Of a stretch of 64,000 bases of DNA, positions 1 to 64,000 are shown one piece after another (position 1 is the first letter of the stretch; every line of letters begins with the position of its first letter). The position numbers and the translations under genes are program-made. The notes beneath the pieces were generated by a model. That model worked only from the letters and a program-made list of their open reading frames with translations. It was not told where the DNA came from and made no database searches. Source of the DNA: Gemmatimonas phototrophica (GTDB lineage: Bacteria; Latescibacterota; UBA2968; UBA8231); assembly GCA_945861755.1 (NCBI GenBank), contig CAMAVQ010000007.1:1-64000 (forward strand), read 5' to 3'.

Positions 1-1
1 T

Positions 2-229
2 TGGAACGACATCCCCGGCACCAAACCAGTCGGCCAGCAGAGCGACGCAGACCGCGTGTTGCCCGGCGAGGGGGTGGGCCCGCTGAAGGAAATCGAGCGC
101 CTGGCCCTGCAGCAGGGCTATCAGGGCTTTGTCTCCCTGGAGCTGTTCAACCCCACCCTGTGGCAGCGCGATCCAGAAGAGGTGGCCCGCCTGGGCATGG
201 AGAAGATGAAAGCCTACTTCGCCGGCTGA
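2..229 (+). CDS. C-terminal part of sugar phosphate isomerase/epimerase (TIM-barrel, AP endonuclease family 2-like), truncated by window start
   Basis: Frame 2 reads WNDIPGTKPVGQQSDADRVLPGEGVGPLKEIERLALQQGYQGFVSLELFNPTLWQRDPEEVARLGMEKMKAYFAG*, typical C-terminus of the family; the listed 102 aa frame-1 ORF is not the real frame. Confidence 0.8.
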   Translation, partial: WNDIPGTKPVGQQSDADRVLPGEGVGPLKEIERLALQQGYQGFVSLELFNPTLWQRDPEEVARLGMEKMKAYFAG

Positions 230-371
230 TTTTTGTCCTTGCCTGCGGGACCCTTCGCCCTTATCTATGGGGAAAGATCCCTGATCGTTTTTGTCGAAAT
301 TTCCGATAAAATCTGTACGTTCCCTAAAGGGATTGCCGAGTGATCGGTGCCGGAACATGCTGGTTGTGTTC

Positions 372-392
372 CGTGTAGGGGATGCCCCTACA
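372..392. terminator. Hairpin between convergent genes (TGTAGGGG-ATG-CCCCTACA), extendable by GGTTGTG/CACAACC
   Basis: Perfect 8-bp stem 374-381/385-392 with 3-nt loop, plus outer 7-bp stem 362-368/394-400; lies between converging stops at 229 and 393. Confidence 0.4.
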
Positions 393-893
393 TCACAACC
401 CGAGGATTTCGCGCGTCACCCTGGGGAGTTGGTGCCAGTCGCGCAGCTCGTAGCGGTTGCCGTCCACGTCCTCGACCAGGGCGCGGTACCCGGAAAGGGG
501 GCGGATGCTGGTGCGGATGCCCCGGATCTCCAGGCGGCGCGGGCCGCGGCTGGTCTCCACCTCGATAAAGACCACTCCAAACTCCTCGCCGATGTCGTGG
601 ATCTGGGTGATGACCGGGCGAAAGTAAAACTTGTCCAGCTCTTCGCGCAGCACCTGCCGGCTTTGGGCGTCCAGGCGCTCCGGATCTTCTAGCAGTCCCA
701 GCTCGGCCCCGTCGGCCAGGAAGAAACCGATGTAGCGGTCGGCCGCCTCCAGCGGAAAGGCCCGGCGCACCTCCACGCCCGGGTGCTCCTGGTCGCCCAC
801 CTTCACCATTAGGTTGCCCCGCGCCGAACGGGTACAGCGCAGCAGGGCTGGATCTAGCAGGTGGTTGGCGTAGTTGTGGTCGCGGTCTTCCAT
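393..893 (-). CDS. DUF1854 domain-containing protein
   Basis: MEDRDHNYANHLLDPALLRCTRSARGNLMVKVGDQEHPGVEVRRAFPL...DKFYFRPVITQIHDIGEEFGVVFIEVETSRGPR; immediately downstream of an ABC transporter, as is usual for this family. Confidence 0.8.
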   Translation of the reverse strand: MEDRDHNYANHLLDPALLRCTRSARGNLMVKVGDQEHPGVEVRRAFPLEAADRYIGFFLADGAELGLLEDPERLDAQSRQVLREELDKFYFRPVITQIHDIGEEFGVVFIEVETSRGPRRLEIRGIRTSIRPLSGYRALVEDVDGNRYELRDWHQLPRVTREILGL

Positions 894-894
894 C

Positions 895-3129
895 TCACAC
901 CGCCCGCATCCGGGCCATCTCGGTTTGCATGTCCACCAGTTTGCGGTACAACCCGTCCTCCTTGGCCAGCAGTTCCTCATGGGTGCCCACCTCGACAATG
1001 CGTCCCTGGTCGAGGACCAGTAGCCGGTGGGCGTTCTTGAGGGTGGAGAGCCGGTGGGCGATGGCAAAGGTGGTGCGCCCGGCGATCAGGCGTCCCAGGG
1101 CTTCCTGGATCTCGTATTCGGTCTGGGTGTCCACCGAGCTGGTGGCCTCGTCGAGGATGAGGATATGCGGGTCGCTAATCAGGGCGCGGGCGATGGAGAT
1201 GCGCTGGCGCTCACCCCCCGACAGCCGTGCCCCGCGCTCGCCCACCTCAGTGTCGTAGCCGTCGGGGAAGTGCATGACGAACTTGTGGGCGTTGGCGGCC
1301 CGCGCCACGGCGATGATCTCCTCGCGGCTGGCATCTGGCTTGCCATAGGCGATGTTCTCGGCGATGCTGCCCTGAAAGAGCAGCGGCTCCTGCAGCACCA
1401 CCCCGATCTGGCCGCGCAGCTGCTGCTGGGCCAGCTCCTGGATCGGCACCCCGTCGATGAGCAACTGGCCGTCGGTGGCGTCGTAGAAGCGCGAAATCAG
1501 ATTCACCAGTGTGGACTTGCCCGCCCCGCTGGGCCCGACAATGCCGATCATCTCCCCCGGTTTCACCGCAAAGCTGACATCGTCGAGGATACGCGCCGAG
1601 CCGTCATAGGTGAAGCTGACCTGCTGGAACTCCACCGCCCCCTGCAGTACGCCCGGGTCCCTGGGCTGGGCAATGTCGGCGACATCGCCCGGAGTATCGA
1701 GGATCTCGAAGACCCGCTCGGCGCTGGTGGCGGCACTCTCTAGTCGCTCCGAGAGCAGGCACAGGTCCCGCACCGGCTGGTAGAACATCGTCATATAGGA
1801 GATGAAGAGCTGCAACTGGCCCACGCTCAGTTCGCCCCCCAGCACCTTGCGCCCCCCGTACCACCAGATGATCAGTGAGCCGATGGAAGTGACAAAGGTC
1901 ATACTCGGCATGAACCAGGAGCGCATCCTGACCGCTTCCATACGCGCGCGGCGCAGCTCGGAATTGCGCTGGTCGAAGCGGGCGATTTCGCGCCGCTCCT
2001 GGGCGAAGGCCTTGACCACCTTGGCCCCGGGAATGGTGTCGGCCAGGTGGGCGTTGAGCGAGGCGATGCGGCGCCAGATGCCGTGGAAGACCCAGTGGAT
2101 GCGTTTGCGGTAGAAAAGGGTGCTGATCACCATCACCGGGGTGGGGGCCATCGCCAACAGGGCCAGTTTCCAGTCGGTGAAGAGCAGGACCAGACCGATG
2201 CCCACCAGGGTCAGGATAGAGATCACCATCTCCTGGAAACCCTCGGTGATGAACTCCTGCAGGCGCTCGGTGTCGCTGGTCACCCGGGTCATGATCCGCC
2301 CGGTGCTGTGTTTGTTGTAGAAACTCAGCGCCAGGAATTGCAGGTAGTTGTAGACCTCGGTCTGCAGGTCGTAGATCACCCGCTGCCCCAGCCAGCCCAG
2401 GGCATAGGCCCGTCCTCCGGCGATCAGGGCACGGGCTGCGTACACCCCCAAGAGGCCCAGCACCGCGGCCAACAACAGATCTGCCGCGTTGGCGGCGCGC
2501 GAGTCGGGCACCAGCACGTTGTCGAGCAGCCAGGCGTTGAACTGGGGCGGCACCAGGCTGATGCCGGTCAGGGCCAGGGTGAGCAGAAATCCGCCCAACG
2601 CCTTCCACTTGTAGGGCCGCACGTAGTTGAAAAGCCGCCAGAAGGTCTCGGTCTTGCGGATGCAGTTGGGGCAGACCTTGCTGCCCGACCGCAGCGCACG
2701 GCCGCAGGTGGCGCAATGCTCCACAGCGGGCAGGGCCGGCGGCGGTGGGCCTTCGGCGGCGGCCTGATTCTGTCCCAGATCGGCCAGCGCCGCGCCCACT
2801 ACCTGAGGCAGAGCGGAAAATTTGTAGTAGATGCTGGGGGAGAAACGCAGCAGCTCGACGGTCTCGTCGGCCAGATCAGCCAGGAGGGCGCCGTTGCCCA
2901 CGTAGTTCTTGCTGTGGACCCGCTGCACCTGCTGGAGGGGAATGGACACGACCTGTCCATCGTGGTGGAGCACCAGCAGGCGTTCGTCAGTGAGGGCCAG
3001 CCACGACTGCCCGTAACGGCCCTGGGGGGTGATATCGGCCGAAAGCAGGACCAGCAGCAATTCACCTGGGTGCAACTGGCCGCGCAAACGGGTGGCTATC
3101 TCAGGCGAGATAGGCTCCACCAGATTCAC
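895..3129 (-). CDS. ABC transporter fused permease/ATPase with N-terminal PH-like domain and zinc ribbon
   Basis: Walker A GPSGAGKST, signature LSGGERQRISIARAL, ILDEATSSVD; N-terminal extension with CATCG...CPNC. Confidence 0.93.
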   Translation of the reverse strand: MNLVEPISPEIATRLRGQLHPGELLLVLLSADITPQGRYGQSWLALTDERLLVLHHDGQVVSIPLQQVQRVHSKNYVGNGALLADLADETVELLRFSPSIYYKFSALPQVVGAALADLGQNQAAAEGPPPPALPAVEHCATCGRALRSGSKVCPNCIRKTETFWRLFNYVRPYKWKALGGFLLTLALTGISLVPPQFNAWLLDNVLVPDSRAANAADLLLAAVLGLLGVYAARALIAGGRAYALGWLGQRVIYDLQTEVYNYLQFLALSFYNKHSTGRIMTRVTSDTERLQEFITEGFQEMVISILTLVGIGLVLLFTDWKLALLAMAPTPVMVISTLFYRKRIHWVFHGIWRRIASLNAHLADTIPGAKVVKAFAQERREIARFDQRNSELRRARMEAVRMRSWFMPSMTFVTSIGSLIIWWYGGRKVLGGELSVGQLQLFISYMTMFYQPVRDLCLLSERLESAATSAERVFEILDTPGDVADIAQPRDPGVLQGAVEFQQVSFTYDGSARILDDVSFAVKPGEMIGIVGPSGAGKSTLVNLISRFYDATDGQLLIDGVPIQELAQQQLRGQIGVVLQEPLLFQGSIAENIAYGKPDASREEIIAVARAANAHKFVMHFPDGYDTEVGERGARLSGGERQRISIARALISDPHILILDEATSSVDTQTEYEIQEALGRLIAGRTTFAIAHRLSTLKNAHRLLVLDQGRIVEVGTHEELLAKEDGLYRKLVDMQTEMARMRAV

Positions 3130-3231
3130 CGCAGCCTCTGTGTGTGCTCTATTGCCAAACTCAGATTTTCTGTATTTTGTGGATGCATTTTAAACTAAGT
3201 CCTGACCCAATTCCAGGCAAACTTCCCATCC

Positions 3232-4719
3232 ATGCAATTGCCCCAGCCCGATTCGGGGCGCCTCGAACGGCGCCCCCAGCTCCTGCGTGGCCTGCAGAAG
3301 CTCCTGCGCCCTGACCAGGTGATCCACCTGCCCGAGGACTTGGCGGTGTACGAGTGCGATGCCCTCTCCGCCTATCACCAGCAGCCCATGGCCGTGGCCC
3401 TGCCCGAGTCCACCGGGGAGGTATCGGCCCTGATGCGCCTGTGCCATCAGCTCGGGTTGCCGGTGGTGCCCTGGGGGGCCGGCACCGGCCTGTCGGGCGG
3501 GGCCCTGCCTCTACAAGATGGATTGCTGTTGAGCCTGGCCCGGCTCAACCACATCCTCGACATCGACCTGGCCAACCGCACGGTGACGGTGCAGCCAGGG
3601 GTCACCAACCTCAGTGTCACCAACGCGGTGCGGGCCCAGGGTTTCTACTACGCCCCCGACCCCTCCAGCCAGATTGCCTGCAGCATCGGCGGCAACATCG
3701 CCGAGAACTCGGGCGGGGTACACTGCCTCAAATACGGCACCACCACCAACAACGTGCTGGGTATCGAGGTGGTGCTGGCCGACGGCGAGGTGGTGCGCCT
3801 GGGCGGCAAGGGCATGGACCAGGCCGGGTACGACCTGCTGGGCCTTTTCACCGGCTCCGAGGGATTGTTGGGGATCATCACCGAGGCGGTGCTGCGCATC
3901 CTGCCCCGCCCGGAAAAAGCCAAGGCGATGATGGCCGCCTTTGCCGGGGTGGAGGAAGCCGGCCAGGCGGTGGCCGCCATCATCGGCGCCGGCATGGTCC
4001 CGGCAGGCCTGGAGATCATGGACCGGCTCTCCATCGAGGCGGTGGAGGCCTTTATGGGCGCGGGTTATCCCCGGGATGTGGAGGCGCTGCTCTTGGTGGA
4101 GCTGGACGGGGCGGCCAGCGAGGTGGACCACCTCATCGGCACGGTGGAGGAGTTGCTGCGCCAGAGCGGGGCCACTGAAATACACCTCGCCCGCACCGAA
4201 GAGGAGCGCCTGAAGATGTGGGCCGGCCGCAAAGCCGCCTTTCCGGCCATGGGCCGGATCAGCCCCGACTATTATTGCATGGACGGCACCATCCCGCGCC
4301 GCGCCCTGCCCCTAGTGTTGGGCCGCATCCGCGAACTGTCGGCCCAGCACGGCCTGCGGGTGGCCAATGTCTTCCACGCCGGCGACGGCAACCTCCATCC
4401 CCTCGTCCTCTACGACAGCAACCAGCCAGGCGAGCTGGAAAAGGCCGAGGAGTTGGGGCTGGAGATCCTCAGGCTCTGTGTGGAGGTGGGCGGGGTGCTC
4501 AGCGGCGAACACGGCATCGGCATCGAGAAAGAGGCGCTGATGGGTTTCATGTTCACCGAGGAGGATCTGGAGGCCCAGCGGCGGATCAAGACCGCCTTCG
4601 ACCCTTTCTGGCTGCTCAACCCGGGCAAGGTCTATCCGGTGCTGCACCGCTGCATCAAGGGGGGCCGGGCCCATGTACACCAGGGCGACCAGCGCTTCGC
4701 GCACCTGGAACGCTTCTGA
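3232..4719 (+). CDS. glcD: Glycolate oxidase subunit GlcD-like FAD-linked oxidase
   Basis: PVVPWGAGTGLSGGALPL, PDPSSQIACSIGGNIAENSGGVHCLKYGTT, VFHAGDGNLHPL, SGEHGIGIEK. Confidence 0.9.
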   Translation: MQLPQPDSGRLERRPQLLRGLQKLLRPDQVIHLPEDLAVYECDALSAYHQQPMAVALPESTGEVSALMRLCHQLGLPVVPWGAGTGLSGGALPLQDGLLLSLARLNHILDIDLANRTVTVQPGVTNLSVTNAVRAQGFYYAPDPSSQIACSIGGNIAENSGGVHCLKYGTTTNNVLGIEVVLADGEVVRLGGKGMDQAGYDLLGLFTGSEGLLGIITEAVLRILPRPEKAKAMMAAFAGVEEAGQAVAAIIGAGMVPAGLEIMDRLSIEAVEAFMGAGYPRDVEALLLVELDGAASEVDHLIGTVEELLRQSGATEIHLARTEEERLKMWAGRKAAFPAMGRISPDYYCMDGTIPRRALPLVLGRIRELSAQHGLRVANVFHAGDGNLHPLVLYDSNQPGELEKAEELGLEILRLCVEVGGVLSGEHGIGIEKEALMGFMFTEEDLEAQRRIKTAFDPFWLLNPGKVYPVLHRCIKGGRAHVHQGDQRFAHLERF

Positions 4720-5840
4720 TGTCCTGCCTGTCCACTCCCGAGGCAGTGCACGAGCGGGTGCGCCAGGCCCTGGACCAGCACACCCCCCTGCACCTCTTCG
4801 CCGGGCGCACCAAGGACCGGCTGGGCTGCCGGGCCAGCACCCTCCTCCCCCTAGATTTGTCCGGGCTGGATCAGTTGGTCAGCTACGAACCCCGCGAGTT
4901 GATCCTGGTGGTGCAGCCGGGCATGAAGCTGCGGGCCGTGGAGGAATTGCTGGTCGGGGAAAATCAGCACCTGCTCTTTGAGCCGCCCCACTGGGGCGAG
5001 GCAGCCACTATTGGCGGGGCCGTGGCCTGCAACCTGTCCGGGCCGCGCCGTTTCAAGGCCGGGGGTCTGCGCGATTTTATTTTGGGAATAGAGATGATCG
5101 ACGGCTGCGGCCAGCGCATCCGCGGCGGGGGCAAGGTGGTCAAGAACGTGACCGGCTACGACCTGCCTCGCACCCTGTGCGGCAGCTTTGGCACCCTGGG
5201 GCCGCTGACCGAACTGTGCTTCAAGGTGTGGCCCCGGCCCGCTGCGCAGCAGACCCTGACGCTCCACGGGCTGTCCCCGGCGGCGGCGGTGGAGCGTATG
5301 ACCAATCTGGCTGGCCGGCCTTGGGAACTCACCGGCCTGGCCTACACCCCCTCTCGCCTGCTGATCCGGGTCGAGGGACCAGAGCCAGCAGTGGCCGCCC
5401 AGGTGCGGCAACTCAGGGAGTTGCTGGCCGGCGAGCAGTCGCTGCTTGAAGACGCCGCCTCGCGCGCCTGCTGGCAGGATCTGCGCGAATTGACTTCCCT
5501 ACAGCCGGGTCCCGGAGAGGTGCTCTGGCGCTTCTCCCAACCCCCTGCCGAGGCCGCCCGCCTGCACCAAGCCCTGGAACCCCACGGCCTAACCCGTTAT
5601 GCCATCGACTGGGGCGGCGGCCTGTTGTGGGCCGTGTTGCCCACTTCGGCGCTGGACGTCTCCTTGCACCAACTGGCCCTCGCCCACCAGGGCCTGGCCT
5701 GGCGCTTCGCCACCGGACCCGACGACCCCAACGAAGCCGCCTTCACCCCGCTATCCCCCGGCCTGGCCCGCGTCAATCAAAAGCTCAAGGCCGCCTTCGA
5801 TCCGCAGGGGATCTTTAATCCGGGCCGGATGGGGGTTTAA
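4719..5840 (+). CDS. glcE: Glycolate oxidase subunit GlcE-like FAD-binding protein
   Basis: MSCLSTPEAVHERVRQAL...ATIGGAVACNLSGPRRFKAGGLRDFILGIEMIDGCGQRIRGGGKVVKNVTGYDLPRTLCGSFGTLG; TGATG overlap with glcD. Confidence 0.88.
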   Translation: MSCLSTPEAVHERVRQALDQHTPLHLFAGRTKDRLGCRASTLLPLDLSGLDQLVSYEPRELILVVQPGMKLRAVEELLVGENQHLLFEPPHWGEAATIGGAVACNLSGPRRFKAGGLRDFILGIEMIDGCGQRIRGGGKVVKNVTGYDLPRTLCGSFGTLGPLTELCFKVWPRPAAQQTLTLHGLSPAAAVERMTNLAGRPWELTGLAYTPSRLLIRVEGPEPAVAAQVRQLRELLAGEQSLLEDAASRACWQDLRELTSLQPGPGEVLWRFSQPPAEAARLHQALEPHGLTRYAIDWGGGLLWAVLPTSALDVSLHQLALAHQGLAWRFATGPDDPNEAAFTPLSPGLARVNQKLKAAFDPQGIFNPGRMGV

Positions 5841-5847
5841 ATACCCC

Positions 5848-7032
5848 TCAGAACACCTGCCCGGCCCGGTACCCCGGCGGCGGGGTGGGTTCGCCGCTGA
5901 GCCACTGGGCCCGGTTGCGCTGGGCCCACACATATTGGTAGTCGTAGCTGGGATCAGGCGGGGAAATATTGCCCTTCGATGGGTACTTGGCGATGGCCTC
6001 CTCTACCAGGTCCACCCCCAACCCCGGCGCATCCGGCACCAGAATGTGGCTCTGCTCGATGCGGGGCTGCCCGGTCATCACCTCGTAACGCTGCGGCACG
6101 TCGTCCTCCAGATGCTCCAGGATGAGGAAATTGGGCAGAGTGGCCAACAGATGTACCGCCGCCATCTCGGCCACCGGCCCCAACGAGCCGTCGTGTGGGG
6201 CCACGGTGATGTAGTGGGCCTCGGCCATGGCGGCGATCTTCTTCATCTGCAGCAAACCGCCGGCCCGCCCAGTGTCGGGCTGCACCACATCGATGATCTC
6301 CCGCTCGATCAGTTCCCGCACCCCGTACAAGGTGGCGTGGCGCTCGCCGGCGGCGATGGGGATGTCCACCGCTTCCGACACCCGGGCGAGGGCCTCGATG
6401 TTCTCGGGCGCCACCGGGTCCTCGTAGAAGAGCAGGTCGAACTCCTCCAGCCGGCGCCCCAGGGCGATGGCGTCGCGGGTGGTCAGCCAGGGCGGCCCGT
6501 GTACGTCCACCATCAGATCCACCTCCGGCCCCACCTCCTCGCGAATGGCGGCCACGGTCTCGACGCAGTTTTTCAGCCCCCCGGTCTTGACCGCGTCGTA
6601 GCCGCGGTCGACCAGCTGGCGGGCCCGCTCCGCGCTGTGGGCGTGGGCGTAGATGCGGATCCGGTCGCGCATCTTGCCCCCCAGCAGGCTCCACACCGGC
6701 ACCCCCAGGGCCTTGCCCTTGATGTCCCAGAGCGCCATCTCGATGCCGGTCATGGCGCCGCTGCCCACGACGCCGGTCATGCCGTGGCCCATCATCGCCA
6801 CCAGCATTTTGTGCCACAGTCGCTCGATGTTGCCCGGATCCTCGCCCACCAGCAGGGATTCGAGGTCGCGGATCGCCGTCTCCACCACCCGCGGCCAGCC
6901 GCTGGCCTCCCCCACCCCGTAGATCCCCTCATCGGTGAACACCTTCACAAAGAGCCAGTTGCGAGCGGCCCAGCCCCCCGCCTCGGGGGGGCCGGCATGC
7001 ATCAGATAGGTCTGGATCTGGGTGATTTTCAT
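5848..7032 (-). CDS. Mandelate racemase/muconate lactonizing enzyme family (enolase superfamily; galactonate dehydratase-like)
   Basis: MKITQIQTYLMHAGPPEAGGWAARNWLFVKVFTDEGIYGVGEASG...YEDPVAPENIEALARV...DTGRAGGLLQMKKIAAMAEAHYITVAPH. Confidence 0.9.
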   Translation of the reverse strand: MKITQIQTYLMHAGPPEAGGWAARNWLFVKVFTDEGIYGVGEASGWPRVVETAIRDLESLLVGEDPGNIERLWHKMLVAMMGHGMTGVVGSGAMTGIEMALWDIKGKALGVPVWSLLGGKMRDRIRIYAHAHSAERARQLVDRGYDAVKTGGLKNCVETVAAIREEVGPEVDLMVDVHGPPWLTTRDAIALGRRLEEFDLLFYEDPVAPENIEALARVSEAVDIPIAAGERHATLYGVRELIEREIIDVVQPDTGRAGGLLQMKKIAAMAEAHYITVAPHDGSLGPVAEMAAVHLLATLPNFLILEHLEDDVPQRYEVMTGQPRIEQSHILVPDAPGLGVDLVEEAIAKYPSKGNISPPDPSYDYQYVWAQRNRAQWLSGEPTPPPGYRAGQVF

Positions 7033-7107
7033 CGGTTGCTCCCGGGTTGTGAAGTCCGGGGGAAGTATAATAAATGCCAGACTCAGGCTCCAGCCGGCCC
7101 CCTGGGT

Positions 7108-7136
7108 TTGACAGGCTCCCTTCTTTTTCATTAATT
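7108..7136 (+). promoter_or_regulatory. Predicted sigma70 promoter TTGACA-17-TTAATT upstream of polyprenyl synthase
   Basis: Exact -35 at 7108-7113, 17-nt spacer, AT-rich -10 at 7131-7136. Confidence 0.5.
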
Positions 7137-7158
7137 TGTCGTTTTCTAATAGTTTAGG

Positions 7159-8199
7159 GTGCAGTGCGGCGCCGGGATCTCCCATCTTGGTCCAGCGTGC
7201 GCTTTTCTAAGTGGGTTTGCCTTGTCGCTTGCCGCGCAACTGCTGGGTTCAATCCAGACCGAGATCGATCTCTTTGAGCAGCGCCTGGACCAGGCCCTGC
7301 AATCTGATGTCGAGTTGGTGCACCAGGTGGCCCGTTACCTGGCGCCGCTGAAGGGCAAGCGCCTGCGGCCGGCCCTGGCGGTGCTCAGCGCCCGGGCAAC
7401 CGGCGGCTGGGACGACCGGATCATCGATGCCGGCGTGGCCGTGGAGATGATCCACACCGCCACCATGATCCACGACGATGTGGTCGATTCGGCGGGGTTG
7501 CGGCGGGGCAAGAAGACGGTGAACGCGACTTGGGACAGCCGCATCGCCGTGCTGATGGGCGACTTCCTCCTCTCCCGGGCGCTCAATATCTTGGTCGGCT
7601 TGAAGAACCAGCAGGCCCTGGAGACCGTGTCCAGAGTGACGGAACGGCTGAGCCAGGGCGAGATCTACGAGATCCAGATCGGCCAGCAGACCGACACCCG
7701 CGAGGCCTCCTATTTCGCCATGGTAAGTGACAAGACCGCCTCACTGATTGCCGCTTCCTGTAAGCTAGGCCCTATTTTAGTGGGCGCCCCTCAGGAGACC
7801 ATCGAGGCCATGGGCCAGTACGGAGAAGCCCTGGGGCTGGCCTTCCAGATCGCCGACGACGTGCTCGACTTCACCGGCAACGCCGATACCCTGGGCAAAC
7901 CCGTGGGCCACGACCTGCGCGAAGGCAAGATCACGCTGCCCCTGATCCGCGCCCTGGCCGCTTCGCTGCCGGCCGAGCGGGATGCAATCGAAACCCTGCT
8001 GCGGCAGCCGGAAAAAACTGAGGCGGAGTGGGGGCAGATCGTCGTTTTTGTGGAACGCCACCAGGGTCTGCACTCGGCCCGCCAGACCGCTCGCCAGTAC
8101 GGGGAGCGGGCCGAAGAGTGCCTGAAGATCCTGCCGGCCTCCTTCTCTCGCTTGGCCCTGCAGCAGGCGGCGCGGCTGGTCGTGGAGCGCGACAACTAG
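7159..8199 (+). CDS. Polyprenyl synthetase family protein (octaprenyl/heptaprenyl diphosphate synthase-like); start codon uncertain, may be downstream
   Basis: GKRLRPALAVL, MIHTATMIHDDVVD, FQIADDVLDFTGN motifs. Confidence 0.9.
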   Translation: MQCGAGISHLGPACAFLSGFALSLAAQLLGSIQTEIDLFEQRLDQALQSDVELVHQVARYLAPLKGKRLRPALAVLSARATGGWDDRIIDAGVAVEMIHTATMIHDDVVDSAGLRRGKKTVNATWDSRIAVLMGDFLLSRALNILVGLKNQQALETVSRVTERLSQGEIYEIQIGQQTDTREASYFAMVSDKTASLIAASCKLGPILVGAPQETIEAMGQYGEALGLAFQIADDVLDFTGNADTLGKPVGHDLREGKITLPLIRALAASLPAERDAIETLLRQPEKTEAEWGQIVVFVERHQGLHSARQTARQYGERAEECLKILPASFSRLALQQAARLVVERDN

Positions 8200-8202
8200 G
8201 CA

Positions 8203-9225
8203 GTGTACAAAAAGGCTGGCTGGCTGTTGGGGGTCGCCGGGATCGCGGTGGTGCTGCTCCTGCTGCCGGCACCGGAGACAACCACACCCGTGACCCGCAC
8301 CCATCTGGCCATGGGCACGGTGATCACGGTCAAGTTCTACGGCGAAGAGCGGGACCCCGGGCCGCTGATGGACCTGGCCTTTGCGGCGATCGACCGGGTC
8401 GACACGCTGATGAGCCGGCATCTGGAGGCCAGCGAGCTGAGCCGCATCAATCGGCTGGCCGCCGACCAGGTAGTGAGCACGGTGCCGGAAATGAGTCAGG
8501 TCCTGGAGCGCGCCCAGTATTTTTCCGGGCTTTCTGGCGGGGCCTTCGATGTCACGGTGGGCGCGGTTTCGCGCTTGTGGGATTTTCCCAACGCCCGCGT
8601 GCCGCCCGCCGCGGCCCGTATCGCCGCGCTCCTGCCGCTGGTGGGGCACCGGCAGTTGCAGGTACAGGACGGCCGGGTGTTTTTCCGGCACCCAGGGATA
8701 TACCTCGACCTGGGGGCAGTGGGCAAAGGTTTTGCGGTGGATCAGGCCGTGGCCGCCCTGCAGGCCGCCGGCGTGGCCTGTGGCCTGGTCGATGTGAGCG
8801 GCAATATCCGCTTCTGGGGCCGCAAGCCAGACGGCTGGCCCTGGCGCCTGGGGGTCCAGCACCCGCGCTTGGCTGACCAGCAGATCGAGGTGGAGGACCT
8901 GGGCCTGCCGGCCCTGTCCACTTCGGGGGATTACGAACAGTATTTTGAATACCAGGGAGAGCGCTTCCACCATCTCCTCGATCCGGCCACCGGGTATCCG
9001 GCCCGCCGGGCCATCAGCGCCACCGTGTGGACCACAACGGCCACCGACGCCGATATCCTTTCGACGACGGTGTTTGTGCTGGGACCGGAGGCGGGTCTGC
9101 AACTGGTCGCGGCCCTGCCCCAGGCCGAAGCCCTGGTTTTTTTCGAAGAAGGGGGCCAACTACGCCACCGGGTCTCGGCGGGCCTGGAAGGCCGGCTCCG
9201 TTTTGCCGCTGCCCCGGAAGATTGA
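8203..9225 (+). CDS. apbE: FAD:protein FMN transferase (ApbE family)
   Basis: GTG start; MGTVITVKFYGE..., SGGAFDVTVGAVSRLWDF, DLGAVGKGFAVDQAV, HLLDPATGYPARRAISATVWTTTATDADILSTTVFVLGP. Confidence 0.9.
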   Translation: MYKKAGWLLGVAGIAVVLLLLPAPETTTPVTRTHLAMGTVITVKFYGEERDPGPLMDLAFAAIDRVDTLMSRHLEASELSRINRLAADQVVSTVPEMSQVLERAQYFSGLSGGAFDVTVGAVSRLWDFPNARVPPAAARIAALLPLVGHRQLQVQDGRVFFRHPGIYLDLGAVGKGFAVDQAVAALQAAGVACGLVDVSGNIRFWGRKPDGWPWRLGVQHPRLADQQIEVEDLGLPALSTSGDYEQYFEYQGERFHHLLDPATGYPARRAISATVWTTTATDADILSTTVFVLGPEAGLQLVAALPQAEALVFFEEGGQLRHRVSAGLEGRLRFAAAPED

Positions 9226-9261
9226 AGGCACTTAATCGATCGTATAACGAGAGTGTAGAAC

Positions 9262-11868
9262 ATGAAAAACTATTGGAAGCAGTTGCTGATCCTGGCCCTC
9301 ATCGCCCTCTCCGGATATTACCTGTATCCGACCGTTCAGTTCTACGGGTTGTCCCCGGACCAGCGCGAGGCCCTGCGCCAGAACAACCCGACCCAGTTCT
9401 ACGATCAGCACAAGGACGCCATCAACCTGGGCCTCGATTTGCAGGGCGGCATCTACCTGGTGCTGGAGGTGGATCTCAGCCAGCTGCCTCCCGACCAGGC
9501 CCAGGATGCGGTGCAGCGGGCCCTGGAAGTCATCCGCAACCGCGTCGACCAATTCGGCGTGGCCGAGCCCACCATCCAGCGCGAGGGGGCCAACCGCATC
9601 ATCATCGAGTTGCCCGGCATCCAGGACATCGAGCGGGCCAAGGCGCTGGTCGGTCAGACCGCCCTGCTCGAGTTTCAGATGGTGGAGCCGGCCGCCGAGC
9701 GCGACCGCCTGCTCCAGCGCCTCAACACCGTCCTGGGAGGGACAGCGGCAGCTGATAGCGCCGGGCAGAAACCGGAGGAACAGAGCCTCTTCGGCGAGGG
9801 TAAATCCCAGCCCGCCGCCGCCGGCACCAACCTGCTCTCGCTGCTTTCCTCTTATAACGGCGAGGTGGTGGTCGCCGCCCTAGAAATGCCCCGGGTGAAG
9901 AATATGCTGGAAGGCCGGCGCGCCGCCGAAGCCACCCCCGGCGACGTGGAATTCCTCTTCAGCAGCAAACCAGAAGGCCCTCCGGGCAACCAATTCTACC
10001 GGCTCCACCTGGTGCGCAAGCGGCCCGAGATGACCGGGGCGGTGATCAAGGACGCCCAGGTATCGGTGGGCCAAAGCGTCGAGTACATGGGCCAGCCCAT
10101 CGTCGACTTTGCCACCTCCGACGAGGGGGCCAACACCCTGCGGCGGGTCACCGGAGCCCACATCGACGAGCGCATGGCCATCGTGCTCGACGGCACGATC
10201 TATTCGGCGCCCACCATCCAGGGCAAGATCCCCAATGGCCGCGGCATCATCACCGGCAGCGGCACCCAGGAGGAGGCCAAGGACCTGGCCATCGTGCTGC
10301 GGGCTGGTGCCCTGCCCGCCAAGGTGGACATCATCGAAGACCGCACCGTCGGCCCTTCCCTGGGCCGCGACTCAGTGGAGCAGGGCAAAACGGCCTTCAT
10401 GATCGCCACCGCCCTGGTCGCCCTCTTCATGATTCTATACTATCGCGCTGCCGGCGTGGTGGCCGACATCGCCCTGGGCCTCAACATCTTCTTCCTGCTG
10501 AGCATCCTGGCCTACTTCCACTCCACCCTCACTCTGCCCGGCCTGGCCGGCATCGTGCTGACAGTGGGCATGGCGGTGGATACCAACGTGCTGATCTTTG
10601 AGCGCATCCGCGAGGAGTTACGAGCTGGACGAACCGTGCGCGCCGCCATCGACTCGGGTTACCAACACGCCATGTCAGCCATCGTCGACTCCAACGTGAC
10701 TACCCTGATTGCCGGCATCGTCCTCTACCAGTTCGGCACCGGTCCCATCCGCGGTTTCGCCCTTACCCTCTGTGTGGGCATCATCACCAGCCTCTTCACC
10801 GGCATCTTCGTCACCCGCGCCATTTTCAACGCCTTCACCCGCAACACCAAGGCGACCACCCTCAGCATCGGCCCCATCAACGCTCTGGCTGGCCTGAAGA
10901 TCCCCTTCATGCGCTGGCGCAAGGTGGCTGCCTGGGGCTTCTCCGCCTTCCTGCTGGGGGTGGGCCTGATCTCCGTCGTCGGGGTCAACGGCCTCAAGAC
11001 CGGCATCGACTTCGCCGGCGGCACCGTGCTCGAATTACACTTCGACCCTGCGGTGAGCATCGACCAGGTGCGCGGCCAACTGGGCCGGGTGCAGGTGGGC
11101 AACCGCAGCCTGGACCTGAGCAGCACCGAAATCAAGCAGTTCGGCTCTGCCAATAATCTGTTGTTGCGTATCTCCGAAGGGGAGAGCGGCACCGAGGTCG
11201 CCGACGCCCTCAAGAGCACCCTCAAGACCGCCTTTGCCAGCAGCATCAAGAGCGAGCAGGACTGGGTGCGCCGCCAGGAAAAGGTGGGGCCCAAGATCGG
11301 CCAGGAATTGAGCATGAATGCCCTGCGCGCGGTGATGACCTCACTAGTGCTGACCATGATCTACCTGGCCGTGCGCTTTCGGGTCCAGAAGGACCGGATC
11401 GGCCCCCACGGCCTGACGTGGGGCGCCGCCGCGGTGCTGGCCACCTTCCACGACGTGCTCATCACCCTGGGCATCATCTCGCTTTTCAGCATCGAATTGA
11501 GCCTGGGGGTGGTAGCGGCCCTGTTGACCATCGTCGGGTACTCGCTCAACGACACCATCGTGGTTTTTGACCGCATCCGCGAGATGTTGCAGGGACGCGG
11601 CCGGGAGAGCTTCTTCACCAAGGAGAACTTCACCGAGCTGCTCAACATGGCCGTCAACCAGACCTTCAGTCGCACCACCATCACCGGTATGACCACCTTG
11701 ATGTCGCTGGTCGTGCTGATGGTCTGGGGTGGCGAGGTGAATCGCGACTTTGTCACCGTGCTGCTCTTTGGCCTGGTGGTGGGCACCTACTCCTCCATTT
11801 TCGTGGCCAGTCCCATCCTGCTGGTGTTGAGCAAGTTCGAAGAGGCCAAGCAGAGCCGCCGGCCCTGA
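9262..11868 (+). CDS. secDF: Fused protein translocase subunit SecDF
   Basis: SecD half INLGLDLQGGIYLVLEV, GMAVDTNVLIFERIREEL; SecF half TGIDFAGGTVLELHF, IVGYSLNDTIVVFDRIREML, SRTTITGMTTL in one 868-aa ORF. Confidence 0.95.
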   Translation: MKNYWKQLLILALIALSGYYLYPTVQFYGLSPDQREALRQNNPTQFYDQHKDAINLGLDLQGGIYLVLEVDLSQLPPDQAQDAVQRALEVIRNRVDQFGVAEPTIQREGANRIIIELPGIQDIERAKALVGQTALLEFQMVEPAAERDRLLQRLNTVLGGTAAADSAGQKPEEQSLFGEGKSQPAAAGTNLLSLLSSYNGEVVVAALEMPRVKNMLEGRRAAEATPGDVEFLFSSKPEGPPGNQFYRLHLVRKRPEMTGAVIKDAQVSVGQSVEYMGQPIVDFATSDEGANTLRRVTGAHIDERMAIVLDGTIYSAPTIQGKIPNGRGIITGSGTQEEAKDLAIVLRAGALPAKVDIIEDRTVGPSLGRDSVEQGKTAFMIATALVALFMILYYRAAGVVADIALGLNIFFLLSILAYFHSTLTLPGLAGIVLTVGMAVDTNVLIFERIREELRAGRTVRAAIDSGYQHAMSAIVDSNVTTLIAGIVLYQFGTGPIRGFALTLCVGIITSLFTGIFVTRAIFNAFTRNTKATTLSIGPINALAGLKIPFMRWRKVAAWGFSAFLLGVGLISVVGVNGLKTGIDFAGGTVLELHFDPAVSIDQVRGQLGRVQVGNRSLDLSSTEIKQFGSANNLLLRISEGESGTEVADALKSTLKTAFASSIKSEQDWVRRQEKVGPKIGQELSMNALRAVMTSLVLTMIYLAVRFRVQKDRIGPHGLTWGAAAVLATFHDVLITLGIISLFSIELSLGVVAALLTIVGYSLNDTIVVFDRIREMLQGRGRESFFTKENFTELLNMAVNQTFSRTTITGMTTLMSLVVLMVWGGEVNRDFVTVLLFGLVVGTYSSIFVASPILLVLSKFEEAKQSRRP

Positions 11869-11875
11869 CAAGGGC

Positions 11876-13096
11876 GTGAAAAACTTTGCCCTCTGCAGCC
11901 TGGTCCTGCTGCTGGCGGCCCTAGGACCGCAACGGGTCCAGCACGGCCTTTTTGACGCTGCTTGGGCCCTGGGCACCCTGATGCTGGTGGCCTTCCTAGC
12001 CCAGCGGGCCGCTGCCAGTCTGCGCCTGCCCGCCCTGACTGGCTGGGTGGCTGCCGGCCTGCTGCTGGGACCGGCCCTGCTCAAGCTGATCCCTCCTGCC
12101 CCCACCCTCCATCTGATCCACGCCTTCGCCGCCATCTGGGTCGGGTTCTGTGCCGGCCTGGATTTCTCCCGCCCGGTGGTGGGATGGCGGCCGACAGCGG
12201 CCATTGCCCTCTCCACCCTGGGGGTTTTCCTCGCCGTAGGTGCGGCCCTGGCCCTGCTGGTGGGGATCCCTTGGGAACTGGCCCTGATCATCGGGGCCCT
12301 TACCAGCTTGTGGGGCCCCTTCACCATCCCGGCGGTGATCGCCGATCCCCAGGCGGTTTCCTGGAGCCTGGTGGGCAACGGCTGCGGCCTGCTGCTGCTC
12401 AGCGCCCTGCTCCTGCTCTTGCAGGGCCAGGGCCTGTTGCCATCCACGGTGCTGACCTTTGTCGGCGCGCTGTGGGCCTCGCTGCTGGCCGGCGCTCTGG
12501 TCGGCGGTCTCTTGGGCTGGATGCGGGTGTGTACTACGCCTCGGGCCACCCTGGTGGGCCTGGGTGGCACCTTCCTGCTCAGCGCCCTGGTGATCGACCA
12601 ATTCCAGCTCTATGCCCTGCTTTTTGGTTTTGCTGCCGGCTGGGGGATGACCCGGCAGCCCGACCAGCGCCAGCAGGTGGAACCTAGAGCGCGGGCGGTC
12701 CAGCCCCTCTTCGCCATGCTTTTTTTCGCCCTGGCCGGGGCGGTTCTCGATCCGCGGACCCTATGGCCCCCGGTGACGACCCTGGTCCAGATCGCCCTGG
12801 TCCAGGTCCTGGCCCTCATCTTGTTGAGAGGTTGGGCGCTGGGCCGCCTGGCCCCGGCTGTCCCTGGCGCTCCCCGGCCCCGCACCTGGCTGCTCTTGCC
12901 CAAGGCGGCCCTGCTCTTCGAGTTGATCTATCATCCCGGCGGCGGCCTGGCCGAATTGCTGCCCGCCGAACCAGCCCGCCTGTTGCGGCAGACCGCTCTG
13001 GCCGAGCTGCTGGTGCATGCCTTTGTGCTGGCGGTCCTGGCCTTCCTGCTCTACCGCCCCTGGCGGCGGATCCCCGACTCGATTGTGCAGGGATAG
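11876..13096 (+). CDS. Polytopic membrane protein, cation:proton antiporter-like
   Basis: GTG start; about 12 hydrophobic segments; RLPALTGWVAAGLLLGPALLKL resembles Na+/H+ exchanger N-terminus. Confidence 0.6.
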   Translation: MKNFALCSLVLLLAALGPQRVQHGLFDAAWALGTLMLVAFLAQRAAASLRLPALTGWVAAGLLLGPALLKLIPPAPTLHLIHAFAAIWVGFCAGLDFSRPVVGWRPTAAIALSTLGVFLAVGAALALLVGIPWELALIIGALTSLWGPFTIPAVIADPQAVSWSLVGNGCGLLLLSALLLLLQGQGLLPSTVLTFVGALWASLLAGALVGGLLGWMRVCTTPRATLVGLGGTFLLSALVIDQFQLYALLFGFAAGWGMTRQPDQRQQVEPRARAVQPLFAMLFFALAGAVLDPRTLWPPVTTLVQIALVQVLALILLRGWALGRLAPAVPGAPRPRTWLLLPKAALLFELIYHPGGGLAELLPAEPARLLRQTALAELLVHAFVLAVLAFLLYRPWRRIPDSIVQG

Positions 13097-13130
13097 GCCG
13101 CTCCTTATATTCTATGTTTCTCAGTATTTT

Positions 13131-13820
13131 ATGGACGCGATTCGAGCAAATTGGCAGACGCTGCAGGAGCGGATCACCCGGGCCGCTCTCGCCGTTGGCC
13201 GCATCCCAGAAGAGATCCAGGTGGTGGCGGTGACCAAGACCCGCACCCCTCAGGAGGTGGAGGCCGCCCTGCGCTGCGGCCTGCGCCTGGTCGGTGAGAA
13301 CCGGGTCCAGGAGGCGGCGGCCAAAAAAGATCAAGTACACTTGGAGGCCCGCTGGCACCTTATCGGCCACCTGCAGACCAACAAAGCGGCCAAGGCAGTG
13401 GAACTCTTCGACCTAGTCGAGTCGGTGGACAACCTTCACCTGGCCTCCGAACTGGACCGGCGGGCAGGTCAGGTAGGCCGCACCCTGGAAGTCCTGATCC
13501 AAGTCAACACCTCGGGCGCTCCGCAACAATCGGGAGCGCCTCCCGAGCAGCTTCCCGAATTGGCCGCCAAACTGGTGACGCTGCCGCACCTGCGGTTGCG
13601 CGGGCTGATGACCATTGGCGCCTATAGCCCCGAAGAACGGCTCGTGCGCGCTTGCTTCAGCCGGCTCCGCCAACTGCGCGACCAGCTGGCCTCTCAGCTG
13701 CCGCAGGCCGACTGGGGCTGGCTGTCCATGGGCATGAGCGGGGACTTTGAACTGGCCATCGCCGAGGGATCGAATCTGTTGCGCCTGGGCACGGCGCTCT
13801 TCGGCGCGCGCCAGGCCTGA
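13131..13820 (+). CDS. yggS: YggS family PLP homeostasis protein
   Basis: VVAVTKTRTPQEVEAALRCGLRLVGENRVQEA, WHLIGHLQTNKAAKAV, LSMGMSGDFELAIAEGSNLLRLGTALFG. Confidence 0.93.
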   Translation: MDAIRANWQTLQERITRAALAVGRIPEEIQVVAVTKTRTPQEVEAALRCGLRLVGENRVQEAAAKKDQVHLEARWHLIGHLQTNKAAKAVELFDLVESVDNLHLASELDRRAGQVGRTLEVLIQVNTSGAPQQSGAPPEQLPELAAKLVTLPHLRLRGLMTIGAYSPEERLVRACFSRLRQLRDQLASQLPQADWGWLSMGMSGDFELAIAEGSNLLRLGTALFGARQA

Positions 13821-13841
13821 AAACCACAGACGAGGGAAAGC

Positions 13842-14126
13842 GTGTTCGACCACAGCTATTTCACCGGCGGCGTAATCGGCATCCTCATCTCCCTGATCGG
13901 CATCTACAAGTGGATCATCATCATCCGGGTGCTGATCTCCTGGATCAATCCAGATCCGTATAACCCCATCGTCCAGTTCCTGCGGGCCATCACCGATCCG
14001 CCGCTGGAGTGGATGCGGCGTATCATGCCGCGTTTTCTGTGGTCCACGGGCCTGGATTTCACCCCGCTGCTGCTGATCGTGCTCCTCCAGGTCATCGTGT
14101 TATTCCTCGAGAGCATTCGCGTCTGA
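13842..14126 (+). CDS. yggT: YggT family membrane protein
   Basis: IIIIRVLISWINPDPYNPIVQFLRAITDPPLEWMRRIMP. Confidence 0.85.
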   Translation: MFDHSYFTGGVIGILISLIGIYKWIIIIRVLISWINPDPYNPIVQFLRAITDPPLEWMRRIMPRFLWSTGLDFTPLLLIVLLQVIVLFLESIRV

Positions 14127-14139
14127 AGCTAATGCCGGT

Positions 14140-17100
14140 ATGACTGAAAAAAAGCGTTTCGCCGATGTCCCCTCCCAGGTGGACTTTCCCAGGCAGGAAG
14201 AGCAGATCCTGCGCCTGTGGGAGGAGTTGAAGGTCTTTGCCCGCTCGGTGGAGAGCCGGCCCGCTGCCAAGCCTTTTGTTTTCTATGACGGCCCGCCTTT
14301 TGCCAGCGGTCTGCCCCACTACGGCCATCTGCTGGCTTCCATCATCAAGGACGTGGTGCCCCGCTACTGGACCATGCGCGGCTACCGCGTGGAGCGGCGC
14401 TTCGGCTGGGACTGCCACGGCCTGCCGGTAGAGAACGAGGCCGAGCAGCAGCTGGGTCTCAAGTCGCGGCGCGATATCCTGAGTTACGGGGTAGGGGAGT
14501 TCAACGAATTCTGCCGCACCCTGGTGTTGCGCTACACCGCCGAATGGAAGCGCCTCATCGACCGGGTGGGCCGCTGGGTGGACTGGGATAACCAGTACCG
14601 CACCATGGACCTCGAATACATGGAGTCCATCTGGTGGGTGTTCAAGACCCTGTGGGACAAGGGACTGATCTACGAGGGGTACAAATCCCTGGCCTATTGT
14701 CCGCGCTGTGCCACGCCGCTGTCCAACTTTGAGGTCAACCTGGCCTACCGCGAAGCCCAGGACCCCTCCATCACCCTGCGCTTTTTGGTGCGGGGCCAGG
14801 AGCGCACCTTTCTGCTGGCCTGGACCACCACCCCCTGGACCCTGCCCTCCAACATGGCCCTGGCCGTGGGCCGCGATATCCCCTACGTGCGGGCCCGGAT
14901 GCAGAACGGCGAGAGCCTGGTGCTGGCCCGAGCCCTGGTGGATAAGGTCCTCGAAAAACACCGCGACCAGTTGGTCGGCCTCGACGAGGTGGCCGTCGAC
15001 GAGGTGCTGGGCTGGACCTACGAACCCCTCTTTCCCTACTTCGCCGACCAGCGGGCCAAGGGTGCCTTCCGGGTGGTGGCCGCCGACTTTGTCTCCACCG
15101 AAGACGGCACCGGCATCGTACATGTGGCCCCCGGCTTCGGCGAGGCCGACTATCAGCTGGGTCTACAAGAAAGCATCCCGGTGGTCTGCCCCATCGACGA
15201 GGACTGCTGCTTCACTGCCGAGGTCGCCGACTACCAGGGGCAGTTCGTCAAGGAGGCCGATACGCCCATCATCCGCCGGCTGCGGGCCGCCGGGCAGCTC
15301 TTCGCCGAGGGTTCACTGGTACATACCTACCCCTTCTGCTGGCGTTGCGACTCGCCGCTGATCTACCGGACCATCTCCACCTGGTTCGTGCGAGTGGAGG
15401 CGATCAAGGAGCGCATGGTGGCCGCCAACCAGCAGATCTGGTGGATCCCCGAACACATCAAACCGGGCCGCTTCGGCAAGTGGCTGGAAGGGGCGCGCGA
15501 CTGGGCCATCAGCCGCAACCGCTACTGGGGCACCCCGCTGCCGGTATGGCGCAACGAGGAGACCGGGGAAACCCTGTGTGTGGGCAGCCGCGCCGAGCTG
15601 GAACGCCTCAGCGGCAGTGGCGTGATGGACCTGCACAAACACTGCATCGACCAGCTCGAGTTGCCCTCGCCCACTGGGAAAGGCGTGCTCAAACGGGTCC
15701 CCCAGGTGCTCGACTGCTGGTTCGAATCGGGGGCCATGCCCTACGCCCAGAGCCACTATCCCTTTGAGAACAGCGAGCGTTGGCAGCACAATTTTCCGGC
15801 CGACTTCATCTCCGAGGGTCTAGATCAGACGCGCGGCTGGTTCTACACCCTCATGGTGCTGGGGGCGGCCCTCTTCGACAAGCCGGCCTTCAAGAACTGC
15901 ATCGTCTCGGGGATGCTGCTGGCCGAGGACGGCCGCAAGATGAGCAAGCGGCTGAAGAACTACCCCGAGCCCACCGAGATGCTCGACAGGTACGGGGCCG
16001 ACGCGCTGCGCCTGTACCTGCTCGATTCGGCAGCCATGAAGGCCGAGGAATTGCGGCTCACTGAAACCGGCATCAAGGAGAGTCTGCGGGCGGTGATCCT
16101 GCCCCTGTGGAACGCCTACAGCTTTTTCGTCACCTACGCCAACATCGACGGCTGGACCCCCGACAAGGGGCAAGGCGTGCAGTCCACCCACCAGCTCGAC
16201 CGCTGGGTGCTCTCGGAGTTACAGACCCTGATCCACACCATCAATACCGAGATGGAGGCGTACCGGCTCTACAAAACCGTGCCGGCCATGGTTGAATTTG
16301 TCGACCGGCTGACCAACTGGTATATCCGCCGCAGCCGCCGGCGCTTCTGGAAATCCGACGACGACCAGGACAAGGCCTCGGCCTACGCCACCCTCTACCA
16401 GGTGCTGGTGGAATTCACCAAGACCCTGGCCCCGGTGCTGCCCTTTGTCAGCGAGGTTGTCTACCAGAATCTGGTGCGCAACTGGAACCCGCAGGCCCCC
16501 GAAAGCGTCCACCTGTGCGACATGCCCCAGGCCCAGGAGCACCGCCGCGATCCGCGCCTTGAGGCCCAGATGGAACTGGCCATCCACGCGGTGGCCCTGG
16601 GCCGGGCCCTGCGCAGCAAACACAATCTCAAGACCCGCCAGCCCCTGCGCTGCCTGTATCTGTTATCCCCCGACGCGGCCAGTCGCGCCGGCTTGGAGGA
16701 GATGCGCGGGGTGATCGCCGAGGAACTCAACGTCAAGGAAGTGCTGCTGGTCGAGGACGAGACGGCCCTGAGCGAGATCTCCTACAAGCCCAATTTCCGC
16801 ACCCTGGGCCCCCGCTTCGGCAAGCAGATGAAAGAAGTGGCTACCCTTATCCAGGCCCTGACCCCGGCCCAGGTGCGGCACCTGGCCGAGGGTGGGCAGC
16901 TGGAGGTGGCCGGTGGACAGCTAGGCATCGGGGATGTGGAGGTGCAGCGCCGCGAGAAAGAGGGCGTGGTCGCTGCGGTAGAGGGCAATCTGGGAGTGGG
17001 GCTCGATATCCAATTAGACGAGGAGCTGGTATCCGAATGTACGGCCCGCGAGTTTGTCAACCGCGTGCAGAACATGCGCAAGGACGCCGGTCTGGAAGTG

Positions 17101-17295
17101 GCCGACCGCATCCGCCTGTGGGCGCAGGGCGACGAAAACGTGGAACGCGCCGTCCAGACCCACCGCGCCTACATCACCGCCGAAACCCTGGCGGTGGAAA
17201 TGGAACTGGGGGTATTGCCAGCCTCTTCTCTGGCACAACAGGAATGGCAGGTAAATGACCTGCCCTGCACCATTGCCCTGGACCGGGCTAGCTGA
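14140..17295 (+). CDS. ileS: Isoleucine--tRNA ligase, type 2 (eukaryote-like)
   Basis: HYGH signature (GLPHYGHLLASIIKDVVPRY), FGWDCHGLPVE, LDCWFESGAMPYAQ, KMSKRLKNYPEP. Confidence 0.96.
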   Translation: MTEKKRFADVPSQVDFPRQEEQILRLWEELKVFARSVESRPAAKPFVFYDGPPFASGLPHYGHLLASIIKDVVPRYWTMRGYRVERRFGWDCHGLPVENEAEQQLGLKSRRDILSYGVGEFNEFCRTLVLRYTAEWKRLIDRVGRWVDWDNQYRTMDLEYMESIWWVFKTLWDKGLIYEGYKSLAYCPRCATPLSNFEVNLAYREAQDPSITLRFLVRGQERTFLLAWTTTPWTLPSNMALAVGRDIPYVRARMQNGESLVLARALVDKVLEKHRDQLVGLDEVAVDEVLGWTYEPLFPYFADQRAKGAFRVVAADFVSTEDGTGIVHVAPGFGEADYQLGLQESIPVVCPIDEDCCFTAEVADYQGQFVKEADTPIIRRLRAAGQLFAEGSLVHTYPFCWRCDSPLIYRTISTWFVRVEAIKERMVAANQQIWWIPEHIKPGRFGKWLEGARDWAISRNRYWGTPLPVWRNEETGETLCVGSRAELERLSGSGVMDLHKHCIDQLELPSPTGKGVLKRVPQVLDCWFESGAMPYAQSHYPFENSERWQHNFPADFISEGLDQTRGWFYTLMVLGAALFDKPAFKNCIVSGMLLAEDGRKMSKRLKNYPEPTEMLDRYGADALRLYLLDSAAMKAEELRLTETGIKESLRAVILPLWNAYSFFVTYANIDGWTPDKGQGVQSTHQLDRWVLSELQTLIHTINTEMEAYRLYKTVPAMVEFVDRLTNWYIRRSRRRFWKSDDDQDKASAYATLYQVLVEFTKTLAPVLPFVSEVVYQNLVRNWNPQAPESVHLCDMPQAQEHRRDPRLEAQMELAIHAVALGRALRSKHNLKTRQPLRCLYLLSPDAASRAGLEEMRGVIAEELNVKEVLLVEDETALSEISYKPNFRTLGPRFGKQMKEVATLIQALTPAQVRHLAEGGQLEVAGGQLGIGDVEVQRREKEGVVAAVEGNLGVGLDIQLDEELVSECTAREFVNRVQNMRKDAGLEVADRIRLWAQGDENVERAVQTHRAYITAETLAVEMELGVLPASSLAQQEWQVNDLPCTIALDRAS

Positions 17296-17318
17296 TAAGG
17301 GAGGATGTTGAGTTCAGC

Positions 17319-17699
17319 ATGAATGAAGTAGACCTGCAGCACTTCAAACAGCTCATTTTGGCCAAAAGGACCGAAGTGAGCCAGGATTTGGAGGAACGCC
17401 ACCGCGTCTCGCGCAGCGATGAGGCCCAGGAATCCTCGGAAGACCGCTCGGCCTATTCTCTGCACATGGCCGACCGCGGCACCGACGCCATGGAACGGGA
17501 GAAGAACATGTTGCTCGTCCAGCGCGAGGGCGACTACCTCGACTATCTCGAAGAGGCGCTGCAGCGTGTCGAGGCCGGGACCTACGGGCTGTGCCGCACC
17601 TGCAAAAGCGCCATCGCCCGAGCGCGGTTGGAGGCGGTGCCCACTGCCTCTCAGTGCATCGACTGCAAGAAAAAAAACGGCGACAGTCCGCAACCGTGA
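17319..17699 (+). CDS. TraR/DksA family zinc-finger transcriptional regulator
   Basis: YGLCRTCKSAIARARLEAVPTASQCIDCKKK. Confidence 0.9.
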   Translation: MNEVDLQHFKQLILAKRTEVSQDLEERHRVSRSDEAQESSEDRSAYSLHMADRGTDAMEREKNMLLVQREGDYLDYLEEALQRVEAGTYGLCRTCKSAIARARLEAVPTASQCIDCKKKNGDSPQP

Positions 17700-18187
17700 T
17701 CTGGCTCTGGCTGGCCCCCCTCATCCTGGCTCTCGATCAGCTCACCAAGTGGATGGTGGCCAGCACCATGGTCGAATCCCAATCCATCCCGGTCCTGGGT
17801 GACTTCTTCCGCCTGACCTTCATCCACAACCGCGGTGCCGCTTTTGGCATCGATGTGGGCAGTCCGCTCTTGCACCTGCTCTTTTCCCTGGTGGCTCTGG
17901 GCGCTCTGGGCTGGATGTTCTACACCGCCCCTCCGGGCGCACGGCTGTTGCGCTGCAGCCTGAGCATGGTGCTGGGCGGGGCGCTGGGCAATATCGTCGA
18001 CCGGATGCGCATCGAGAAGGTGGTCGACTTCTTCGATTTTGGCCTAGGCGACCTGCGTTGGCCGGTCTTCAACGTGGCCGACACCTTTGTCACCATCGGC
18101 ATCTTCTTGCTGGTCCTGACCTACAGCCGGACCCAGGAGGCAGAGACACCCGCCTCCAATCCTCATCCCCCCGGTGACCTGGCCTGA
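17696..18187 (+). CDS. lspA: Signal peptidase II
   Basis: LDQLTKWMV, FIHNRGAAFGI, GGALGNIVDRM, VVDFFDFGLGDLRWPVFNVADTFVTIGI; GTGA overlap with upstream gene. Confidence 0.94.
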   Translation: MIWLWLAPLILALDQLTKWMVASTMVESQSIPVLGDFFRLTFIHNRGAAFGIDVGSPLLHLLFSLVALGALGWMFYTAPPGARLLRCSLSMVLGGALGNIVDRMRIEKVVDFFDFGLGDLRWPVFNVADTFVTIGIFLLVLTYSRTQEAETPASNPHPPGDLA

Positions 18188-18203
18188 GCCGGGTCACCCC
18201 GCC

Positions 18204-19154
18204 ATGCGCTTAGAGGTGTCTCCCGAGGAGGCGCCGGAACGCCTCGACCTCTTCCTCAGCCGGCATTACCCCGACTTCTCCCGCAGCCGCCTCCAGGGGC
18301 TCATCAAGGAAGGGGCGGTGCGCGTCAACGGCCAGCCCGCCCGCTCCAGCTACCAGATCCGCCCCGCCGATTACATCGACCTGGAACTGCCTGCCCCCAC
18401 TGCGCTGGCGGTAGACCCCGAGGCCATCCCGCTTTCCATCATTTTTGAAGACGAGGATTTGCTGGTGCTGGACAAAGGGTCGGGCATGACTGTACATCCA
18501 GCTCCCGGCTCCTGGCAGGGCACCCTGGTCAACGCCTTGCTCCACCACTGCCATGACCTGTCGGGCATCAACGGGGTGCTGCGGCCCGGCATCGTGCACC
18601 GCCTCGACCGCGACACCACCGGCCTGCTGGTGGTGGCCAAAAACGACACCGCCCACCGCGCCCTGGCGGCCCAACTGCAGAGCCGCAAGCTGGAGCGGCG
18701 CTACAGCGCCTTGGTCTGGGGCCGGCCGCGCCTGTCTCCGGGCCGAATCGAAGCCCCGGTGGGTCGCCACCCCCGCGACCGCAAGAAGATGGGCGTCGTG
18801 GCCGGCGGCCGGGCCGCCCTCACCCACTACCAAGTGGCCGAGTCCTTCGCTTTCCTGAGCCTGCTGGACCTGCGCCTGGAGACCGGGCGCACTCACCAGA
18901 TCCGCGTCCACCTGCAACACCTGGGAAACCCGGTTTTCGGCGACCCGGTCTACGGGGGGCGTTCTCCCATCGGCGGCCTGCAGCCAGCCCAGCGCCTCCG
19001 GGCCGCGGAGCTGCTCTTGCTGATCACCCGCCAGGCCCTGCACGCCCGCAATCTGCGTTTTGCCCACCCCCGCAGCGGCGAGTGGCTGGAGTTCAGCGCC
19101 CCGCTGCCGGCGGACATGCAAACCCTGATCGCGGCGGTTCGCCAAAAGGACTGA
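18204..19154 (+). CDS. rluD: RluA/RluD family pseudouridine synthase
   Basis: S4 domain RLDLFLSRHYPDFSRSRLQGLIKEGAVRVNG; catalytic HRLDRDTTGLLVVAK; LRLETGRTHQIRVHL. Confidence 0.93.
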   Translation: MRLEVSPEEAPERLDLFLSRHYPDFSRSRLQGLIKEGAVRVNGQPARSSYQIRPADYIDLELPAPTALAVDPEAIPLSIIFEDEDLLVLDKGSGMTVHPAPGSWQGTLVNALLHHCHDLSGINGVLRPGIVHRLDRDTTGLLVVAKNDTAHRALAAQLQSRKLERRYSALVWGRPRLSPGRIEAPVGRHPRDRKKMGVVAGGRAALTHYQVAESFAFLSLLDLRLETGRTHQIRVHLQHLGNPVFGDPVYGGRSPIGGLQPAQRLRAAELLLLITRQALHARNLRFAHPRSGEWLEFSAPLPADMQTLIAAVRQKD

Positions 19155-19188
19155 GTCTGCGACCTGTTATCCAAAGCAAAGAATTTTT

Positions 19189-20046
19189 ATGCGCATACTG
19201 GTGACTGGCGCCAATGGCTTCATCGGAAATTGGGTATGCCGGTTGTTGCTGGAGAGAAGCCATCAGGTGGTTGCCCTCTGGCATCACCGATGCGAACGGC
19301 TGGAAGCCTTTGCCGGACATCCCGGCCTGCAGATCGAGCAGGGGGATGTGCTCGACCAGGCGCGACTGGCCGCTTTGTGCGCTGAATGTCGAATCGAGGT
19401 GCTGTGCCACCTGGCCATCCAGCCTCCCCAAGAACAGGGCCAGGTAAACACCGCTGGCACCCTGTCGGTATTGCAAGCCGGGGTAGGGCGAGTGGTCTTT
19501 GTTTCCTCGATGAGTGTGTACAATTTCCTCACCCCTTGCTACCTACCGGTAGATGAGCACCATCCCCTGGAACCATTACAGGCCTATGGCGCAGAAAAGG
19601 CGCTGGCAGAGACCTACTGCCAGCGCTACCGCGGACGGCTGGAAGTCCCCATCCTGCGCCTGGCCGGGGTATACGGTCCGGGAAAAACGCAGGGTGCGGC
19701 GTATGAGTTCACCAAGGCCGCGCTGGAGGGCCTGCCGATCGAGATCTCAGTGAACCGCTCGGTGGACCTGCTTTTTGTCGGGGACGCTGCCGCCGCAGTG
19801 GTCGCCGCTGCCGAAGGCCGAGCCGGAAACGACACCTACAACATTGGCTCAGGCCAGGCCCTCGCCCTGGACGAGCTGGCCCGGCTGATCTGCCGGCAGC
19901 AACAGGCTGAAGTCCCCATACATTGCGGGCCACCGGGGAACACCTTCTATCTGGATATCAGCCGGGCCAGAGAGCGCTTCGGGTACGCGCCCCGGCCCAT
20001 CGAGGAAGGCCTGGCCGGCTTGGCAGAATGGGTGAAAAGTCGATGA
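19189..20046 (+). CDS. NAD-dependent epimerase/dehydratase
   Basis: MRILVTGANGFIGNWVCRLL Rossmann; YGAEKALAE; VPILRLAGVYGPG. Confidence 0.88.
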   Translation: MRILVTGANGFIGNWVCRLLLERSHQVVALWHHRCERLEAFAGHPGLQIEQGDVLDQARLAALCAECRIEVLCHLAIQPPQEQGQVNTAGTLSVLQAGVGRVVFVSSMSVYNFLTPCYLPVDEHHPLEPLQAYGAEKALAETYCQRYRGRLEVPILRLAGVYGPGKTQGAAYEFTKAALEGLPIEISVNRSVDLLFVGDAAAAVVAAAEGRAGNDTYNIGSGQALALDELARLICRQQQAEVPIHCGPPGNTFYLDISRARERFGYAPRPIEEGLAGLAEWVKSR

Positions 20047-21164
20047 AACCACGGCGTCTCCCGAGAGCCAAACCGCATTTCCCCGAGGAGGATGTGGCCG
20101 CGTTGCTGGCGGAGTTCGGCGGGATTTTGCGCAGTGGCCGGCTCACCCGTGGGCCTCACCTTGAGCGCTTTGAGCGGGAATTCGCCGCGCAGGTTGGGGT
20201 AGGGCATGCCGTGGGGTTGAGTTCGGGTACCGCACCCCTGGAGATTGCCCTGCGTTTCTGGCAGGTGGAGGGGAAGGAAGTAATCGTGCCCACCAACACC
20301 TTCGTGGCCTCCGCCAATGCGGTGCTGCTGGCCGGGGGCACCCCGGTGTTGGCGGACATCTCCCCGGCCTGCCTCTCCGGTTCTTACGCGCAGATCAAGG
20401 CCCGGCTCACGTCCAGGACCCGTGGGGTGATGGTGGTCCACCTGGCCGGGATCATCCCCCCCCAGATCGAGGAGATCCAGCAGTTGTGCCGGGAGCGGGG
20501 TCTGTTCCTGTTGGAAGACGCCGCCCATGCCCACGGAGCCTCCTGGCGCAACCGGCCAGCCGGCAGCCTGGGGGATGCCGCTGGCTTCTCCTTCTTCCCG
20601 ACCAAGGTGATCACCTGCGGCGAGGGGGGGATGTTGACCACCGACGATCCTGGGTTGGCCGACTTTGCCCGCAGTTACCGCTGCCACGGGCTCGATGACC
20701 AGACTGGGGAGTTAGTGCGGCTGGGCAACAATTACCGCCTGCCCGAGCTGAGCGCTGCTCTGGGGGTGAAGCAGTTGGCCCGCCTGGGGGAGTTTGTCGC
20801 GGAGCGCAGCCGCCTGGCAACGCGTTATCTGGAGCAGTTGGCCGGGATACCCGGCCTGGGGCTGTTCCCGCCCTTGCCAGACCAGGTCCACAGCTACTAC
20901 AAGTTCCCGGTGTTGCTCCCCCCCGGCAGCAACCGCCAGCAAGTGGCGCAGTGCTTACAGGAGGAGTTTGGGGTGGAGACCGGCAGTGCGTACTGGCCGC
21001 CCTGCCATCATCACCCCCTATACCGCGATCATTTCCCTTCCGCGCTTTTCCCCGTGGCGGAGGAAATCCTGCCCGGCATCCTCAGCCTGCCCCTGTTTAT
21101 CGGCCTGGAGCAAGCGGATATCGACTGGGTCTGCAGCGCTTTGGCCCTGGTCCTGGCCCGCTGA
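20043..21164 (+). CDS. DegT/DnrJ/EryC1/StrS family sugar aminotransferase
   Basis: VGLSSGTAPLEIALRFW, IVPTNTFVASANAVLLAGGTPVLADI, LLEDAAHAHGASW, GFSFFPTKVITCGEGGML. Confidence 0.92.
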   Translation: MKPRRLPRAKPHFPEEDVAALLAEFGGILRSGRLTRGPHLERFEREFAAQVGVGHAVGLSSGTAPLEIALRFWQVEGKEVIVPTNTFVASANAVLLAGGTPVLADISPACLSGSYAQIKARLTSRTRGVMVVHLAGIIPPQIEEIQQLCRERGLFLLEDAAHAHGASWRNRPAGSLGDAAGFSFFPTKVITCGEGGMLTTDDPGLADFARSYRCHGLDDQTGELVRLGNNYRLPELSAALGVKQLARLGEFVAERSRLATRYLEQLAGIPGLGLFPPLPDQVHSYYKFPVLLPPGSNRQQVAQCLQEEFGVETGSAYWPPCHHHPLYRDHFPSALFPVAEEILPGILSLPLFIGLEQADIDWVCSALALVLAR

Positions 21165-21193
21165 GAGCACTGATTTATTTTGTTTTCATCTCA

Positions 21194-21213
21194 AAGTAAG
21201 TTATTGTTTACTT
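21194..21213. promoter_or_regulatory. Candidate TetR operator: AAGTAA-N8-TTACTT inverted repeat
   Basis: AAGTAAGTTATTGTTTACTT, AT-rich palindrome directly 5' of TetR start. Confidence 0.4.
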
Positions 21214-21236
21214 ATATCGCGATTAGAGGGCAGATC

Positions 21237-21782
21237 TTGCGACCGAGCAGGAAGGAAGAGATCATCGCGGCGACCATCCAGCTGGTTGCCCACAAAGGGG
21301 TACAAGCGGCCACCATCCGGCAGATCACCACCGAGGCCGGGGTCACCGAGGCGGCGCTCTATCGCCATTTTTCCAGCAAGGACGACCTGTGCCAGCAGGT
21401 CTATGAGCGCATCGTGGCCGAAATGGCCGCAGCCAAGGAGGAGTTGGCCGCCGGCCCCTTGCCCCTGCGCGACAAGTTGCGCGAGTGGGTGCGGCTTTCC
21501 TACGAGTACTTCGACCGCTACCCCGAGGCCTTCACCTATGTCCTGCTGACTGCGCACAGTTTTGCCGAAGACGGAGTTTCGACCAGCCAGGGGTTTTCGC
21601 TGATGCGTCTGTTTAAAAAGGAAAAGCTTGCCAACACCACGCCGGAGATGGCCCTGTGCTTGTTCAGCGGCGTGCTGCTGAACGTGCCCAGGATGATCAA
21701 CGAGGGCCGGCTCAAGGGGCCGGCGTCGCAGTACACTGACCAAGTCACCCAGGCGGTATGGCGCATCTTCGGGATGGCATGA
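21237..21782 (+). CDS. TetR/AcrR family transcriptional regulator (probable TTG start)
   Basis: RPSRKEEIIAATIQLVAHKGVQAATIRQITTEAGVTEAALYRHFSSKDDL. Confidence 0.9.
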   Translation: MRPSRKEEIIAATIQLVAHKGVQAATIRQITTEAGVTEAALYRHFSSKDDLCQQVYERIVAEMAAAKEELAAGPLPLRDKLREWVRLSYEYFDRYPEAFTYVLLTAHSFAEDGVSTSQGFSLMRLFKKEKLANTTPEMALCLFSGVLLNVPRMINEGRLKGPASQYTDQVTQAVWRIFGMA

Positions 21783-22411
21783 AAAACGACAGGATACTGG
21801 TACTGGCCCCCCACACGGACGACGGCGAATTCGGCTGCGGCGGCACCATCAGCCGCTTCATCGCCGAAGGGCGTGAGGTGTACTATGCCGCCTTTTCCAC
21901 TGCCCGGGAGTCCGTGCCGCCCGAGTTCCCCCCTGACATCCTGGAACAGGAGGTGAAGGCCGGCACCGCCTCGCTGGGCATCCCGCCGGCCAACCTGGTG
22001 GTCTACCAATACGCGGTGCGCCACCTGCCCGACGTGCGCCAGGAGATCCTGGAGGAGTTGGTGCGGCTGAAAAAGGAGATCGATCCGGGCACGGTGTTCC
22101 TGCCCAGCAGCAAGGACCTACACCAGGATCACCAGACCATCTACATGGAAGGCCTGCGGGCGTTCAAGATGGTCACCGTGCTGGGTTACGAACTGCCCTG
22201 GAACAACCTGAGTTTTGACTACCGCCACTTTGTGGTGCTGGACCGCAGCCACGTCCAGGCTAAGATCACCGCCCTGCAGTGCTACCGCTCGCAGCAGCAC
22301 CGGCCCTATGCCCAGGAGGATTTCCTCTGGGGCTGGGCGCGCAGCCGGGGCGGCCAGATCTCGGTGGAATTCGCCGAGGCCTTCGACGTGTTGCGCTGGG
22401 TGTTGCGGTGA
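21779..22411 (+). CDS. PIG-L family deacetylase
   Basis: RILVLAPHTDDGEFGCGGTISRFIAEGREVYYAAFSTAR; HQDHQTIYMEGLRAFK. Confidence 0.92.
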   Translation: MKNDRILVLAPHTDDGEFGCGGTISRFIAEGREVYYAAFSTARESVPPEFPPDILEQEVKAGTASLGIPPANLVVYQYAVRHLPDVRQEILEELVRLKKEIDPGTVFLPSSKDLHQDHQTIYMEGLRAFKMVTVLGYELPWNNLSFDYRHFVVLDRSHVQAKITALQCYRSQQHRPYAQEDFLWGWARSRGGQISVEFAEAFDVLRWVLR

Positions 22412-23100
22412 GCAAGGTATTGGCCGCCCACCAGCCCAATTACCTGCCCTGGGCCGGCCTCTTCTTCAAACTGGGCCAGGCCGATGTCTGGGTGATCGCC
22501 GACGACGTGCAGTACACCAGCCAGGGGCTGGTCAACCGCAACCGCATCCGCACCCCTGCCGGCTGGCAATGGCTGAGTGTCCCGGTGCTGAGCCGGGGTC
22601 GGGGGCCGCAGCGCATCAACGAGGTGGAAACCGATCCGGCCAGCACTTGGCGGCGCAAACACTGGAAAGCCCTGCAGTGCAACTACCGCCGTGCGCCCTA
22701 TTTTGCATTGCATGCCCCTTTTCTGGAAGCAGTCTACAGTCGGGAATGGCCGCGCCTGCTCGACCTCAACCTCGAACTCTGTTTCTACATGATGCGCCAG
22801 TTCGGCATCACCCTCGAACTTAGGCGCAGCTCGCAACAGGAACTGCGCCAGGAGCGCACCGCCAGGCTGGTGGACATGACCCTGGCCTGCGGCTGTGACG
22901 TGTACCTGGCTGGCGGCGGTGCCTCGCGGGAATACCTGGAGGAAGAGGCGTTCAGCTGCGCCGGGGTCGAGTGCCGTTTCAGCGATTTTGCGCATCCGGT
23001 ATACCCACAATGCTGGCCAGGATTCGAACCCAACATGACCGCGCTGGATCTCCTCCTCAACTGCGGTCCCGACAGCCGGAGGGTGTTGCTTGGGCACTAG
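22408..23100 (+). CDS. WbqC family protein
   Basis: AAHQPNYLPWAGLFFKLGQADVWVIADDVQYTSQGLVNRNRI. Confidence 0.92.
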   Translation: MSKVLAAHQPNYLPWAGLFFKLGQADVWVIADDVQYTSQGLVNRNRIRTPAGWQWLSVPVLSRGRGPQRINEVETDPASTWRRKHWKALQCNYRRAPYFALHAPFLEAVYSREWPRLLDLNLELCFYMMRQFGITLELRRSSQQELRQERTARLVDMTLACGCDVYLAGGGASREYLEEEAFSCAGVECRFSDFAHPVYPQCWPGFEPNMTALDLLLNCGPDSRRVLLGH

Positions 23101-24232
23101 CGTGTGTCTGCTAACCAACGTCCACCACCCTCTGGACCAGCGCATCTTCTACAAACAGGCCCTCAGCCTAGCGCAGGCCGGCCACCGCGTGGTGGTGATC
23201 GGGCCGGGACCAGCAGAGCTGGCGGGCTGTCGCGACGGGGTGGAGATTCGCACCGTGCCCCAACCCCGCTCGGCCTGGGGCCGGTTCTGCAACCTGGGGC
23301 GGGTATTGTGGGCTAGCTGGGGAGTGCGGGCGCATGTCTATCACTTCCATGACCCCGAGCTGCTGCCCGTGGGCCTGTTCCTGCGCCTGTTGGGAAAACA
23401 GGTGTGCTACGACGTGCATGAGTACTTCCCCCAGGTAGCCTTGGTGCGGGCCTGGGTGCCCCGATGGCTGCGTCGGCCCTTGGCGGCGCTGGTGGATCGG
23501 GCGGAGCGCCTCAGCGCCCGCTGGCTGAGTGGGGTGGTGGGGGTGGTGGAGGAGCAGGGGGATCGGTTCAGGCACCGGCCTTTTGCCGCCGTCAAGAACT
23601 ACCCGCGTCTGGAGTGGTTCCCCATAGCCAATGGCCAACCGCGCACCGGCCCCGAGCTGATCCACGTTGGGTCGCTCTCGGAGGACCGAGGGGCGTTGTT
23701 GCTGCTGGAGATCATGCGCCTGTTGCGGCAGACCCACCCGCAGGTGCGGCTCCTCACCCTGGGTCCATTTCATACCGCACACCTCGAAAGCAGGTTCCGG
23801 GACCAGATGCGGGCTTACGGTCTGGAGGGCCGGGTGGAGTGCCGGACCACCACCGTCCCCTACCAGGAGCTGGGCACCCTCATCCGCACCAGCCGCATTG
23901 GCCTGATCCCAGGCCAGGCATCACCGAAAAACTTGACCCCTTTTGTGCCCACCAAGTTGTTCGAGTACCTGGCCTGCGGGCTGCCCGTAGTCGCCAGCGC
24001 CCTGCCCTCCATCCAGGGTTTCTACGCCGTTGCCAATTGGGGGATTTTGGTGGACCCGGCCGACGCGGCAGCCCACGCCCACGCCATTGCCTATCTGTTG
24101 GACCATCCAGAGGAAGCCAGGGCCAAAGGGGCGCAGGGGCGGAAGGCCGTGGAAACGCACTACAATTGGGCGCAGGAGGAGCAGAAGCTCCTGGCTTTCT
24201 ACGCGAATCTGGAAGGGACGAGGCAATGTTAG
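23090..24232 (+). CDS. Glycosyltransferase (GT4-like)
   Basis: HPLDQRIFYKQALSLAQAGHRVVVIGPG; PFVPTKLFEYLACGLPVVASALP. Confidence 0.88.
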   Translation: MGTSVCLLTNVHHPLDQRIFYKQALSLAQAGHRVVVIGPGPAELAGCRDGVEIRTVPQPRSAWGRFCNLGRVLWASWGVRAHVYHFHDPELLPVGLFLRLLGKQVCYDVHEYFPQVALVRAWVPRWLRRPLAALVDRAERLSARWLSGVVGVVEEQGDRFRHRPFAAVKNYPRLEWFPIANGQPRTGPELIHVGSLSEDRGALLLLEIMRLLRQTHPQVRLLTLGPFHTAHLESRFRDQMRAYGLEGRVECRTTTVPYQELGTLIRTSRIGLIPGQASPKNLTPFVPTKLFEYLACGLPVVASALPSIQGFYAVANWGILVDPADAAAHAHAIAYLLDHPEEARAKGAQGRKAVETHYNWAQEEQKLLAFYANLEGTRQC

Positions 24233-25029
24233 GCCTATTGTTGGTCTTGTTGGCGACCGGGCAGGTCTGGGCCGGGGCGTGGAGCCAGGCAAAGGGGCAT
24301 TACTACGCCAAGAGTTCGGGGATTTTCTATCGCGCCGACAAGGTTTTTGACGAGATGGGTAAACGCCGGGCTCTGGGTATGGACCACGACCGCTTCGAAT
24401 CCGCCCAAGGGTTTGTTTATCTAGAATACGGCCTGAGAGACCGCCTGACCCTGTTAACCCAGATCAGCGGCGGGCAACTGAAGGCCGAAAATGACCTACT
24501 GCGGAAGGAAACGGCCGGCATCGGCGATCTGGAACTAGGTTTCAAATACCAATTGGTGGACCAACCGGTGGTGGTGTCGCCATCGCTGAGCATCAAACTG
24601 CCCACTGGCTACCACAAGGCCTATGATCCCCCTTTGGGGACCGGTAATACAGATTTGGAGGTGCGGCTCTTGCTGGGACGTTCGCTTTTCCCCCTGCCCC
24701 TCTACCTGGGTGCGGACGCGGGGTACCGCCGGCGGGGAGGACAGTTCTCGGATCAGCTCTCCTACGGGTTCGAGGCGGGCGGTTCCCATGGCCGGGTATT
24801 CGCCAAGGTCTATGTAGAGGGGAAGCAGACCCTCAGCGGCAACCAGGAGAGCAGCGGGGAGGTCGGGTCTATTCAGGTTTCGGAAGGGGATTTCGCCAAG
24901 GCCGGGGTAAACCTGGCCCTGAACCTGGCCGGATCCGTATGGGTGGACTTGTTGGTCGAGGGGATTTTCACCGGAGACAATATCGGCGCCGGCCGCTCGT
25001 GGGGGCTGGGCTTTGCTTACCGCTACTGA
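24226..25029 (+). CDS. Secreted/outer-membrane beta-barrel-like protein
   Basis: N-terminal signal peptide MLGLLLVLLATGQVWAGAW, alternating amphipathic strands, terminal aromatic FAYRY*. Confidence 0.6.
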   Translation: MLGLLLVLLATGQVWAGAWSQAKGHYYAKSSGIFYRADKVFDEMGKRRALGMDHDRFESAQGFVYLEYGLRDRLTLLTQISGGQLKAENDLLRKETAGIGDLELGFKYQLVDQPVVVSPSLSIKLPTGYHKAYDPPLGTGNTDLEVRLLLGRSLFPLPLYLGADAGYRRRGGQFSDQLSYGFEAGGSHGRVFAKVYVEGKQTLSGNQESSGEVGSIQVSEGDFAKAGVNLALNLAGSVWVDLLVEGIFTGDNIGAGRSWGLGFAYRY

Positions 25030-25044
25030 ACGAGGAGTGGAAAG

Positions 25045-26172
25045 ATGAAACGACGCCGTTTTCTGCAGGCCGGCAGCATGGTGGCCATCTCGGCCATCGT
25101 CCCAGCCCTGGGGTGTGACCGCAACGAGGTGCAGGTCACCGCCATGCCCACCGCCCCCGACATGGACCTGCCCCTGGACACCCCGGCGGCGCAGCTGCCG
25201 CTGCCGCCGATCACCCCCAATGACCGCTTCTACCTGCAATCGATCAACGGCAAGGACTATGATCCCCGGGTCAACAGCGGGGGTTGGCAGTTGGCGGTGG
25301 ACGGACTGGTGGACCGGCCACTGAAGGGCCTCACCTACGCCGAGATTATCGCCATGCCCCTCCAGCGGCAGACCCTCACTCTCCAGTGTATCGGCAATTG
25401 GATCGGCGGTCCCCTGGTGGGGAACGCCGAGTGGGGGGGAACCCCTTTTGCCAACCTGCTGGACCAGGCCGGGGTGAAAGCGGAGGCGCTGCAAGTGAAG
25501 TTCTACAGCATCGACGGGTACACCACCTCCATTCCTCTGGAGCGAGCCCGGCGCGCCGAGGTGCTGCTGGTCTGGGAGATGAACGGCGAGGTACTGCCCT
25601 CCAAACACGGCTACCCGGTCCGGTTGATCAACCCGGGCCACTACGGCCAAAAGATGCCCAAGTGGATCACCCGCATCGAACTGATCGACGACGAGTACAA
25701 GGGATACTGGGAGAGCAAACCAGAGAACAAACCCTACAAATGGTCAGACGAGGCCCAGGCCACGGTGAATTCGCGCATCGACGCCCCCCTGTCCCTGTGG
25801 GACGATGTCCAGGACCCGGCCAATGGCGGGGTGGCGAAGACCTACCAGACCCTCAGGGGAAAGACCGGCGATGCCTTCGTCATCCATGGAGTTGCCATGG
25901 CCGGCGAGCAGCCGGTGGCGCGGGTCGAGGTGAGCGCCGATGGCGGGGTGACCTGGGAGGAAGCCCATATCACCACCCAATCCCTGCCCAATATCTGGGT
26001 GACCTGGGGCTACGAGTGGCACCTGCCCGCCACGGGCCGTTATGAACTCATCGCCCGGGCCACGGACAGCGAAGGGAGCACCCAGCCCCAGGAGGACAAA
26101 GGCGTGGACCTGTACGACGGGCGCACCGGCTGGCATCACGTACCGGTGGACGTGGTGCGTGTAGAGGGCTAA
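25045..26172 (+). CDS. Molybdopterin-dependent oxidoreductase, sulfite oxidase-like, Tat substrate with possible lipobox
   Basis: MKRRRFLQAGSMVAISAIVPALGC (Tat RRxFL plus LGC); LTLQCIGNWIGGPLVGNAEWGGTPF; GYPVRLINPGHYGQKMPKWITRIEL. Confidence 0.88.
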   Translation: MKRRRFLQAGSMVAISAIVPALGCDRNEVQVTAMPTAPDMDLPLDTPAAQLPLPPITPNDRFYLQSINGKDYDPRVNSGGWQLAVDGLVDRPLKGLTYAEIIAMPLQRQTLTLQCIGNWIGGPLVGNAEWGGTPFANLLDQAGVKAEALQVKFYSIDGYTTSIPLERARRAEVLLVWEMNGEVLPSKHGYPVRLINPGHYGQKMPKWITRIELIDDEYKGYWESKPENKPYKWSDEAQATVNSRIDAPLSLWDDVQDPANGGVAKTYQTLRGKTGDAFVIHGVAMAGEQPVARVEVSADGGVTWEEAHITTQSLPNIWVTWGYEWHLPATGRYELIARATDSEGSTQPQEDKGVDLYDGRTGWHHVPVDVVRVEG

Positions 26173-26194
26173 GGGAAGGGCTGTTCAGGTCATA

Positions 26195-26410
26195 ATGGAT
26201 ACCCTCCTCATCGCCAGTGGCTTCTCCCGTCAGCGACTGGAAGAGTTCTTCGGGGAAGTTGCCGAGATGAGTAGGACACTCCACCCTCTGGCTCCGGCCT
26301 ATGAGAACGACCTTCCCATCTACCTTTGCCGATCACCTAGGCAGGCCCTGAAGGACCGCTGGCCGGCGCTCAAGAACTACGACTACCTAAGCCCCGCAAC
26401 AGACAGGTGA
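26195..26410 (+). CDS. Short hypothetical ORF, possibly a C-terminal fragment of a larger protein
   Basis: 71 aa MDTLLIASGFSRQRLEEFFGEVAEMSRTLHPLAPAYENDLPIYLCRSPRQALKDRWPALKNYDY. Confidence 0.35.
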   Translation: MDTLLIASGFSRQRLEEFFGEVAEMSRTLHPLAPAYENDLPIYLCRSPRQALKDRWPALKNYDYLSPATDR

Positions 26411-26495
26411 GCAGGGGCATTGGGCAGGGGACGGGCAGATGACGAACAAGGAAACCGTTGAAGCAGCAATTCCACTTGAGCGAAGGAGGTATTGG

Positions 26496-27134
26496 ATGAA
26501 ACGCTGCAGTTGTCAGATGGTGATTGCCGGCGTGCTGGGCGCGCTGGTCGGCGTCGGGCGCGCCGAACCCCCCAGGACCGTTGAGGCTTTTGCCCAGCAC
26601 GGGGTAATCGTCGATCCGCGGACTTTCTTCACCGCCGCCATCCCGGGCGCCAGTGAGGCGGGCAGCGGGCAGCCGGGCAGCCGGGCCCTGGTCACCGAGG
26701 AGGGGGTCTATGCCTTCATCGAAACGCCGGAGAACGAGCAGCAGCTAAGCCGGACTGTGCCCGGCACCGTGGTCCGTATCGCCGGGAAGTTGCTGAAGGA
26801 GGGAGCGTTGGTCTACATCGACACCCTGGAACTGCGGACCACCGTGCCGCTGATCGATTTCGCGCGCTTTCGCAAGGATGCGGGCGAGGTGGTGACACTC
26901 AAGGGGGTGAACAAGTGCCAGTGCGGTCTGGAGGTGGGCGGCATGCCGCGTTCGTGTGTGCTGGGGCACCTGCACCATCTGGAAGCGGCGGACGGCGGGA
27001 TCTATCACTACCTGCGGTACACTCGGGGCGAGCAGCTCTTTCTGGGCCAGGGCTTTCACTTTCAGCCCGTGGTGGTGCAGGCGCGGCGTCTACCGGGCAA
27101 TTACCTGCTGGTGCAGGAGGTGCAGGTGGAGTAG
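26496..27134 (+). CDS. Hypothetical secreted protein
   Basis: Signal-like MKRCSCQMVIAGVLGALVGVGRA, coherent composition to stop at 27134. Confidence 0.55.
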   Translation: MKRCSCQMVIAGVLGALVGVGRAEPPRTVEAFAQHGVIVDPRTFFTAAIPGASEAGSGQPGSRALVTEEGVYAFIETPENEQQLSRTVPGTVVRIAGKLLKEGALVYIDTLELRTTVPLIDFARFRKDAGEVVTLKGVNKCQCGLEVGGMPRSCVLGHLHHLEAADGGIYHYLRYTRGEQLFLGQGFHFQPVVVQARRLPGNYLLVQEVQVE

Positions 27135-27135
27135 G

Positions 27136-27410
27136 GACGAGGCACTAGCAGGGTCGTTGGTCCTGTTGGGGCTGTTTACCCAGCCGTCGGCGCTGGTGCT
27201 GCTCATCAACATTTCCGTGGCCATCCTCACAACCAAGATCCCCATTCTGCTGGGACCCGGGTTCTGGCTGTTCATTTTGCCCAAACTTGTACGCTATGGA
27301 CTCTGGAGTATGGCCCCCGAAGCGCGGACGGACTTCTGCATGTGGCCTGGGTGTCTGTTTCTCATGATCGTGGAGGCAGGACCTCTCTCCGGCGACGCCA
27401 AAGCCCTTCG
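27136..27410 (+). pseudogene. C-terminal remnant of a DoxX family membrane protein
   Basis: Within ORF 26956..27492: LVLLGLFTQPSALVLLINISVAILTTKIPILLGPGFWLFILPKLVRYGLWSMAPEARTDFCMWPGCLFLMIVEAGPLS; no N-terminal half present. Confidence 0.75.
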
Positions 27411-27446
27411 ACGAAGAACGCAGCTCGATGACGCCCGGCGTAACCT

Positions 27447-27545
27447 TTATTTGAACTGCCCTTCGGGCTTGCCCTGGCGCACCATCTCCTGACAATAGGC
27501 GTAGAGGGCGTCGTAGATGACCTCCTGGGTGTGGGCGACCTCTCG
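27447..27545 (-). pseudogene. Short orphan C-terminal coding tail (...VAHTQEVIYDALYAYCQEMVRQGKPEGQFK*)
   Basis: Open reading frame in a different frame from the MFS gene and abutting its stop; no start codon of its own. Confidence 0.3.
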
Positions 27546-27550
27546 TCGTC

Positions 27551-28741
27551 TTATCGGGCAGGCGCCGGCAGCCGCACCGCCAGCAGGAACACCACACCGG
27601 CCAATGCCAGTGCCAGGCCGATGGCCGGGAAGCCCACCCCGTAGCCCCAGGTGCCGATCAAGAGTCCGGCAATCACCGGTCCTGAGGCCTGCCCCACATC
27701 CATGATCATGCTCATGGTGCCCAGCGCCGCCCCACAGGACCTGGCCTTGGCCAGCTCAGAGACTAGGGCGGCGGTGGAGGCGGTCACGGTAGCCAGGCTC
27801 AGGCCAAAGACCATACTGACCAGCAACAGGCTCCAGAAAGACGCACAGAAGGGCACCAGGATCATCGCCCCTGCGCCGAGGAGCAGACCGGTGACGATGG
27901 GCAGTCGTCGGCCATGCCGGTCGGAAAAGCGCCCCATCAGCGGCTTGGTCAGGGTCACAGCCACCACCTGGAGGCCCAGGAGCAGCCCGATCTGATAGGC
28001 GCTGAAGCCGGCTTGCAGGGCATAAAGCGGCAAAAAGGTCTCCAGCGCACCGTACGCCAAAAACTGCACTGCTTCGGTGCCACTGGTAAAGAGAATGCCT
28101 CGGTGGGTCAGCACCTCCCGCAGTCCCTGCTTGGTTTCCTGCCATTTCTGGCCGGCTGCGGGGGATGGGCGGTCTGGGTTTTTCCTTGGCGGCACCGGCA
28201 GGCGCAGGGCCAGCAGCAGGGCCAGCACCCCGCCGACCCCGCAGGCCAGGTAGACGTTTTGGTAGCCCGCTGCCCCCGCGCTGAGAAGCACCCCGCCGGC
28301 CAGGGGCGCCAGGGAGCGCCCCACCAGGGTGGAGGAGGAATACCACCCCATTTTCTCGCCCCGCTCTTTGACAAAGAGATCGGCGACCAGGGCCAGGGCC
28401 ACCGGGCCAAAGATCGCCGTGGCCAGCCCATGGTAGAGGCGCACCGCCACCAGCCCCCAGACATCGCTCACCAGCAGGTAGAGAAAGGGCGCCGAGGCGA
28501 ACACCGCCATGGCTAGCAGGATCACCCGCCGGCGTCCCCACAGATCCGACAACACCCCAGCGGGCAGGCTGACCAAAATGCCCACCACCGTGGAGACCGC
28601 GGCGATGAAGCCGATGTCCGCCTTAGATGCGCCCAGAGAATTGGCGAAGAGGGGCAGGATCGGGCTTTTGGCGGCCGTGGAACTGAAGATGGCGCATACG
28701 CCCACCCCGCAGAGGATCTGGAAGGGTTTGATCCGGCCCAT
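27551..28741 (-). CDS. MFS transporter
   Basis: 12 TM pattern; LPAGVLSDLWGRRRVILLAMAVFA; GRFSDRHGRRLPIVTGLLLGAG. Confidence 0.92.
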   Translation of the reverse strand: MGRIKPFQILCGVGVCAIFSSTAAKSPILPLFANSLGASKADIGFIAAVSTVVGILVSLPAGVLSDLWGRRRVILLAMAVFASAPFLYLLVSDVWGLVAVRLYHGLATAIFGPVALALVADLFVKERGEKMGWYSSSTLVGRSLAPLAGGVLLSAGAAGYQNVYLACGVGGVLALLLALRLPVPPRKNPDRPSPAAGQKWQETKQGLREVLTHRGILFTSGTEAVQFLAYGALETFLPLYALQAGFSAYQIGLLLGLQVVAVTLTKPLMGRFSDRHGRRLPIVTGLLLGAGAMILVPFCASFWSLLLVSMVFGLSLATVTASTAALVSELAKARSCGAALGTMSMIMDVGQASGPVIAGLLIGTWGYGVGFPAIGLALALAGVVFLLAVRLPAPAR

Positions 28742-28752
28742 AGATTGTTGGC

Positions 28753-29937
28753 TCAGGTGTGCAGCGGCCGGAAGATCCCGAAGGAACTGGTGTAGCCGTG
28801 CAGGTAGGTGGAGGCGCCCACCTGGCCGATCTCGCCGCCGCAGAAGAAGCCAGCCAGGGGGAGGGCGCCCACCTGCTGCAGGAACATGTCGGAGTCGTGA
28901 TTGGGTTTTTCGTAGAGATATTCGCCCCGACCCGTGCAGGTGAAGAGCAGAGCCCCGGCCAGCGGGGTGGGTGCCGGGCGGGTGCGATAGCGCCGCAGCA
29001 TCAGTTCCAGGTCATCGGCTGCGGTATGGGCGTCGCGCAGGTGGAATTGTACGGTCTGCCCTTGGCGCAGCTGATCGCCGATGGCGATGAAGTCGGGGTC
29101 ACGGCCAATACGCGCGATGTTGCGGATCAGGAAGTCGCCGTGGCCGAACGCCTCCTGCAATTCCGAGGAGGCGATGCCCAGGTGCAGGGCGCGATTCAGC
29201 AATTTCTGATCCTCGGCAGAGAGACTGTGGTACAACTCCAGCAGCACCTCGACGGAGGGGCGGTGATCCAGTTCGAGCAGGAGATTTTCCCGGCAGAGCG
29301 TGATGGTCATGGGCTGACCGATGGGCCGGCAGCCCTGGGCCACCACGGTATCCACGGCGAGGTTGCCCTGGAGCGCCAGGCCGATGACGCCCGCATCCAA
29401 GGTCGCGCGGCCCAGGAAGAGGGCATTGTGGTCGTACGCCGAGGCCAGGCCGCCGATCTTGGCCCCGCCCGGATAGGCAAAATCCAGCCCCATGAGCAGG
29501 GGTCGGGGGTCAAAGGTGGCCGGGTCGGCCAGCAGGAGAAAATGGGCGGGAGGCTGCGGCGCGACGCCGAGGATGTTGACCCACCTCTGGGGGCCGGCAT
29601 CTGGGTCTGGAAGGGACCCGTGGCTCAGGTGAAATGGATGGATTTCCACTCCAGGCAACGAGGCCAGCGAAAGGGAGAGGGCGGGCTGTTGTCCAAGTTC
29701 TCGGCCCCCGCCGATCACCCCGGCGGCGCTGCAGCCGATCAGGGTGCGCGGACCGAAGCGCTCATTGACCAGCGCGGGGATGCGGTCATAGGCTTCCTGG
29801 TGGTGCGGGGAAACAAAAACAACCGCCAGGTCGATAGGATCATCGCCCAGCGCGGGTTTCAACTCGCGTTCAAGCGCGTCCAAGGCATGGTCGAGGTCCG
29901 GTTCCGAGGAAATGGCCGAAGTCCACTGCATCGTCAA
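28753..29937 (-). CDS. FIST N/C domain signal transduction protein
   Basis: DLAVVFVSPHHQEAYDRIPALVNERFGPRTLIGCSAAGVIGGGRE; C-terminal LLFTCTGRGEYLYEKPNHDSDMFLQQVGALPLAGFFCGGEIGQVG. Confidence 0.9.
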   Translation of the reverse strand: MTMQWTSAISSEPDLDHALDALERELKPALGDDPIDLAVVFVSPHHQEAYDRIPALVNERFGPRTLIGCSAAGVIGGGRELGQQPALSLSLASLPGVEIHPFHLSHGSLPDPDAGPQRWVNILGVAPQPPAHFLLLADPATFDPRPLLMGLDFAYPGGAKIGGLASAYDHNALFLGRATLDAGVIGLALQGNLAVDTVVAQGCRPIGQPMTITLCRENLLLELDHRPSVEVLLELYHSLSAEDQKLLNRALHLGIASSELQEAFGHGDFLIRNIARIGRDPDFIAIGDQLRQGQTVQFHLRDAHTAADDLELMLRRYRTRPAPTPLAGALLFTCTGRGEYLYEKPNHDSDMFLQQVGALPLAGFFCGGEIGQVGASTYLHGYTSSFGIFRPLHT

Positions 29938-30076
29938 CTCTCCCTGAAAGGTGGCACTCTAAGATCACCTCAAATCCACGCATGACACAAGGAGGCCCTT
30001 TGCCAAGCCGGACTGGTTCCTCCGTTGCCTCCGCTGGTGACTGCCCCCATCTCCACCGCAAAGGGAGCTACTGACC

Positions 30077-31774
30077 ATGACCAAAGAAGAACTGAGGAAC
30101 AACGCCCCCTCGCGCGACGGACGTTTTGCCGAACGCGTCGCCGAATTGCTGCAACCCGAGTCGATGCGGACCGACCAGTACCAGTACGGCATCGAGCGGG
30201 TCAACGGCCACGACGCCTGGGCCCTCTTCTGCGCCTGCGCCGCCGGCGATCTGGCGCGGGTGCGCGCCCTGCTCGACCGCGATCCCAGGCTGGTCAACGC
30301 CCAGCACTGGTACCAGTTCCCCATACACATGGCCGTGCGCCAGGGGCACATCGAGGTGGTGCAGTTATTGTTAGAGACCGGCGCTGACCCCGGCCAGTCG
30401 CGTTTCACCTACAACTCGTGGGACAAACTCTTGCAGGTGGCCGGGGAGCGCGGCTACCGGGAGCTTCACCGGCTGCTGGTGGCGGCGATGGCCCAGCGCT
30501 TCAATTACGCCGCCGCCTTCGCGCCCTTGGCCGAGGCGATCAAAGAGGGGGCGCGGGCATGGGTCGAGGAGATCCTCGGCGCAAACCCTGCGCTCATCGC
30601 CGCCGCTGACGCCCTCGGCAACGGCCCCTTGCACTGGGCCGCACTCAGCCGCCAGCTCGAACTGATCGACCTCTTTATCGCCCGAGGTGCCGCGCTCGAA
30701 GCGCGCCGCGCCGACGGCCAGACACCACTCTTGGTGGCCCTCAACGGCGACTACTGGTACCGCCGCCCCCCGCCCACCGCAGCCCAGAGCGATCGCTGGG
30801 CCGTCGTCCGCCACTTGCTGGCATGCGGCGCTGACTACGCGCTGAGCATCGCCTGTGCTGCCGGGGACCTGGCGCGGGTCAAGGACCTCTTACAGGCTGA
30901 CCCGGCCCAGGCCCGCCGCCTCGACGCGGGTGGGCGCAGTCCGCTTTCCTACGCGGCAGGCGCGGGCCACCTGGAAATCGTCCAGAAAGTACTCGACCTG
31001 GGCGCCGAGCCCAACCAGCCCGAGGCCCTGTGCGACCGGGGCGGTGCCCTCTTTGCCGCCAGCGCCGGCAACCACCTGGAGGTGGCCAAATTCCTGCTCG
31101 AACGCGGTGCCGACCCCAACGCCCATTCGGACTCCTCGGGCTGCTGCCTGACCATCGTCGGGGATAAACATGCGGACGCCTGCGCTGCAATGCAGAGCCT
31201 GCTGCGCCAGCACGGCGCTTTTTTGCCCCCGTACGCGCTCAGCAATGCAGAGTTGGCGCAGGTCATCGCTGAAAACGGACCGGCCCTGCGCGACGGGCAG
31301 TTCCTGGACGATCTAATGAGACGCGACGATCCCGGCCTGTGGCGCCTAGTCATGGACCAGCGCCCCGAGTTGATCGAGAGTCTCTGCCTCACCGATATCT
31401 GGAGCGGCCGCCACCCCACCGATCCGGGCATCGTCCGCGCCCTTGTCGAAGGCGGCCTCGACATCAATCGCGCCAACTGGATCGGCCGCACTTTTCTCCA
31501 CCGCGCCGCCGAGACCGGCGACCAGCAGGCAGCGGGCCTGTACCTGGAGTTGGGCGCCGACCTCGATGCCCTCGAGTTGGAACACGGCGGCACCCCGCTG
31601 GCCGCCGCCGCGCGCAAAGGGCAGGTGGAGATGGTGCGTTTTTTGTTGGCGCGCGGGGCCGATGCGCTCGCGCCGGCCGGCTCGCCCTGGGCTCAGCCGC
31701 TGGCCCAGGCGGAAAGGGCGGGGCAGGCGGAGATTGCCGCGCTGGTGCGGGCGCATTTGGGGGGGCAGGGCTGA
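30077..31774 (+). CDS. Ankyrin repeat protein
   Basis: Multiple ANK motifs, e.g. GRSPLSYAAGAGHLEIVQKVLDLGAEPN, GTPLAAAARKGQVEMVRFLLARGAD. Confidence 0.92.
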   Translation: MTKEELRNNAPSRDGRFAERVAELLQPESMRTDQYQYGIERVNGHDAWALFCACAAGDLARVRALLDRDPRLVNAQHWYQFPIHMAVRQGHIEVVQLLLETGADPGQSRFTYNSWDKLLQVAGERGYRELHRLLVAAMAQRFNYAAAFAPLAEAIKEGARAWVEEILGANPALIAAADALGNGPLHWAALSRQLELIDLFIARGAALEARRADGQTPLLVALNGDYWYRRPPPTAAQSDRWAVVRHLLACGADYALSIACAAGDLARVKDLLQADPAQARRLDAGGRSPLSYAAGAGHLEIVQKVLDLGAEPNQPEALCDRGGALFAASAGNHLEVAKFLLERGADPNAHSDSSGCCLTIVGDKHADACAAMQSLLRQHGAFLPPYALSNAELAQVIAENGPALRDGQFLDDLMRRDDPGLWRLVMDQRPELIESLCLTDIWSGRHPTDPGIVRALVEGGLDINRANWIGRTFLHRAAETGDQQAAGLYLELGADLDALELEHGGTPLAAAARKGQVEMVRFLLARGADALAPAGSPWAQPLAQAERAGQAEIAALVRAHLGGQG

Positions 31775-31802
31775 GCCTCAGACTCTAGGGGGAGAACCCT
31801 CC

Positions 31803-32570
31803 CTAGGGTGCGGCAAAGGCAAAGGGATACTGCTCGTACTCGGGCTGGGTCTGGCGCCACTTGAGGTACTCGGGGCGCAACTGGGCATCGGGCGGATAGG
31901 CCTGCTCCAGGGCATAACCTTGGGCCAGCTTCATGCGGGTGAAGCGCTCCTGCACCTCATGTTCGATGCCAAAGGTCACCAGGGCCTCGACCTCGGAAGG
32001 CGGGATGACCACCACCCCGTCCTGGTCGCCCAGCAGGACATCGCCTGGCAGCACCGCACTGTTGCCCAGGCGGACGGGCACCTGGTAGTCGGCCGACATC
32101 AGGGCGCGGTTGATGCCGGCCCCGTGTACGCCCTTGCAAAAGAGCGGCAGGCCCACACTGCGGATGGTGCTCAGGTCGCGCACCGAGCCGTCGATGACAA
32201 TGCCGGTGCCGCCCCGCTCCTTGACCCTGCGGGTGAACATGTCGCCTACCACCCCGGCCTCAAAGCTGCCGCAGGCGTCGATGACCAGAATCTCGCCCGG
32301 CGCGATGGACTCGATGGCGTCGCGGTGGGGCCGGTCGCCCACCGAGGCGTATTGGGCCTTGACCAGATCCTCGCGCAGGGGCAGGAAACGCAGGGTGCGG
32401 GCCCGGCCCACCATCACCTGGCCCCCGGCCAGGGCCTGGGGCGGGATGCCGATCAGGTAGGTGTGGTTGAAGCCGCGGCCCATCAGGTGGGCGGTGGCGG
32501 TGGGGGTGCTGACCAACTTCAGGCCTTCCAGTAACTGGGGGGAGAGGGTGGTGTCGGGGTTCTTGAGCAT
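31803..32570 (-). CDS. RraA family protein (HMG/CHA aldolase-like)
   Basis: GEILVIDACGSFEAGVVGDMFTRRVKERGGTGIVIDGSVRDLSTIRSVGLPLFCKGVHG; VLPGDVLLGDQDGVVVIP. Confidence 0.92.
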   Translation of the reverse strand: MLKNPDTTLSPQLLEGLKLVSTPTATAHLMGRGFNHTYLIGIPPQALAGGQVMVGRARTLRFLPLREDLVKAQYASVGDRPHRDAIESIAPGEILVIDACGSFEAGVVGDMFTRRVKERGGTGIVIDGSVRDLSTIRSVGLPLFCKGVHGAGINRALMSADYQVPVRLGNSAVLPGDVLLGDQDGVVVIPPSEVEALVTFGIEHEVQERFTRMKLAQGYALEQAYPPDAQLRPEYLKWRQTQPEYEQYPFAFAAP

Positions 32571-32645
32571 GGGGTATTCCTTTCGGTTGGGTGTCCGCTC
32601 TGAAATTGCCCTCTGTGCCGGCGCTGTCAAGCCGGTCGATGCGGC

Positions 32646-33554
32646 TCAGCCGCCCAGCCAGGTCAGTACTAGGGCGATGGCCACCGGGCTGGTCAAGGTG
32701 GAGCCCAGCAGGATGCCGGTCAGCAATTCGGGCCGGGTGTCGAAACGCACCGCCAGCAACAGGACATTGATGGCCGTGGGCAGGCAGGCGCACACCAGGA
32801 GCAGCTGGAGCATCAGGCCTTGGGCTCCCAGCATCAGGGCCAGGCCTACTCCCAGGGCGGGCACGGCCAGGACGCGGAGGACCAAGCTGGCACCCAAGGT
32901 GGCGGAGAGTTGGCCGCGCAGGGGGATGTTGGCGAGCTGAAGGCCCAATACCACGGTCGAGACCAAGGGGCCGGCCTTGCCGATGGACTCGCCGGCGACC
33001 AAGAGGGCCGGCGGCAGGCTCAGGCTGAGGGCGTGCACCAGCAAGGCCAGCAGCACCGCGTAGATCAGGGGCAGGCGAAAGACGCTGGCCAGGGCCTGCC
33101 GCAGGTTCTGGCGGCTGGCCGCCGCAATGTACACCCCCAGAGAGCTGGACATGATTTCGTTGTATACCAGGAGCAACATCATTCCCGACAGGGCCTGGTC
33201 GCCCAGAGCGAAGAGGACCACCGGTATCCCGTAGCTGCCCATGTTGAAGTTGGTCATCGACAGCAGCACCGCGCTGCGGGTGGCCCGATCCCAACCTGCC
33301 AGTCGCCCAGCTGCCCAGGCCAGGGCGCCGGCCAGCACTACCGCCGACAAGTACCAGCCCAGAAGCAGCGCTGCCTCCCCGCCGGTGAGGGGGTTGCGCA
33401 CCAGCGAGGTGAAGAGCAGCAGCGGCATCAAGATGTAGAGGCAGACTTCGGCGAGGGGCCTCGGGTCGATGTGCCGCAGCCGGCCGAGGAGGTAACCGGC
33501 TCCGGCCAGGGTGAAAAAGGGCATCAGGGCTTGTAGCAACAACTCGATGTTCAA
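32646..33554 (-). CDS. AEC family transporter
   Basis: Ten hydrophobic helices; TNFNMGSYGIPVVLFALGDQALSGMMLL. Confidence 0.85.
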   Translation of the reverse strand: MNIELLLQALMPFFTLAGAGYLLGRLRHIDPRPLAEVCLYILMPLLLFTSLVRNPLTGGEAALLLGWYLSAVVLAGALAWAAGRLAGWDRATRSAVLLSMTNFNMGSYGIPVVLFALGDQALSGMMLLLVYNEIMSSSLGVYIAAASRQNLRQALASVFRLPLIYAVLLALLVHALSLSLPPALLVAGESIGKAGPLVSTVVLGLQLANIPLRGQLSATLGASLVLRVLAVPALGVGLALMLGAQGLMLQLLLVCACLPTAINVLLLAVRFDTRPELLTGILLGSTLTSPVAIALVLTWLGG

Positions 33555-33651
33555 GGTGTACTACTCCGATTGGTGGTGGTGGCTGGAGGGGGTTCTCGAA
33601 GCGCGGTCCGCAAGCCGCCGGGATGCCGGCTCTGCGTTCGGGGCGCCGACA

Positions 33652-35004
33652 TCACTGCGAGCGTTTCACCGGCTGGTTCACCCTCCCGAAGCCCCGCCTG
33701 AAATCCGTCAGATCCGCCTGGTCTACCTTGCCGTCCCCGTTCAGGTCATAGATGGAATTGTAGGCGGGTTCGCCCCGCCGTTGGCCAACGTGCTGGGCCA
33801 GGGCAAAGAAATCCTCCATATCCACGGTTTCGTCGCCGTTGAAATCGGGGACGGGGTGGAAGCTGACCCGCAGGAGCGGGGAACCAGCGCTCCGCTGGCC
33901 CGCCGCGTCCACGGCGTACACCCGGTAGGCATAGACCCCAGCTCTCCAGGCTTCGCTGAAACGGGTGCCGGTTTCCTTTCCCACCATGAGCCAGGCCGCC
34001 TCGAGGTTGGCCAGGTCCCTGCGGTAGACCTGGTAGCGACAGGGGTTCTGGCGGGGGCGGTGACTCCAGGAAAGGGTGAGCAGGGTTGCCGAATCGTTTG
34101 CCAGGCGCAGGTCATCGGGGGGAGGTAGGAGGGTGGTGAAAAAGGGCGTCTCGCTGTCGAAACGGCTCTCGTACCCGTGCGCGACCAGCCAGGAGGTGAC
34201 CTCCTCGAGCCGCTGGCGCACCTGCCAGGTGATGTCGTGGTCAAAGAGAAAGGACTCGTGGGTGAAGACCTGCACGTTTTGGGAAGCGTACGGCTGCCTG
34301 AAGAGACTATCCAGCTTGCCCGGCACCCGCGTCCCCACGGTGGTGTGGGCGCCATCTAGAGCGCGGAAATCGCGCTCGATCCAGATGTCGGTCTGGGTGA
34401 AGAGGAGGTCCTCGGTCTGGTCCCACCAGTAGTCGCATTGGTTGACGACGTCGCTCCGTGCCGGGCTCAGGTAATAGTTTTTGTACCCGGGAACGGCTCC
34501 GTATACCCCCTGGATGCCAGCCTGGTGCCAGGTCCGCACACAGTCGCGGTTGCCGCTCCAATAATGGCTGCGCATCAAAGGGTCCCAGATCTGGGGGCCG
34601 GCAAAACGCAGCACCTGGTCGCGGACCGCATCAAAGTCGTCCAGGGCCTGTGCGGCAGTGGCCTGGGCGTAGGGAGTCGTGGGGAGCATGGCGCGGGCGT
34701 GGAAACCTAGATGCAGCCAGGAGGCATTTTGGGCCCATTCGTCGCGGAACTTGTCGGGGGTCTGGCTCAGGTCGAACTGCGGGTAGGTGGTCCCCTGGTA
34801 AAAGAAGAAAAAGGTAAAAACCGCCCCATAGCGCCGGTGTAAGTCACGGGCAAAGGCCAGCACCGGATGGTCGAAGAGCGAGGGATATTTTTTGGGCTGG
34901 CGCGCTAACTCGGCCAGCAGATCGGCGGTGTCGTCCACGGTGATGGAGAAGCGGGGAGCCGGGTCGGGGTCAAAATAAAGATTGATACTGGTGACCAGGA
35001 TCAC
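33652..35004 (-). CDS. Polysaccharide deacetylase-like/TIM-barrel domain, Fn3-like segment and C-terminal dockerin-like EF-hand repeats
   Basis: FSITVDDTADLLAELARQPKKYPSLFDHPVLAFARDLHRRYGAVFTFFFFYQ; two calcium loops DFNGDETVDMEDF and DLNGDGKVDQADL; GTGA overlap with upstream gene. Confidence 0.65.
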   Translation of the reverse strand: MILVTSINLYFDPDPAPRFSITVDDTADLLAELARQPKKYPSLFDHPVLAFARDLHRRYGAVFTFFFFYQGTTYPQFDLSQTPDKFRDEWAQNASWLHLGFHARAMLPTTPYAQATAAQALDDFDAVRDQVLRFAGPQIWDPLMRSHYWSGNRDCVRTWHQAGIQGVYGAVPGYKNYYLSPARSDVVNQCDYWWDQTEDLLFTQTDIWIERDFRALDGAHTTVGTRVPGKLDSLFRQPYASQNVQVFTHESFLFDHDITWQVRQRLEEVTSWLVAHGYESRFDSETPFFTTLLPPPDDLRLANDSATLLTLSWSHRPRQNPCRYQVYRRDLANLEAAWLMVGKETGTRFSEAWRAGVYAYRVYAVDAAGQRSAGSPLLRVSFHPVPDFNGDETVDMEDFFALAQHVGQRRGEPAYNSIYDLNGDGKVDQADLTDFRRGFGRVNQPVKRSQ

Positions 35005-35408
35005 GGCGCCGTGCCGTGCCGCGCCGTAACCTCCACCTCCGTCAGGGGGGTTTGCAGCGGCAGAAGGTAGTAGAAGGGGGTGTAGCGGGCCGGGTCCACC
35101 AGCAGCTGGCCCAGGGCATGGGTGAGGCGCCAATACTGCCCTTCCTGGCGCCAGGTCACCCCCAGGGCGGGCAGGTCGCCGGCGATGGGCCGCACCTGCT
35201 GGCCGTTGACGCGCACCTCAAAGCCGGCAGGGGCCAGGCCCACCAACCCCGCCTGGATGCCGGGTGCTGGGGAAACGTCGCAGCGCGGGGTGAGAATGAG
35301 CCCGTCCACCGGGCAGAGCAGTTGCAGTTCGGGATTTTGCCCGCTGGCTGGGGCGGGCGGCCAGCAGCACAGCCCCAGCAGCATAACGATCGCGAGTTTG
35401 GCGGCCAT
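35001..35408 (-). CDS. Hypothetical secreted protein
   Basis: MAAKLAIVMLLGLCCWPPAPASGQNPELQLLCPVDG: signal peptide and short mature domain. Confidence 0.55.
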   Translation of the reverse strand: MAAKLAIVMLLGLCCWPPAPASGQNPELQLLCPVDGLILTPRCDVSPAPGIQAGLVGLAPAGFEVRVNGQQVRPIAGDLPALGVTWRQEGQYWRLTHALGQLLVDPARYTPFYYLLPLQTPLTEVEVTARHGTAP

Positions 35409-35454
35409 AGACGGAGCCAATATAGTAAATGAACCTCAGCTGGAGCCAATTTGT

Positions 35455-35483
35455 TTGACAGGCCGGAAGGGATTCTGGATACT
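35455..35483 (+). promoter_or_regulatory. Predicted sigma70 promoter TTGACA-17-GATACT
   Basis: Exact -35 at 35455-35460 and 17-nt spacer; gene start at 35522. Confidence 0.55.
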
Positions 35484-35521
35484 TTAACCTGTTGTGTATA
35501 TCTCACAGAAAAGAGGACGCC

Positions 35522-36280
35522 ATGGCCCCTCCAATTGCAGTGCAATTATACACGGTTCGGGACCTGTTGCCCGGGGATTTTGCCGGCACCGTCAAGCGCA
35601 TCGCCCAGATCGGTTACGCCGGGGTGGAAACCGGCGGCTTTCAGGGTATCACCACCCAGGAGGCGGCCCGCCTCTTTGCCGGCCTGGGGCTCAAGGTGCC
35701 CAGCATCCACGCGGCCCTGCCCCTGGGCGACCAGGAAAAGTCCACGGTGGAACTGGCTCAGGCGTTGGGCGTCCACCGGGTGGTGACTAGCACCCCCCGC
35801 GACGCCTTTGCCTCGGCGGAGACGGTGCGCGCCCTGTGTGATACCTGGAACCAGGCCCAACAGGTGGCCCAGCGGCACGGTCTCGAGCTGCATCTGCATA
35901 ACCACTGGTGGGAGTTCAAGCCGGTGGGCGACCGCAATGGCTTGGATCTGTTACTCGAGTACCTGAATCCGAAAATTGGCATCCAGGTAGACACCTACTG
36001 GGCGCAGACCGGCGGGTACGACCCGGCCGCGGCAGTCGAGAAAGTGGGAGCGCGGGCACCCCTGCTGCACATCAAGGACGGTCCCTGCGACAAACCCGAG
36101 TCGCCGATGGTGGCAGCGGGCCAGGGCAAGGTGGACTTTCACGCGGTGATGAAGGCCGCCGGCACCCACGCCGAATGGCTGATCGTCGAAATGGACCGCT
36201 GCGCCACCGATATGATGACCGCCGTGGAGCAGAGTTACCAGTATCTGGCCAGCCAGGGTCTGGGCCGGGGAAGGGCATAG
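35522..36280 (+). CDS. Sugar phosphate isomerase/epimerase (TIM barrel)
   Basis: AVQLYTVRDLLPGDFAGTVKRIAQIGYAGVETGGF; LHLHNHWWEF; GIQVDTYWAQTGG; LLHIKDG. Confidence 0.92.
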   Translation: MAPPIAVQLYTVRDLLPGDFAGTVKRIAQIGYAGVETGGFQGITTQEAARLFAGLGLKVPSIHAALPLGDQEKSTVELAQALGVHRVVTSTPRDAFASAETVRALCDTWNQAQQVAQRHGLELHLHNHWWEFKPVGDRNGLDLLLEYLNPKIGIQVDTYWAQTGGYDPAAAVEKVGARAPLLHIKDGPCDKPESPMVAAGQGKVDFHAVMKAAGTHAEWLIVEMDRCATDMMTAVEQSYQYLASQGLGRGRA

Positions 36281-36289
36281 AGGAGCGCG

Positions 36290-36937
36290 ATGAAAAAGGC
36301 ATTGATGGTCTGGGGCGGCTGGCTGGGCCACGAGCCCAAGCAGTGCGTCGAGGTATTCGCCCCGGTGCTGGAAGCCGCCGGGTTTGCGGTGCAGATCTCC
36401 GACACCCTCGACAGCTACAAAGACCAGGAGCTGATGAAGGAGTTGAGCTTGGTGGTGCCGGTGTGGACCATGGGCACCATCGAGCGCGAGCAGGAGCAGG
36501 GGCTGCTGGCCGCCGTCAAGAGCGGTGTCGGCCTCGCCGGTTTTCACGGTGGCATGGGCGATTCCTTTCGCAACAACACCGAGTACCAGTTCATGGTGGG
36601 TGGCCAGTGGGTGGCCCACCCGGACGGCATCATCGATTACCAGGTAGACATCACCGACCACCAGGACCCCGTCACCCAAGGCATCCCCAACTTTAAGATG
36701 CACTCCGAGCAGTACTACATGCACACGGATCCGGGCAACCAGGTGCTGGCCACCACCACCTTCCGCGACCGGACGAGCGCCCCCTGGGTGAACGGTACGG
36801 TGATGCCAGTGGTGTGGAAGCGGAGTTGGGGGTCGGGCCGGGTGTTCTATTCCTCGCTGGGGCACGCGGCCAGGGACTTTGAGGTGGCGGAGGCCAAAGA
36901 AATCCAAAAACGCGGCATGGTCTGGGCCGCTCGTTAA
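36290..36937 (+). CDS. ThuA domain-containing protein
   Basis: [85 protein letters not shown]. Confidence 0.92.
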
Positions 36938-36966
36938 TCACCGTTCGCACAGAGGAGATCGGCGCA

Positions 36967-37197
36967 ATGCAGGTCATGGAGTTGATCAAGAAGATTCAGG
37001 ACAACGGCACCAGCCGGATTTCGGGGGCACTGGCCGAGGTTCCCTGGGCGCGCCGCCGGCGCAACCGCAATCTCAGTCGGGTGTTGTGGGGGGCGGGCAT
37101 CGCCGCGGGCTTGGCCCTGGTGGCAGTGCTGGCCTGGGTGGCAATGGGTCGCTGCACCGGCGAGGGAGCTACCGAAGAAGAGGTGGGCCTGTCCTAG
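36967..37197 (+). CDS. Small single-TM membrane protein (76 aa), unknown function
   Basis: Good SD (agaggag) 5' of ATG; cationic RRRRNRN followed by VLWGAGIAAGLALVAVLAWVAM. Confidence 0.6.
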   Translation: MQVMELIKKIQDNGTSRISGALAEVPWARRRRNRNLSRVLWGAGIAAGLALVAVLAWVAMGRCTGEGATEEEVGLS

Positions 37198-37222
37198 TAG
37201 GCGTTGCCGCCCACAGCCCAAC

Positions 37223-37257
37223 CCGCGCAACGCCCCATACGTTGGGGCGTTGCGCGG
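37223..37257. repeat. Perfect palindrome CCGCGCAACGCCCCA-TACGT-TGGGGCGTTGCGCGG (15-bp stem), REP-like and possible terminator
   Basis: Direct reading; related to the palindromes at 47391-47419 and 47454-47479. Confidence 0.85.
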
Positions 37258-37277
37258 CCTGTCCTGAAGCAGGTGTC

Positions 37278-38561
37278 CTAGTTCAGGGCGCGGTTGAGGC
37301 GGTGGCACAGGGCCTTGAGGCGGTTGAGTTCGGCGCTGCCCAGGAAGTGTTCGGCAAAAGCAGTCTTGTTGTGCCACAAGGGTTCGTCCAGGTCCACCAA
37401 TCCCCGGCAGGCTTCCCCGTCGGGCGTGTTTGGAATAGGGGAGAATTCGGAGAGCATCAGCCGGATACCCAGCGAGTGGGCAAAGTGCATGGAGGCTTCC
37501 ACCTCCTGCTGTTCCCCGCGCGGGTGCCCGGCGATGAGGTAGGCGGTGATCATCCGGCGGTCGGCACCGGCCGCTTCCAAGGCCGCCACTGCGGCCACCA
37601 GTTCCGCCGAGTACACCTTGCCGCCGGTCTTCTTCTGCCAGGTGTAGGCGCTGCTCTCGAAGCCCAGGTAAAAGCTCTGGAAGCCGGCCCGCACCATCAG
37701 TTGCGCTACCGGGGGGGTGATGAAACGCGCGTTGAGGGCGTTGGGGGTGTGCAACTCCAGCCCGTATCCGCGCCGGACTACCTCCTCCAATAAGGGCAGC
37801 AGCAGTTCTTCCTCCCGGAAGAGCAGGGCGTCGTCGTAAAAGGCCAGTCGTCGCACCCCGCGTTGATGCAGTAGATCGATCTCTGCCAAGGTCCGCTCTA
37901 CATTCCCCGAAAACTTTGGATAGAGCTGGGGCACCGAGCAATAGGTGCAGCGGAAGGGACAGCCCTCCGTGAGTTTGAGCACCCCCGTCTCCAGCCTTTC
38001 GTAGCCCTCCCAGAAAGGCAGGGCCTCGGCCTCGCCTTCTACGCCCAATAAATCCCATAGCGGTCCCAGATCCTGTCCCGCCACCACCAGGTCAGCACCC
38101 AGAGTACGCGCGTGTGCGGTACAGAGCGTGGCATAGACCCCGCCCAGCACCACGGCGCTCTGGGGCGAGGCGGCGCGCACCTCCTCGATCACCTCGCGCA
38201 CCCCCGGATACCAGTAGGTCATGGTGGTCTGCACCAGCACGGCGTCGAAGGGCGCTTGGTCGCGGAGAAACGCGCTCAGCAGAGCCCGCGGCAGACCAAA
38301 GCGGTGGTAGCGCCGGCGGATGGGGGCCAGGGCTGCGGGTTTGGGCAGGACCTCGGCGGGAAAGGCACCCCGGCCCCAGGGATCGCGCTTGAGGCCGGGG
38401 GGCATGCCTGGGTGCAGGCGGTCGAGGAAGTCGAAAAGCTGCAACTCGGCCTGGCCGCGCAACTGTCCGGCCACCCGCAGCAGGCCGTAGGGTTTGAGCC
38501 AGTAGTCGTAGGCGGTGAAATCGCAGATGGGCGGGTTGACCAGCAGGATGCGCAACTCCAT
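37278..38561 (-). CDS. Radical SAM protein with N-terminal B12-binding-like domain
   Basis: CPFRCTYC cluster motif; LVNPPICDFTAYDYWLKPYGLLRVAGQLRG; VLGGVYATLCTAHARTLGADLVVAG. Confidence 0.88.
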   Translation of the reverse strand: MELRILLVNPPICDFTAYDYWLKPYGLLRVAGQLRGQAELQLFDFLDRLHPGMPPGLKRDPWGRGAFPAEVLPKPAALAPIRRRYHRFGLPRALLSAFLRDQAPFDAVLVQTTMTYWYPGVREVIEEVRAASPQSAVVLGGVYATLCTAHARTLGADLVVAGQDLGPLWDLLGVEGEAEALPFWEGYERLETGVLKLTEGCPFRCTYCSVPQLYPKFSGNVERTLAEIDLLHQRGVRRLAFYDDALLFREEELLLPLLEEVVRRGYGLELHTPNALNARFITPPVAQLMVRAGFQSFYLGFESSAYTWQKKTGGKVYSAELVAAVAALEAAGADRRMITAYLIAGHPRGEQQEVEASMHFAHSLGIRLMLSEFSPIPNTPDGEACRGLVDLDEPLWHNKTAFAEHFLGSAELNRLKALCHRLNRALN

Positions 38562-39586
38562 CAAACCTCGTAGCTGGTCCAGGTCCCGGTACAGCCGTGG
38601 CCGCACCGCACGTGGAAGAGCCCCTTGGCCGGCTCGGCGAGGTACCCGGTGATGGAATAAGAGCCCTTGGCCCCGTGCCGGCAGATGCCGCCCGGATCGC
38701 CCTGGTGATCGGCCATGATCCCCTTCATCACCTGCACGTCGATGTGGCCCCAGTGCTGCTTCACCAGCTCGCGCAGGCGGTCCAGGCGCGGACAGGAGTC
38801 GGGCAGGGTGGCATCCTCGTACGGGGTGAACTCCGGGGTGAGGTAGTGGTTGGTATGCAGCCGGCAGTCGGGGTGCTCGTCGGGGTACAGGGCCACGGCC
38901 TCGGGGCGGATCTCCACGTCGGCCACCGTGCCCTCGCCGTCGCAGAAGACCATATTGCCCGCCGAGCAGGTGGGGTGCTCTTGGACCATGCGCAGGCACT
39001 GGGCCACCGTCGTTTTTTCCAGCAGGGTGCGCTTGAGCGGATAGTGGGGCAGGCCGGGACGCCAGGGGGCGTTGTACAGGGCGTTGGCGAAGTGGGCCAC
39101 CCCGTGCTGGTTCATACCCATGTACCCGAGCTGGCCGGCAAAGGTGAAGGTGATGGCCCGGGGCCGCCCATCGCTGGGCTTGAGGTGGAGCACGATGCCG
39201 AGGTCGGAGAATTCGGGAGGCAGGTCCTGGTTTTGCCCGGCGATGGGTTGGCCGGTGGCGGTGGCCGCGCCGGTGAGGGCGAAGGCGGTGCAGCCTTCGG
39301 GCCGGGCATTGACGGCCTCGCCGCGCACCTGGCAGAGCAAGGCTTCCTCGTAGGGGAGTCCGGCACCGGCGGCCAGGCCGCGCACTTCTTCTAGGTAGGC
39401 GGGGTTGAGGCGCTGGATGAAGGGCTCGAAGGCATGGGCATTGCGGCCCAGTTCGGCGCGGTCCCGGCCGGTGCTCTTCTCGATCCACCCCAGGTATTTG
39501 CGGATCAGATCGCCGGCCTGTTGGCCGTGCTGGTAGCCCATTTCGTAGGCAGTGCCGGAGACGGAGATGAGGGGAAAGGCGTGCAT
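38561..39586 (-). CDS. C45 family autoproteolytic acyltransferase/hydrolase (penicillin acyltransferase-like Ntn hydrolase)
   Basis: GTAYEMGYQHGQQAGDLIRKYL; EGCTAFALTGAATATGQPIAGQNQDLPPEF; GMNQHGVAHFANAL. Confidence 0.85.
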   Translation of the reverse strand: MHAFPLISVSGTAYEMGYQHGQQAGDLIRKYLGWIEKSTGRDRAELGRNAHAFEPFIQRLNPAYLEEVRGLAAGAGLPYEEALLCQVRGEAVNARPEGCTAFALTGAATATGQPIAGQNQDLPPEFSDLGIVLHLKPSDGRPRAITFTFAGQLGYMGMNQHGVAHFANALYNAPWRPGLPHYPLKRTLLEKTTVAQCLRMVQEHPTCSAGNMVFCDGEGTVADVEIRPEAVALYPDEHPDCRLHTNHYLTPEFTPYEDATLPDSCPRLDRLRELVKQHWGHIDVQVMKGIMADHQGDPGGICRHGAKGSYSITGYLAEPAKGLFHVRCGHGCTGTWTSYEV

Positions 39587-39661
39587 GAGGTGTGGCTCCT
39601 GTGTGGATGGCTAGGTGGTGCGCTGAGTCTAGGGGATGACTCCGCTGCTGGCAAGAGTGCT

Positions 39662-39690
39662 TTGACAGCGATGGGGGGGCGCTCTACTTT
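39662..39690 (+). promoter_or_regulatory. Predicted sigma70 promoter TTGACA-17-TACTTT
   Basis: Exact -35 at 39662-39667; -10 weaker; upstream of gene at 39722 with aaggagag SD. Confidence 0.45.
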
Positions 39691-39721
39691 GGAGCAACCC
39701 ATTTCGATAAGGAGAGAAATT

Positions 39722-40450
39722 ATGGCAGGGCTTTCGCAGGCGGATCTGGATCTGCTGCGCAAATACGACACGCCGACTATCTGCAATGTGATCGAGTTGT
39801 TCGAGGTGCGGCCAAATGACGCTGGGTACATGGATGCCCGTATCCGCGCCTGTTTTCCGGAGTTGCCGCCCATGGTGGGATACGCTTCTACGGCCACCTT
39901 CCGCTCGGCGGCCCCGGCCCGTTCGGGCGACGTGTACACCAGTCTCGACCGGCAGGTGGAGGAGTTCGGCGAGCTGCCTGGGCCCCCGGTGGTGGTCTTT
40001 CAGGATCTGGATAGCCCGACTGTTTCGGCTACCTTCGGCGAGGTGATGTGCTCCACCTACAAGGGCTTCGGGGCGGTGGGGCTGATCACCAGCGGGGCGG
40101 CCCGCGACCTGGACCAGGTGCGGGCCTTCAAATTCCCGGCCTTCAGCGACGGCACCATCTGCTCCCACGGCTATGCCCATACCCTCGATTCGAAGGTGCC
40201 AGTGCATGTGGGCGGGATCACTATTTATCCAGGTGATCTGTTACACGGGGACTGCAATGGGGTGACGACCATTCCGCACGAGATCGCCTCCGAGGTAGCC
40301 CACCTGTGCGCCGAATACATCGAGGGGGAGATGGTGGTGATCAACTACGTGCGCAGCAGCGCGCCTACGCCCAAGGGGTTGGGTGAGGCGCGGGCGGAGT
40401 GCGGCCGGCGTTTCAAGGAGATGGCAGCGCGGATCAAGGGGAAGAGGTAG
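39722..40450 (+). CDS. RraA family protein (second copy)
   Basis: YDTPTICNVIELFEVRP; AVGLITSGAARDLDQVRAFKFPAFSDGTICSHGYAH; GGITIYPGDLLHGDCNGVTTIP. Confidence 0.92.
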   Translation: MAGLSQADLDLLRKYDTPTICNVIELFEVRPNDAGYMDARIRACFPELPPMVGYASTATFRSAAPARSGDVYTSLDRQVEEFGELPGPPVVVFQDLDSPTVSATFGEVMCSTYKGFGAVGLITSGAARDLDQVRAFKFPAFSDGTICSHGYAHTLDSKVPVHVGGITIYPGDLLHGDCNGVTTIPHEIASEVAHLCAEYIEGEMVVINYVRSSAPTPKGLGEARAECGRRFKEMAARIKGKR

Positions 40451-40579
40451 GAGCGTCGGGGAGCGACCCACTCCGGCTTTTCCCGAGTCCCGGTCCTGCC
40501 GCCGACGCCCAGCCCCCAGGACCTTTCCCGGCACCACTCCCCCAGTAAAAGCCTTCGGGGTCCGCTCCCCGCCGCTCTA
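40451..40579. mobile_element. MITE-like foldback element, short copy (about 129 bp)
   Basis: Left GAGCGTCGGGGAGCGACCCACTCCGGCTTTTCCC; reverse complement of right end GAGCGGCGGGGAGCGGACCCCGAAGGCTTTTACTGGG; ends match the 47333-47553 copy. Confidence 0.65.
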
Positions 40580-40774
40580 CGCAGTCTGGCTGGTTCCGGC
40601 AGGTTCGTAGCCGGGGCAGTGGAGTACGGGCAGCGGGGGATACTTGGGATAACGCGGGTCGGTGGCGGCGCGGCGGCACAAATAGAAGGTGGCGCCGCGC
40701 TGCGAGTGGACGCGGCGCAGGTGCTGGCAGTGGGCGCAGAGGCCCGCCTCTGCGGGGGATGGTTCAGCGGCCAC
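40577..40774 (-). CDS. Small Cys-rich (zinc-binding?) protein
   Basis: AGLCAHCQHLRRVHSQRGATFYLCRRAATDPRYPKYPPLPVLHCPGYEP: CxxC...C...C spacing; start uncertain. Confidence 0.55.
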   Translation of the reverse strand: MAAEPSPAEAGLCAHCQHLRRVHSQRGATFYLCRRAATDPRYPKYPPLPVLHCPGYEPAGTSQTA

Positions 40775-40784
40775 GGGGCGCTGT

Positions 40785-42689
40785 TCAGTAGACCACGGCC
40801 ACAGTGCCGGCCTGCTGGTCCCGGTCCCGCCCCGCTTCCACCGCCAGGTAGTACACATACAGACCCGGCGGCACCAGCCTCTGGTTGTCGTCCCGGCCGT
40901 CCCAGGAAAAATGGAAGCGCCCGCTCTGCAGCGGCCCGGCGTAGACCACCCGGCGTCGGCGGCCGGACAGGTCGAAGATCTCCAGCTTCAGGGGCGCGTT
41001 GTCTGTCAGTTGCAACAGGTCGAAGGAAAAATTCACCGTCTCGTTCACCCCGTCGCCGTTGGGGGTAGCGGTCCTGGGCGCCACGATCAGATTCGCCAGG
41101 AAGCGGGTGGAGAACAAGGTACGCACGGAGAGCACGTCGCTCGCCAATTGCGGTGTCGCATCGCCCGGCTCGATCCGCTGCGCCACTTCCAGGGGGCGGT
41201 CTGTGTCCCGCAGCCAGCCGGCGAAGGGTGTGCCGTAGCGCAGCACCGGCGCGCGGAAGACCACCTCGATCAACTCTCCGGAATTCTCCGCTTTGCGGCG
41301 GGGGAAGCGGACGGCGAACAAGGTCGAGTCCGGCCCCTCGACGCGGACCTCGGCCGCCACCGGCACCCCGCCGATCTTCACGGTGTCCACCCCGGCCAGG
41401 CCAAAGGGCGCGGCGATCTCCACCTCGTCAAAACCAGAAGACGGCGCCTGGATCAAGGGCCGGATGGCGTAGGTGAACTGCGCGGTTTCTCCCAAGGGGA
41501 CCTCGGGAGGGTAGATTTCCCCTACGGCTTTTTCGGCCAGGGGCGGGGTGGTGGCCGCAAACTCGACGAATTTCAACTCGCCGCCCTCCTCGGCGGTGGG
41601 CAGAAAATCGACGCGGAATTGAAAGACCGAGTTGGGCCCCGGGGAGAGCACCGGCGTGCCGCTGCTGTCCGCAAATTCGTAGGGAGCGGTCCAGAAGCTC
41701 CAGTTGTCGCTGTCATAACTGACCTGGGCGGCTTCCCCTGGCTTCAATTGGGTATAGGCCGCCTCGTTCAGGGAGGCGCCCTTGGCGTCGAGTGAAGAGA
41801 TCTCATCCCCCCGCCCGGTGTAGCGCCAGTATACATTCGGGTCCCGGTCTTTGCCCGTCCGCGACTGGACCCAGACCTCAGCCTCCGGGTCCTGGCGGCC
41901 GCCCCAGCGGATCTTTCCCCAGATCGCCGGCGTTCCCAGATCGATGAAGGAGCTGACGTAGGAGGCGCGGTTGATATAGCCCTTCCCGTAGATCTCCACC
42001 TCGGCCACACTCACCGCCTTGGAGGACATCCGATAGAGCATCAACTCCACGTTGCGGGCCAAGGTCGGGGGAAAATACACGTCCAGGGTGTCCCGGATGT
42101 TGTCCGCCACCCTGGCGATTACCTCGTCGGCGACCAGGTAGAACTTGAGGCCGGCTTTGGCGTTGGTGCTGGCGGCGATGTCTAGCTTGTCCGGATAGTG
42201 GCCGCTCTGGGGGGTGAAGAGCCGGACCCGGTTCACCTGGAACACCCTCCCCAGATCTATGGTGAGCAGCAGCTTCGGCAGTAGGGAGGAGTACGCCTGG
42301 CCGGCGAGCGGGTCCAGAGCAGTGGGGGGCACTTCCCATTCGTAAAAGGTCTTGGGATCTCCATCGATCAGGGTTTTGGAGGCATCGGTCACCAGGAAAT
42401 TCCCGCCGGTGTAGTCATAGGCATAGGGACCGCCGCCCCGCACGATGCTAGACAGGGCGATATTGTCCTCCGGGTCCAGAAAGAGCGGTCGCAGCACCCC
42501 GGTGGCAAAGGCCTCTTCGTCGAGCCCTTCCCTGGAGGTGAAATCACTCCACTGCAATTGATGGAAGTTGACGCCTGGCTGGTCTGGGCGGGGCTGGTCG
42601 GCGCCGCCGATCCGGAAGATCTCCAGGGCGAGCAGACCTCCTGGCAGGGCGATACTCACCAGGCTGGCGATGATCAAGGCCTTTTTCAT
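40785..42689 (-). CDS. Large secreted protein with discoidin-like region(s) and C-terminal FlgD-Ig-like domain (paralogue A)
   Basis: Signal MKKALIIASLVSIALPGGLLA; SLLPKLLLTIDLGRVFQVNRVRLFTP; RTATPNGDGVNETVNFSFDLLQ...LEIFDLSGRRRRVVYAGPLQSGRFHFSWDGRDDNQRLVPPGLYVYYL. Confidence 0.72.
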   Translation of the reverse strand: MKKALIIASLVSIALPGGLLALEIFRIGGADQPRPDQPGVNFHQLQWSDFTSREGLDEEAFATGVLRPLFLDPEDNIALSSIVRGGGPYAYDYTGGNFLVTDASKTLIDGDPKTFYEWEVPPTALDPLAGQAYSSLLPKLLLTIDLGRVFQVNRVRLFTPQSGHYPDKLDIAASTNAKAGLKFYLVADEVIARVADNIRDTLDVYFPPTLARNVELMLYRMSSKAVSVAEVEIYGKGYINRASYVSSFIDLGTPAIWGKIRWGGRQDPEAEVWVQSRTGKDRDPNVYWRYTGRGDEISSLDAKGASLNEAAYTQLKPGEAAQVSYDSDNWSFWTAPYEFADSSGTPVLSPGPNSVFQFRVDFLPTAEEGGELKFVEFAATTPPLAEKAVGEIYPPEVPLGETAQFTYAIRPLIQAPSSGFDEVEIAAPFGLAGVDTVKIGGVPVAAEVRVEGPDSTLFAVRFPRRKAENSGELIEVVFRAPVLRYGTPFAGWLRDTDRPLEVAQRIEPGDATPQLASDVLSVRTLFSTRFLANLIVAPRTATPNGDGVNETVNFSFDLLQLTDNAPLKLEIFDLSGRRRRVVYAGPLQSGRFHFSWDGRDDNQRLVPPGLYVYYLAVEAGRDRDQQAGTVAVVY

Positions 42690-42709
42690 CAGGCGCCCCC
42701 CTTGCCTCT

Positions 42710-42738
42710 ATGATATGCCGGTATACAGACTGGAACAA
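42710..42738 (-). promoter_or_regulatory. Predicted promoter TTGTTC-17-TATCAT for paralogue A
   Basis: Minus-strand -35 42733-42738, -10 42710-42715. Confidence 0.4.
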
Positions 42739-42747
42739 GTGTTTGCT

Positions 42748-42775
42748 TGGACAAAGAATCGCCGCGAGGTATATT
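42748..42775 (+). promoter_or_regulatory. Predicted promoter TGGACA-16-TATATT for paralogue B
   Basis: -35 42748-42753, -10 42770-42775. Confidence 0.45.
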
Positions 42776-42826
42776 CCCTGCAAACGTGCAAACGAGCCAG
42801 TTTTTCAGGCTCTAGGAGTGCCTTTG

Positions 42827-45382
42827 ATGCGCAGGGTGCGAGTGGTAGTCTGCGGCCTCTTGATCGCGTCCACAGCGTGGGCGCAGGGTTACCGCCTCGA
42901 AGAGGACCGGGTGAGCGCTGCCCAGGACCAAGTGCGGGAATGGACCTTCCCGCAGGGGAGTCTGAGCTTTGGCGCCGAAGGGGTCCGCCCCCACCTGGTG
43001 CGGTCGCAGGTCAATGCGGTACTGGACGCCGGGACGTTTGTCCATGCCGACGGCAGCGCGGGAGGCATCCGCAACGCGGGGACCAACGCGGCACAGGCCG
43101 CGCAGAGTATCGACGGCCGGGAGGATACTTTCTGGGAGCCGGATCTGGCCGCGCCTCTAAAAGACTGGTGGGTGGAGATCGATTTGGGCCGGGCGGTGTG
43201 GGCCAAGAAAATAGTGGTGAAGTTCGCCGGTGAAGAAGAGGGAGATCCCTTTCTCCAATTCAGGGTCCTCACCTCCAATGGTCAGCCCGCCTTCTCGCAG
43301 AGCAAGGCCCTCAACTACTTTGTCGCAGGCCGCAGCGAGGGCCTCAACCAGACCCTACGCGTCTTTGAATTCGACTTGCAACCGACCTCGGCAGCGGACC
43401 CGGGTTTTGCCGGCGACGTGATCCAATTCGTGCAAGTCTCTGCCACGGCCAGCAACCTGGGACGGGCCGAGGAGATCAGCGCCGCCCGCTGGGACAGCCT
43501 GTCAGCGGCGGATCGCGGCGAGGTGCTCTACTTCCGCCGCGAGGGCTCCGGGTATGAGCGCCAGGTGGACCAGGCCGAATACCAGAGCATCGCCGACGTC
43601 GGGCAGCGCGGCCCGATCAGGTACTATCGCCGGGAACACCCCCGGCTGGCCGAGGTCGAGGTATGGACTGCGGGTGACAATATCAGCCTGGGAGCGCTGG
43701 GCCGGGGCGGCAAGATCCAAGGCTATGGCAGTTTGGGGGCCGAAGTGCTGACGGTGGACGGGGACTACAACACCTTCTGGAGCGCCCAGGTGGGCCTGCC
43801 CAGCAGTGGAGCTGATCCCTCCACCATCATTGTCCAGGATCCGGAGCGCCACCTCTTTTTTGATCTGGCCACCTGGTACTGGGTGAACCGCGTGCTCAGC
43901 GTGTACAGCAAGTCAGGTAACACCGGGTTTTCATTGCCATTTCCCAGCTACGCGGTCACGCTTTCGGATGGCAGCGTGGCGCCGGACGGCAGTTTGGTCT
44001 ACACCAACCTGGGCGGCCCAGGCCTAGGTGGGGGCGATGCGCGGCCCAGCATTTTTCTTGAGGACAATCTCTTCGATCTCACCAAGGCGCGTTATCTCAG
44101 ACTGGATTACCGCGTCATTGTCGCCCCCACTTGGTTGAACGCTGACCTCGCTGAGTTGCAGCTCTACGGCCGGGGTTTCCTCCCCCAGGTATCGCTGATG
44201 TCGGGGCTGATCGAAGTAGGGCAGAATCCCCGGATTCTCTCCACCATCAACTGGGATGCGGATACCCCGCCGGGCACCCAGGTGCAGATCCGCACCCGGA
44301 CCGGGAACCGGGTCGAGCGGCAGGTCCGCTACTTCACCAAGACCGGAACCGAGGTGAACGAGAAGGAGTACCGCAAGCTGCTGAGTTTCCAGCGGGGGGA
44401 TTCGCTGGTCGCCTCGATTCCCGGGTCGGACTGGAGCAACTGGAGCCAGTTCTACCCGCAGTCCGGGGCGGCCATCGCCTCGCCCAGCCCGCGGCGCTAT
44501 GCGCTGATCAGGGTCGATCTGCTCTCCGACGACCCCGACCAGGCGGCAACGCTGCGCGGCCTGGACCTGCGCCTGAAAGAGCCCCTGGCCAACCAAGTCC
44601 TGGGCGAAATCGCCCCGCAGAAGATCGAGCACAGCGGCGAGTCCGAGACCTTTACCCTCTTCCTCAAACCCGACTTCCAGACCAACAGCCTCAGCTTTGA
44701 CCAAGTGCTGGTCGAACTGCCGCCCAGCGCCGAGGCACAGGTGGTGGAGGTGGCCGTGGGTCTGGAGGGCGAGTTGGCCGCCGGCAGGGGGCGGGTGTAC
44801 CGCCGGGACGAAGTGGAACGGGGCGGGAGCGGCGCGGATTCGCTCTGGGTCCAACTCCCCGAAAAGGTGAAGGCGCAGGAGATGGTGGCCCTGCGTTTTT
44901 CAGGAATGCTGTACCTGGCCAGCAATGCCTTTGCCGCCTCGGTGGGTCTGGGCGCGGGGGCAGACAGGGTGTGGCAGCGGGTGGATGCGGGAGAGGCGAC
45001 GGCACTGGAAAAGGGAGTGGGCATGACCGTGCAGACCCCTTTCGCGGGGCGCTTGCTGGGCGCGGTGGAGGTGTCCCCCAACCCCTTCACCCCGAATGGA
45101 GACGGCATCAACGACACCGTGGAGCTGGTCTTTCCGGTGTTCAAGGTGCTGGGGTCCAAGGCGCTGGTGCTGGAAGTGTATAGTCTCGACGGCACCCTGG
45201 TGCGGCGCCAGGAGAAGGCCGTGGCGCACGCCGCCGGGCTCCAGCGCCTGAGTTGGGACGGCAGGGGTAGGGACGGGCGCCTGCTGCCGCCCGGGTTGTA
45301 CCTCTGCCGCGTCGGCCTCAGGGTGGAGGACCAGAGCGCCGACCAGCCGCTGACCGCCAAGCTCGTCGCCAGCGTGTACTGA
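42827..45382 (+). CDS. Large secreted protein with discoidin-like regions and C-terminal FlgD-Ig-like domain (paralogue B)
   Basis: MRRVRVVVCGLLIASTAWAQGYRLEED; DWWVEIDLGRAVWAKKIVVKF; SPNPFTPNGDGINDTVELVFPVFK...WDGRGRDGRLLPPGLYLCRVGL. Confidence 0.72.
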   Translation: MRRVRVVVCGLLIASTAWAQGYRLEEDRVSAAQDQVREWTFPQGSLSFGAEGVRPHLVRSQVNAVLDAGTFVHADGSAGGIRNAGTNAAQAAQSIDGREDTFWEPDLAAPLKDWWVEIDLGRAVWAKKIVVKFAGEEEGDPFLQFRVLTSNGQPAFSQSKALNYFVAGRSEGLNQTLRVFEFDLQPTSAADPGFAGDVIQFVQVSATASNLGRAEEISAARWDSLSAADRGEVLYFRREGSGYERQVDQAEYQSIADVGQRGPIRYYRREHPRLAEVEVWTAGDNISLGALGRGGKIQGYGSLGAEVLTVDGDYNTFWSAQVGLPSSGADPSTIIVQDPERHLFFDLATWYWVNRVLSVYSKSGNTGFSLPFPSYAVTLSDGSVAPDGSLVYTNLGGPGLGGGDARPSIFLEDNLFDLTKARYLRLDYRVIVAPTWLNADLAELQLYGRGFLPQVSLMSGLIEVGQNPRILSTINWDADTPPGTQVQIRTRTGNRVERQVRYFTKTGTEVNEKEYRKLLSFQRGDSLVASIPGSDWSNWSQFYPQSGAAIASPSPRRYALIRVDLLSDDPDQAATLRGLDLRLKEPLANQVLGEIAPQKIEHSGESETFTLFLKPDFQTNSLSFDQVLVELPPSAEAQVVEVAVGLEGELAAGRGRVYRRDEVERGGSGADSLWVQLPEKVKAQEMVALRFSGMLYLASNAFAASVGLGAGADRVWQRVDAGEATALEKGVGMTVQTPFAGRLLGAVEVSPNPFTPNGDGINDTVELVFPVFKVLGSKALVLEVYSLDGTLVRRQEKAVAHAAGLQRLSWDGRGRDGRLLPPGLYLCRVGLRVEDQSADQPLTAKLVASVY

Positions 45383-45387
45383 TCGTC

Positions 45388-46425
45388 CTACCAGCGCAGT
45401 TCTCCCGCATACTCCACCTCCTGTGCCCCCTCGACGATGCGCCCGATGGCATAGGCGCGGCAGCCCTGCGCTTCCAGATGCCGGCAGGTTTCCTCGGCAG
45501 CCTCCGGGGCCACCACCAGGGTCATGCCCACCCCCAGGTTGAAGGTGCGCAGCATATCCTCGTCGGGCACCTGGCCCACCTCGCGGATCAGGCTGAAGAG
45601 GGGCAGCACTTCGATGGACTCCAGTTCGATCAGGGCATTCAGGCCAGGGGGCAGGACGCGGTTGAGGTTACCGGCTATGCCGCCGCCGGTGATATGGGCC
45701 ATGCCGTGCAGTGCGGGCTGGGGAAAGAGGGCGCGCAGGGCCTGGAAGTAACACTGGTGGGGTTTGAGGATGGCATCGAGGAAAGATTCCCCCTGCACCT
45801 GGCGGTTGAGGATCTCCGCTTTGCGCTCCATCAGGGCGCGCACCAGGGAATAGCCATTGGTGTGCAGGCCGTTGGAAGCCAGGGCCAGCACCTGATCTCC
45901 CTCGGCGATGCGCGAGCCGTCGACGATCAGCGCTTTCTCCACCACCCCTACTACACTGGCGGTGAGGATGTAGGTGCCGGCTGGCACCACGCCGGGTTGT
46001 TCCGAGGTCTCGCCCCCGGTGAGGGTGCAGTCCTGGTCGCGGCAAGCCTGGGCCATGCCCGCCACCAGGCGGCTGACCACGGATTTTTCTAGTTTGCCGC
46101 AGACAATCACATCCTGCACCGAGAGCGGGGCCGCCCCCATGACGATGATGTCGTTGATGAGGTGGTTGACCAGATCCTGGCAGATGGATTCAACGCGCCC
46201 GTGTTGTAGGGATAGCTTCTGCTTGGAGCCGGGTTCTTCGCTCTTGAGCACCAGCACCGGGTGTTGGTAGCCTGGGAAGCGGGCATCGAAAAGGGTGGCA
46301 AAGGCGCCCAGGCGATTGAGCACCCGGGGGTCGGCCGTTTCCAGACTTTTGGCCATCTCCTTCTTGGTGGCGTCGGCGGTGGCAATGTCCACGCCGGCCT
46401 GCTGGTAGGTGAGTCCTTCGCTCAT
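45388..46425 (-). CDS. purM: Phosphoribosylformylglycinamidine cyclo-ligase
   Basis: LTYQQAGVDIATADATKKEM; HLINDIIVMGAAPLSVQDVI; GGETSEQPGVVPAGTYILTASVVGVVEK; HITGGGIAGNLNRVLP. Confidence 0.95.
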   Translation of the reverse strand: MSEGLTYQQAGVDIATADATKKEMAKSLETADPRVLNRLGAFATLFDARFPGYQHPVLVLKSEEPGSKQKLSLQHGRVESICQDLVNHLINDIIVMGAAPLSVQDVIVCGKLEKSVVSRLVAGMAQACRDQDCTLTGGETSEQPGVVPAGTYILTASVVGVVEKALIVDGSRIAEGDQVLALASNGLHTNGYSLVRALMERKAEILNRQVQGESFLDAILKPHQCYFQALRALFPQPALHGMAHITGGGIAGNLNRVLPPGLNALIELESIEVLPLFSLIREVGQVPDEDMLRTFNLGVGMTLVVAPEAAEETCRHLEAQGCRAYAIGRIVEGAQEVEYAGELRW

Positions 46426-46426
46426 T

Positions 46427-47275
46427 TCAGTCCTGTACCGGTCTGGGGGGATTGGCCCAGTGGCCTTCGGGGTCGGTGCCGCTGACCACCACGCCCTTGC
46501 CGTTCCAGCCCATGTGGGCGCGCACGTCGGCGGCGCAGTAGCGCAGGGTGAGGCCGCAGCGCCGCCGCGTGGAGGTGTTGGCCTCCGAGCCGTGCAAGAG
46601 CAGATCGGAATGCATGGAGATCTGGCCGGCTTTGAGTTCCACGTCCACCGGCTCGCCGAACTGCTCGGCGTTTTCCACCGTCTGGTTGAGCACGTTGTGC
46701 TCGTCGTCTTCGCTCAGTTTCCAGGTGAGGTGGCCGGCGTGGTGAGAGCCAGGGATGAAGCGCATGCAGGCGTTGCCAATGTCCGAGTCGTCGATGGCCA
46801 GCCACACGGTGACGGTCTTGGAAGGAGTCATGGGCCAGTACGAGGAGTCCTGGTGCCAGGAGACCCGCTTGCCGTCGCCGGGCATTTTGCAGAAAAAGTG
46901 GGCGCCCCAGCCGATGACGTTTTCCCCCAGGATATCGCAGACATAGGCGACGACGCGGGGGTGGGTGATCAGGTCGTAGATGGCCCCGTATTTGAGATGG
47001 GCGGTGCTGATCGAATAGCTGTTGCCGCCCGCAGCCATGACCTGGGCCAGCAGGGCGTCGAAGTAGCGGCGGTGCGCGGCGGCTTCCTCGCTGGAGAAAA
47101 GTGGCAGGTCCTTGAGGTACCCGTCGTGGTTGTACTGCTCCAGTTGGGCGCGGCTGAGGGCCGTGGGATTGGCGGTGGTGCTGGGGTGGAAGCGCAGGTC
47201 GCGCTGCAAGGCGTCCAACTCGCCTTCTGGGATGATGACGAAGCGGTTGGGCGTGGGGGGCGGCTGCTGAGACAT
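46427..47275 (-). CDS. Phytanoyl-CoA dioxygenase family protein
   Basis: YNHDGYLKDLPLFSSEEAAAHRRYFDALL; WHQDSSYWPMTPSKTVTVWLAIDDSDIGNACMRFIPGSH; ISMHSDLLLHGSEANTSTRRRCGLTLRY. Confidence 0.93.
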   Translation of the reverse strand: MSQQPPPTPNRFVIIPEGELDALQRDLRFHPSTTANPTALSRAQLEQYNHDGYLKDLPLFSSEEAAAHRRYFDALLAQVMAAGGNSYSISTAHLKYGAIYDLITHPRVVAYVCDILGENVIGWGAHFFCKMPGDGKRVSWHQDSSYWPMTPSKTVTVWLAIDDSDIGNACMRFIPGSHHAGHLTWKLSEDDEHNVLNQTVENAEQFGEPVDVELKAGQISMHSDLLLHGSEANTSTRRRCGLTLRYCAADVRAHMGWNGKGVVVSGTDPEGHWANPPRPVQD

Positions 47276-47309
47276 GGCAGACCTCGTGGACAGGAGAGAG
47301 TACTAAATA

Positions 47310-47333
47310 GAATCTGAGGCTGCGAAGTGTCAA
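47310..47333 (-). promoter_or_regulatory. Predicted sigma70 -35 TTGACA with TATTTA -10 upstream of PhyH gene
   Basis: TGTCAA at 47328-47333 (minus-strand -35), about 18-nt spacer to AT-rich -10. Confidence 0.4.
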
Positions 47334-47390
47334 GATGTGCGTGGTGCGCGTCGGGGAGTGACCCACTTCAGCCTTTCCCCAGGCGCGTCC

Positions 47391-47419
47391 CGCAGCACCC
47401 CAACGTATGGGGTGCTGCG
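47391..47419. repeat. Perfect palindrome CGCAGCACCCCA-ACGTA-TGGGGTGCTGCG
   Basis: 12-bp stem; core CCCCAACGTATGGGG is the exact reverse complement of the core at 37223-37257. Confidence 0.85.
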
Positions 47420-47453
47420 CAATACTCGTTGCACTTCCCCAAGACCCATCCCC

Positions 47454-47479
47454 CGCAACGCCATCTATATGGCGTTGCG
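47454..47479. repeat. Perfect palindrome CGCAACGCCAT-CTAT-ATGGCGTTGCG
   Basis: 11-bp stem; same CGCAACGCC arm as the 37223-37257 palindrome. Confidence 0.85.
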
Positions 47480-47557
47480 CCACGCGGACTTCCCTGCCCA
47501 ACCACTCCCCGGGAAAGGCTTCCGGGGTCATCTCCCCGCCGCTGGGCGCATCTATTT

Positions 47558-48736
47558 TCATTGATAGGGCACAGCGATCAGGGGGACCAGCATCTCCTCG
47601 GGGCTGAGGCCGGCGTGGCCGCCGCGATTGGGGTGGGTGCCCTGGCCGTAATCATACATGAGTTGGCAGCCGTCGGCTGGCAGGAGGATGAGATCACCCA
47701 GGCGGGAGCGATACCGGCCGCAGTCGCCGCCAAACCAGCCCTGGGCCACGGCTTCGTCGGTGGGCATTACCAGTAGGTCCCCGTGCTGCAAGAGTGGGTG
47801 TGCCTGCAGAGTGGCCGGGTCGGCGGCAGCCAGGTAACAGGCGCGGCGGCCACCAGCCGGCTCGTAGCGCAGGAGGCGGGCAAAATCTCGATCCAGCACC
47901 ATAGCGCGGGCCGGGTCCAGCTCGATCTGGCCGTGGTCGGCGGTCAGCAGCAGGGTGTGGCCGGCCCGAGCACAACTGTCGATGATCTTGCCCAACATCA
48001 GATCGACGAACTCCATCTCCAGCGCGCAGGGCTCGGACTGAGGTCCGTAGATATGGGAGAGGGTGTCGACCAGGGGCCAGTACACGTAGTGGAAAGAGCG
48101 CCGGCCCTGCTCTTGCTCCAGCGAGGTCCGGAGTAGGTACGGGATTTCGGATTGGCCCTCGTAGCCCAGGTACTGGGCGCCTTTGTGCAAGAGATCGGTA
48201 AAGCCAGTGCCTTCGTGGGCTTTGGCGCTGATGGCGACGGCGCGGATACCCCAGGCGCTCAGCTGCTCGTAGAGGGTGGGGCCGTTGCGGATCAGGGCCG
48301 CATCAATGGGTTGGGGTTGCTCGGCCACAGTGCGGAAGCGCAGCATGTCGCCCAGGGCCTGGATCTGGGGCAGCCACTGCCGCATGCCCAGCATACCGTG
48401 CTGGGCCGGGGTGAGGGCGGTGCAGAGGGAGGGCAGAGCACTGGTGGTGGTAGTGGGAAAAACCGAGGTGAGGGTGCGTACCCCGCCGGGGGCGTGGGCC
48501 ACCAGGCGTTCCAGGTTGGGAGCGCGACCGCTGGCCAGCACCTTTTCGAGCTGGTTCCGCCCGAGGGCATCGCAGACCAGCAGCACCACCCCTGGCGCTG
48601 TGGCCAGCAGGTCCGGGGACAGCAACTCGGAGCGGCAGGGCGGATTGGGCGCTTGGATGCCAAAGGCCTGGAGCAGGGAAGCGGCCAGGTTGACGATGCT
48701 GCCGCCGGTGTAGTCGGGGGGCACCAGGTTCATCAA
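47558..48736 (-). CDS. Alkaline phosphatase superfamily/type I phosphodiesterase-like protein
   Basis: GVVLLVCDALGRNQLEKVLASGRAPNLERLV; TSVFPTTTTSALPSLCTALTPAQHGMLGMRQWLP; LLLTADHGQIEL; HPNRGGHAGLSPEEMLVPLI. Confidence 0.88.
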   Translation of the reverse strand: MMNLVPPDYTGGSIVNLAASLLQAFGIQAPNPPCRSELLSPDLLATAPGVVLLVCDALGRNQLEKVLASGRAPNLERLVAHAPGGVRTLTSVFPTTTTSALPSLCTALTPAQHGMLGMRQWLPQIQALGDMLRFRTVAEQPQPIDAALIRNGPTLYEQLSAWGIRAVAISAKAHEGTGFTDLLHKGAQYLGYEGQSEIPYLLRTSLEQEQGRRSFHYVYWPLVDTLSHIYGPQSEPCALEMEFVDLMLGKIIDSCARAGHTLLLTADHGQIELDPARAMVLDRDFARLLRYEPAGGRRACYLAAADPATLQAHPLLQHGDLLVMPTDEAVAQGWFGGDCGRYRSRLGDLILLPADGCQLMYDYGQGTHPNRGGHAGLSPEEMLVPLIAVPYQ

Positions 48737-49335
48737 GGCGCCCGGTCCAGGATCTGGGGTTCTTGGGGCAGCTCGATCCAGTAGCGCAGTTTGTCGATCT
48801 TTCCCTTGGCCGCGCGGCCTTCAGCCCGCAAGAGATGGGCGGGCATAACCATGGAACTCTCGAAGCGGCCGCCGTTGTGTTCGATGATCTTCTTGGAGGG
48901 GTGGTTGTCAGAGTTGCAGGTGACCAGCACCCGCTTTAGGCCCAACTGGCGGGCCTCTTCGAGGGCCAGGGCCAGTACTATAGTGCCGTAGCCCTGCCGG
49001 CGTCGCGAGGGGCGGATGCTGTAGCCGATATGGCCGCCGTAGGTGATCAGGTAGCGGCTGCTCAGCTGGGGCCGGACGGAGGTCTGGCCCAGGTACTCGC
49101 CCTGGCCGATGAGCCAGAAGACCCGATCCCGTTGCCAGCCCTGGGGCAGGGAGGTGTCGGCATCGAGGTTGAGCAGGTCGCGCACAAAGTCGCTGAAGTG
49201 GCGCTCCAGGGAGGTCAGGTCGTAGCCGAGGAATTCCGCATAGGTGGAATCAGGCCGGCCCTCGGCGAAAAACTCGGCGGCCCCGGATAGAAAACTTTCG
49301 CGGTACGTTTCGCAGGGGCGGACCAACAAACACAT
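48733..49335 (-). CDS. GNAT family N-acetyltransferase
   Basis: GHIGYSIRPSRRRQGYGTIVLALALEEARQLGLKRVLVTCNSDNHPSKKIIEHNGGRFE. Confidence 0.92.
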   Translation of the reverse strand: MCLLVRPCETYRESFLSGAAEFFAEGRPDSTYAEFLGYDLTSLERHFSDFVRDLLNLDADTSLPQGWQRDRVFWLIGQGEYLGQTSVRPQLSSRYLITYGGHIGYSIRPSRRRQGYGTIVLALALEEARQLGLKRVLVTCNSDNHPSKKIIEHNGGRFESSMVMPAHLLRAEGRAAKGKIDKLRYWIELPQEPQILDRAP

Positions 49336-49341
49336 AGAGGT

Positions 49342-49665
49342 CTAGCCGAACACCGAGAAGTAATGGAAAAAAAAGCGCTCGGGGTCCACACGCAGCGCCA
49401 CCTCGTGTGGGGCTGGCTGGGCGCCGGGACCCCAGTGCGTGAGGCCGGAGACCCGCTCGCCGGACAGCTCGATATCTACCCGGCCCGAGGTGAAGCCGCA
49501 GATCTGCTCGTCAAAGAGGGTGGTGGCAGCTAGCGGATCGTGGAAGGTGATGGTGGTGGTGATGCCCAATAACTGGCAGCGGGGCTGGGCCAGCAAATAG
49601 GCCAGGCAAAGGGCGTCGTCGATGTCGGAGCCGATATCGGTATCGAGGAGGATTTTTTCGCTCAT
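49342..49665 (-). pseudogene. Internally deleted inosine/uridine-preferring nucleoside hydrolase (N- and C-termini fused in frame)
   Basis: [37 protein letters not shown] directly followed by [44 protein letters not shown]...[22 protein letters not shown]. Confidence 0.75.
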
Positions 49666-49674
49666 AGGGCGAGC

Positions 49675-49703
49675 AAATTACCGCCCAGGCGCGCCCTTGT
49701 CAA
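49675..49703 (-). promoter_or_regulatory. Predicted sigma70 promoter TTGACA-17-TAATTT driving the nucleoside hydrolase remnant
   Basis: -35 TGTCAA at 49698-49703, -10 at 49675-49680; ATG at 49665, 9 nt after the -10. Confidence 0.45.
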
Positions 49704-49804
49704 GCAGGAACTTGATTCATCGGAGGTGTCGAAGGCGAACCATCCTGCTGTTCATGCGAGCGCTGCGCGGTACCTTCCTCCCAAGGTGGTGATCGGCGAC
49801 GCGG

Positions 49805-50188
49805 TCACGACCTTGGTTTTTTGCGCCTGAACTGGTTCCTATGGGTCTCCCGGTAGTGCTCGACCTTGCGGCTAATTACCCCCAGGTGCTGGCGCAACTC
49901 CCCGAGTTTCTGTTCGATGGAGGCCTGGTGCGCTTCGAGGAGTTGGAGGCGTTCCAGGACAGTGGAGTTGTCCTGCTGGGCCAGTTCCACCTAGCGCCTG
50001 ATATCGGCGATGGGCATGCCAGCGGTGCGCAGATGGGTCACAAAGAGAATGCGGTACACATCGTCTTCGGTATAGGCGCGGTGCCCGTTGGTGGCCCGAG
50101 CAATGGGAGCGACCAGGCCGGTTTGTTCGTAGTACCGCAGGGTGTGGATGCTCAGGCCGGTTTTGGCGGAGACCTGCTGGATCTTCAT
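49805..50188 (-). pseudogene. MerR family regulator interrupted by in-frame TAG at 49991-49993
   Basis: MKIQQVSAKTGLSIHTLRYYEQTGLVAPIARATNGHRAYTEDDVYRILFVTHLRTAGMPIADIRR-TAG-VELAQQDNSTVLERLQLLEAHQASIEQKLGELRQHLGVISRKVEHYRETHR. Confidence 0.8.
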
Positions 50189-50314
50189 GGTAGATCTCTT
50201 TCCTTTCAGGTCCCGCATTACCTGCCAGCGGATCGAAGGGTCAGAATCAAGTAGCCACCCTATGGCCGATCTCTGTAGCTTCGGGGCTTGCCCTTTGAGT
50301 GGATTGGTCGCCAT
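50189..50314 (-). pseudogene. N-terminal fragment of an unrelated protein (squalene-cyclase/prenyltransferase-like WLLDSDPSIRWQVMRDL) in frame with MerR
   Basis: MATNPLKGQAPKLQRSAIGWLLDSDPSIRWQVMRDLKGKRST then the MerR start. Confidence 0.5.
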
Positions 50315-50634
50315 CTGCTGGTGCTCCTTACGTTGGTTAAAAGACGCTGTTGGTAGCCAGCAGCCCAACGCTCGGGCTCACCGGTGAGCATAGAATGGTT
50401 TATCGGATTGAGGGTGATTCATTATTGCTGGCACAGTTGCGGTATCACTATTAAAGATGGCTAAGGGTTCGGCTCCAAGCTTTCTTGGGGCACAGAATAC
50501 CCCTAGCGGCCAGGACACGCTGCTTCAGGATCGCCAAGTTGGCCGTCTTTTTCGGGCCTAAAGGGCCGAGACCCGGACGGCCAGGTCTGCCGCATATTCC
50601 TGCTCCTGCCTCGAGGGCAGCAGGTAGCCGCACC

Positions 50635-52092
50635 TCAGAGTAGCCTTTCCAAATTCGGGTTGCGCGCCCACTTGGGCACCATGCCCCGCAGCCGGTGTCC
50701 CTGCTCCTCGACCAACCCCCAACAGATTGTCCAGTCACCAAAGCTGCAGAGCACCTCGCCCCGCTGCGATACCGGCGGGTCAAACACCGCCACCTCGCCG
50801 CGGAACAGGGTCTGCACCTGGGGCCAGTCCAGCATCACGCGCCGTCCCTGCATCCGGTCTCCCCACAGGGCCACCGCCCCCTGGGACAGGTAGTAGTGCG
50901 CCTGCTGGCGGCGGGCCAGGTGCAGGCCGGCCCGCAAAAAGTAGGGGTACTGCGCCCGCAACCCGGCAGCGGCCTGCGGCTCCATAGCCAGATAGCGACC
51001 ATCCAGCACCACCCGCTGCCCTTGGGGCACGGCAAACTCGATGCCCCACCGCCCCTCCAGGGCCACACGCACCGGCCCGGCCTCTGTCTCGCTGCCGGCC
51101 TCCTCCCATTCGGCAGCATCCCCCTCCACCACGTCCCAGACCGTGGGCTCTAACTTGCGCACCTTGGCCACAAAAGCCCCCTCGGTGTGATGCAGATGCG
51201 GCCAGACCCGCGCCATCAGCGCAAAATCGGGGGCATAACGCGCGGCCACCGCGGCCGGCAGCGGGACCCGCTCCAGGCCCTCCACTGGCAGCACCTCGAC
51301 CTGGCCCGGATAGCGCCGCACCAGCGCGGCGAGCACCTCCTCGTTTTCCTCCAGGCTCAGCGAGCAAGTCGAGTACACCAACACCCCCCCAGGACGCAGC
51401 ATGTGAAAGGCGGCCCGCAACAGCCCCTTCTGCTGCTGGGCCTTGTGACCGGCACCCTCGGGCGACCAGAAGCTCAACATCCGGGTGTCCTTGCACAGAA
51501 CCCCGTCGCCGCTGCAGGGTGCGTCGAGCAACACCCGGTCAAAATAATTATGGAAATAGCGGGCCAGCATAGCGCCAGCGGCCCGGCTCAGCACCACGTT
51601 GGCGACCCCGCAGCGCTCCAGGTTGCCCACCAGCGAGGGCATACGGCCAGGCACCGGCTCGTTGGCCACCAGCAGCCCGGTGTTGCCCAGGCGGGCGGCA
51701 ATCTGGGTGGCCTTGCCTCCTGGGGCAGCCGCCAGGTCCAGGACCCGCTCGCCGGGCTGGGGATCCAGCACCTCCACCGCCAGCGAAGGGGCCTTGGCCT
51801 GCAGATAGAAGGCCCCCAGGGCGTGTTCGAGGGTGCGGCCCAGGTGCTGCTCTGAGTCGGGCAGCACATAACCCTGGGGACACCAAGGCACCGGCTCAGC
51901 CCGCTCCTGTAGCCAATCGCGCAAGGCGCCCGGCTGCGGCCGCAGTGGATTGAGGCGCAGGGTAGGAGGAGGCAGTTCCCGGGCTGCACGGCGGAAGGCC
52001 AGCTGTTCAACTTCGGGGAGCAGTTGCTCCAGATGGACCAGCAGTGCTTCCAGGCGGGTCTCTTCAGCGGTGGTGAGGTCTTCTTTGCGCAT
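50635..52092 (-). CDS. NOL1/NOP2/Sun (RsmF/RsmB-type) RNA m5C methyltransferase
   Basis: GERVLDLAAAPGGKATQIAARLG; VLLDAPCSGDGVLCKD; GGVLVYSTCSLSLEENEEV. Confidence 0.93.
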   Translation of the reverse strand: MRKEDLTTAEETRLEALLVHLEQLLPEVEQLAFRRAARELPPPTLRLNPLRPQPGALRDWLQERAEPVPWCPQGYVLPDSEQHLGRTLEHALGAFYLQAKAPSLAVEVLDPQPGERVLDLAAAPGGKATQIAARLGNTGLLVANEPVPGRMPSLVGNLERCGVANVVLSRAAGAMLARYFHNYFDRVLLDAPCSGDGVLCKDTRMLSFWSPEGAGHKAQQQKGLLRAAFHMLRPGGVLVYSTCSLSLEENEEVLAALVRRYPGQVEVLPVEGLERVPLPAAVAARYAPDFALMARVWPHLHHTEGAFVAKVRKLEPTVWDVVEGDAAEWEEAGSETEAGPVRVALEGRWGIEFAVPQGQRVVLDGRYLAMEPQAAAGLRAQYPYFLRAGLHLARRQQAHYYLSQGAVALWGDRMQGRRVMLDWPQVQTLFRGEVAVFDPPVSQRGEVLCSFGDWTICWGLVEEQGHRLRGMVPKWARNPNLERLL

Positions 52093-52120
52093 TTTCTCAC
52101 TTATGGTTTAATTCGTTCCG

Positions 52121-52849
52121 ATGACCTACCCTCAACCAAATTCTAGGCCCACGGTGCAGCCTCTGCAAGAAATCCCGGGGGTTTCACCGACCTTCATCGT
52201 CAGCGACCTGCACCTGGGTTCCCCGTACTGCCATCATCGCCCCTTTCTCGCCTGGCTGGCCACCCTGCCGGCAACCGCACCGCTGATCCTCAACGGCGAT
52301 ATCATCGACGATCCCGGCCATCCCCTGGGCCCAGAGCACCAGGCCGTGCTCCAGCGCCTGATCGCCGAATCGCAGCAGCGCCCCCTGATCTGGGTCCATG
52401 GCAACCACGACGATGACCTGGCCCTGGGGGATACCGGCCGGATCCAGTTTGTCCGCCACTGGACCATCGGCCAACGCCTGCTCATCGTCCACGGCGACGA
52501 CCTCGACGAGGTCATGCCCCGCCATCAACTCTTCAAGAGATTTTTTAAGATCGTACACCGGCTGCACGTCAAACTCGGCTTTCCCGACGTGCACGTGGCC
52601 CAGTACGCCAAAAAATGGGGACTGCTCTACCGCGTCCTCAACCAGCATGTGGCCCGCAAAGCCCTGCGAGTGGCCCGCGCCCAGGGATTTGCCGCGGTGA
52701 CCTGCGGCCACACCCACTCGGCCATGGATCTGCACGAAGGAGCGGTGCGCTACCTCAACACCGGTGCCTGGACCGAAGAGCCCCACCACTTCATCACCGT
52801 GACCCCCGACGAGATCCAACTGTGTGTGTACCAATCCCCCGCACCCTGA
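52121..52849 (+). CDS. lpxH: Metallophosphoesterase, UDP-2,3-diacylglucosamine diphosphatase-like
   Basis: FIVSDLHLGSPYCHHRPF; LILNGDIIDDPG; WVHGNHDDDLAL; VTCGHTHSAMDL; YLNTGAWTEEPHHFITV. Confidence 0.8.
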   Translation: MTYPQPNSRPTVQPLQEIPGVSPTFIVSDLHLGSPYCHHRPFLAWLATLPATAPLILNGDIIDDPGHPLGPEHQAVLQRLIAESQQRPLIWVHGNHDDDLALGDTGRIQFVRHWTIGQRLLIVHGDDLDEVMPRHQLFKRFFKIVHRLHVKLGFPDVHVAQYAKKWGLLYRVLNQHVARKALRVARAQGFAAVTCGHTHSAMDLHEGAVRYLNTGAWTEEPHHFITVTPDEIQLCVYQSPAP

Positions 52850-55050
52850 TCCGCCGCTGCGCCTATCTGCTGGGCTGGGCCCTGTTGCCTTGTAGTGCCG
52901 GGGCCGAGGTAGAGTTCGCCTGGCCCCTGGCCCTGGAGCACGCCCTTTCTTCGACCTTTGGCGAAACCCGCACGGCCGCCTTTCACGCCGGCATCGACCT
53001 AAAAACCCAGGGCAAGACCGGCTTTGAGGTACATGCCCCGGCTGCCGGGTACCTCTGGAAGGTGCGCACCTCGCCCTGGGGGTACGGCCGATCCCTGTAC
53101 CAGAAACTGCCCGACGGCCGCATCCTGGTCTACGCGCACCTCCAGGGATTTGCCCCTCACGTCGCCGCGCGTGTGGTCCGGGCTCAGCGAGAAAAACAGG
53201 CCTATTCCGTAGACCTCGAATTCCAGCCCGGCGAGATCCCCATCCGGCGCGGCCAACTGGTGGCCTGGAGCGGCGACAGCGGCATCGGCCCACCTCATCT
53301 CCATATGGAATTGCGCGATGCGGACAATATCCCGCTCAATCCCCTGCTCCACGGCTTCCAGGTGGAGGACACCCTCGCCCCGGTCTTCGAGCGCCTGGCC
53401 CTGGTGCCGATGGGTTTGGAGAGCCAGGTCAATGGCCGCCATCAACCGGTCTGCGCAGCGCTGCGGCGTGCGGCCAGCAACTACGAGGCCGCAGACACCC
53501 TGATCGTTGCCGGCTCTTTCGGGGTCAGTGCCCAACTCCACGACCTGGCTGACGCGGCCCCCAACCAGCTGGCTCCGTACCGCCTCCGCCTGTATGTGGA
53601 CGGTCTGCCCCAGGTCACCTCCACCTATGCCCGAGTCTCCTATACCGACGGCCACCAGGTTTTCCTCGACCGCCTCCGCCTCAACTTTGCCGGCGGCAGC
53701 GGGGCCTTCTTCACCCTCTTCCGCCTGCCGGGCAACCGTCTAGAATTTTACGACCTGCCGCCCGGTGCCGACGGCTTGCTGCGCGGCCTGGCCAAAGGCC
53801 CTCACGAATTGATGGTCCAGGCCGAGGACACCGCCGGCAACATCGCCCGGGCGCGGCTCCAGGTGCAGGTGGACGAGTTGCCGCGCATCGCCGACTTCCA
53901 GCTGCATGCCGCCGGTACTATCCTCAAGGTCCAGGCCCAGGTGGAAGACCCCGACGATGACGCGCTCGACCTGGAACTGTCCTGGTCTGCGGATGGCCGG
54001 CAATGGCAGCGCGAGCTGTTCACCCGTGTCCGCTCCGGCCCCGGTCAGTGGGAGGTACCTGCCAGATCCGGGGTTTGGCGGCTGCGGGTGTGGGACAAAG
54101 CCGGCGGCGAGGATTTCAAGACCTGCATCCTGGGCCAGATCGGGGCCGATGCGGAGTTTTTCCTGGAATACCAGACCTTTCCCGATTTCGCCGAGGTGCG
54201 GCTCATCAGCGACCGGCCCCTGGCTGCTGCCCCTCTGCTGGCCTTTGCCGATGACCGGCGGCAGGACACCCTGGCGCTGCGGCAAACCGGCCCGCAGGAG
54301 TACCGCGCCAGCCAGCCCTTCAGTGCCCGCGGCGGCCCTTTGACCATCCAGATGGCAGACCGCGCCGCGCCCTCCCTGGTCCTGCTCCAGCAGCAGGTCA
54401 ATCCCGGACAAGAATCCCAAGTCGAATGGGGCGGCGGCGAGGCCCGGCTGCACCTGGGCAGCGGCAGCATATACGCCCCCTTCTTCCCCCAGGCCCAGCG
54501 CTTTTCCCCCCCGGACGTCACTGGCCTGACGCCCACTGAAGTCGGGTACGGTTTCACCCCCGAGCGGCACAGCTTCGACCAGCAGGTAGAAGTCTTCCTG
54601 CGCTATGCCCCCACCGTGGCAGCTCCGCAAAAGCTGGGCCTGTACCAGGAGCGGGGCGAAGGCGAGTGGACCTTTGTGGGCAACGAGCTGGACTCTGCCC
54701 AGCGCCTGGTCAGCGGCAAGGTGCGGCGGCTCCTGCGTTTTGCCCTCTTCAGCGACACTCAGGCCCCCAGCATCACCGCCCTGCAGCCGGCCGCCGGCGC
54801 TGCGCTCAAAGAGCGGCAGCCGCTGCTGGGCGCCCAGGTGAGCGACGAGGGGTCTGGCATCGGACGGGAAGAGGATCTGACCCTGCACCTGGACGGCCAC
54901 CGGCTCATCGGCGAATACGACCCCGAAGCCGGCACCCTCAGCGCCCGGCCCGAAGCCCCGCTCAAGCCGGGACGGCATCGGTGGGAAGTCCAGGTCCGTG
55001 ACCAGAGCGGCAATCAGGCCGTGGCCCGTGCGGAGTTCACGATCAGGTAG
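52822..55050 (+). CDS. M23 family metallopeptidase-like protein with long C-terminal extension
   Basis: FGETRTAAFHAGIDLKTQGKTGFEVHAPAAGYLWKVRTSPWGYGRSLYQKLPDGRILVYAHL...VAWSGDSGIGPPHLHMELRD; GTG start overlaps the lpxH-like gene. Confidence 0.82.
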   Translation: MCVPIPRTLIRRCAYLLGWALLPCSAGAEVEFAWPLALEHALSSTFGETRTAAFHAGIDLKTQGKTGFEVHAPAAGYLWKVRTSPWGYGRSLYQKLPDGRILVYAHLQGFAPHVAARVVRAQREKQAYSVDLEFQPGEIPIRRGQLVAWSGDSGIGPPHLHMELRDADNIPLNPLLHGFQVEDTLAPVFERLALVPMGLESQVNGRHQPVCAALRRAASNYEAADTLIVAGSFGVSAQLHDLADAAPNQLAPYRLRLYVDGLPQVTSTYARVSYTDGHQVFLDRLRLNFAGGSGAFFTLFRLPGNRLEFYDLPPGADGLLRGLAKGPHELMVQAEDTAGNIARARLQVQVDELPRIADFQLHAAGTILKVQAQVEDPDDDALDLELSWSADGRQWQRELFTRVRSGPGQWEVPARSGVWRLRVWDKAGGEDFKTCILGQIGADAEFFLEYQTFPDFAEVRLISDRPLAAAPLLAFADDRRQDTLALRQTGPQEYRASQPFSARGGPLTIQMADRAAPSLVLLQQQVNPGQESQVEWGGGEARLHLGSGSIYAPFFPQAQRFSPPDVTGLTPTEVGYGFTPERHSFDQQVEVFLRYAPTVAAPQKLGLYQERGEGEWTFVGNELDSAQRLVSGKVRRLLRFALFSDTQAPSITALQPAAGAALKERQPLLGAQVSDEGSGIGREEDLTLHLDGHRLIGEYDPEAGTLSARPEAPLKPGRHRWEVQVRDQSGNQAVARAEFTIR

Positions 55051-55837
55051 GTATAATGATGCGGGAAAACTGCGAGGCGAGGCGTTCTTGTAGGAGGGAG
55101 AAAGCCTCTTCGGGGGTGTCGGCCCAGGACAGGAGTTCCCGATCCTTGGCGTCGATGGTGCCCCAGCGTTCCAGGGCCGAAAAATCGATCACCTCGTCCC
55201 AGAAAGCACGGCCGTAGATGAGCACCGGCATGCCTTTGCTGCGGCCGGTCTGGATGAGGGTGAGCACCTCAGCTAGTTCGTCGAGGGTGCCAAAACCTCC
55301 CGGGAAGACCACTAGGGCGCAGGCCAGCTGCACAAACCAGAGCTTGCGCATGAAAAAATAGTGGAACTCAAAATTCAGGGCCTCGGTTATATAGGGGTTG
55401 GGCTGTTGCTCGCGGGGCAGGCTGATGTTGAGTCCCACCGAACGGCCGCCGGCTTCTGCCGCGCCCTGGTTGGCCGCTTCCATGATGCCCGGCCCGCCCC
55501 CGGAGCAGACGACAAAAGGCTCGCCGCCCAGCTGGCCGGCCCAGGCGGTCAAAAGTTGGGCCAACCGGCGGGCGTCCTCGTAATAGTCCGACAATTTGAG
55601 GCTGCCTTCCAGGCGCCCTATCTCCTCGGTACCGGCCTGGCGCTGGCGGGCCTGGGCCAGAGCGCGCTCGGCCTCGGCGCGGGAGGAGGCGCGTGCCGAG
55701 CCGAAAAAAACCACTACCTTCTCGATGTGCTCCCGCTGAAAACGCTCCTCTGGCTCCAGGTATTCGGCCAGGATGCGCAGGGTGCGGGCCCCGGGGCTGG
55801 TGAGAAACTCGGCATTGCGGTAAGCTTTGATGGACAT
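55043..55837 (-). CDS. LOG family protein (TIGR00730-type)
   Basis: FVVCSGGGPGIMEAANQGAAEAGGRSVGLNI; LVVFPGGFGTLDELAEVLTLIQTGRS. Confidence 0.92.
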   Translation of the reverse strand: MSIKAYRNAEFLTSPGARTLRILAEYLEPEERFQREHIEKVVVFFGSARASSRAEAERALAQARQRQAGTEEIGRLEGSLKLSDYYEDARRLAQLLTAWAGQLGGEPFVVCSGGGPGIMEAANQGAAEAGGRSVGLNISLPREQQPNPYITEALNFEFHYFFMRKLWFVQLACALVVFPGGFGTLDELAEVLTLIQTGRSKGMPVLIYGRAFWDEVIDFSALERWGTIDAKDRELLSWADTPEEAFSLLQERLASQFSRIIIPT

Positions 55838-55840
55838 GGA

Positions 55841-56638
55841 TCAGATCCGCGCCCCGGCCAACGCGGTGGTCAGGCGCTGGGCTAACTGCACCAGGGCCTG
55901 GCTGGCGGGGGACTGGGGCGCTGCCACCACCAAGGGGATGCCGGTGTCGGCGCACAGACGCAACTGCGGATCGAGGGGAATCTGACCTAGGAGCGGGGTG
56001 TCAAAGGTGCGGGCCAAGGCCTCACCCCCCTCGCCGAAGAGGGCGCTGGTGTGTTGGCAAGTGGGGCAGGTGAAGGTGCTCATGTTCTCGATAATGCCCA
56101 GCAGCGGCACTTGGGTCTGGCGGAACATGCCCACCCCACGGCGCACGTCCTCGATGGCCAGGGCCGAAGGGGTGGTGACGATGGCCGCCCCGGTGAGCGG
56201 GGCGCTCTGGGTCAGGGTGATCTGCACATCGCCGGTCCCGGGAGGCAGGTCCAGCACCAGCACATCGAGGGTGCCCCACTCGACCTGAAAAAGGAACTGG
56301 TTGATCATCTTGGCCAACATGGGCCCCCGCCAGATGACCGGGGCCCCTCGTTCGATGAGCAAGCCCATCGAGATCACCCTGAGGCCGTGGGCTTGTCCGG
56401 GCACCAGCATGCCCGACTGGGTGACCGTGGGTTTCTCGCTCAGCCCCAGCATGCCGGGGATATTGGGGCCGTAGATATCGGCGTCCATCAACCCCACGGC
56501 CAGCCCCTGGCGGGCCAAGGCCACTGCCAGGTTGGCGCTGAGGGTGGACTTTCCCACCCCGCCCTTGCCGCTGGAGATGGCCAGGAGGTCGGTGATGCCG
56601 GGGATGGGCTTGCGTTCGTGGACCTGGGGGGTGTTCAT
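55841..56638 (-). CDS. Mrp/NBP35 family Fe-S carrier ATPase
   Basis: AISSGKGGVGKSTLSANLAVALARQGLAVGLMDADIYGPNIPGMLG; LPPGTGDVQITLTQS. Confidence 0.95.
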   Translation of the reverse strand: MNTPQVHERKPIPGITDLLAISSGKGGVGKSTLSANLAVALARQGLAVGLMDADIYGPNIPGMLGLSEKPTVTQSGMLVPGQAHGLRVISMGLLIERGAPVIWRGPMLAKMINQFLFQVEWGTLDVLVLDLPPGTGDVQITLTQSAPLTGAAIVTTPSALAIEDVRRGVGMFRQTQVPLLGIIENMSTFTCPTCQHTSALFGEGGEALARTFDTPLLGQIPLDPQLRLCADTGIPLVVAAPQSPASQALVQLAQRLTTALAGARI

Positions 56639-56722
56639 ACAAACCTCGGGTCAGATGGATGGTCTCAATATCTGCCAAGAAAGATAGATGTGCAAGACAC
56701 TCCCTTTGCGAGGACAGGTCTT

Positions 56723-57553
56723 ATGAGGTTCCTCTTTCTGTTGGCCGGCCTCTGGCTGGCCAGCTGTACCAACGTGGCCCAGATGCAGCAGAAATACGAG
56801 GCGGGCGATCACCGCCAATTGGAAAGTTTGATCGAGATCGTCTCGCGCCCCGACTACCCCTATGCCACCCGCAAAAACGCCGCCCGCGCCCTGGGACGGA
56901 TCGGCGACCTCAAGGCCGTGCCGGCCCTAGTCAGGGTATTGGGCGAATACGACCAGCGCACCACCCTCAAGGAAGAAACTCTCAGGGCCCTGGGCGCCCT
57001 GGGCGACCAGGCGGCGGTGGAACCCATCGGCCAGCTCTTGGACCGCTCGCTGGATCAGGCCGACGCCGAGTTGCGCCTGGCTGCCCTGCCGGTCCTGGGA
57101 CAGCTGGGCGGCACCCCGGCAGCTGCCATTCTGCTGCGGGCGCTGCGCTACTACGATCTGCTCAAGTTGCGCAACGAATACAACCAGCAACCCGGGGTTT
57201 TCTCCGGCAAGGACCAGCGGCTCCTCTACGAAGCCGACTCCCTGGCGACGGGGCGGCGGGGCGGCCCGGCGATGGGCATGTTTGGCGAGGATCAGGTGCC
57301 CACCACCAGCATGTTCGGCACCGACATGAACCTGGGCACGCTGGAAATGCCCGATCCCACCCCGGAAGAACGGACCCAGGCCCGCGCTGCCCTGCTCCAG
57401 GTGGGCCCGGCGGCCGCCCCGGCCATCCTCGAATGCCTGGCCACCCAGCAAATAAGCCCGGGTTTGCGCCGGGAGCTGGAGGCGATGCTCGCCCAGTTGC
57501 AGTCAGCCCTCCCCAACCCGGTACCCACCGGGGCAGATTCGGCCCCCAGATAG
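56723..57553 (+). CDS. HEAT-repeat lipoprotein
   Basis: MRFLFLLAGLWLASC lipobox; KNAARALGRIGDLKAVPALVRVLG, EETLRALGALGDQAAVEPIGQLL. Confidence 0.82.
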   Translation: MRFLFLLAGLWLASCTNVAQMQQKYEAGDHRQLESLIEIVSRPDYPYATRKNAARALGRIGDLKAVPALVRVLGEYDQRTTLKEETLRALGALGDQAAVEPIGQLLDRSLDQADAELRLAALPVLGQLGGTPAAAILLRALRYYDLLKLRNEYNQQPGVFSGKDQRLLYEADSLATGRRGGPAMGMFGEDQVPTTSMFGTDMNLGTLEMPDPTPEERTQARAALLQVGPAAAPAILECLATQQISPGLRRELEAMLAQLQSALPNPVPTGADSAPR

Positions 57554-57583
57554 TTGACAAAAAGCGCCCATCCTGCCTATAAT
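57554..57583 (+). promoter_or_regulatory. Perfect consensus sigma70 promoter TTGACA-18-TATAAT
   Basis: -35 57554-57559 and -10 57578-57583, directly after the stop of the upstream gene. Confidence 0.75.
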
Positions 57584-57636
57584 AAACCATCTTATCAAGG
57601 GGGTGCCTCCTGCTTCGTGGCCTGGCCAAATCCATT

Positions 57637-58413
57637 ATGAACAAAGATCTCGGTCCCATCCTCGAGGGCTGGCCCTTCGCCCAGGGTGAGTTGCGGGTGC
57701 GCAAGATCGATGGCGAAGATGGCCGGCCCAGGATCCAGATCCGTATGGACATGGGCCTGATGCAGCTGGAGTGGTCGGGCCGGCCGGACGGCACCCGGCC
57801 GCGCGACAGTGTTTCCCTGCTCGACTACTTCAAGGCCGAGCGCCGGGGCTGCCAGCACCAAGATCCAACCGCTTCCCTCAACCTGTCGCGCACCGACTGT
57901 TGGGCGCTGGGCCAGGAAGCCATGCAGTACTACTGGCGTCGCCTCAGCTTCTTCGAATTAAAAGAGTACGTGCGGGCCGAGCAGGACGCCCTGCACAACC
58001 TCGATATCCTGGACCTGTGCCAGGAATACGCCGAACACCCCGAGGACCGTCAGATCGCCCACCAGTACCGGGCCTTTGTCACCGCCCACCGCATCCAGGC
58101 CGGGGTGCTCTCCCTACTGGAACAAGACAACCACCAGGCCGCGCTGCAGCAGCTGAGAACGGGCATCGGCCACCTGGAGGAAATCCTCTTGCGACAGGGC
58201 GGTCTCGAACATCCCGACTCCTGCCAGGAACTCAATTTCCTGCGCCAGTGGGAGCTGGAGCTGGAGCACAGTCGCCCCCTGAGTCCCGAGGAAAAACTCA
58301 GCGCCGAACTCGAGTATGCCGTCGAGCAGGAGCGTTTCGAACTGGCTGCTTCGCTGCGCGACCGCCTGCGGGTTCTCAAGGCCCAACAACGCTGCAATCC
58401 GGACGCTCTCTGA
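57637..58413 (+). CDS. UVR (UvrB/UvrC-interaction) motif-containing protein
   Basis: C-terminal SPEEKLSAELEYAVEQERFELAASLRDRLRVLKAQQ. Confidence 0.75.
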   Translation: MNKDLGPILEGWPFAQGELRVRKIDGEDGRPRIQIRMDMGLMQLEWSGRPDGTRPRDSVSLLDYFKAERRGCQHQDPTASLNLSRTDCWALGQEAMQYYWRRLSFFELKEYVRAEQDALHNLDILDLCQEYAEHPEDRQIAHQYRAFVTAHRIQAGVLSLLEQDNHQAALQQLRTGIGHLEEILLRQGGLEHPDSCQELNFLRQWELELEHSRPLSPEEKLSAELEYAVEQERFELAASLRDRLRVLKAQQRCNPDAL

Positions 58414-58429
58414 GGGTTCCCTCACCTCC

Positions 58430-60217
58430 ATGCGCAGCGCTGACCGGCCGAACCGGACCGGACCGTGTTCTCGGCCCTACTGCTTATTGATGCTGCTCTT
58501 GTTGCTGGCCGGTCTGGCGGGCGGATTATGGGGCTGCAGTCCGGCAACTCAGCGGGCCACCCCCCTCCCGGAGGCCGAACTGGTCCAGGAGGACATGGCG
58601 GTGGCCGGGGCCAATCAATTGGGCCTGCGTCTGACCAACAAGGCCAGACGCCGCACGACCCTGGTCGCCCGCCTGGAACTCAAGACGCCCGCGGGGCGTC
58701 CATTGGCCCACGAACAGACCCTGCACCTAGCCCCTGGTGCCACCCGCCAGCTAGGGCTGCCCTTCCATGCAGAGGTGCCGGGGCTCTACATTGGATCTTT
58801 GAAAGTCTATGAACAGGGCAGTGGCCGCCTGATCCGCGCCTTCTCCGACCTGGAGATCGCCGTATGGCCCCGCTGGGAGTTTACCCCGGATCGCTCCTAC
58901 TACACGACCGAGACGCAGCTGCGCTTTCGCAGCCGGCTGCGCCGAGGCACGGGGGAAGGAAAAAAACTGCTGGTGGAGTTGCGGGAGGGAGAGCGGGTGC
59001 GCGCCAGGCAGCAGCTCCAATTTCGCGGCAGTGAGGTTCTGGGCACCCTGAAGATCGCCGAGTTGCCCCCGGGTTGTTATACCCTGCGGGCCAGGGTCCA
59101 GGGACCGGCCGGAGTGGAGGATTCCCTCAGCGCTCAGGTGTGCAAATACCCGCCGGCGCCCCAGGAGGTCAAGGTCGATCTCTTTTCTCAGAGCCTGCTG
59201 GTGGAGGGCAAGCCTTTCTTTCCCATCGGTCTCTACTGGGTACATGCGGAGGATCTGGAGGAACTGAAGCGCCTCCACTTCAACTGCGGCGACTACTTCT
59301 ACAAACTGCGCGGCGCCGAGATCGCCGCGCTGATGGACCAGGCTGCCCAGAGCGGAATCCGCATCTTGCTGGAATTGACGCCCTTCATCCGCGGGCGGGC
59401 GGAACCGGACTACCAGGCCATCGCGGAGACGATTGAGCGTTACCGCGACCATCCGGGCCTGCTGGCCTGGTACATCGTCGACGAGCCGGCCGATGCCAAG
59501 GTGGATCCAGTGCTGCTGGAGCGGGTCTACCAGCAGTTGCATCAGTCAGACCCGTATCATCCGGTCTACCTGGTGAACAACCGGCCGCACAGTTACCGCA
59601 CCTATGTGGAGGCCAGCGATATCCTGGCCATCGACGTGTATCCCGTGCCCGACCATCCTCTCACCCGGGTGCGGGACTACATGCAGCAGGCCCGTTGGGC
59701 CTCGATGGGCCGCAAACCGGTCTGGCTGGTGGCCCAGGCCTTCGGCGGCGTCGAGCACTGGGGACGTCCACCCACCCCGGCCGAGTTGCGCAATATGGTC
59801 TTTCAGGGGTTGGTGCACGGGGCGGGGGGGCTGCTTTTCTACCGCTACTGCCAGAAGGGGGAGCGACAGATCCAGCCGCCGGTGCTCTGGGCCGAGATGC
59901 GGGCCCTGGCTGCCGAGCTTTCCGCCCTCGGTCCGGTGCTGGCCGCTCCCACGTCCCTGGCGCAAGTGGAAAACGCCGATGGCTCCCAGGGCGTGGAGGC
60001 CATGCTCAGGGAGTACCAGGGACGCTATTTTCTTTTTGTCGTCAATTGCCGGGCTGCAGCCCAGCGCGTGCGTTTCCGCCTCCGGGGTCTTCCCGCCCTG
60101 GCGCGGGTGGAAGCGCTCTATCAATCACAGGCACCTGCTCTGCGAGACGACCTGCTGGTCATTGACCTGGCGGCTCTGGGAGCGGGAATCTACCGGCTCG
60201 AACCAGCTGGCATATGA
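58430..60217 (+). CDS. Lipoprotein with N-terminal beta-domain and glycoside-hydrolase-like TIM barrel
   Basis: LLAGLAGGLWGCS lipobox; EGKPFFPIGLYWV; LLAWYIVDEPADAKVDPVLLERVYQQL; ILAIDVYPVPDHPLTRVRDYMQQAR. Confidence 0.72.
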   Translation: MRSADRPNRTGPCSRPYCLLMLLLLLAGLAGGLWGCSPATQRATPLPEAELVQEDMAVAGANQLGLRLTNKARRRTTLVARLELKTPAGRPLAHEQTLHLAPGATRQLGLPFHAEVPGLYIGSLKVYEQGSGRLIRAFSDLEIAVWPRWEFTPDRSYYTTETQLRFRSRLRRGTGEGKKLLVELREGERVRARQQLQFRGSEVLGTLKIAELPPGCYTLRARVQGPAGVEDSLSAQVCKYPPAPQEVKVDLFSQSLLVEGKPFFPIGLYWVHAEDLEELKRLHFNCGDYFYKLRGAEIAALMDQAAQSGIRILLELTPFIRGRAEPDYQAIAETIERYRDHPGLLAWYIVDEPADAKVDPVLLERVYQQLHQSDPYHPVYLVNNRPHSYRTYVEASDILAIDVYPVPDHPLTRVRDYMQQARWASMGRKPVWLVAQAFGGVEHWGRPPTPAELRNMVFQGLVHGAGGLLFYRYCQKGERQIQPPVLWAEMRALAAELSALGPVLAAPTSLAQVENADGSQGVEAMLREYQGRYFLFVVNCRAAAQRVRFRLRGLPALARVEALYQSQAPALRDDLLVIDLAALGAGIYRLEPAGI

Positions 60218-60225
60218 GGTGAGGA

Positions 60226-60861
60226 ATGCAGAAGAAAGTCAAAGCTCCTTCCAAGACCACCAAAGCCAAGAGCACCCCCAAGGCGGCATCGGCCCCCAAA
60301 GCCGCGGTCACGGCAAAAAAGCCCGAGCCCAAAAAGCCGGAGATCAAGAAAGCCGAGAAAATAGAGCCCCCCTCCAAGGCCGCAGCCCTGACCAAACGCG
60401 ACCTGGAAAAGACCAGGAAATGGCTGCTGGAACGCCGCGCCCAGTTGCTCAACGATTTGGATGGCACGGCCAACGCCATCGACAACCTCCAGGATCCCAA
60501 GGCCGACGACTTCGACCGGGCGGTGGAAGCCGGCACCATGGAATTGCTGGTCACCCTGGGGGATACTGAACGCCGGGAATTGGAGGAGATCACCCTGGCC
60601 ATCGAGAAGATCGACAACGGCACCTATGGCCACTGCGAAGCCTGCATGGAGAAGCCGCTCAAGATCTGCCCGACCTGCCCCTACATCCCCACCCTCAGGC
60701 TCGAAGCCCTGCCCACCGCCCGGCTCTGCGTGTCCTGCCAGGTGGCCGAGGAGCAGCACCAGATCCCCTCCTATACCCGCCTGCGGCCCCGGCGCATGAT
60801 CTTCGGGGAGGAGATCGAGGAGTTCTCCCACCCGCTGATGGAGACCAACGACGACAACTAG
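60226..60861 (+). CDS. TraR/DksA-type zinc-finger protein with Lys/Ala/Pro-rich N-terminus
   Basis: KAPSKTTKAKSTPKAASAPKAAVTAKKPEPKKPEIKKAEK; YGHCEACMEKPLKICPTCPYIPTLRLEALPTARLCVSCQ. Confidence 0.85.
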   Translation: MQKKVKAPSKTTKAKSTPKAASAPKAAVTAKKPEPKKPEIKKAEKIEPPSKAAALTKRDLEKTRKWLLERRAQLLNDLDGTANAIDNLQDPKADDFDRAVEAGTMELLVTLGDTERRELEEITLAIEKIDNGTYGHCEACMEKPLKICPTCPYIPTLRLEALPTARLCVSCQVAEEQHQIPSYTRLRPRRMIFGEEIEEFSHPLMETNDDN

Positions 60862-62354
60862 TGCACTTCCACCAGGTCGCTCAAGCCGGCCATGGTGGCC
60901 TGGCGCAGGTCCTCGATGCGGAGGTAGTAGTCGATGCGGGCATTGAGGGTCTGGGTGCGGGAGAAGGTGAGCTGTCCCTGGGCAGTGAGGATGTCCTGAC
61001 TCTTTGAGAGTCCCAGCTCGAAGCGCTGCTGTTCGCGCGCGTAGGTTTTCTCCGCCACCATTAGGGCCGCCTGCCTCAGTTCGACCTCCCGTTCGGCCGA
61101 CTTGAGGCTGTTCACCGCGTCCCGGATTTGGAGGACGGCGTTCTGGCGGAGCGATTCCTGGTCGGTCTGCAATTGCTCCAGCGCCAGTTCCTGTTGGCGC
61201 ACCTGGCTGCGCCGCTCGCCGCCGTCGATGAGGGGCGCGTTCACCCGGATGTTCATGCCCCACTGATTGCGTTCGAGGCGCTGGTGTACATCGCTGAGTT
61301 GGTCCCCCTGCCCTCTTAGGCCCACCGTGGCATTGAGGATGGCGGTGGGTCCGGTCTGACTGCGGATACTGCGCAGGTTCAGCCGCTGGTTCTCCGCGTC
61401 GAGTTGAAAGGCCTGCAGGTCCAGGCGGCGGCTCAGTCCCACGGCAACGGCTTTCTCCATGGAGACCGGGTACTTCTGGAAACCTTCCCCCACCAGGCCT
61501 TCCACCTCCAGGGATTGATCCCAGCCCAAGCCCAGCACCTCGCGCAACCGGTCGCGGGCCCGCTCGATATTGTTCTGGGCCTGGTTGTAGCTGGCTTCGG
61601 CCTGGAGCATGTCCACCTCCAGGCGCAGGGCTTCGGTTTCATCGAGGAAACCGACCTCCACCTTGCGGCGGGCCAGATCCAGGGAAACCCTGGCCCGCTC
61701 GAGGGTCTGCCGGTCGATGTCGAGCTGGCTTTGCACCCGCACCAGGGTATAATAGGTCTGGGTCACCTGAGCTTCTAGCAGCAGCTGATTGCGGCTGAAA
61801 TTGAGCCGGGCCCCGGCCAGGTCCAACTCGGCCCGGACCAAGGCCACCTCCTCGGGCGCCTGGGCAAAAAGGTTCTGGGAATAGTCGAAGACCAGGTCGC
61901 CGGTGTAGTCGCGGTAGGAGGTTTGGCGGTTGGAACTGAAATCGGTAAACCGGCTCTGGGAGCTAAGGGTAAAGCGACCCAGGGAGCGCACCCGCTGGCT
62001 CAATTCCAGATTCCCCTGGTATTGGAGCTGGGTGTTCTCGTCGCGGACCCGGGTGGTCAGGGCCAGGTTATCCACCAGCTGGCGGTTCTCCCCGTAACTG
62101 GGCAACATCATGTTCAACTGCAGCCGAGGGGCAAAAGGCGAGCGCTGGGCCTGCAGTTGGAGCAGGCTGCGCTCCAGGGCCTGCCGGTTCCGCTGGGTCT
62201 GGGGGCTCTGCTCCATGGCCAGGGCCAGACACTGGGCCAGCGAGAAGGGTTGGGCGGCAGCACAGACCGGCGCGCCGAGCAGGATCCACCCGCAGCAGCA
62301 ATACCAGAACCACGGCCAGCGAAAAAGTTGTTGAAACACTACCTTCATAAGCAC
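60858..62354 (-). CDS. TolC family outer membrane protein
   Basis: AQPFSLAQCLALAMEQSPQTQRNRQALERSLLQLQAQRSPFAPRLQL; long coiled-coil helices; VEKTYAREQQRFELGLSKSQDILTAQGQL. Confidence 0.9.
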   Translation of the reverse strand: MLMKVVFQQLFRWPWFWYCCCGWILLGAPVCAAAQPFSLAQCLALAMEQSPQTQRNRQALERSLLQLQAQRSPFAPRLQLNMMLPSYGENRQLVDNLALTTRVRDENTQLQYQGNLELSQRVRSLGRFTLSSQSRFTDFSSNRQTSYRDYTGDLVFDYSQNLFAQAPEEVALVRAELDLAGARLNFSRNQLLLEAQVTQTYYTLVRVQSQLDIDRQTLERARVSLDLARRKVEVGFLDETEALRLEVDMLQAEASYNQAQNNIERARDRLREVLGLGWDQSLEVEGLVGEGFQKYPVSMEKAVAVGLSRRLDLQAFQLDAENQRLNLRSIRSQTGPTAILNATVGLRGQGDQLSDVHQRLERNQWGMNIRVNAPLIDGGERRSQVRQQELALEQLQTDQESLRQNAVLQIRDAVNSLKSAEREVELRQAALMVAEKTYAREQQRFELGLSKSQDILTAQGQLTFSRTQTLNARIDYYLRIEDLRQATMAGLSDLVEVH

Positions 62355-62429
62355 TTCCCCTTGGGTTGATGCCTTAGCTAGCTAGTCTAACCAATTAACT
62401 GGACCCCTTCAACCATAATTTATCGGGAT

Positions 62430-63386
62430 ATGGCTCTATATCTGATCACGGGCGGTGCCGGCTTCATCGGCTCGCATCTGGCCGAAGAACTGCTGCGGCG
62501 CGGCGCACGGGTGCGGGTGCTGGACAACTTCTCCACCGGCAAGCGGGAAAATCTCGCCGGCCTGGGTCCGCACTTCGAGCTGATCGAGGGCGACATCCGC
62601 AGCTACCACACGGTCCACCAGGCCGTGCGGGACGTGGACTACGTGCTCCACCAGGGCGCCCTGCCCTCGGTGCCCCGTTCCATCAACGACCCCATCACCA
62701 CCAACGAAGTCAATGTGGGCGGCACCCTCAACCTGCTCGACGCCGCCCGCGATGCCGGGGTCAAACGGGTGGTCTACGCCTCCTCCTCCTCGGTGTACGG
62801 GGCCCACAGTCAGGTTCCCAAACGCGAGGACATGACCCCGCAGCCCATCTCCCCCTACGCGGTCTCCAAATTGACCGGGGAGCACTACTGCCAGGTCTTC
62901 TCCCGCACCTACGGGCTGGAGACGGTGTCCTTGCGTTATTTCAATGTCTTCGGCCCCCGCCAGGACCCCCAGTCGGCATACTCGGCCTTCATCCCCAAAT
63001 TCGCAGCTGGCATCCTGCGCCACCAGGAATTGACCGTCGACGGGGACGGCACCCAGTCGCGCGACTTTACCTATGTGCGCAATGTGGTGGAGGCCAACCT
63101 GCTGGCCGCCACCGCCCCAGGGGTGAGCGGCGAGGTCTTCAATATCGCCTGCGGCGCCAGCCTGAGCGTCAATGAAGTGGTCACCCATCTGGCCCAACTC
63201 TGCGGCACTCAGGCACGGCTGGTCCACGGCCCCTCTCGCGCCGGGGATGTGCCCCACTCCCTGGCCGATATCAGCCGCGCCAAAAAGTGCCTAGATTATG
63301 AGCCCCAGGTGGGCGCCCGCGAGGGCCTGGCCCAGGTGGTGGCGTGGTTCCAGAACAAATTCGCCCTTGAAGGCCGGTCGCCGTGA
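62430..63386 (+). CDS. NAD-dependent epimerase (UDP-GlcNAc/UDP-glucose 4-epimerase-like)
   Basis: LITGGAGFIGSHLAEELLRRGARVRVLDNFSTGKRENL; YASSSSVYG; PYAVSKLTGEHYC; LRYFNVFGPRQDP. Confidence 0.94.
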   Translation: MALYLITGGAGFIGSHLAEELLRRGARVRVLDNFSTGKRENLAGLGPHFELIEGDIRSYHTVHQAVRDVDYVLHQGALPSVPRSINDPITTNEVNVGGTLNLLDAARDAGVKRVVYASSSSVYGAHSQVPKREDMTPQPISPYAVSKLTGEHYCQVFSRTYGLETVSLRYFNVFGPRQDPQSAYSAFIPKFAAGILRHQELTVDGDGTQSRDFTYVRNVVEANLLAATAPGVSGEVFNIACGASLSVNEVVTHLAQLCGTQARLVHGPSRAGDVPHSLADISRAKKCLDYEPQVGAREGLAQVVAWFQNKFALEGRSP

Positions 63387-64000
63387 GCACCCTGGTCAAA
63401 AAAATAGCCGACAAGGACATCCATCTGGCCATCATCGGCCTGGGGTACGTGGGCCTGCCCCTGGCGGTGGAATTCGCCGAGGCCGGCATCCGCACCACCG
63501 GCATCGACCTGGACGCCCAAAAGGTGGCGCAGCTCAACGCCGGCCACAGCTATGTGCAGGACACCCCCTCCCCGCGCCTGGCCCTGGCCGTCTCCCAGCA
63601 CCGCCTCAGGGCCACCACCGATTTTGGCGTCCTGCGCGACACCGACTGCGTGTGTATCTGCGTGCCCACCCCGCTGAGCAAAACCAAGGACCCGGACATC
63701 TCCTACATCGTGGCAGCCTGCGAGCAGATCGTTCGCCACTTTCACCCCGGCATGCTGGTGGTGCTGGAGAGCACCACCTATCCGGGCACCACCACCGAGG
63801 TGATCCTGCCCCGCCTCAGCGTCGGCGGCGCCCAGGTGGGCACCGATTTCTACCTGGCCTTCTCCCCCGAACGGGTGGACCCGGGCAACCACACCTGGCA
63901 GACTCGCAACACCCCCAAGGTAATCGGCGGGGTCACGCCCGAATGCGCCCGCGTTGCCATCGCCCTCTACAAAAACGCCATCGACACCCTGGTGCCGGTC
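63383..64000 (+). CDS. Nucleotide sugar dehydrogenase (UDP-N-acetyl-D-glucosamine 6-dehydrogenase-like), truncated by window end
   Basis: HLAIIGLGYVGLPLAVEFAEAGIRTTGIDLDAQKVAQLNAG; VCICVPTPLSKTKDPD; LESTTYPGTTTEVILPRL; FSPERVDPGN. Confidence 0.93.
   Translation, partial: MSTLVKKIADKDIHLAIIGLGYVGLPLAVEFAEAGIRTTGIDLDAQKVAQLNAGHSYVQDTPSPRLALAVSQHRLRATTDFGVLRDTDCVCICVPTPLSKTKDPDISYIVAACEQIVRHFHPGMLVVLESTTYPGTTTEVILPRLSVGGAQVGTDFYLAFSPERVDPGNHTWQTRNTPKVIGGVTPECARVAIALYKNAIDTLVPV

What the first reader, a model, noticed from the sequence alone, without database searches (positions are those of the whole stretch)
47333..47553. MITE-like foldback element upstream of the PhyH promoter
The ends form an imperfect terminal inverted repeat of about 32 bp (GCGTCGGGGAGTGACCCACTTCAGCCTTTCCC vs GCGGCGGGGAGATGACCCCGGAAGCCTTTCCC). 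AGATG(T/C)GC outside it is shared too. It fills the gap between a phosphatase stop (47558) and the predicted -35 of the PhyH gene (47328-47333), with no coding capacity. A related shorter copy lies at 40451-40579. Calling it a non-autonomous mobile element is inference.
Basis: partly seen in the sequence, partly recalled or inferred. Interest (0 to 1): 0.7.

Follow-up and report, generated by a model that had tools for sequence, protein, structure and literature searches.

The report
Genus-specific hairpin repeat between genes
The sequence is one of roughly 80-100 copies of a short, non-coding, hairpin-forming repeat that has spread through five related uncultured Latescibacterota genomes, mostly behind the ends of genes, and that lacks the insertion scar and the matching transposase a classical miniature transposon should have.

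Summary
Window 47348-47542 (195 bp) is a foldback element with ~32-nt inverted ends; 40453-40575 is a second, shorter copy. No other held genome of the phylum has any. Ends are sharp (GCGTCGGGGAG...CTCCCCGCCGC). Ten of 11 own copies examined have an orthologous site without the element in at least one sister species, so positions turn over. But none of 164 copies shows a target-site duplication of 4-12 bp. No gene was found between matching ends, and IS200/RAYT-type, IS110-type and IS91-type transposases were not found in the own genome. 'MITE' in the strict sense is therefore not supported. The arms covary, and the interior is built from smaller palindromes that covary too, so the hairpin itself is what is kept. 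Copies lie mostly at 3' ends, often between convergent genes (48% versus 12% of other gene pairs). Closest kinds are REPINs/BIMEs and TIR-type palindromic repeats. Here it lies just downstream of the phosphodiesterase gene; the PhyH promoter core is conserved with or without it. New variant of a known kind.

The parts
47348..47542 (+). Full-length element, 195-bp subtype with both inner hairpins
   Evidence: CM hit 112 bits; blastn family of 68 matches in own genome; sharp ends
47348..47379 (+). Left inverted arm GCGTCGGGGAGTGACCCACTTCAGCCTTTCCC
   Evidence: pairs with right arm in the fold; covarying inner 10 bp in the family
47511..47542 (+). Right inverted arm GGGAAAGGCTTCCGGGGTCATCTCCCCGCCGC
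47392..47418 (+). Inner palindrome A (GCAGCACCCC-AACGTAT-GGGGTGCTGC)
   Evidence: 33 matches against 1 control in own genome; 88 palindromes with compensating arm changes
47454..47479 (+). Inner palindrome B (CGCAACGCC-ATCTATAT-GGCGTTGCG)
   Evidence: 42 palindromes with compensating arm changes
40453..40575 (+). Second full-length copy, 123-bp subtype, just after an RraA-like gene
   Evidence: CM hit 65 bits; orthologous site empty in G001, G002, G004 and occupied by another subtype in G003
37225..37255 (+). Solitary palindrome A module outside any element
47328..47333 (-). TTGACA (-35-like) of the PhyH promoter, present in all five species with or without the element
   Evidence: not reported by the consensus scan

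Best explanation
A genus-restricted family of non-autonomous, hairpin-forming interspersed repeats (REPIN/BIME-like in behaviour). Shown: many copies; inverted ends; modular interior made of smaller palindromes; positions that differ between sister species; no target-site duplication; arms that change together; preference for gene 3' ends. Inferred: the unit spreads (or spread) as a single-strand or cruciform hairpin through an unidentified enzyme that leaves no duplication, and copies survive where a strong hairpin behind a stop codon is harmless or useful (3'-end protection, or insulation of converging transcripts). The copy at 47348-47542 lies about 15 bp past the phosphodiesterase stop codon and leaves the PhyH promoter core intact, so its most likely local effect is on the phosphodiesterase mRNA 3' end or on read-through into PhyH, not on PhyH initiation.
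For: Copy number against controls. Sharp ends over 164 copies. No TSD. Orthologous sites without the element for both window copies and for most of nine further copies. Arm covariation: inner 8 nt exactly complementary in 43% of 137 copies against 9.7% for re-paired arms, 0 of 2000 shuffles, also inside single subtypes; 11 of 31 pairs with changes on both sides, 37 cells against 6.6 in shuffles. Palindromes A and B covary. 49 of 102 copies between convergent genes against 12% of other gene pairs, p 3e-15; divergent sites depleted. Restricted to one genus: 5 of 5 genomes, 0 of 60 others of the phylum; the exact left-end pattern occurs only in four Latescibacterota MAGs among 85,462 genomes. Not in viral contigs, phages or plasmids. 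The 3'-end and convergent-gene habit is the published one for REPs (PMC3733652).
Against: No enzyme identified. Movement was not separated from ancestral presence plus repeated loss: filled orthologues share 10-35 bp of flank missing from empty ones. Function of the hairpins was not tested. The gene caller used for context was a home-made codon-usage script. All genomes are fragmented MAGs with roughly 6-8% estimated contamination.
Confidence: 0.72

Rival explanations
1. Classical MITE: an internally deleted DNA transposon moved in trans by a DDE transposase that recognises its terminal inverted repeats.
For: Terminal inverted repeats, 70-300 bp, no coding capacity, high copy number, empty orthologous sites.
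Against: No TSD of 4-12 bp in any of 164 copies; 3-bp matches at chance level. No longer element with the same ends and a gene. Variable arm positions change together, which TIR recognition alone does not demand.
Confidence: 0.12
2. RAYT- or TIRYT-driven repeat (IS200/IS605-type HUH transposase in trans), as for REPINs, with the enzyme lost or missed in some species. This is a sub-case of the best explanation that names the enzyme.
For: No TSD, hairpin ends and REP-like location fit this chemistry. Y1 transposases occur in three of five species. Published TIRYT-associated TIRs share GGGGWSAS, close to GGGGAG at these ends.
Against: No Y1 transposase found in the own genome or G002. None of the Y1 genes seen in the genus lies between these ends; one IS200-like gene lies about 290 bp from one element end, on one side only. 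The strict GGGGWSAS motif is not matched.
Confidence: 0.3
3. Old, vertically inherited regulatory or terminator structures, repeatedly lost, with gene conversion between copies swapping subtypes; not mobile now.
For: Some sites are filled in several species with different subtypes and shared short flanks. Strong covariation and gene-end location suggest function.
Against: Several sites are empty in the closest sister (G001) and in two or more others. Copies occur nested inside other copies, which needs insertion. No intrinsic-terminator pattern was found at this copy.
Confidence: 0.25

Closest known systems
REPINs / BIMEs (REP doublets forming hairpins; PMC3116915)
   Same: Two inverted ends with a spacer forming one hairpin, many copies, extragenic, non-coding, modular.
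   Different: No GTAG-tagged REP; no RAYT found in the own genome; spacer built from further palindromes that also occur on their own.
CGTC-tagged REPs (PMC3733652)
   Same: Left end carries CGTC next to the GGGGAG arm; no dedicated transposase; located at gene 3' ends and between convergent genes.
   Different: The published families have 8-9 bp stems that begin with AT pairs and a CCA tail; these were not seen. The unit here is mostly 100-280 bp, and the other end reads GCGGC, not CGTC.
TIR families of TIRYT genes (PMC3733652)
   Same: Long self-complementary terminal repeats dispersed away from a transposase; published consensus GGGGWSAS resembles GGGGAG at these ends.
   Different: No TIRYT gene with these ends was found; strict motif not matched.
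Bacterial MITEs such as ERIC, Correia/NEMIS, RUP, BOX (PMC10969869; background of PMC3733652)
   Same: Size, foldback structure, intergenic location; modularity recalls BOX and ERIC (from general knowledge).
   Different: No TSD; no related IS found; no sequence relation shown (no Rfam family in the window).

Membership tests
MITE (transposase-dependent) | Terminal inverted repeats | tested here: met
MITE (transposase-dependent) | Short, non-coding, multicopy | tested here: met
MITE (transposase-dependent) | Target-site duplication | tested here: not met
   0 of 164 copies with an exact TSD of 4-12 bp; no shift of the ends gave a consistent signal
MITE (transposase-dependent) | Autonomous partner or transposase with the same ends | tested here: inconclusive
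   None found in held loci, but only stretches of incomplete MAGs were held
REPIN / GTAG-REP | Inverted doublet forming a hairpin in ssDNA/RNA | tested here: met
REPIN / GTAG-REP | GTAG-type unpaired tag at REP end | tested here: not met
   Ends are GCGTC / GCGGC
REPIN / GTAG-REP | RAYT (Y1 transposase) in the genome next to the repeat | tested here: not met
   None in G000 or G002; none between element ends in G001, G003, G004; MAGs incomplete
CGTC-REP | CGTC tag at one end | tested here: met
   Left end GCGTCGGGGAG in most copies
CGTC-REP | 8-9 bp stem starting with AT pairs, 4-5 nt loop, CCA tail | tested here: not met
   Consensus against the description
CGTC-REP | Location at 3' ends and between convergent genes | tested here: met
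TIR repeats of TIRYT genes | TIR with GGGGWSAS that flanks a TIRYT gene | tested here: not met
   the published TIR sequences are in a figure and could not be compared

The most novel reading that the evidence does not exclude
A hairpin-in-hairpin repeat system: long foldback units, and ~27-bp perfect palindromes dispersed both on their own and inside the units, whose two arms are kept matched to each other while their sequence drifts. This would point to spread and upkeep through a hairpin DNA intermediate by an enzyme that is none of the known REP or MITE transposases.
Probability: 0.18. Interest if true: 0.7.

Novelty: new variant of a known kind. Interest (0 to 1): 0.46.

Why it matters
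No paper found in the held library describes such repeats in this candidate phylum. The family is large, genus-restricted and variable between sister species, with many orthologous filled and empty sites. That makes it a good natural experiment on how palindromic repeats spread without a target-site duplication or a visible transposase, and on whether arm complementarity is kept by selection for RNA structure or by a DNA copying process.

Tried and rejected
Outer AGATG(T/C)GC as part of the terminal repeat: one-locus match; flank complementarity over the family equals shuffled pairs. Target-site duplications, with ends shifted by -1 to +2: none. Autonomous long copy: none. IS200-like gene near an element in G003 (L268): one-sided, reads as a neighbouring or inserted IS, not a driver. 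IS110 and IS91-type transposases: not found in own genome. Rfam: no hit. Intrinsic terminator at this copy: none found. Viral, phage and plasmid carriage: none. One ncbifam query failed on a wrong frame and was not repeated.

Full report
WHAT IS THERE. The finding describes a foldback element between a phosphatase gene and the PhyH gene. It is real. The limits, set by the ends of 164 copies and by a covariance model, are 47348-47542, 195 bp. The arms are GCGTCGGGGAGTGACCCACTTCAGCCTTTCCC and GGGAAAGGCTTCCGGGGTCATCTCCCCGCCGC. The strand folds at -116.5 kcal/mol, z -8.6 against dinucleotide shuffles. The shorter relative is at 40453-40575. No other full copy lies in the window. One solitary inner palindrome lies at 37225-37255. 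The neighbours are PhyH (PF05721) and a type I phosphodiesterase (PF01663), both on the minus strand.

COPY NUMBER AND RANGE. In the own genome (4.39 Mb, 255 contigs, 93.6% complete) blastn gives 68 matches. The left-end pattern gives 90 matches against 9 for the reversed control and the right-end pattern 99 against 6. I recovered 83 complete, distinct copies there and 84 from sister species. Among 85,462 named genomes the exact left end occurs only in four MAGs, titled Candidatus Latescibacterota or Handelsmanbacteria. Blastn finds it in all five genomes of the genus and in none of 55 other relatives. A covariance model finds 42-48 copies in each of the five (48 is the cap) and none in 60 other genomes of the phylum. 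Nothing was found in viral contigs, plasmids or phages.

ANATOMY. The ends are sharp: conservation drops to background within a few bases, apart from a weak G-rich bias on the left and a T (54%) on the right. Subtypes of about 128, 147, 195 and 233 bp differ by modules: palindrome A around AACGTAT, palindrome B around ATNTATAT, a CTCGCTCGCT block, and a CCACGCGGACTTCC block. Some copies contain another copy. Other elements with related but different ends also occur (for example ends reading CAGGTCCG...).

COVARIATION. The inner stem changes on both sides together: GGGCTTTCCC, GGTTTTTCCC, AGCCTTTCCC and GGCCTCTCTC each pair with their own complement. Exact complementarity of the inner 8 nt is 43% against 9.7% for re-paired arms, 0 of 2000 shuffles, and the excess holds inside single subtypes. 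On a 38-sequence alignment 11 of 31 pairs have two-sided changes; 37 such cells against 6.6 in shuffles, and sliding the partner removes the signal. Palindrome A: 88 cases, about ten perfectly paired arm sequences, and the three most variable positions pair in 99-100% of cases against 50% when shuffled. Palindrome B: 42 cases, the same behaviour. Relatedness among copies can inflate such counts; that the excess persists inside subtypes argues that it is not the whole cause.

MOBILITY. For the 47 kb copy, G001 (the closest sister, 92% identical in PhyH), G002 and G004 have a short junction instead; G003 has a different, partial element there. In G004 the PhyH gene itself is missing at this place. 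For the 40 kb copy, G001, G002 and G004 are empty and G003 carries another subtype. A query made of joined flanks of nine further copies, with junctions aligned for seven of them, gives empty or near-contiguous sites in at least one sister for eight of the nine; two of those eight were judged from match coordinates only. So 10 of 11 copies have an empty counterpart. Filled orthologues often share 10-35 bp of flank that the empty ones lack. This can mean loss of an old copy together with flank, or insertion of a longer unit; I could not decide.

NO SCAR, NO ENZYME. None of 164 copies has an exact duplication of 4-12 bp at its flanks. No longer element with a gene between the two ends was seen in the held loci. 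Y1 transposases were not found in the own genome or in G002; they are present in G001, G003 and G004, but none was seen between these ends. IS110 and IS91-type transposases were not found in the own genome. The genomes are incomplete, so absence is not final.

PLACE. Of 102 copies with called neighbours, 49 lie between convergent genes (other pairs in the same loci: 12%, p 3e-15) and 6 between divergent ones (others 16%); median distance to the neighbouring gene is about 22 bp. The gene caller was a simple script, so the numbers are approximate. Published REP families have the same habit (PMC3733652). At the window copy the element lies about 15 bp past the phosphodiesterase stop codon. The TTGACA that lies between it and PhyH is present in all five species, so the element has not broken the promoter core.

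VERDICT. A large, genus-restricted family of hairpin-forming interspersed repeats whose positions turn over between species. It works like a REPIN/BIME-type or foldback element, but it fails a defining test of MITEs (duplication; partner not found) and of REPINs (GTAG tag, RAYT) and should not be filed as either. The mechanism of spread is inferred, the 3'-end role is inferred, and the most interesting open point is why the two arms keep matching each other.

Noticed in passing
window 37225-37255; other solitary copies: The ~27-bp palindrome A occurs on its own outside any element and inside elements at more than one place; it may be an independent dispersed palindrome.
   Followed up: partly
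L125, L126, L135, L141 (own genome, C96, C121, C44, C169): A few copies sit inside a further outer imperfect inverted repeat that begins with CTAG and overlaps gene stop codons (CTAGTAGCCCATCACRTTGATG...GTGACRSAGCACTAG).
   Followed up: partly
L005, L017, L029 and the G001/G003 orthologues of L121: Related foldback elements with other ends (CAGGTCCG-GGGGTGCCC and GGGCCGGGAATACCC types), each with left and right ends matched to each other; probably sister subfamilies.
   Followed up: no
G004:C2 around 4086-5185 (L302, L306): In G004 the PhyH gene is missing between the selenide-dikinase-like gene and the phosphodiesterase gene, while the promoter-like TTGACA region is kept.
   Followed up: no
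L277 (G004:C177), about 1900-2100: Tandem repeat GCCTTTTGGGAGAGTGGGCTCCTT inside a reading frame near a Y1-transposase-like gene.
   Followed up: no
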